Shown here: positions 1 through 23,173 of the stretch, piece by piece
How positions within the stretch are numbered: position 1 is the first letter of the stretch
Layout: the number at the start of each line of letters is the position of its first letter
IMG/VR virus record: IMGVR_UViG_3300041809_003391
Location: 1 to 23,173 of that record
Source of the DNA: a virus
Length of the DNA: 23,173 nt
Strand: one strand, 5' to 3'
The notes under the pieces: generated by a model
Told to the model about the DNA's origin: nothing
Database searches by the model: none
Seen by the model: the letters and a program-made list of their open reading frames with translations, nothing else
Program-made: the position numbers and the translations under genes

Positions 1-114
1 TTGGCCGCAGGAATCGAGCGGCTTAATGAGGCTTTGATTCGACTAAACGATGGCGAAGCGGATCCTAAGCGGTTGGATGAGAAGCAAAGTAAACTCGGGG
101 AGTATGTAAGATGA
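1..114 (+). CDS. 3' end of a truncated hypothetical protein
   Basis: The frame is open from the first base of the window to a TGA at 112-114 and encodes 37 charged, helix-prone residues (LNEALIRLN, then RLDEKQSKLGEYVR). The start lies outside the window. The stop overlaps the next start as ATGA (111-114), which is typical of a co-translated operon and is the main reason to treat this as coding. The fragment is too short to assign a family or function. Confidence 0.5.
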   Translation: MAAGIERLNEALIRLNDGEADPKRLDEKQSKLGEYVR

Positions 115-266
115 GTTTGCAGATGACGGTTGATTGCCCTTGTCGCCGTTGTCCCTGGAAGTTGCGGAGCGAATGTGATCATTATAGGAATGTTTGTTTG
201 GAGATCCGTAGTTGCGCCCGCTGCGAGCAGGGGCTTGAGCGATGCCTTAAGGAGGGTTCTTGTTGA
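111..266 (+). CDS. Cys-rich mini-protein, probable zinc binder
   Basis: A 51-residue ORF begins at an ATG that overlaps the previous stop (ATGA). It has nine cysteines, at residues 9, 11, 14, 22, 29, 35, 38, 45 and 51, grouped as CPCRRC, then single Cys, then CARC and a C-terminal Cys, together with one His. This spacing suggests one or two small zinc sites, as in many viral zinc-ribbon or treble-clef-like proteins. I do not recognise a named family. A strong Shine-Dalgarno-like AAGGAGGG lies inside its 3' end (249-256) and may serve a following gene. The overlapping + strand frame at 130-381 lacks this pattern and is probably a shadow. Confidence 0.6.
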   Translation: MSLQMTVDCPCRRCPWKLRSECDHYRNVCLEIRSCARCEQGLERCLKEGSC

Positions 267-448
267 ATCGCAATTTTTGCGCCATTTCGGATGTAAAGTT
301 CTGTTTAAAGTTTTCAAGACCTATTCTAAAGGGCTTTTTCGCATGGTCTTTTTCCATGCTTTCTTCTTTGCCATTTCTTAGCGTGTCTGATCAGGTCAAG
401 ACACTGCCATTTTCTATGATGCTTCAAGGAGTGGCTATCGATGATTGA
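263..448 (+). CDS. Possible small hypothetical protein (doubtful)
   Basis: A TTG at 263 overlaps the previous stop as TTGA, the same junction used at 5917 and 6279, and is preceded by AAGGAGGG at 249-256. The 61-residue product is Phe/Ser-rich with no recognisable motif and ends 8 nt inside the next gene. Against it, the stretch holds a 6-bp hairpin (341-346 pairing with 354-359, GCATGG/CCATGC, T-rich loop) followed by a pyrimidine-rich run that could be a terminator or leader structure, and the amino-acid composition is unlike the neighbours. It may instead be a non-coding spacer. Confidence 0.3.
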   Translation: MNRNFCAISDVKFCLKFSRPILKGFFAWSFSMLSSLPFLSVSDQVKTLPFSMMLQGVAIDD

Positions 449-995
449 ACAAGTGGAACAAATATCTACCGAAAAGTCTGTTCAAACGGCGGAAAATAGG
501 GTTGAAAAAGTCCATAAAAAGGATCCGCGGAGCATTGAAAACAAGCTGGGGCGCCAAAAATATCATGAGGTCCTAACCAAGAAGGTTTTAGCGCAGAACG
601 AGCAAATTCTTGATGAGCTGCGTTGGATCCGCCATCGCGTTAAGGCGCTAGGTGAAAGTGACATCGATATGCCGATGCTTGAGCGGTACGCTTTCCGCGA
701 TCAGGTTGACAGTGAGATTTTTCAGCGGCTTATGATTGCTGGGGATTCAGGAGTTTTCCCAAAGGATGTAGCTGTCGACGTCGCCTTGGCGAAATATCAT
801 TTGAGGTATTATGATGTAAGCCGCCGTATTGTTAGGATGAATAAGCGTTTGCATTTTGAGGTTGGCGAGTTTTTGTTTGAGAAGCGGGGTCACAGGTGGG
901 CTGTTACTAAGTTCGGTTTTGAGGTTTGGGGTAAGAGTAAAAAAGAATTTGACGAGGAAGTAAAAGAGGAAGGACCAAAATATGGGGAATCATGA
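441..995 (+). CDS. Putative winged-helix DNA-binding protein with coiled-coil N-terminus
   Basis: This is a 184-residue protein. The ATG at 441 is supported by AAGGAGTG at 425-432. Residues ~1-70 are charged and helical. Residues ~105-165 (from PKDVAVDVALAKYHL through RRIVRMNKRL to the EKRGHRWAVT stretch) read as helix-turn-helix followed by a beta wing, so I infer a winged-helix fold. The C-terminus is acidic. It sits directly upstream of a ParB-like gene in a packed operon, which fits a DNA-binding or regulatory role in early infection. No family name can be given from sequence reading alone, and the wHTH call is an inference from the pattern of charged and hydrophobic residues. Confidence 0.6.
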   Translation: MIEQVEQISTEKSVQTAENRVEKVHKKDPRSIENKLGRQKYHEVLTKKVLAQNEQILDELRWIRHRVKALGESDIDMPMLERYAFRDQVDSEIFQRLMIAGDSGVFPKDVAVDVALAKYHLRYYDVSRRIVRMNKRLHFEVGEFLFEKRGHRWAVTKFGFEVWGKSKKEFDEEVKEEGPKYGES

Positions 996-1077
996 GAAGA
1001 AACGTGCTAAGAAGCGGCAGCAAAAGCAGCGCGAGTTATTGAAAAGTTTAGGGTTATTTGGTGAAAAAAATGAGTGA
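982..1077 (+). CDS. Short highly basic peptide
   Basis: A 31-residue ORF (starting MGNHEKKRAKKRQQKQ) begins inside the 3' end of the preceding gene and stops within the ATGAGTGA at the start of the ParB-like gene, so it bridges the two by overlaps. Almost half of the first 20 residues are Lys, Arg or Gln, suggesting nucleic-acid binding. It could alternatively be a translation-coupling leader. There is no family match that I can recognise. Confidence 0.42.
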   Translation: MGNHEKKRAKKRQQKQRELLKSLGLFGEKNE

Positions 1078-1657
1078 GAAAAAAACAAGTTTGAAAGTTC
1101 CACTTCTTGATGACTTGAAACTTGAGGATCTTCGGCTTTTGAAGCATCATGAAGGGAATCCTAATCGAATGACTGTTAAGCAGAAAGAGCAGTTGTGGCA
1201 TAGTTTGCAGCGTTATGGCTGGCTGGTTCCAATTATCACCGATGCTGACGGTATCGTTGCTGATGGTGAGCAGCGCGTTGACGTTTGCATTGCTCATGGC
1301 GAGTTTTTTGGTCCTGTTCTGCGAAGGCCTCTTACCGAAGCTGAAAGACTAATTGTTGGCCAAGAACTAAACAAGCTACGAGGTAAACATAATCGAGAAG
1401 CAGACCGCGCAGAGTATATAAAAATAGACGGTTTGGGTGAGCGATCTGATTTGGAATCGTTGCTTTCTGCCGTGGGAGAAGACCTTTCTAAAATATTGAG
1501 TAGCAGCGTAGAGCATGGCGGCAGTAATATGATTCCTGAGACCTGCGAAATAATTATTCGCGGTTTTAAGGGCAAGAAATTCGATGAGCAAGCTCAAAAG
1601 GCTGCTTGGGAGAAGCTTACGGCTGAAGGGTATGATGCGGGGTTGCTGAATCTATAG
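1070..1657 (+). CDS. ParB/Srx-fold nuclease-like protein
   Basis: The frame extends upstream to a TTG at 1058, but ATG 1070 (MSEKK) overlaps the preceding small ORF stop and is preferred, giving 195 residues. The N-terminal ~100 residues carry the layout of a ParB-like domain: a DLKLEDLRLL opening, GNPNRMT, then a helix, RYGWLVPII, and a VADGEQR motif (about residues 63-69) in the place of the ParB GxRR/GNHR loop. Phages often encode stand-alone ParB-like domains near ABC ATPase/GNAT genes and terminase; some are nucleases and others bind CTP and DNA. The C-terminal ~90 residues are unrecognised. It is followed with no gap by the ABC ATPase (stop 1655-1657, ATG 1658). Which ParB-like activity it has cannot be decided here. 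Confidence 0.75.
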   Translation: MSEKKTSLKVPLLDDLKLEDLRLLKHHEGNPNRMTVKQKEQLWHSLQRYGWLVPIITDADGIVADGEQRVDVCIAHGEFFGPVLRRPLTEAERLIVGQELNKLRGKHNREADRAEYIKIDGLGERSDLESLLSAVGEDLSKILSSSVEHGGSNMIPETCEIIIRGFKGKKFDEQAQKAAWEKLTAEGYDAGLLNL

Positions 1658-2365
1658 ATGCCGTCTTTTGATTTGGTTTTCAGCTGGCATGCCGGCAATA
1701 CTTACCGAGAACAAGCAATTACCAGTACATATGATCTTAAAGACGTGAAGCTTGAGAAGCACATTAAAGGAAATATTCCGATTGAAGGCCTAAACTGGCA
1801 GATAGGCTGTATCGTAGGTTCATCTGGGAGCGGAAAAACAAGTATAGCACGGCATTGTTGGCCAGAGGCTTATTATGCTGATCTTAAAGAAAGATACAAA
1901 GAGCCTTGTTTTCTAAATGATTTCCCAACTGAACTTACCATAAGTGAGCTTGGCGCCGCATTATCAAGTACTGGCTTTAGTGAGCCTCCTGCATGGCTGA
2001 AAAGCTACAGTGTTTTGAGTCAGGGACAAAAGATGCGGGTTGATATTGCTCATGCACTTTGTTTGCCTCAGTCGCTTGTAGTTTTTGATGAGTTTACTTC
2101 AGTGATTGACCGAAATGTTGCTCAAATTGGCTCTTATGCGATAAGCAGGGCAATTCGGCATCATCCAGGCAAGCAGTTCATAGCTGTCACTTGCCATTTT
2201 GATGTTTTGGATTGGCTTGAACCTGACTGGACATATAATGTTGATACTGGAGAATTCTTTGATTATACTAATGTAAAAAAAAACGATATCACCCCCAAAT
2301 TATTCTCTCAATTCATAAATGCAATTTATCCATGTGGCAGATCTTTAGGGAGCATCATTATTTGA
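1658..2365 (+). CDS. ABC-type ATPase, N-terminal half of a COG2401-like ABC-GNAT protein
   Basis: This is a soluble ABC-type nucleotide-binding domain without membrane segments. Walker A is GSSGSGKT at residues 54-61, the signature is LSQGQ at 120-124, Walker B is LVVFDE at 140-145, and the H-loop is TCH with His180. The domain ends near residue 205 (DTGEFFDYTN). The last ~28 residues after the A-run at 2275-2283 look like out-of-frame sequence. The downstream GNAT domain is open in the -1 frame from exactly this run, so the native product is probably a fusion. COG2401 is described as an ABC ATPase fused to a predicted acetyltransferase, and its biochemical role is not established. The start ATG directly abuts the ParB-like stop. 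Confidence 0.85.
   Translation: MPSFDLVFSWHAGNTYREQAITSTYDLKDVKLEKHIKGNIPIEGLNWQIGCIVGSSGSGKTSIARHCWPEAYYADLKERYKEPCFLNDFPTELTISELGAALSSTGFSEPPAWLKSYSVLSQGQKMRVDIAHALCLPQSLVVFDEFTSVIDRNVAQIGSYAISRAIRHHPGKQFIAVTCHFDVLDWLEPDWTYNVDTGEFFDYTNVKKNDITPKLFSQFINAIYPCGRSLGSIII
2275..2284 (+). other. Candidate -1 frameshift / slippage site (A9, heptamer A AAA AAC)
   Basis: Nine consecutive A residues (2275-2283) followed by C contain the canonical heptamer A AAA AAC (2278-2284) in the correct phase of the ABC ATPase frame (AAA AAC as P- and A-site codons). A -1 slip continues at 2284 into the GNAT frame, giving a fused protein of about 371 residues. The GNAT frame has a stop at 2269-2271, just before the run, so only this short stretch can join the two. 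Alternatives are transcriptional slippage at A9, a real 1-nt deletion, or a homopolymer sequencing error (A10 would restore one ORF). Confidence 0.7.
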
Positions 2366-2772
2366 ATACTGAACGCCTTGGCGCCGGTGTTCGCTGCTAT
2401 GTTGCCAAGTTGGGAGATAAGCCCATTGCGTTTATTGCTGTTGCGCACGTGCATATGCTTGTTAATTATTTTAGGGTTAGTCGTCTTGTGGTTTTGCCTG
2501 ATTATCAGGGCATCGGTGTAGGGAAGCGTTTACTGAATTTTGTTGCTGAGCGCTATACGTCTCAACTGCCGGAGATTCCTTTCTATTTGGTTACGAGTAA
2601 TCCTCAGCTGATCCGAAGTAACTTGGATGGTTGGCGTGTTAAGCGTGTTGGTCATGGCTCTAGTGGCAGAAATGATAGCAGGATAAATCGGGAGCTCGTG
2701 AAGTCGAATTCCAAGCGTCGTCTAAGCGTATCATTACAGTACATTTCGAAGCATAAAACGAGCGAGGCATAA
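2332..2772 (+). CDS. GNAT acetyltransferase domain, C-terminal half of the ABC-GNAT protein
   Basis: A GNAT fold with acyl-CoA-binding motif A (VLPDYQGIGVGKRLL, residues 54-68 counted from the ATG at 2332). The same frame is open from 2272, and the 16 codons before this ATG encode QIILSIHKCNLS followed by MWQIFREHHYL. An arginine/cysteine segment, then W-x-x-F-x-x-HHYL, is the usual entry into the GNAT half of ABC-GNAT phage proteins, so the domain really begins near 2290 and the ATG is internal. The substrate is unknown. Mu Mom, a DNA-modifying protein, is also a GNAT-fold enzyme, and a nucleic-acid or protein-modifying role is possible but unproven. TAA at 2770-2772 is followed after one base by the next ATG. 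Confidence 0.78.
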   Translation: MWQIFREHHYLNTERLGAGVRCYVAKLGDKPIAFIAVAHVHMLVNYFRVSRLVVLPDYQGIGVGKRLLNFVAERYTSQLPEIPFYLVTSNPQLIRSNLDGWRVKRVGHGSSGRNDSRINRELVKSNSKRRLSVSLQYISKHKTSEA

Positions 2773-2773
2773 G

Positions 2774-3091
2774 ATGGCTAAGGGAAGAAACCGCAATCGA
2801 CATAAACTTCGGATAATTTACGATATTCTTGACTGCTGCAGTGCTAAGCCCTTAATTATCTCTCATATCGCACTCAAGGCAAACGTCAGTAGCTTGCCTT
2901 TTTACGAGATAATTGAGGGACTGATTAAATCGGGTTTATTGACTAAGCAGGAAATCGGCAAATCTACATTCTATAAGACTTCACTTGCTGGTCATGACTT
3001 CATTAAGAAATATCGTGATTTACTTTTTATGGTTAAACCAATGTTGGACCCTTCTGAAACGTTTATTGCGCAATCAGAGACTGTGAAGTAA
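2774..3091 (+). CDS. Small archaeal winged-helix transcriptional regulator (COG3432/HTH_45-like)
   Basis: A 105-residue protein with a basic N-terminus (MAKGRNRNRHK). The order IIYDILDCC, then KPLIISHIALKANVS, then FYEIIEGLIKSGLL, then a wing and TSLAGHDFIKKY matches small archaeal wHTH proteins of the HTH_45 type, including the typical first helix, recognition helix, GLL turn and the T-x-x-G-x-x-F wing. These normally bind DNA as dimers and regulate nearby promoters. It is the last gene of the first + strand operon (1 nt after the GNAT stop) and is followed by a 200-nt AT-rich gap. A second member of the family lies at 5917-6282. Confidence 0.8.
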   Translation: MAKGRNRNRHKLRIIYDILDCCSAKPLIISHIALKANVSSLPFYEIIEGLIKSGLLTKQEIGKSTFYKTSLAGHDFIKKYRDLLFMVKPMLDPSETFIAQSETVK

Positions 3092-3314
3092 GCACATGCC
3101 AGTATGGATATTAATTAGATCATAGAGATTAGCCTTCCATTTGATTGAAATAAGCTGAATTTTAACATATATCCTGTTAATAACGGGCAATTGGGTAATT
3201 ATCGAACTGTTGAACAGCATTTGACTGTAGTGTATTAATAGATACGATTATATGTTGCTCAGCGGATGATTGTGTTAAAGTTGGTAATCAATAGGTAAAA
3301 GGTTGAATCAAGAA

Positions 3315-3866
3315 ATGAACCGCAAATACTTGCCCGTTTTAGCTGTTCTAGCTGCCGTAGTTATTATAAGCTCAATATCATTAGTTTACTTCTCAAACAG
3401 GACTGTTATTGCTAATCCTGAATCTCTATATATCGCTTATTATGACCCTGTTGGTCAAAACTCATCTTCAGGAGCTCTAAATATCACTCAGGGTTCAACT
3501 CAACAAATAAACTACACTCTTACATCGATGTGCTCTTCACAATTCACCGTACCAGTTGAAAATCTTACGTTAATTTCCTATGATAGCTTCTATAACAATT
3601 GGAATAATGTGACTGATTGGAATCCATCCATTCCGCAAGACACAGTTTTTAACTATACCATCAGCCAAAGCCAACTGACTTTGCAGCCAGAAACGTCTAA
3701 TTCTACTATCTTCACCATTCAATGGGCAGGAAATGCCCCAACTGGAAGATATATTATATCAGTCAATTTGGGACAAGCTGAGTTTCCTTCAGAGTCTTCA
3801 AAATATAATGGGGCTTCTGGTTTTCCTGTTTCGATAGAAGTAATCGTTAATCCTCAAGGAACATAG
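3315..3866 (+). CDS. Membrane-anchored extracellular protein, Ig-like domain (cargo gene)
   Basis: The frame allows a TTG at 3303, but ATG 3315 (MNRKYLPVLAVLAAV) gives a clean signal anchor of about 20 hydrophobic residues. The exported part is Ser/Thr/Asn-rich with many N-glycosylation sequons (NYT, NLT, NST). It is a clear paralogue of the 4036-4941 protein, sharing QGSTQQ, TLTSxCS, the FNYxxSxxQLxLQP block, SNSTI and the SKY...GFPV segment. Function is unknown; a beta-sandwich surface protein is inferred. It is flanked upstream by a 211-nt spacer containing an 11-bp palindrome CTGTTGAACAG (3207-3217) and TATA-like TTATAT near 3248, so it probably has its own promoter. It is not a typical virion gene and looks like host-derived cargo. 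Confidence 0.7.
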   Translation: MNRKYLPVLAVLAAVVIISSISLVYFSNRTVIANPESLYIAYYDPVGQNSSSGALNITQGSTQQINYTLTSMCSSQFTVPVENLTLISYDSFYNNWNNVTDWNPSIPQDTVFNYTISQSQLTLQPETSNSTIFTIQWAGNAPTGRYIISVNLGQAEFPSESSKYNGASGFPVSIEVIVNPQGT

Positions 3867-4035
3867 GTTAGCCCCCGTTTTGCTTTCTTGTTGTCGAATT
3901 AGTCTATTTCTACGTTATGCAGTTTAAGATTTGTGAGGCTGGCTCTCATAAGTGTTAAAAGCGCACGCGAGTTGCTGAGTATCTCGTTAACAGCCCTTAC
4001 CGTTTATTGTATTTGCAGAATAAAAGAAATGATGA

Positions 4036-4941
4036 TTAGGGAGTATTTGTCCACACAGGCGTTACAGTCCAATTAGTAACGGTGCCTTCATGATAAATAT
4101 CTGAAAATATATCAACGGTCTGCCCACTATCCAATTCTGTTACAGAGTAACTTCCACCAATTAATCCACCGCCAACAGCTCCGGTTCCAAAGTCCTGATT
4201 GAATGTCTCATCATATGCTAAAGGAACAGTCACGTTAATTTCTACTGTCCCAGTGGAAGTATACGCAACGACATGCAATCCTGCATTATATGCTGTGGTT
4301 TCTCCAGTGTTAGTTACATTACCGCTTATGTTGAGAAGATTAGGTGGCGGAGAGCTTGGATATTCACCTGTAGTTAAAGAAGAAACAAGATTTGCAGAAG
4401 GAGCAAGTATCATTACTATGGGAAAACCCCCTGAATATGAAATATCGTACTTTGAAGGTGGAGAAAGGAAAATAATTTTGCCAAAACTGATGTCTAATGA
4501 ATAGCTTCCTAACGTAGTTGGCTGCTCGTTGAAGCTATCTGTCAAGTTGATTGTAATTATAGTCGAGTTTGACTTAAATGGTTGCAGAATTAGTTGATTG
4601 AGGCTAAAGGAGTAGTTGAAAACATCTTCTTGAACAGATGTACTCCAAGGCGAACTAGCATTGACGTTGTCACTTATGCCGATTGTGTAGCCATTAATCG
4701 TGAGGGCTTCTATCGGGATTTCTATTTTTGTAGAACAAATTGATGTAAGAGTGAGGTTTACTTGTTGTGTCGAGCCTTGCGAAGCATTAATGATTTGAGG
4801 AGAAACGCTTGGAGTATACAAAAGAGGAGGTGTGCTTGCTGGCGATTCAGTTCCAATCGAACTGTAACCAAAATACACCACTAAACCTACCATAACTATA
4901 ACAATCAGCGCAATCGAAATTATGTAGTTTCTACGCTTCAT
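4036..4941 (-). CDS. Membrane-anchored two-domain extracellular protein (cargo gene)
   Basis: A 301-residue protein starting MKRRNYIISIALIVIVMVG, a signal anchor with a basic cytoplasmic tip. Residues ~45-180 are the same domain as in the protein encoded at 3315-3866 (QGSTQQ, TLTSICS, VFNYSFSLNQLILQP, SNSTI, SKY...GGFP). Residues ~195-300 form a second domain with the NISGNVTNTGETTAYN opening and a following AYTSTGTV strand, resembling archaeal FxLYD/CARDB-type Ig-like domains. Many N-x-S/T sequons indicate an exported, glycosylated protein. It is transcribed toward its paralogue (convergent, 169-nt spacer with a T-rich stretch near 3877-3892). A palindrome and TATA-like box lie upstream (4977-5031). 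Confidence 0.72.
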   Translation of the reverse strand: MKRRNYIISIALIVIVMVGLVVYFGYSSIGTESPASTPPLLYTPSVSPQIINASQGSTQQVNLTLTSICSTKIEIPIEALTINGYTIGISDNVNASSPWSTSVQEDVFNYSFSLNQLILQPFKSNSTIITINLTDSFNEQPTTLGSYSLDISFGKIIFLSPPSKYDISYSGGFPIVMILAPSANLVSSLTTGEYPSSPPPNLLNISGNVTNTGETTAYNAGLHVVAYTSTGTVEINVTVPLAYDETFNQDFGTGAVGGGLIGGSYSVTELDSGQTVDIFSDIYHEGTVTNWTVTPVWTNTP

Positions 4942-4976
4942 TTCTTTAAGCCCCCCAATTCAGAAACTCAATTAGG

Positions 4977-5031
4977 ATATTTAAAACTACATAATAGAAC
5001 GTTCCATATGCAAGTTGTCCAGACACTGGAC
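4977..5031 (-). promoter_or_regulatory. TATA-like box and GTCC-type palindrome for the 4036-4941 gene
   Basis: Reading the minus strand, the perfect inverted repeat GTCCAG-TGT-CTGGAC (5017-5031) lies about 31 nt upstream of a TATA-like TTTAAATAT (4977-4985), which in turn is ~36 nt from the ATG at 4941. The half-sites match the GTCC...GGAC palindromes upstream of the two wHTH-membrane genes (15529-15548 and 16748-16765), except that the spacer is 7 rather than 8 nt. An operator is inferred. Confidence 0.5.
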
Positions 5032-5156
5032 TAAGCGAAAAATGGTTGCCGTAAATTGAAATGTTAGTGCAATCATAGATTTTATAAGCATGTGCTTGCT
5101 GACTTGCTACTGCTATTATCTCGCAAGTGTAGAGGCCTACGGACTAACGCCCTGTC

Positions 5157-5175
5157 TAGCCTTTAGCCAAGGCTA
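5157..5175. repeat. 7-bp stem hairpin just before the 5185 gene
   Basis: TAGCCTT (5157-5163) pairs with AAGGCTA (5169-5175) across a 5-nt loop, ending 10 nt before the TTG start at 5185. No U-run follows on the + strand, so it is not an obvious terminator; it may affect translation or bind a protein. A weaker ACTTGC/GCAAGT inverted repeat lies at 5102-5107 and 5123-5128. Confidence 0.35.
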
Positions 5176-5184
5176 AAAATAGAT

Positions 5185-5502
5185 TTGGAGTGTACCATTA
5201 TACCGCATCGAAAAACTCCCAGCGGAGTCGCTAAAAACTTCATTCGATACACTGGTAAATTCGACCGTTTAAAGAAAGAAACAATTAACACGGTAACTGA
5301 TGGCGAAGTTTTAGCTGAACTCAGCCGGGCTTTTCCAGAAGATCCGCCTACTTCAGCAGTTTTTCCTGAAGGCTTCATTGACATTATTGGCTTAGTCTTA
5401 GAGGATACACGCGGGGAAGGCGCAATAGATCCTCACATTAAGATTGAGCAAGAAACAATTGAAGACTTCATGAAATCTCAGAGGGAAGGTGCACTACAGT
5501 AA
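5185..5502 (+). CDS. Hypothetical viral protein
   Basis: A 105-residue acidic protein starting at TTG 5185; the frame is closed by a TAG at 5164-5166, so no ATG is available upstream. It contains a basic TPSGVAKNFIRYTGKF segment, then an acidic helical C-terminal half ending with EDFMKSQREGALQ. Its stop overlaps the next ATG by one base (TAATG at 5500-5504), so it is co-translated with the coiled-coil membrane protein. I do not recognise the family. It opens the second + strand gene block after the surface-gene island. Confidence 0.55.
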   Translation: MECTIIPHRKTPSGVAKNFIRYTGKFDRLKKETINTVTDGEVLAELSRAFPEDPPTSAVFPEGFIDIIGLVLEDTRGEGAIDPHIKIEQETIEDFMKSQREGALQ

Positions 5503-5738
5503 TGCCAACAATTCAAGAACGCTTGGCTACAATTGAGACTAAGCAGGACTACATCATCAAACAACTTGACACTATCGTTAGCAATCATTTGCCTCACATT
5601 TACAAGCGTCTTGAGCAATTGGAAAACTGCAAAGCTATTGACGGAAGCTGGATCCGCTTTGCAAAGCCCGTGGCGATCTCGCTTATCAGTTCTGTGTTAA
5701 GCATATGCTTGACGTACTATTTTCTCAAAATCTGCTAA
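5502..5738 (+). CDS. Small coiled-coil protein with C-terminal membrane segment (XhlA-like architecture)
   Basis: A 78-residue protein. Residues 1-45 form a heptad-like coiled coil (IQERLATIETKQDYIIKQL), and residues ~54-74 form one membrane helix (PVAISLISSVLSICLTYYF). This is the layout of phage XhlA/holin-associated and related small membrane proteins, where the coil lies in the cytoplasm. The name is by architecture only. A lysis or membrane-attachment role would be inference, since archaeal virus lysis systems are poorly known. It overlaps the previous gene by one base. Confidence 0.55.
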   Translation: MPTIQERLATIETKQDYIIKQLDTIVSNHLPHIYKRLEQLENCKAIDGSWIRFAKPVAISLISSVLSICLTYYFLKIC

Positions 5739-5764
5739 TCAAAATATCGTGGTGATGTGGAAGT

Positions 5765-5920
5765 ATGGATTTTAAAAAGGAAAAAGCGTGGCTGGAAATT
5801 CTATGCGGGATCGCTGATTTACCTACGGGTCTGCAGGAGATTGTCTTCGTGGATATTGTCGAGTCTGCGAAGAATCGGATTGCCACTATTAAGCGAATCG
5901 TGGATGTGAATGAAAATTGA
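5765..5920 (+). CDS. Small hypothetical protein, 51 aa
   Basis: An ATG at 5765 preceded by a GGTGATG-type Shine-Dalgarno near 5751-5757 opens a 51-residue ORF (MDFKKEKAWLEILCGIADL and onward). It is amphipathic and probably all-helical. Its TGA (5918-5920) overlaps the TTG start of the winged-helix gene as TTGA, so the two are translationally coupled. The family is unknown. It may be a partner of the regulator. Confidence 0.55.
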   Translation: MDFKKEKAWLEILCGIADLPTGLQEIVFVDIVESAKNRIATIKRIVDVNEN

Positions 5921-6282
5921 GGCGTTCTCAAGCAGAGTTGATTTATGCGGTTTTCGAAGTGCTACATAGTCAGCCCTTAAAAATTACTCATATCATGTAC
6001 AAGGTCAATATTAACTGCCTGATTTTGCGCAATATCTTGGATATTTTGGTGAAGACTGGTTTCGTTGAAGTTACGATTACAAGTAAGCCGCCTAAAGGTA
6101 AACGTTTGACGTCTGCTGCAAATACCCGGTATAGTGAAATGTACCGGTTAACTGAGAAAGGCGTAAAGTTTTACCTTGAAGTTCGCTCATCTACAAGAGC
6201 AGTTAACGAGTTAATTGAAGCCTCTGAGAAGCAACGCTACCTCTTTGATGCACAGAAAATGAAAGCTAACAGAATCGGTTGA
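5917..6282 (+). CDS. Archaeal winged-helix regulator (COG3432/HTH_45-like), second copy
   Basis: A 121-residue protein starting at TTG 5917. AELIYAVFEVLHSQPLKITHIMYKVN, then LILRNILDILVKTGFVEV, an extended basic wing (KPPKGKRLTSAANTR) and YRLTEKGVKFYLEV give the HTH_45 layout seen also at 2774-3091. The wing is longer and more basic than in that copy. The distant relationship and similar size suggest two separately evolved regulators rather than a recent duplication. It lies immediately before terminase genes with TTGA overlaps on both sides, so it may control the late/structural operon; that is inference. Confidence 0.78.
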   Translation: MRRSQAELIYAVFEVLHSQPLKITHIMYKVNINCLILRNILDILVKTGFVEVTITSKPPKGKRLTSAANTRYSEMYRLTEKGVKFYLEVRSSTRAVNELIEASEKQRYLFDAQKMKANRIG

Positions 6283-6293
6283 AGTGTCAAGTT

Positions 6294-6944
6294 ATGTCGA
6301 CTCCCCAAGAAGATATTGAAGGCCAGCGTATAGCAGCGTTGGAAGAGGCTCTTGGAATAACCTCAGAAACGCCTCAACAAGTCTGCGCAGCGGGTAAACA
6401 GCCAAAGGAACCAATGGTGAGAATGACCTTGCCGCTTTTTCATCGACGCAAAACAATGCTCATAGCCTATCATAGCGGTCACCTAAATCCTTTAGCTCTT
6501 AGGCAGATGGCTGTTGAATTTGAATGCACTGAGGCTGCTTTGCTTGATGATTTGGAAGACCGTGCGAATTGGGAGCCGTTTATCTGGGCGAATCAAGAGG
6601 CTCATGAAGATGGCAAGGCGCTGTTTCATCAGTTGCAGTTGGCTCGGGAAGAAGCCCTTTTTTTGATGAAGACCTGTAAGTCGCCTAATGCTCGGGTTGG
6701 CGCGATTGGCAAGTTTATTGACTCTATTAAAGCCGAGATTGAGGTTGGGCAAAGTTTAGGTTTGTTGCCTAAGCAAATATCGCCGGCGGTTGTTGTGCAG
6801 CAGAATAATGTCATGCAGGTCAATGCTAAGACTGAGACTAAAATAACGATTGATATGACCAAGATGTCTGAAGATGATAGAAAAGCCCTACTACGCGCTG
6901 AAGAGGCTCTCACAAGAGCAGAGACAGCAACTGGCCCACAGTAA
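6294..6944 (+). CDS. Terminase small subunit-like protein
   Basis: ATG 6294 (MSTPQEDIEG) is preferred; a TTG at 6279 overlapping the previous stop is an alternative. The 216-residue product has a helical DNA-binding-like region (NPLALRQMAVEFECTEAALLDDLEDR, about residues 64-89), a helical middle that resembles an oligomerisation core, and a low-complexity tail with VVVQQNNVMQV. Its position directly before, and 71-nt overlap with, the large terminase is the main basis for the name. Small subunits recognise packaging sites and assemble as rings. Sequence divergence in this family is high, so confidence is moderate. Confidence 0.65.
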   Translation: MSTPQEDIEGQRIAALEEALGITSETPQQVCAAGKQPKEPMVRMTLPLFHRRKTMLIAYHSGHLNPLALRQMAVEFECTEAALLDDLEDRANWEPFIWANQEAHEDGKALFHQLQLAREEALFLMKTCKSPNARVGAIGKFIDSIKAEIEVGQSLGLLPKQISPAVVVQQNNVMQVNAKTETKITIDMTKMSEDDRKALLRAEEALTRAETATGPQ

Positions 6945-8364
6945 TCTGCAGTATTACGCACGTTATCTCGGGTACATTGATACTGCTTGGTTTCAAGACG
7001 AATGGTATGAACTGCTTCAGCCACAAAACGACCCAGCACATTTTAGCCCTCTGCCCTGGCATAGTCGAGCGTTAAAGCAGTTCCATTTGGAAGCTCCTCG
7101 GAAACACGCGAAAAGCGAATGCGTCTCCATAAATTATCCTTCCTGGTTAATTGGGAACTTTCCCGAAATTAGAATTGGGATCGTCAGCAAAACCGCTCCT
7201 CTAGCCGAGCAAACTGTTGCGGCCATACGCAACCGGATTGAGAACGATCAGCACTACATCAGCGTTTTTGGCGATCTGAAGCCCAAGACCCCGCAGAAAT
7301 GGACCGATAGCGAATTTTTCGTTAATCGCAAAACCATCAGCAAGTTTCCAACTCTGTATGGCTGCGGTCTCGGCGGCTCATTAACTGGGCGTGGCTTTGA
7401 CCTGATCATTGCCGACGACATCATTGATGAAGAAAACGTTAACACGCCAAATCAGCTTGAGAAAGTCAACCGATGGTTCTTCAAGGTCCTGCTGACAACT
7501 CTGTTTTCGCATGGCGCCACTTTAGTAATTGGGACCCGGTGGCATTACGCAGATCTCTATAATGACTTGATTCAGTCAGTGGAGAAAGGCGGCAAAGGTT
7601 GGCCATTCAAAATCTATAAAGCCATCCAAAACTATGAGGGCGTCGAGAAAGGCGAAGAACCCCAAGTGCTCTGGCCGCAAGTATGGTCTTATGAGCGCTT
7701 GATACAGAAAAAAACCGATATCGGCACGGTTTACTTTAACAGCCAATATCAAAATGACCCGACAGGCATGATGGGTGACCTGCTTAAGTCGGAGTGGCTG
7801 CACCCCTGGAATGAAACAGATAACAACTTTGTGCCCTCGCCTCACTTGCCAAAATACGCCGGTGTGGACCCAGCTCTCGGCGAAGGCGACTTATTCGCAG
7901 TTAGCACCGCGAGCTATGACCGCGTTCTTAATCGGATGTATCTCTATGACGTTTACGCCAAGCTGTTGCCCTATCCCGCTGCAATGCAACTCCTGCTGCA
8001 GCTTCACGGGATCCACAACTATGCTAAGATCTATGTGGAGTCAAACGCTTTTCAAAAAGTAATCATGTACATGCCCCAGCTGCAAGGCCTCCCGATCGTG
8101 CCAACAGTAACCAGCAAAGGCAAAGAAGAAAGACTGATCCCATTAAGCAGCCATTTCGAATCCAGACGTGCAACCCTTAACCCCGCCTGGCCCTATGCGC
8201 AAAGCGAATTCTACCAAGAGTGGGTCCAATTCCCAAGAAGCGCACATGACGACGCTTTAGACTGCGTGGAAGTTATGGCTCGCAACTTGCTTGGCGTCAC
8301 CGCGATGCCTCAAGGAAAAGGCGTAGCTGTAGTTAAGAAAAAGCGACCAATCGAGGATGATTAA
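6874..8364 (+). CDS. terL: Terminase large subunit
   Basis: This is the 496-residue genome-packaging motor and nuclease. The ATPase part has a Walker A-like EAPRKHAKS (residues 73-81, a variant of the APRGHGKS form), Walker B LIIADD (177-182) with following acidic residues, and a VIGTRWH coupling motif (218-224). The C-terminal RNase H-like nuclease has YAGVDPALGEGD (Asp332), IYVESN (Glu389) and HDDALD (Asp459/460/463) as metal ligands. The length is normal for headful-type terminases. The start inside the small-subunit gene (71-nt overlap, frame +1) implies coupling. The stop TAA shares a base with an ATG at 8364, the remnant of the original next gene (see 8349-8378 and 9220-9251). Confidence 0.95.
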   Translation: MIEKPYYALKRLSQEQRQQLAHSNLQYYARYLGYIDTAWFQDEWYELLQPQNDPAHFSPLPWHSRALKQFHLEAPRKHAKSECVSINYPSWLIGNFPEIRIGIVSKTAPLAEQTVAAIRNRIENDQHYISVFGDLKPKTPQKWTDSEFFVNRKTISKFPTLYGCGLGGSLTGRGFDLIIADDIIDEENVNTPNQLEKVNRWFFKVLLTTLFSHGATLVIGTRWHYADLYNDLIQSVEKGGKGWPFKIYKAIQNYEGVEKGEEPQVLWPQVWSYERLIQKKTDIGTVYFNSQYQNDPTGMMGDLLKSEWLHPWNETDNNFVPSPHLPKYAGVDPALGEGDLFAVSTASYDRVLNRMYLYDVYAKLLPYPAAMQLLLQLHGIHNYAKIYVESNAFQKVIMYMPQLQGLPIVPTVTSKGKEERLIPLSSHFESRRATLNPAWPYAQSEFYQEWVQFPRSAHDDALDCVEVMARNLLGVTAMPQGKGVAVVKKKRPIEDD

Positions 8365-8378
8365 TGGAAAAAACTTTG
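8349..8378 (+). repeat. Left copy of a diverged direct repeat flanking a cargo gene
   Basis: Thirty bases spanning the terminase C-terminus (IEDD, stop) and an overlapping ATG with codons for MEKTL. They match 9220-9251 at 26 of 32 aligned columns. Three of the differences are synonymous in the reading frame concerned (GAG/GAA for Glu, AAA/AAG for Lys, TTG/CTG for Leu); the rest fall at the stop/start junction. This is interpreted as the duplicated junction left by insertion of the 8411-9127 cassette. Confidence 0.75.
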
Positions 8379-8414
8379 AAAAACTCTTTCCAAAATAAGG
8401 TTCCCATTGATTAA
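8364..8414 (+). pseudogene. Truncated remnant of the gene now at 9237-9410
   Basis: An ATG overlapping the terminase stop begins a 16-codon ORF (MEKTLKNSFQNKVPID). Its first five residues equal those of the intact gene at 9237, after which the sequence diverges completely. It ends at TAA 8412-8414, overlapping the stop of the minus-strand cargo gene (shared TTAA). It is best read as the 5' stub of the original terminase-adjacent gene cut off by the insertion. Confidence 0.6.
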
Positions 8415-9127
8415 GGATTGGTAATTGTTAGGTTTAGCGGCGCTGTCTGAAAGTTTGGTGGTGTTGTCTGAACTGGGTTGTAATTAGCGACGAATCCAAG
8501 TTCGCCTATAATGTAATATGCCCCTGACGGCACTTGTTCCCCCATACTTGGGAAAATGTTGTCTGAACCCCAGATAAGATTTTGCGTATAGCTTTCGTTA
8601 GGCGCCAAAGTTACATTCCAGTTGTCAAGCGGATAAGCCCCGAATTCCCACGAATAGACTGCATTGTTTGTGCTGTTGTAAACTTGAAAGTTGAAATTTG
8701 AATCTCCGTTTTGGTTGATGAAATTTAGGGTTTGGTTGCTTACGTTAGTAACTGCGAAGGTTATCTCCACGTTCTCTCCTACAACATAAGTGGTCTTGTT
8801 TGCTGTAAGAGTAATTGATAGTTGTAGCCCGTTGGTTACGGAACTTAACGCTGTGATGTTGCTGCCAGCGCTGACAGGTTGATTCTGTTCAGGATTTTGA
8901 GTTGTTGCTGATGTTGGAGTCGACGTAGACGTTGATTGAACTGTTTGGTTTGACGTTGGGGTTTGAAGCGGTACACCAGATAGCGGAGTTGGATTAGGTG
9001 TTGAACCGTCTATCCATGAAGTAAAAAAACCATTTGTGAAACCTACTGCGCTTATTAGCATTATTGCTATCACTGCAACGGCGATTCCAATATTTCTTTT
9101 AAAATGCTGTTTCTTTGGAGTAGTCAT
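8411..9127 (-). CDS. Membrane-anchored BsuPI-like extracellular protein (cargo gene)
   Basis: A 238-residue protein. Residues 14-34 form a signal anchor (NIGIAVAVIAIMLISAVGF), then a Ser/Thr/Pro/Gln-rich stalk runs to ~95, then an Ig-like domain: TTYVVGENVEITFAVTNVS, FQVYNSTNNAVYSWEFG, LAPNESYTQNLIW and PSGAYYIIGELGF. This order resembles the BsuPI (intracellular protease inhibitor) fold, which is common in exported archaeal proteins; inhibition of a protease is not implied. There is an AAGGAGAT ribosome-binding site 9 nt before the ATG. It is antisense to the packaging operon, between terminase and the next viral gene, and flanked by the direct repeat at 8349-8378/9220-9251. Confidence 0.72.
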   Translation of the reverse strand: MTTPKKQHFKRNIGIAVAVIAIMLISAVGFTNGFFTSWIDGSTPNPTPLSGVPLQTPTSNQTVQSTSTSTPTSATTQNPEQNQPVSAGSNITALSSVTNGLQLSITLTANKTTYVVGENVEITFAVTNVSNQTLNFINQNGDSNFNFQVYNSTNNAVYSWEFGAYPLDNWNVTLAPNESYTQNLIWGSDNIFPSMGEQVPSGAYYIIGELGFVANYNPVQTTPPNFQTAPLNLTITNP

Positions 9128-9168
9128 TTACCCAGCATCTCCTTGAAAGTTAATTGTTAGGTCTACAT

Positions 9169-9177
9169 CTATTTATG
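9169..9177 (-). promoter_or_regulatory. TATA-like box for the 8411-9127 gene
   Basis: On the minus strand CATAAATAG lies 42 nt before the ATG at 9127, at a distance allowing a short leader with its AAGGAGAT site. This is consistent with the cargo gene carrying its own promoter. No GTCAA or GTCC palindrome is seen here, unlike the other cargo genes. Confidence 0.45.
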
Positions 9178-9219
9178 ACTACACATTAGAACACTGATTC
9201 CGTTTATTTACGAAAAAAT

Positions 9220-9251
9220 AATCGAAGATGATAGGAATGGAAAAGACTCTG
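9220..9251 (+). repeat. Right copy of the direct repeat flanking a cargo gene
   Basis: Counterpart of 8349-8378. Upstream of the ATG at 9237 it still encodes IIEDD in the old terminase frame, although that frame no longer belongs to any gene here. A 2-nt insertion relative to the left copy separates the former stop from the ATG and creates an AGGA ribosome-binding-like sequence. Confidence 0.75.
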
Positions 9252-9410
9252 CTACTTGCTTGTGCTAAAGACGAAATCGTCAAAGTCCTCGGCTTAGAAG
9301 TCGCGAACGTGAAGATGAGTAAATTACGTTTCAAAATTAACGGCGTCGACTTAATGCGAGATATCGTGATTGATGAAATCGAAATATCCGCTGAAGTTGA
9401 CCCGCCCTAA
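9237..9410 (+). CDS. Small conserved-looking viral protein between terminase and portal
   Basis: A 57-residue protein, MEKTLLLACAKDEIVKVLG and onward, ending IEISAEVDPP. The ATG at 9237 is preferred over one at 9228 because the duplicated junction shows that the ancestral start was this codon, overlapping the terminase stop. A predicted alpha-beta mini-domain with no Cys pair or membrane segment. It is 27 nt upstream of the portal gene and belongs to the packaging operon by position. I do not recognise the family. Confidence 0.6.
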   Translation: MEKTLLLACAKDEIVKVLGLEVANVKMSKLRFKINGVDLMRDIVIDEIEISAEVDPP

Positions 9411-9437
9411 AGTTGAAGAAAAGGAATAGGTGCACAG

Positions 9438-10880
9438 ATGCCTCTCCGCAAAGATCTCTCATTAACTATGCCTAACCCGCTACGCAATGTGCCAAACGCC
9501 GTAGCAGTTTCGCAGCGTGATACAGAGGTTCCGGTTGCTTGGCGTGGCGATTGGAACTTAATGCAGTACGTCAACAACTATAACTTGGCAGCTTCAGGAA
9601 TCGGCTTTGTCAGCAGCCCCTACACGTCACTTTGGGATCGCATCTGGGGAGTCACACCTGTTGAAGACCTGCCCAAGTTCAAGGCTTTATACTCTTTTGT
9701 CCCGCGTATCCAGGCTTCAGTCGACGTCAAAGTTAATTTGGAGATTTCAAACGGGTTCACTTTGGAAGGCGGCACAAACACCTTCCGCGATTTCTTAGAA
9801 GAATGGCTAGAATCCAATGATATGCTTGATACGATGCGGTCGGAAGAGAAAGACGCGCAGGTTTTCGGCACCAGTTATACTGAGCCAGTGATGGATGAAG
9901 ACGGAGCCAAGGTCCTGTGGCTGAAAACCCTTGACCCTGAATATATGCGGATTCGCCAAGATTGCTACAAAAACATTTTCGGCTATGCGCAGCTTAATTC
10001 ATACCCGCCCGTAGTTTTTGACCCTGAAGAAATCTACCGTACCCTCAATAACGTTTCCAGCTGGTTCTTTGAGAACGCCTACGGGACCTCTTCTCTGCGC
10101 AGCATATTGCATGTTCAAGCGCTGATCGATGACTTCCAAGTTGACATGGCTAAGATCATGAAGGTTTACACCAAGCCAATGCTCATCGCTAAGTGCGGTG
10201 GGAACGGTGCACCTGGGATGCCTGAGCCATGGAGCGACCCACAACTAGATGTTATGTCTAACACCCTGGCTTCACGTGATCAAGGCACAGATTTGACTGT
10301 TAGAGGCGACGTCGAGGTCACGCCAATGTCTTCCTTAACCAAGGACTTGAAGGCAGAATGGTGGATCGAATACCTGGAGAGGCAACGTGACAGTCAACTT
10401 GGCGTTCCTAAGATCTTTCTGGGAGAGCCAGAAGGCGCCAACAGAGCCACGGCAGACGTCGTAATGCAGGAGTTCATAACTAGGCTGCGTATGCGGCAGA
10501 AACATCGCAGCGGCGTCTATGAGATGCAGCTTTTCCCATTAATCCTACGCGGCGACTTCCCTGAATCTTTGATCATACCGGATAAGATCCCGAAGATAAA
10601 ATGGAAGCCAATTTGGGAGCCACCCACTGACGTCAAGATGAGCCGCGTCATCGACCTCTACAATAATATGTTGATGGGCGATAAAGAGGCACGTGGCGAA
10701 CTGGGTCTGCCAGAAAAGATCGATGGAGTTTTGAAGTCTGTGCCCGCTCCGGCGCCAATGATGCCTGAAGGACGGCAATTTGAGACACCTGAAGCTCCCA
10801 AGAAAGCGCCTGGCGGGTTTCCAACGAAATTAGTCAAAGACGGAAACGGGGCGTCATACCTTGTGCGAGCTCTGTCTTGA
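9438..10880 (+). CDS. Portal protein
   Basis: The 480-residue dodecameric ring component at the capsid vertex through which DNA is packaged and ejected. Seen in sequence: an SLWDRIWG segment near the N-terminus, the VDVKVNLEISNGF strand, a clip/stem region around GTSSLRSILHVQALIDDFQVDM, and TADVVMQEFITRLRMRQKHR helices typical of the portal wing and stem. The C-terminal ~50 residues are Pro-rich. AGGTG precedes ATG 9438. The last 27 nt overlap the 3' end of a minus-strand cargo gene (10854-10880), so both C-termini share DNA. The call is supported by its place after terminase and before MuF and protease. Confidence 0.88.
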   Translation: MPLRKDLSLTMPNPLRNVPNAVAVSQRDTEVPVAWRGDWNLMQYVNNYNLAASGIGFVSSPYTSLWDRIWGVTPVEDLPKFKALYSFVPRIQASVDVKVNLEISNGFTLEGGTNTFRDFLEEWLESNDMLDTMRSEEKDAQVFGTSYTEPVMDEDGAKVLWLKTLDPEYMRIRQDCYKNIFGYAQLNSYPPVVFDPEEIYRTLNNVSSWFFENAYGTSSLRSILHVQALIDDFQVDMAKIMKVYTKPMLIAKCGGNGAPGMPEPWSDPQLDVMSNTLASRDQGTDLTVRGDVEVTPMSSLTKDLKAEWWIEYLERQRDSQLGVPKIFLGEPEGANRATADVVMQEFITRLRMRQKHRSGVYEMQLFPLILRGDFPESLIIPDKIPKIKWKPIWEPPTDVKMSRVIDLYNNMLMGDKEARGELGLPEKIDGVLKSVPAPAPMMPEGRQFETPEAPKKAPGGFPTKLVKDGNGASYLVRALS

Positions 10881-11530
10881 TCGCCTTAACACCATTATTG
10901 CAAAAGATGTGGAGACAAAAAATAATGTCAGAATTGTTAACATCCAAGGAAACTCAGGAACTGTAGGGGACGTAGAAGAAGCAGTTGCTGTTGGTGTAAG
11001 AGCTGGAGTGGGAGTGGGCGTTGGACTTGAGGTCGGAGCACCCGTGCTTATCACCGAGACCGTACTGTTGATAAGATTTGTGACGTAGGCGTATTCGCCG
11101 TTGGGTGTTACAGCCACACCCTCAGGCTCGTTTCCGACGGGTATCGTCCCCGTCACCGTATTCGACGCCGTGCTAATCAACGAGACTGTATCGACGTATA
11201 CTCCATTTGTTACGTAGGCGTATTCGCCGTTGGGCGTCACAGCCACACCCCAAGGAGTACTTCCAAGAGGTAAGGTTACCGTCGCCGTCACGGTATTCGT
11301 CGCCGTGCTAATCACCGACACCGAATCGCTACCTATGCCATTATTTGTAACATAGGCATATGCGCCATTTGGCGTTATAGCCACACCACAGGACCACCGC
11401 CAACGGTTATCGTTGCCGTTACCGTCTGGGCTCGAACTAGCTGAGGCAATAATGCGAAAGCACAGAACAATAAAAGACCGGTAAGAAGGATACAGCCAAC
11501 TCTCAAAGTCTTTGTTGCCCTACGTTTCAT
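10854..11530 (-). pseudogene. YVTN beta-propeller surface protein with a frameshift (cargo gene)
   Basis: Two minus-strand frames together make one gene. Codons 1-51 (11530-11375) encode a signal peptide (MKRRATKTLRVGC, hydrophobic core, LVRAQ) followed by TVTATITVGGGP. The second frame (11384-10854) starts mid-repeat with GVAITPNGAYAYVTN and continues through two more repeats of the form P-x-GVAVTPNGEYAYVTN with VSxIST between them. It then has a Thr/Pro-rich stalk and a C-terminal anchor (VPEFPW, membrane helix, RRSRQ). One inserted base near 11384-11392 would restore a single ORF and the repeat register. Three YVTN repeats are fewer than a complete propeller, so it may oligomerise or be decayed. 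It is antisense to the portal gene and overlaps its last 27 nt. Confidence 0.72.
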
Positions 11531-11591
11531 TCTTTCACAGACCATCAAATCGTTCGGTATCTACCATGCTTACTCTTGTAAACTGTTTACG

Positions 11592-11645
11592 TTAAAAGGC
11601 TTCTCGTCAAAGTTTCTTGACTGGGTGTAGTCAAAGTTTCTTTAC
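11592..11645 (-). promoter_or_regulatory. Paired GTCAA-N6-TTGAC operators and TATA-like box
   Basis: Two 18-bp near-repeats with a 24-bp period (11605-11622 and 11629-11646). The promoter-proximal one is a palindrome, GTCAAAGTTTCTTGAC (11606-11621); the distal one has TTTAC in place of TTGAC. On the minus strand the proximal site is followed at once by TTTTAA (11592-11597), a TATA-like element 62 nt from the ATG at 11530. The same block, at the same spacing, precedes the beta-helix gene (20057-20120): 24 of 31 aligned positions are identical. The sites also lie just upstream of the + strand MuF-like gene and could affect it. Confidence 0.7.
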
Positions 11646-11679
11646 TAAGCATTCAAGGATGAAGAAAAAGGAGGGGCTT

Positions 11680-11976
11680 GTGCTGCGGATGTATCTGGAT
11701 GCGGTTATCGCCGTTATGGCAGTTAAAAGCTTCCAAGCAGCTATTGTGGATCCGAACATAAAATTCTCTACCTGGCGTTTCCATAATTCTAAGAACCCTA
11801 ACACCTGCCTTAAATGCGAAGATTACGACGGCGACGAATACGAGCTTGAAGACCCTGATGATTTGCTAAGTATTTTTCCGTGGGGAGAATTCGTTGCTGA
11901 CGATACCTTCGCTTGCAATGTGCACCCGAACTGTGGTTGTTTCTGCGTGAAAATCTCAGATCAAATGAAGACTTAA
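11680..11976 (+). CDS. MuF-like minor head protein (C-terminal Cys/His domain only)
   Basis: The frame is open from 11617, but AAGGAGGGG at 11668-11676 best fits the GTG at 11680 or the ATG at 11689; ATG 11659 is also possible. The ~98-residue product ends with TCLKCEDYDGDEYELED, then FPWGEFV, then VHPNCGCFC. That is the C-x2-C plus HPNCxC layout of the MuF/SPP1 gp7 domain found right after portals. Full-length MuF proteins are usually several hundred residues, so this is a minimal form without the N-terminal helical part. The upstream sequence has been replaced by the beta-propeller cassette, so loss of an N-terminal portion by insertion is possible, although mini-MuF proteins also occur. 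Confidence 0.68.
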   Translation: MLRMYLDAVIAVMAVKSFQAAIVDPNIKFSTWRFHNSKNPNTCLKCEDYDGDEYELEDPDDLLSIFPWGEFVADDTFACNVHPNCGCFCVKISDQMKT

Positions 11977-11991
11977 CATTAACAGGAGAAT

Positions 11992-13086
11992 ATGTCCTTG
12001 CCCTTGGAATTAAGTTATGACGTTGACGTGAAAGCCAGCCTGGATGATATCAGGAAAACTGGGATCATCGAAGGTCAAGCGATAGATTCTTCAGTTAACA
12101 AGAATCGTTGGCAGGTTCCTGATGAAGACTTGGATTATTTTGCATCCACTCTTCGGGAAGCTCAGCTGCGAATTAATCACGGGGAAAGTGTTGAGACTGT
12201 AAAAGGCGTAGTCACCAAGAGCAAGCGGGTAGGCGATCAGGTTTTCTTTGAGGCTGAAGTTTCTGGCGATCCGGTGCTTCTGACACAGATTGAAAAGAAA
12301 TATTTACGAATGGTTAGCCCCAGGATTGTCTCAGATAACATTGTCTGCAGCTTATGTAGCGGTAAAACCCGAGACGCCAATATGGTGATGATTCATCTCT
12401 GTGCCGGTGCTTGGGAGATCGTGCATCAACCGCGCTGCGTCGAACTCAGCATCGTCGCTGAGGGTGCTTACGTAAACAATCTTTTCCGTTTCAAAGGGTT
12501 CGCAGCTGCTATGGATGAATCGCAGCGCCAAGGGCTTATTGCCTCTATCTGTAAGTGCACGGATAAGTCGCATTGCCCTTGCGGCCTAAAGGAGTTGAAA
12601 GCAAAGTTACAGCCTGACTTACACGGGCTTAACAACATAATAGGAGAAAAAAATAAAATGAGTTCAGGTGAAAATCAGCCACCAACCGCTCCGACAGCAC
12701 CAGGTGAAAAACCGAAAGCTGGCACGGAATTGACCTACCAACAGCTAGAAGACGAATTAACAAAGAATACAACGCAGATCATGGATGCCTGCAAAGCTGC
12801 AATAGCCGCTTCTGAAAAAACCATAGAAGCAAAGTTGGAAACAACCATAAAAGCAGCCGTTGAAGCCGCCGTTCCTAAACCTCGACCAAACGGGAAAGGC
12901 CAATCAGGACCCGGCATGGGTGCAGGCGCAGGGCTCCCAGGAATCGATGACGCTCAACGCTTAAACAACATGTTTGCATCTAAGGGCAGTTTGAAGAAAG
13001 CTGGGCTCGAATTAGCTGCTGCTGCGAAACGCATGGGCAGCTTAACCGCGGATATAACACATACAGACCCTGAGGAGGCAGAATAA
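11992..13086 (+). CDS. Prohead protease fused to scaffold
   Basis: A 364-residue protein. The N-terminal ~175 residues look like a capsid-maturation protease: GIIEGQAID, LRINHGE with candidate catalytic His63, KGVVTKSKRVGDQVFFEAEV, then ELSIVAEGAYVNN with candidate catalytic Ser153, as in the H...S arrangement of phage serine proteases. Between them lies a Cys/His-rich insert (CSLC at 119-122, then H135, C137, H145, C149), and a further CKCTDKSHCPC follows at 187-197. Residues 223-364 are a Pro-rich linker, a helical coiled-coil-like region and a GSLKKAGLELAAAAKRMG tail, typical of scaffolding protein. AGGAG lies 3 nt before ATG 11992. The catalytic assignment is by motif context only. Confidence 0.72.
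   Translation: MSLPLELSYDVDVKASLDDIRKTGIIEGQAIDSSVNKNRWQVPDEDLDYFASTLREAQLRINHGESVETVKGVVTKSKRVGDQVFFEAEVSGDPVLLTQIEKKYLRMVSPRIVSDNIVCSLCSGKTRDANMVMIHLCAGAWEIVHQPRCVELSIVAEGAYVNNLFRFKGFAAAMDESQRQGLIASICKCTDKSHCPCGLKELKAKLQPDLHGLNNIIGEKNKMSSGENQPPTAPTAPGEKPKAGTELTYQQLEDELTKNTTQIMDACKAAIAASEKTIEAKLETTIKAAVEAAVPKPRPNGKGQSGPGMGAGAGLPGIDDAQRLNNMFASKGSLKKAGLELAAAAKRMGSLTADITHTDPEEAE
12642..12660 (+). promoter_or_regulatory. Internal ribosome-binding site and start for a separate scaffold protein
   Basis: AGGAG at 12642-12646 stands 11 nt before an in-frame ATG (12658) at codon 223 of the protease-scaffold gene. The major capsid gene uses the same spacing (GGAGG at 13629-13633, ATG 13645). An internal start here would give a 142-residue free scaffold (12658-13086), as known for lambda C/Nu3. 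Confidence 0.55.
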
Positions 13087-13088
13087 AG

Positions 13089-13568
13089 ATGAGTTTTGAC
13101 GGTGTAGGACCTAAGGTAATTCCAGATCTAGAGCAGACATTCCTAGCAGATTCAGGCTACACATCACCCAAAGTAGGCGACCCAGTCTACGTCTCAAGCA
13201 ATAACGCAGTCAGCTTATGCGCAGGCGCTAACGCGGCATTCGTCGGCTTTGTCCAGTCAGTGCCTCCAGTAGACACTTTTGGCAATCAACTGCTAAACGT
13301 CTATGTCTTCGGTCACAGGATACGCTGTAAGAACACTTCAGGCGGCACATTATCTGCAGGTGCAGTTGTTGTTTCGGCTAACGGCGGCATAGCCGCTTTG
13401 GCAGCCACTACTGATGCAGCTCTTGGCGCAACACTGACAGCGAATACAACCACAGGGGTAATAACAGCTTCAGGTCTAGCAGCAATCATCAATGCCTTGT
13501 CGAATCGCCGTGGAGTCGTAGTTGTTGGTGGAGCAAATAACGCGCAAGTTCAAATAATCTTCGGGTAA
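13089..13568 (+). CDS. Capsid decoration/stabilisation-like protein
   Basis: A 159-residue, Gly/Ala/Val/Asn-rich, beta-strand protein (VGDPVYVSSNNAV, GFVQSVPPVD, LSAGAVVVSANGGIA, NRRGVVVVGGANNAQVQIIF). The GDPV...AGDVV-like layout recalls the DUF2190/decoration proteins that sit between protease and major capsid protein. A GGAGG motif (GAGGAGGC) overlaps the end of the previous gene and precedes ATG 13089. It probably binds the capsid surface, and the repeated GANNA/AAL segments may mediate trimer contacts. The name depends mostly on position and composition. Confidence 0.62.
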   Translation: MSFDGVGPKVIPDLEQTFLADSGYTSPKVGDPVYVSSNNAVSLCAGANAAFVGFVQSVPPVDTFGNQLLNVYVFGHRIRCKNTSGGTLSAGAVVVSANGGIAALAATTDAALGATLTANTTTGVITASGLAAIINALSNRRGVVVVGGANNAQVQIIFG

Positions 13569-13601
13569 ACCCGAGGACCACCCTTTCAGTTTTTTTGAAA
13601 G
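13561..13601 (+). terminator. Two hairpins between decoration and major capsid genes
   Basis: TCGGG/CCCGA (13561-13565 and 13570-13574, loop TAAA, containing the decoration stop codon) is followed by CTTTCA/TGAAAG (13583-13588 and 13596-13601) with a U-rich loop. They could form a partial terminator, an mRNA end-protecting structure or an attenuator ahead of the highly expressed capsid gene. In archaea a U-run alone can end transcription. Confidence 0.4.
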
Positions 13602-13644
13602 CGAGAAGAAAACCAGTAATTAAATTTTGGAGGAAAAAAGAAAA

Positions 13645-14541
13645 ATGAGTTTTGTAGAAGACGCTCTAACCTTTGTTGATTCCGCTTCGATTCAGTATCC
13701 AGAACTGAACCAGGTCATCATAGAGATGACTATGCCAAACCTGATCTTGAAAAGACTACTCACAGACGACGTTCTGAAACATGGCCGAACTAAGACTTAC
13801 ACGATTGAAAACGGATCTCACAGTGTAGGCATAAGCGAAGTGGCGCCTGGCACCGCTGCACCCGTCGATTACACGCCAATGAAATTCGCGACTGTTAGCC
13901 CATACAAACGTATGGAAGCCATCGAGATTCCTAAAGAGGTCGTTGAAGACGTTGACTTGCCAGTGGTTAACCAGCAACTCAAAAGACTTGCAAGACGCCT
14001 CGCGTATCAGATTGAGCTAGATTGCTGGACGGTGATGCTTGCTGCAGTTCCAAGCGCAAACAGCTTTGCATGCACCGGCAAAACAATCACTGTAACAGGC
14101 ACCGAATTCACCAAGGCAAACACTGCAGGCATGGAAGACTTCAACAATGCTGAAGCTTTGATCAACGCCGGAGACTTCTTGATGGACACGATTGTCTGCA
14201 ACCCAATCCAGAAACGCGACATCAAGAACCTACCTAACTACAGCCTATACCGCAACGAGATCTCGCCGATCACTCAGAAGCCGATCCAGATGCTGGGCGA
14301 ATGGGAACTTTGCTGGTCAAACGTTGTTCCCGCTGGGACTATCATTTGCTTGTCAACAGGCAAGAACCTTTCTGCTGCCTATGCCCCTCTCGGGATGTTC
14401 CTCGTGAAGAGACCGCTCACAACCGATGTTGAGCTGCTCAAATCTAAGGAACTGGTGAAGCCGATTCTCAGCACCCGGTATGCTCCGATCATACTCAACG
14501 GTGAATGCCAAGCCGCGATCACAGGGTTAGCAACTAGTTAA
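13645..14541 (+). CDS. Major capsid protein, HK97 fold
   Basis: A 298-residue protein from ATG 13645 (MSFVEDALTFVD), supported by GGAGG at 13629-13633; an upstream in-frame TTG at 13627 is less likely. Typical features of HK97-fold capsid proteins are visible: an extended N-arm, the strand-rich E-loop region (KTYTIENGSHSVGISEVAPGTAAPVDY), a long spine helix (PVVNQQLKRLARRLAYQIELD), the FNNAEALINAGDFLMDTIVCNPIQKRDIK P-domain/A-domain segment, and a C-terminal STRYAPIILNGECQAAITGLA segment. There is no long N-terminal delta domain, consistent with a separate scaffold. Its place after protease and decoration proteins agrees. Confidence 0.88.
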   Translation: MSFVEDALTFVDSASIQYPELNQVIIEMTMPNLILKRLLTDDVLKHGRTKTYTIENGSHSVGISEVAPGTAAPVDYTPMKFATVSPYKRMEAIEIPKEVVEDVDLPVVNQQLKRLARRLAYQIELDCWTVMLAAVPSANSFACTGKTITVTGTEFTKANTAGMEDFNNAEALINAGDFLMDTIVCNPIQKRDIKNLPNYSLYRNEISPITQKPIQMLGEWELCWSNVVPAGTIICLSTGKNLSAAYAPLGMFLVKRPLTTDVELLKSKELVKPILSTRYAPIILNGECQAAITGLATS

Positions 14542-14625
14542 ATTCAGTTTGTTTTGCCCATATCTTTTAACTATGGACCGTAAAGCCGGCTTCAAAGTAA
14601 CCACTCGCTCGTCTAACCTCGTTAC

Positions 14626-15459
14626 TTATGGAATTGGATATCCGGCTAATCCGACCAAATTTATTGTATAATTGTCGACATTTTGGTTAGATGTTGCCAT
14701 ATCAATCTCAACTACATACGTGTCTCCGCTACCCAACCCAATTTGATTTACACTTAATGGTGACGATCCCGGACTCGTCACGTCCTCTGATTGAATTGGC
14801 GTACCCTTAACGTATAATTTTGCTGTCATGCCAAAATATGCTGTTCCCGTGCTGTTACCTGGAAAGTTATCCATTGGAGGTGGTTGCTGTGAAGTGTAAT
14901 CATTTCTTACAGTGGCCTCAATGATGAAACATGCTTGACCATCATATTTTCCATAATAAGAATAAGATGAAATTAGAAAAATTTTTGAACTATCTAAATA
15001 GCCAGCATCATTCAATTTTGCAGCCGGTCCATTCTGAAGCTGTTGTACTTGATTAAATTCAACTAGAGCAATTGCTGTGCTTGCAATTAAGAGAAAGGCC
15101 AAAAGTAATGAAAGAACTTGGAAAAACTTTTTTGAACTATAAAGACGAGAGTGAGTTTTGGCGGAATCTTTTCTTGCAGGAGAAGCATTCTCTACAGACT
15201 GGACGGTTAATAGGGCTTCCTTTCCTTGATTGGAAAGACCATATTTCCCATGTTCGTCAGTCTTGATTAGGTCGCCTAATTTGGTAAGATGATGTTGGAG
15301 CTGACCGCTACTTTCAATGGAGGTTTTCTTCTTTAAATCGGCAAATCCCAGAGCTTCTTCACTTAAAGCCTTTAGAATAACGATTCTTGTGGGATGGCCA
15401 AGGGCGTCGAATATTTCTGCTCTTTGTCTGTCTCTTTCTATGTCTTGTCCTTCTTCCAT
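14626..15459 (-). CDS. Transmembrane winged-helix regulator with ectodomain (cargo gene, copy 1)
   Basis: A 277-residue one-component membrane regulator. Residues ~10-90 are an ArsR-like winged helix (FDALGHPTRIVILKALSEEA, FADLKKKTSIESSGQLQHHL, the KYGLSNQGKEAL wing). A basic linker is followed by one membrane helix (residues ~112-132, FFQVLSLLLAFLLIASTAIAL) and an exported C-terminal beta-rich domain with N-glycosylation sequons. The HTH part is close to the protein at 16860-17765 (about three quarters identical by eye), while the ectodomains diverge. Such ToxR-like topology would let an outside signal alter DNA binding; the ligand is unknown. Minus strand, between capsid and connector genes, 85 nt from the capsid stop, with its own promoter and palindrome. 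Confidence 0.8.
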   Translation of the reverse strand: MEEGQDIERDRQRAEIFDALGHPTRIVILKALSEEALGFADLKKKTSIESSGQLQHHLTKLGDLIKTDEHGKYGLSNQGKEALLTVQSVENASPARKDSAKTHSRLYSSKKFFQVLSLLLAFLLIASTAIALVEFNQVQQLQNGPAAKLNDAGYLDSSKIFLISSYSYYGKYDGQACFIIEATVRNDYTSQQPPPMDNFPGNSTGTAYFGMTAKLYVKGTPIQSEDVTSPGSSPLSVNQIGLGSGDTYVVEIDMATSNQNVDNYTINLVGLAGYPIP

Positions 15460-15491
15460 TATCGTGACCTCAAGGCACTCACTACACTTGG

Positions 15492-15548
15492 CTATTTAAT
15501 TCCTCGTTTGAAGACTCCCGAATAAACGAAGTCCTGTTTTCAGGACTT
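15492..15548 (-). promoter_or_regulatory. Promoter and palindromic operator of the wHTH-membrane gene (copy 1)
   Basis: Minus-strand promoter block 15515-15492 contains CAAACGAGG followed by ATTAAATAG (TATA-like), 33 nt from the ATG at 15459. It is identical at 22 of 24 positions to 16791-16814 in front of the paralogue. Thirteen nt upstream is a perfect 8-bp inverted repeat with a 4-nt loop, AAGTCCTG/CAGGACTT (15529-15548), i.e. GTCC-N8-GGAC. The palindrome could also form an RNA hairpin in + strand transcripts reading toward 15577. Confidence 0.7.
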
Positions 15549-15576
15549 TAATAATTTAGTTTAAAGAGGCCCTTAT

Positions 15577-16038
15577 ATGTCGTCATACCCAAGTTTTACT
15601 TCGCTTTCTGAAGTAATTACTCATCTAAATGCTACAGGACCCGATAGCAACAGCAATTATCAAGTCTACGGGCTCTCGGTCTCAAGTAATAGCGTTCAAG
15701 CCTACGTTGATCACGCGAACACTTACATGGGCAGTCTAGTGCCCAGTGTAACAGCTACGGATCCACGTTACCCGTTTGCGCAGTTAGCCGCCTTAGATCT
15801 TGCATGCATGAGCGTTTTAGTTGCTGCCAGCGGAGGCATGCTTTTGGGCGCCGCCGATTACAAGCTTGGCGACTTATTCGTAACCAAAGGCACAATTGGA
15901 AAATTCTCATTTCAAAATGCGGTACAAAGCTTCCAAGACAGTTTTACCCGAAATATAGTGAATCTCTCAACCGTAGCCATAGGAGCTCAAGCACGCTTGG
16001 GACATGAAGTGCCTCATTGTAGAGGACGGTGGCGTTAG
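15577..16038 (+). CDS. Head-tail connector-like protein
   Basis: A 153-residue protein from ATG 15577 with AGAGG 10 nt upstream. Its helical organisation (an N-terminal segment, YVDHANTYMGSLVP, then PFAQLAALDLACMSVLVAASGGML, then a KFSFQNAVQSFQDSF stretch) resembles gp6/gp15-type adaptor proteins that bind the portal. Placement after the major capsid protein supports this. The last ~12 residues (HEVPHCRGRWR) are unlike the rest. The next gene starts 2 nt after the stop. Confidence 0.6.
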   Translation: MSSYPSFTSLSEVITHLNATGPDSNSNYQVYGLSVSSNSVQAYVDHANTYMGSLVPSVTATDPRYPFAQLAALDLACMSVLVAASGGMLLGAADYKLGDLFVTKGTIGKFSFQNAVQSFQDSFTRNIVNLSTVAIGAQARLGHEVPHCRGRWR

Positions 16039-16040
16039 GA

Positions 16041-16145
16041 ATGAAGAAGCGAAAACTTAGGCTTCTGCTTATTCCTGTTGCTGTAGCGCTTTTCGTGATA
16101 GGTTGGCTTCTTTATTATTTTGGCAGAAAGCGGAGGAAAGCTTAG
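16041..16145 (+). CDS. Tiny single-span membrane protein, 34 aa
   Basis: An ATG two bases after the connector stop opens a 34-codon frame: a basic start (MKKRKLR), about 20 hydrophobic residues (LLLIPVAVALFVIGWLLYYF) and a basic end (GRKRRKA). The TAG at 16143-16145 is immediately followed by the next ATG. The perfect spacing on both sides and the clean membrane pattern argue that it is real. A membrane protein inside the connector block is unusual; it may act in membrane attachment, lysis or DNA entry, but nothing decides this. Confidence 0.65.
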   Translation: MKKRKLRLLLIPVAVALFVIGWLLYYFGRKRRKA

Positions 16146-16583
16146 ATGTCAACTAATCAGGTCTTGGCAGTTTCGGAGTTGCTGCAGGAAAATTGGGGGC
16201 TATCAAGTCCCATGGCCGTTGCAAACATTTTGTGGCCTACGACCCGTATGGATGCGATTGGGATTACTCAGGGAAAAGGAACCTTACAAGTAGCTGTCTA
16301 TAACGCAAGCCCAAGCAAACAAGTTGACGCCCTTAGCCGCGAATGCTACCTCGTAACTGAAAAACTCGTTGTCGACATAATTGTCGTTAACGCAAGCCAA
16401 AACACGGCTGATTTAGCGGCTGCAGAATCAACTTTGGAGGCTTTGCAGGCGGAAGTTAATCGCATCATACACCTGCAAGACCCAAACTATGTAGCAACCG
16501 GAGAGCCGATCCACAGTAACGCAACTGAAGTAACCCGCGTCATGATCAACGTTGACGCCGTTTACTTCAGCATTTCAAGTTAA
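16146..16583 (+). CDS. Head-tail joining / tail terminator-like protein
   Basis: A 145-residue protein. An N-terminal helix (NQVLAVSELLQENWGL), a beta core (GTLQVAVYNASPSKQVD, KLVVDIIVVN), a helix (LAAAESTLEALQAEVNRIIHL) and a final strand pair ending RVMINVDAVYFSIS give the alternating layout of small tail-terminator/completion proteins. Named by this pattern and by its position between a connector and the gp10-like gene. The start directly follows the stop of the 34-aa membrane protein. Confidence 0.55.
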   Translation: MSTNQVLAVSELLQENWGLSSPMAVANILWPTTRMDAIGITQGKGTLQVAVYNASPSKQVDALSRECYLVTEKLVVDIIVVNASQNTADLAAAESTLEALQAEVNRIIHLQDPNYVATGEPIHSNATEVTRVMINVDAVYFSISS

Positions 16584-16590
16584 TACGCAG

Positions 16591-16719
16591 GTGAAATCAA
16601 TAGCGGAACAAAAAAGGGCGGCAAACCAGAAATTTAAGACCAAATTTAGCAACTGGGTTGTGACGTACAAAAACGGCTCACAGGTTCTTGTAGAGCACAG
16701 AGTAACGAAAATAGCTTAG
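16591..16719 (+). CDS. Small basic hypothetical protein, 42 aa
   Basis: GTG at 16591, 7 nt after the previous stop, opens a 42-codon frame: a Lys/Arg/Gln-rich N-terminal half (KSIAEQKRAANQKFKTKF) and a beta-like end (NWVVTYKNGSQVLVEHRVTKIA). The amphipathic pattern and tight spacing suggest a real gene of the connector operon. No family recognised. Confidence 0.5.
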   Translation: MKSIAEQKRAANQKFKTKFSNWVVTYKNGSQVLVEHRVTKIA

Positions 16720-16747
16720 CGCTGCTGAACCATTGCTCCAAGCTGTT

Positions 16748-16814
16748 AGTCCAGAAAATTGGACTTAAGTTTAATTGCCTTATCCATTGTGTCTACAAAC
16801 GAGGCATTAAATAG
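16748..16814 (+). promoter_or_regulatory. Promoter and palindromic operator of the wHTH-membrane gene (copy 2)
   Basis: AGTCC-N8-GGACT (16748-16765) is followed 25 nt later by a 24-nt block (16791-16814) with CAAACGAGG and TATA-like ATTAAATAG, differing at only two positions from the block before the 14626-15459 gene. The ATG is at 16860, 45 nt further on. The palindrome-to-promoter distance differs from copy 1 by 12 nt, roughly one helical turn. Confidence 0.7.
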
Positions 16815-16859
16815 TTTAATGGATATGACATGGACAAGACAGCTTGAGGTTGAAGAAAA

Positions 16860-17765
16860 ATGGAAGACGAGGGGCAAGTGTCTAATGATAGGCAACGTGC
16901 AGAAGTCTTTGATGCATTGGGTCACCCTACACGCATAGTAATCTTGAAGGCTCTGGGTGAAGGCGCTCTCGGCTTTGCTGACTTAAAGAAGAAAACTGCA
17001 ATTGACAGCAGCGGACATCTTCAGCATCACTTAACCAAACTAAATGGCTTGATAAAAACTGACGAGTACGGAAAATATTGCCTCTCTGATCAAGGAAAAG
17101 ACGCCTTACTGACCGTTCGAACAGTTGAAAATGTAACCGACAAAAAACTGACGTCGCCAGAAAAGCCAAAGCACCGTTTCAATCACAAAGCAGGCTTGAA
17201 AGCAACTAGTTTGTTGCTCGTAGCTCTTTTAATTGCCAGTTCAGCAGTCGCAGTATATGAGTATAATCAAGCAGGGCTTTTCAAAAACAAACTTGCCCAT
17301 TCTTCGAGGATTAGCGATGGCTATTATTTACCCTTTGAGGGTAATTATAGTAAAATATACGTAGTTTCGACAAATTCAAGTTACGGTTACTATCCGATTC
17401 AGACGTATACTTATTCAAATGGCACAGAAGTTACGTGGGGTGGACCTTGCGTTATAATTAGTGTCACCATACGCAATGATTATTCAACAGACTATCCACT
17501 GCCAGATTTTCCTACATCTAATTCAACATCAGCATGGGTCTACCTAACGGCTCAATTATTTAGCGGTGGCCAACAAATTAATGCAATGGATTTATCATAC
17601 GGTCCGCCGATTGCGCCACTTTTTGGACCTTATATAGGTTCTGGAACAGTCCTTGCCAGTGGAGAAAGTGGAACCATTACACTGTATTTGGGCACTAACA
17701 GCACAAATGTAACGAGTTATCAAATTGTGCCAACATGGATTTGGGGTACTGCGCCACCGTTTTAG
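16860..17765 (+). CDS. Transmembrane winged-helix regulator with ectodomain (cargo gene, copy 2)
   Basis: A 301-residue paralogue of the 14626-15459 protein. The winged helix spans residues ~10-90 (FDALGHPTRIVILKALGEGA, FADLKKKTAIDSSGHLQHHL, the KYCLSDQGKDAL wing). Then come a Lys/Pro linker, a membrane helix at about 119-137 (ATSLLLVALLIASSAVAVY) and an exported Tyr/Ser/Asn-rich domain with many N-glycosylation sequons. It is the only cargo gene inside the structural block that runs with the viral genes, so it may let transcription pass into the tail genes. The ectodomain is longer than in copy 1 and differs, so the two may sense different things. Confidence 0.8.
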   Translation: MEDEGQVSNDRQRAEVFDALGHPTRIVILKALGEGALGFADLKKKTAIDSSGHLQHHLTKLNGLIKTDEYGKYCLSDQGKDALLTVRTVENVTDKKLTSPEKPKHRFNHKAGLKATSLLLVALLIASSAVAVYEYNQAGLFKNKLAHSSRISDGYYLPFEGNYSKIYVVSTNSSYGYYPIQTYTYSNGTEVTWGGPCVIISVTIRNDYSTDYPLPDFPTSNSTSAWVYLTAQLFSGGQQINAMDLSYGPPIAPLFGPYIGSGTVLASGESGTITLYLGTNSTNVTSYQIVPTWIWGTAPPF

Positions 17766-17812
17766 GCGCGATTAATTCATTTTAATTTACAGTACTTTGC
17801 GTAAGAGGGATT

Positions 17813-18178
17813 TTGTTGAGTGTTCAAATTTCAGTTAACCTGTCAAATTTTGATGTTCTGAGCAGTTGCTTTGAATGTCTTTGTGAGCACTATCCGGAAG
17901 CCGTGAAGCAAGCAATGACGAATGTTGCTCAGGATATTTTGGCGACTGCAAACACGTTGGTTCCAGTCAGAACGGGATATTTGAAAAGCACTTTAGCGGT
18001 TGAGCAACCTAGCGATTTTCAACTAAAAATTAAGGCTACTGCGCCTTATGCTTATTACGTAGAGTTTGGCACCCGAAAGATGTCGGCAAGATTATTCTTG
18101 ACGAATTCGGTTAATCAGCATTTGCCTGATTTTGCGCCGGCTATTGAGGAGCAAATTCAAAATATCCTGCAAGGCTAA
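17813..18178 (+). CDS. HK97 gp10-like tail completion protein
   Basis: A 121-residue protein starting at TTG 17813 (or 17816) after a purine-rich AGAGGGA. ANTLVPVRTGYLKSTL, then APYAYYVEFGTRKMSARLFL, then a C-terminal helix is the textbook pattern of the HK97 gp10/minor tail completion family (VPVxTGxLxxS ... YAxYVExGT). It joins the capsid-connector complex to the tail. It is separated from the preceding connector genes by the wHTH-membrane cargo gene. Confidence 0.88.
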   Translation: MLSVQISVNLSNFDVLSSCFECLCEHYPEAVKQAMTNVAQDILATANTLVPVRTGYLKSTLAVEQPSDFQLKIKATAPYAYYVEFGTRKMSARLFLTNSVNQHLPDFAPAIEEQIQNILQG

Positions 18179-18179
18179 C

Positions 18180-18229
18180 ATATACCCAATAGCCGCTAAT
18201 CGGTATATACCCAAAGGCTTCTAATCGTA
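18180..18229 (+). repeat. Tandem 25-bp repeat upstream of the major tail gene
   Basis: Two adjacent imperfect copies (18180-18204 and 18205-18229), both of the form ATATACCCAAnnGCnnCTAATCG, followed by another TAATCG (18254-18259) just before the ribosome-binding site. An AT-rich start with the TATAC motif could be a promoter, or the repeats could bind a regulator of the major tail gene. Confidence 0.5.
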
Positions 18230-18270
18230 CCATAATTTGATCTGAATAATTGTTAATCGAGGTGAAAAAT

Positions 18271-18693
18271 ATGAGTTTAGCTACTACGCCAGTTCTAAGT
18301 AGGAATGCAGTTGTTCAAGTTGGAGGAGCAGCAATCGGCTTTCTAACTGACTTCACTATGGATGTTAAAGCAGAAATGATTAAGGAATACGTTTGCGCTT
18401 CAGGCGGCTCTCCATCGCCAGCTTTCACGGCCAGCGGCAACCAATCCTACACGTTTAAGGCTTCAGCACTTTATGTTCCCGCAAACTATGCAGCATTACT
18501 TACAGATGTTCTTAATGGCTCACTGGTTACTGTTATTTGGGGTCCACAAGGCACCACCACAGGTTCGGGGACTCCGAAAATCACACTGAGCAACGTTGTC
18601 TTAACAGCTTACAGCGTAAAGAACGGCCAGAAAGGCACAATTGCAAATGACATTAGCGGCGAAGCACAAAGTGTGGCCACAAGCACATTTTAG
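18271..18693 (+). CDS. Major tail (tube) protein
   Basis: ATG 18271 (MSLATTPVLSRNAVVQVGG) is preferred over a TTG-type start at 18250 because GAGGTGA lies directly upstream. The 140-residue product is beta-rich (GFLTDFTMDVKAEMIKEY, SYTFKASALYVP, LVTVIWGPQG, PKITLSNVVLTAYSVKNG), matching the small siphovirus tube proteins that polymerise into the tail. Its position before the tail chaperone and tape-measure genes supports this. The TAG stop (18691-18693) overlaps the stop of the convergent beta-helix gene. Confidence 0.78.
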   Translation: MSLATTPVLSRNAVVQVGGAAIGFLTDFTMDVKAEMIKEYVCASGGSPSPAFTASGNQSYTFKASALYVPANYAALLTDVLNGSLVTVIWGPQGTTTGSGTPKITLSNVVLTAYSVKNGQKGTIANDISGEAQSVATSTF

Positions 18694-20024
18694 TGGTTAT
18701 TCATCCTTTTTTTCAGTTTCTTGGTGAATAATAATGTCGTTGCTGTCAGTGCCAAAATGACTATCACGCTAATTATTGTTGAAAACTCTGGGATTAAAGG
18801 AGTCGATGAAATGGACGGGGTTGACGCTGGAGACGACGAAGTGCTATACGCAGGCGTAGGGCTTGAGCTTGGCGGGGACGAAGCAGTTGGATAGATCAAA
18901 GTGGTTGGCAAGGTTGGAACCTCTGCAGCCATGTTTGCTGTGCTGACAAGGTGTATGAGTGGATAATTGTCTTGGCCTTCGATGACCGTCACGGTTTGTC
19001 CAGTAGTGTAGTTTTCGTAGGAAGTTTGAATAATGTATGGTGAAGTGCCTATTTCCCCACCGATTGTGGCTGTGCCGTTGTAATCGCTCCAGTAGTTTCC
19101 AATGGTGCCGTTATCCCACCTGCTAGGCGGAGGGGGTGTAATAAACCCGATCTCAACGTTTTGGGCATTATCGATGAAGTTGTTGTAGTAAAAAGTGTTA
19201 CCATATGAAAGAGATTCGTCTCCAGTAAATGCAATTCCTTGATTGCTGTTTTGGAAATTATTGTCGAAAATAAGATTGTTCGAACCATAATAGTAAAGCG
19301 CGATCCCATTGATACCACTTATCGAGTTCTTTGTCATATTGGAATCGTTGAATCCACCCCAGATACCGTATTGCTGAGGCTGAGCGTTGACAGAGGGAGT
19401 ATTGTTGTTTCCAACTATCAAATTGCCTTCAATGTTAGCTTGAACAGAAGTTGCCGCCTCTGGATTGTCTTGGATAAAAATAAGGCCGCTTGCGCCAACG
19501 GATTGTGGAACCGCTATGTTATTTGAGGTAATGCTAACGCCTGATGAAGATAACACAGCTACACCATATACTGAATCTTGAATTGTGTTTTGGCTGACCG
19601 TGATTGCTGACGAGTTCTCGACTGTTACACCACTGATGCAGGATTCAAACGCAATATCTGTCACAGTAACGTTGCTAACGCCAAGCACATGAACTCCTGG
19701 AAGCCAGCCGATTGGGAACATCCCCGTGTATACAAATGGATTTGTGATTGCAAAACCATTGCCTTTAAGCACGATGTTTGACGCATCGATTTCTATGGTG
19801 TTGTAAACGTCCCCGGTTAACGTATAGGTGGTTCCAACCCTATTAATCGGCGCTGTTAATGGGTTAATACTTCCATCGCTTTCAATGTAGAACGGTGCTG
19901 GAGGCGTAGGTAAGGAAGGCTGTGCTTTTGCCAACTCAGAAGTTAGGCTGTTTACTGCGGAAAAAGCAAGTGCTAAAATAAGAATGACGGTCAGCGCAGT
20001 TTTGTTCATGGAAACCATTTTCAT
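18690..20024 (-). CDS. NosD-like right-handed beta-helix surface protein with C-terminal anchor (cargo gene)
   Basis: The frame continues to 20075, but ATG 20024 (MKMVSMNKTALTV) follows GGAGGGC and gives a proper signal peptide ending ELAKAQ. After that come repeats of N/S/G-rich beta-helix coils (VSNVTVTDIAFESCISGVTV, ENSSAITVSQNTI, SSGVSITSNNI, the MTKNSISGINGIALYYYG and FDNNFQNSNQGIAF turns) and DNYPLI, as in NosD/CASH-domain proteins. A Ser/Thr/Pro-rich stalk then leads to IPEFST, a membrane helix and a KKLKKR tail. About 444 residues in all. Such folds bind or cleave polysaccharides. Antisense, between major tail and tail chaperone genes; its Lys-rich end makes a T7 tract on the + strand (18707-18713). 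Confidence 0.82.
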   Translation of the reverse strand: MKMVSMNKTALTVILILALAFSAVNSLTSELAKAQPSLPTPPAPFYIESDGSINPLTAPINRVGTTYTLTGDVYNTIEIDASNIVLKGNGFAITNPFVYTGMFPIGWLPGVHVLGVSNVTVTDIAFESCISGVTVENSSAITVSQNTIQDSVYGVAVLSSSGVSITSNNIAVPQSVGASGLIFIQDNPEAATSVQANIEGNLIVGNNNTPSVNAQPQQYGIWGGFNDSNMTKNSISGINGIALYYYGSNNLIFDNNFQNSNQGIAFTGDESLSYGNTFYYNNFIDNAQNVEIGFITPPPPSRWDNGTIGNYWSDYNGTATIGGEIGTSPYIIQTSYENYTTGQTVTVIEGQDNYPLIHLVSTANMAAEVPTLPTTLIYPTASSPPSSSPTPAYSTSSSPASTPSISSTPLIPEFSTIISVIVILALTATTLLFTKKLKKRMNNH

Positions 20025-20056
20025 TTGCCCTCCCGTTTTGTATGGGCAATAAAGCC

Positions 20057-20120
20057 ATAAAAGAGTTTTCGTCAAATTTCTTTGACTAAGGTATTTTGTC
20101 AGTAGTCAAGATTTTTTGAC
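20057..20120 (-). promoter_or_regulatory. Paired GTCAA-N6-TTGAC operators and TATA-like box for the beta-helix gene
   Basis: Palindromes GTCAAATTTCTTTGAC (20071-20086) and GTCAAGATTTTTTGAC (20105-20120), 34 bp apart. On the minus strand the proximal one is followed by TTTTAT (20057-20062), a TATA-like box 33 nt before ATG 20024. The operator-to-TATA spacing equals that of the beta-propeller gene promoter (11592-11645). Confidence 0.72.
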
Positions 20121-20186
20121 TTAGTTTTCGATGGGCGCTCTGACCGATTCTGATATGATATTATGTTAAGGTAATGAGGTGATTTG

Positions 20187-20657
20187 ATGAGTGAAAGTCA
20201 AAAAGATAAAGAAGAGAAATTTGATTCTGAAGGTTTCGAGAAACTTAAAGCTGCATTCAACGAATATGAGGCTGAGCAGAAAGAGCGTTTCAAAAACTTT
20301 AACGTAGGCCTGCTCAAAAACAGTAAGGTTCCTCAGGAGGCTAATGTGCCTGGCGCTGGATGGGTTAAATTCGTGTTGCTTACCCACAGCGAGCTGAGCG
20401 ATTTAGCCAAATTTTACAAGGATGATCAGCGCGAATTCGAACTGCAGGCGCTTCTAAAGATGATGAAGCCCTGCTACCCCGATTTGGCGGAGAAGGATCT
20501 GCGTGATGCGCCGTGGGATTTGGTACGTGCTCTGGAGAAGGCTTTGCTTAATGAGGGTTTTTTACCGCGTCAGGTGAGGCGGTCAATGACTGGATCAGCT
20601 GGAGCAGCGAAGCCCAGCGGATCGCAGCCGTCATCAACCTCTACCACTACACCATAG
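20187..20657 (+). CDS. Tail assembly chaperone, short (G-like) product
   Basis: A 156-residue protein from ATG 20187, with GAGGTGAT at 20176-20183. An acidic coiled-coil N-terminal region (residues ~1-35) leads to the WVKFVLLTHSELSDLAKFYKDDQREFELQALLKMM core and WDLVRALEKALLNEGFL. After the slippery site (20558-20564) the in-frame tail is Ser/Thr/Pro-rich (GAAKPSGSQPSSTSTTTP), as expected for the non-shifted short form. The tail chaperone gene normally lies just upstream of the tape measure and makes two products by -1 frameshifting; here both conditions are met. Confidence 0.78.
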   Translation: MSESQKDKEEKFDSEGFEKLKAAFNEYEAEQKERFKNFNVGLLKNSKVPQEANVPGAGWVKFVLLTHSELSDLAKFYKDDQREFELQALLKMMKPCYPDLAEKDLRDAPWDLVRALEKALLNEGFLPRQVRRSMTGSAGAAKPSGSQPSSTSTTTP

Positions 20658-20740
20658 AATACGCTACAAGCCTAACCAATTTTCAAATAGAATTCTTGAT
20701 CCAATCAGCGATTTGGTTTCATAAGTTATCAGAAGGTTAA
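20187..20740 (+). CDS. Tail assembly chaperone, -1 frameshifted (GT-like) product
   Basis: A -1 slip on U UUU UUA at 20558-20564 joins codons 1-126 to a second frame open from 20555 and ending at TAA 20738-20740, about 184 residues in total. The second part (TASGEAVNDWISWSSEAQ, then RIAAVINLYHYTIEYATSL, then FQIEFLIQSAIWFHKL) is well-formed helical coding sequence and cannot be explained by the short product. It has no good start of its own. It stops 8 nt before the tape-measure ATG. This is the lambda G/GT arrangement. Confidence 0.75.
20558..20583 (+). other. -1 programmed frameshift signal (U UUU UUA plus hairpin)
   Basis: The heptamer U UUU UUA (20558-20564) is in the correct phase (GGU UUU UUA) and is the same slippery sequence as in HIV gag-pol. 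Immediately after it ACCGC (20564-20568) can pair with GCGGT (20579-20583) across a 10-nt loop. The -1 frame is blocked by stops at 20549 and 20552 and opens just 3 nt before the heptamer. Confidence 0.75.
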
Positions 20741-20748
20741 AAAACAAA

Positions 20749-22137
20749 ATGAGCGGAGCTCCTCCTGCTGAAATAGACATTGTTGCTACTGATGATGCGT
20801 CAGATGTTTTTCAAGAAGTCAGCAGCAACTTTACTGATATGAGTAGCAATGTCAGCGAAGCTTCCGATTCAATGAGCACCGATGTGTCGGATAGCATGCA
20901 GCAGACCGCGAGTTCTGTTTCAACCATGACGACAACTGTGACAGCCGACACTAGCCAAATGCAAGATTCCTTCAATGAAGCCGGGAGCGCAGCTCAAGTA
21001 AGCATGAATCAAATAACCGTCAGCACTGGCGAAGCAAGCGATGCAACTGACACTTCAAGTCAAAGTTTCAGCCAAAACGCTATGCAGATGAATAGTGCGG
21101 CAATGAGCGGCGCCATGCTGTACATGGCAGTAAATAATGTTGAGAACGCGCAAACCTCACTTGCCCGAGCTAACTTGACAGAGGAAAAAGCCGCTAACTC
21201 CGTAACTTTGGCTCAGCAAGCCTACAATGTTGCTGTTGCAAAATACGGCGAAACCAGCATTCAGGCACAGGACGCAGCAAACAAGCTTAACTTAGCAATC
21301 GAAACCCAGCAAGTAGATCAAGAACGGGTATCAGAGGCAAGTCGCAATTACAACAGCACTCTAATGATGTCAGCATTGACGGTTATTCCCGCAGTCATAA
21401 ACGTCATGACTCTTGCAAGCCATGCAACTCAAATGTGGGAAGGAGCCCAAGCGGCTCTTGATGTTGTTATGGATGCAAACCCAATTGGCTTCGTTGTACT
21501 TGCCATAGCCGCCTTAGTGGCCGGAATAATTGCCGCTTACACGTACTGCAAGCCTTTCCGCGACATAATCAACGACATAGGCAGTATCATAGGCGGAGCT
21601 GTTCTTTCAGCATTTAACGCTTTAAAATCTGCAGGAGATGCCTTATGGAATGGTCTCAGCTGGGCATACAACAATATTCTGCTGCCAGTAGCTAATTTTT
21701 TCAAAGAAGTTTTAGTGGCCGACCTGAACGTTGCGTTAATTCCTGTTAAAGCCTTTGAGACAGCCATTGGCGCCGTCGCTAACGCTGTGAAGCCCTTGAG
21801 TGATTTAATCGGCGGCTTAGGCAGTGCACTTAGCCATCTGTGTTTTGCGCATGCGGCGCCTGCTGCTGAGGAATTTAACAAGCAGGTAACTCAGAGCATA
21901 GCGCTTAGCGACCAATTAACGCATAAAACCAACACTTTGGGCTCAAGCCTGCAAGGCCTCGCAGGCAATGTGTCCGTTAAGAGCGGGGGCGGTACAAGTA
22001 ACGTAACAATCGGCTCACCCAACATCACAATCGGCAACATAACTGGGTCGGCTTCGCTTAAGCAAACGCGTGACGCAGTGAACAAGGGAATTTGCGATGC
22101 AATGTACAAGAAAGGCATAATGAACAAGGTGACATAG
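20749..22137 (+). CDS. Tail tape-measure protein
   Basis: A 462-residue protein. Residues ~15-130 are a Ser/Thr/Gln/Asp-rich helical region (repeated Met-Ser-x-x-Val-Ser type heptads). Residues ~135-210 form a coiled coil (EKAANSVTLAQQAYNVAVAK). Residues ~247-266 are a hydrophobic segment (GFVVLAIAALVAGIIAAYTY), and further amphipathic helices follow around IGSIIGGAVLSAFNALKSAG. The C-terminus is Gly/Ser/Asn-rich. This is the usual composition of tape-measure proteins, which set tail length and help DNA entry. At roughly 1.5 angstrom per residue the tail would be about 70 nm, an estimate from known families. It lies directly after the tail chaperone. Confidence 0.82.
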   Translation: MSGAPPAEIDIVATDDASDVFQEVSSNFTDMSSNVSEASDSMSTDVSDSMQQTASSVSTMTTTVTADTSQMQDSFNEAGSAAQVSMNQITVSTGEASDATDTSSQSFSQNAMQMNSAAMSGAMLYMAVNNVENAQTSLARANLTEEKAANSVTLAQQAYNVAVAKYGETSIQAQDAANKLNLAIETQQVDQERVSEASRNYNSTLMMSALTVIPAVINVMTLASHATQMWEGAQAALDVVMDANPIGFVVLAIAALVAGIIAAYTYCKPFRDIINDIGSIIGGAVLSAFNALKSAGDALWNGLSWAYNNILLPVANFFKEVLVADLNVALIPVKAFETAIGAVANAVKPLSDLIGGLGSALSHLCFAHAAPAAEEFNKQVTQSIALSDQLTHKTNTLGSSLQGLAGNVSVKSGGGTSNVTIGSPNITIGNITGSASLKQTRDAVNKGICDAMYKKGIMNKVT

Positions 22138-22141
22138 AAAG

Positions 22142-22537
22142 ATGAGCTGGCAAATAACGCAGGGATCCACGACAATTACTCTTCCATACGCACCTCAGAC
22201 CAACACTGATGAATCACCAACCATTGATGATTCTTCAATTAACATTCCGGAGCAAGGAACCACTCTTGTTTCGGTATGCAATGATGTGCGCACTTTAACA
22301 ATGGAGGGCTTTTTCTTTATAGCAGGCTCCAGCAAAAGTGCCATCGACTCAACATACATAGTTCCCTTGCTAGGAATGCTTCACCTATTAGTTACGTTAA
22401 CGACTCCCAGACCAAGCCTTAACGCTACATGGAAATTTGACAAAGCAACCTTCATCGAAACAAAAGATTACTCAAACCAACCCGCAATCAAATTCACTCT
22501 TGTCTTCAAGTTTGCAGCAAACTACGTGGTGCTTTAG
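22142..22537 (+). CDS. Distal tail / tail-tip component
   Basis: A 131-residue beta-rich protein (ITLPYAPQTNTDESPTIDD, TLTMEGFFFIAGSS, LNATWKFDKATFIET, AIKFTLVFKFAANYVVL). The pattern, with a final antiparallel strand, resembles distal-tail or tube-like proteins that connect the tail tube to the baseplate. Its position between the tape measure and a hub-like gene supports this, but the family is not certain. It starts 4 nt after the tape-measure stop. Confidence 0.6.
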   Translation: MSWQITQGSTTITLPYAPQTNTDESPTIDDSSINIPEQGTTLVSVCNDVRTLTMEGFFFIAGSSKSAIDSTYIVPLLGMLHLLVTLTTPRPSLNATWKFDKATFIETKDYSNQPAIKFTLVFKFAANYVVL

Positions 22538-22539
22538 AC

Positions 22540-23173
22540 TTGTCGTGGACCATTCAATATTTATCTGGCAGTTCTTGGGTAACTAAGACTGACGCAGTCA
22601 TAGATCAGATAGTTGATGAGATTAATGGTCAGTTAGGCGCATCCGGAGAGCAGGAACTTGACTTTTTTCTTCCTAATACACCCGCGAATCTCGCGTTTGT
22701 GCAGGCTGATCAGCAAGTTCAAATTCTCTGGGGAAGCACCGTTGTCTTTGCTGGATTACTGCGGGCATACAAAGCCAAATTTATCACGATCACGGCTACA
22801 GTTTACAATAGCGTTTTTGAATTAATGAAAAAGCAGACCATCACTGGAAAATACAGTAACGTAGCCGCATCAACAATTTTGGCGGCAATTTGCGCGGCTT
22901 GCGGCATGACCGCTGGATCCTGCCCGACAACAGCGATTAGCACACAATTTAACGCAACAGACTGCTACACAGCAGCTCTAAACCTTGCAAACATTTTAGG
23001 CCTCAATTTATTTAATTCAGGAAACACCGTAAATATCGCTGTCAAAGGCAATCAGACACCTACAGCCATAACCATTGACACGGAAAGCGAAGTAGACATA
23101 GACCGCAGCAAAGCCGGATATGACGGCGTCATTATCCGCGGAGTAGACCAAGCAGGAAACCTAATCACAGGTT
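22540..23173 (+). CDS. Baseplate hub / tail-tip protein, 5' part (runs off the window)
   Basis: A frame open from TTG 22540, two bases after the previous stop, to the end of the window (211 codons, no stop). Visible are SWTIQYLSGSSWV, ELDFFLPNTPANLAFVQADQQVQILWG, VVFAGLLRAYKAK, the ASTILAAICAACGMT helix and the YDGVIIRGVDQAGN strand. This order (beta barrel, WG...VFxG, then a gp27/gpD-like domain with an ILxxIC helix) is typical of siphovirus tail hub proteins. The TTG start is chosen because no ATG precedes SWTIQ in this frame. Confidence 0.72.
   Translation, partial: MSWTIQYLSGSSWVTKTDAVIDQIVDEINGQLGASGEQELDFFLPNTPANLAFVQADQQVQILWGSTVVFAGLLRAYKAKFITITATVYNSVFELMKKQTITGKYSNVAASTILAAICAACGMTAGSCPTTAISTQFNATDCYTAALNLANILGLNLFNSGNTVNIAVKGNQTPTAITIDTESEVDIDRSKAGYDGVIIRGVDQAGNLITG

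Follow-up and report, generated by a model that had tools for sequence, protein, structure and literature searches.

Between its genes for the terminase large subunit (TerL) and the portal protein, the virus analysed here probably exchanged everything from the TerL stop codon to about portal codon 4 for approximately 1.1 kb of DNA from a different lineage within its virus family, through recombination in the flanking DNA. This block would have brought a different allele of the small 60-aa gene located between TerL and portal, together with a host-type BsuPI surface protein encoded on the opposite strand. A preliminary description of the locus had reported a diverged direct repeat on the two sides of the BsuPI gene and attributed it to the arrival of this gene with a short homologous arm from a related virus. 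The repeat was confirmed, and DNA of a related virus is the simplest source; however, the imported unit would be a block that replaced the MVDEIL allele of the small gene and not the BsuPI gene with a short arm.

The window and its relatives

The window is the whole IMG/VR virus record of 23,173 bases that was analysed; relatives were taken from Bathyarchaeota assemblies and IMG/VR contigs. Its nearest relatives were found in Bathyarchaeota assemblies (bog_990, bog_991) and among the IMG/VR contigs, and the window is a virus of Bathyarchaeia, which are uncultured archaea. The plus strand contains TerL, the portal, a tape measure gene and a weakly matched major capsid candidate. The other five members of the nearest clade are L003, L005, L074, L077 and L079. 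In addition, L002, a contig from another metagenome, was 99.8% identical to the window over 15.7 kb and had the identical cassette structure. The BsuPI cassette is therefore not an assembly error; an artefact or chimaera, in favour of which nothing was found, is extremely improbable. The features of the locus are as follows:

6874–8364, plus strand: TerL (PHROG 38, E 5e-91; 85–93% nucleotide identity to clade members)
8349–8378, plus strand: left junction copy, TerL tail (IEDD-stop) and 15 nt from the start of a MEKTL gene; AATCGAGGATGATTAATGGAAAAAACTTTG
8364–8414, plus strand: dead 16-codon stub ORF, read from the sequence; MEKTLKNSFQNKVPID, then stop
8365–9449, no strand assigned: whole putative foreign block, which runs from the TerL stop to around portal codon 4 and comprises the stub, BsuPI, the TerL-tail remnant, the MEKTL gene and the start of portal
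8411–9127, minus strand: the moron, a BsuPI-domain surface-type protein that has a membrane segment at its N-terminus (Pfam PF12690, E 8.4e-6, above the cut-off)
9205–9251, plus strand: right junction copy, TerL-tail remnant and MEKTL start; strong part at 9220–9251, AATCGAAGATGATAGGAATGGAAAAGACTCTG
9237–9410, plus strand: intact MEKTL gene, whose allele is foreign to the window's clade (nucleotide identity of 72% with L075 and 57–59% with the five clade members)

A duplicated junction on both sides of the BsuPI gene

Segments 8349–8378 and 9220–9251 match at 26 of 32 columns, with four substitutions and a 2-nt gap, and three of the differences are synonymous (GAG/GAA, AAA/AAG, TTG/CTG). Leftward of this strong repeat, a weaker similarity continues to TAGTTAAGAAAAA/TATTTACGAAAAA. 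Reading of the sequence also bore out the earlier statement that the left copy runs into a dead stub and the right copy into the intact MEKTL gene.

The local score of flank versus flank was 34, and only 1 of 19,865 random window pairs was equally high, with a score of 50; this pair is probably a beta-propeller tandem repeat. With a second scoring scheme, in which all seven cassettes of the window were tested, p = 0.0002 was obtained at TerL/BsuPI/MEKTL. The repeat between the two segments is real and above chance. It is very improbable that the similarity arose by coincidence or was kept by a common translation-start signal: each segment precedes or contains a gene start, as such an explanation needs, but the permutation tests contradict it and no gene begins at the left stub.

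The TerL tail of the clade (GAGGATGATTAA) also serves the following gene as a strong ribosome-binding site (about -10 kcal). A retained ribosome-binding site in the right TerL remnant was considered and rejected, since its duplex (-3.2 kcal) is at background (median of random stretches, -4.0 kcal). Functional constraint therefore does not explain the similarity, and calling this piece of TerL a useless remnant was fair.

Empty sites and properties of the moron

A single TerL/small-gene junction with no BsuPI gene was found in ten relatives (L003, L004, L005, L061, L062, L065, L074, L075, L077 and L079), none of which showed both copies; an empty site of this kind had been predicted. In these relatives, TerL ends in ...DD-stop and abuts or overlaps the ATG of the next gene. 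The stop/start overlap is TAATG in L062, like in the left copy of the window, and ATGA in L061. In L005 (about position 1096), the MVDEIL gene has ACG at the position of the ATG start of its relatives.

The BsuPI gene has two of the properties of a phage-type moron. Its ORF is absent between TerL and the small gene, which are contiguous in the ten relatives, and its G+C content (0.423) differs from that of TerL (0.492) and portal (0.504). A TATA-like AT-rich stretch was seen by eye upstream of the gene on the minus strand. Transposon hallmarks were absent, as the insert consists of one BsuPI gene only, with no transposase, and there was no inverted-repeat pair at the insert ends among the 25 longest listed. 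L002 was the sole carrier of the gene among the relatives and IMG/VR contigs, and a search of the IMG/VR contigs for a donor virus with BsuPI returned only L002. Homologues were found in 14 of 91 Bathyarchaeia-family genomes, the best sharing 48% identity with part of the protein.

In L063 (1070–2293), the same TerL/MEKTL site is occupied by an independent plus-strand gene for a kelch-type surface protein. Thus, this junction was used more than once. Junction duplication at the L063 kelch-type moron was not significant after multiple tests.

Probable block of another lineage between TerL and portal

By nucleotide identity, TerL is native to the window's clade as far as its stop codon. Identity to the clade was 92–96% over the last 50 nt of TerL, 32–50% over 9400–9449 and 76–96% from 9450. 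Since it drops sharply after the TerL stop (8364) and returns at 9450, the block is taken to begin at the TerL stop and to end around portal codon 4. All five other clade members, whose TerL shows 88–93% nucleotide identity to that of the window, have another allele of the small gene, MVDEIL, which is 91–99% identical among them. The MEKTL-portal spacer and the portal start of the window resemble those of L075. A scan for further MEKTL-type viruses returned only contigs already in the comparison set.

In the TerL tree, L005 lies outside the window and the other four members; in the portal tree, both L003 and L005 lie outside. This nesting of the window has moderate bootstrap support (TerL, 93/79; portal, 98.4/81). 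Since the window is nested among MVDEIL carriers in both trees, MVDEIL is most simply ancestral and was replaced in the window. We infer from these trees that the window, rather than its clade, underwent the change, and 8365–9449 would most simply be a block from another lineage.

Source and age of the two copies

The 14 nt past the TerL stop exactly match the MEKTL start of L061 and L062 (0/1757 in the null), and the left MEKTL stub gave a score of 0 against the gene start of L003, a member of the window's clade. On this point the earlier reading fails, as the left stub does not match the gene start of its own clade: the stub also appears foreign to the clade, unless the ancestor of the window already held the MEKTL allele. 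The duplication may therefore predate the transfer and have been present in the donor.

For the right TerL tail upstream of 9237, alignment anchored at the ATG gave a score of 13 with L065 and 10 with L074 and L079 (0/1757 each), and 5 with the window's own TerL tail (43/1757). In a gapped alignment, it fits the window's clade equally well as L065 and has AATCGA in common with the clade.

These comparisons bear on an alternative in which the MEKTL allele was already present in the window's lineage, BsuPI entered through template switching or staggered-end repair, with some 30–47 bp of the target being copied, and the copies then drifted. We consider this possible but rather unlikely. The gapped fit to the clade, including AATCGA, agrees with it, and so does the divergence of the copies, given how old the branch leading to the window is. 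Comparison of TerL in the window and in its nearest relatives, L077 or L079, gave a dS of 0.305, and hence roughly 0.15 for the window's branch assuming an even split; four substitutions per 30 aligned bases at freed sites are therefore compatible with in-place copying, and the earlier argument that the repeat is too diverged for a duplication made in place fails. However, the ATG-anchored right tail is nearer to L065 than to the window's own tail, and both MEKTL differences fall in the constrained right copy, whereas the freed left stub has none (p of about 0.03, our own estimate from a simple site count). In addition, a separate earlier allele replacement would be required.

Replacement of the whole block by DNA of another lineage is thus preferred. 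Its observed basis is the repeat, a junction that relatives have only once, and a block that differs from the clade and has its own edges; the host-genome homologues of the moron and the same structure in L002 also speak for it. Against it stand the failure to find a BsuPI donor virus, the moderate support for nesting and the equally good gapped fit of the right TerL tail to its own clade. With such a replacement, the conserved junction (TerL tail, ribosome-binding site and gene start) could have served as the recombination boundary, leaving one copy on each side of the moron. An insertion between abutting genes would be viable only with both gene ends intact, and the duplicated junction would supply them.

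Other cassettes of the window

Flank-to-flank similarity was significant at two of the seven cassettes. The second site lies between portal and g11617 and includes the following features:

10854–11548, minus strand: beta-propeller moron, adjoining the left side of the portal/g11617 junction
10876–10904, plus strand: left part of the second duplicated junction, portal stop and remnant of the g11617 start (0/2085 in the null versus L004; flank-to-flank p = 0.006)
11676–11722, plus strand: right part of the second duplicated junction, start of the intact g11617 gene

A stretch of 27 nt at and beyond the stop codon of portal corresponds to the 5' end of g11617 from L004, and the intact g11617 lies beyond the cassette. 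This cassette therefore also appears to have a partly duplicated junction, although the case is weaker, as the antisense strand of the remnant encodes the end of the beta-propeller gene. The five remaining cassettes of the window showed no junction duplication (p 0.17–0.65), and at portal/g11617 in L003 and L074 it was not significant.

At both duplicated sites the native genes overlap or abut. Relatives have an overlap of about 34 nt between portal and g11617, and their TerL and MEKTL genes touch or overlap, but spacers separate MCP from g15577 and g18250 from g20184. Duplication may be seen where genes touch because only insertions that spare both gene ends survive selection there. Two duplicated sites are too few to name a mechanism. 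It is quite doubtful that morons of these archaeal tailed viruses enter abutting or overlapping junctions by a process that regularly duplicates about 27–47 bp, so that both neighbours survive, with two of the seven cassettes as its independent products.

Several other observations were made at these cassettes. Paired palindromes GTCAA..TTTCTTGAC are located at 11606–11646 and 20071–20121 in the window, at 12203 in L003 and at about 12840 in L074, with zero expected per shuffled window. They lie upstream of minus-strand morons, namely three different morons at portal/g11617 (window, L003, L074) and a NosD-like moron, and may be a common promoter or operator. Window positions 14626–15459 and 16860–17765 contain paralogous HTH-plus-membrane morons in opposite orientation; upstream of the starts, the two share an inverted repeat of 24 nt (92%). 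L061 differs in its portal C-terminal codons, and at this end of portal (7130–8524) a moron is in place and g11617 was not found.

Comparison with known systems

Morons and recombination at short boundary sequences are known sources of mosaicism (PMC3029335). As in those phages, the window has an extra gene between genes that are contiguous in relatives, and exchange would have occurred at a short conserved boundary. In contrast, its moron lies between abutting genes with a duplicated junction, and the promoter and terminator of the moron are only putative. The described tailed viruses and proviruses of Bathyarchaeia (PMC10848311, PMC11705971), compared by description only, have the host class and HK97-type head genes in common with the window; the passages searched in these papers do not describe a junction duplication of this kind. 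A literature search found no papers on archaeal viruses in which the insertion of a moron is accompanied by a duplicated junction.

The closest known case is mycobacteriophage LRRHood, in which a 1.35-kb insertion (genes 43–46) lies between 29-bp direct repeats. Its relatives have this repeat only once, and one of the two LRRHood copies is at a gene's end; the authors favour recombination with another phage as the source (PMC3029335). Likewise, the window holds an extra gene between direct repeats, with two copies in the filled genome and one in the empty relatives. Unlike in LRRHood, the copies are diverged, the host is archaeal and a neighbouring structural-gene allele lies in the same block. 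The locus provides a well-resolved example of how host-type surface-protein genes move among viruses of uncultured archaea together with an adjacent structural-gene allele at a conserved junction, supported by empty sites and by comparison with the virus's own clade. Each half of a repeat should be checked against that clade before a one-step insertion is inferred. The locus can be regarded as a clear case of known viral gene shuffling, an event of the LRRHood kind in an archaeal virus.
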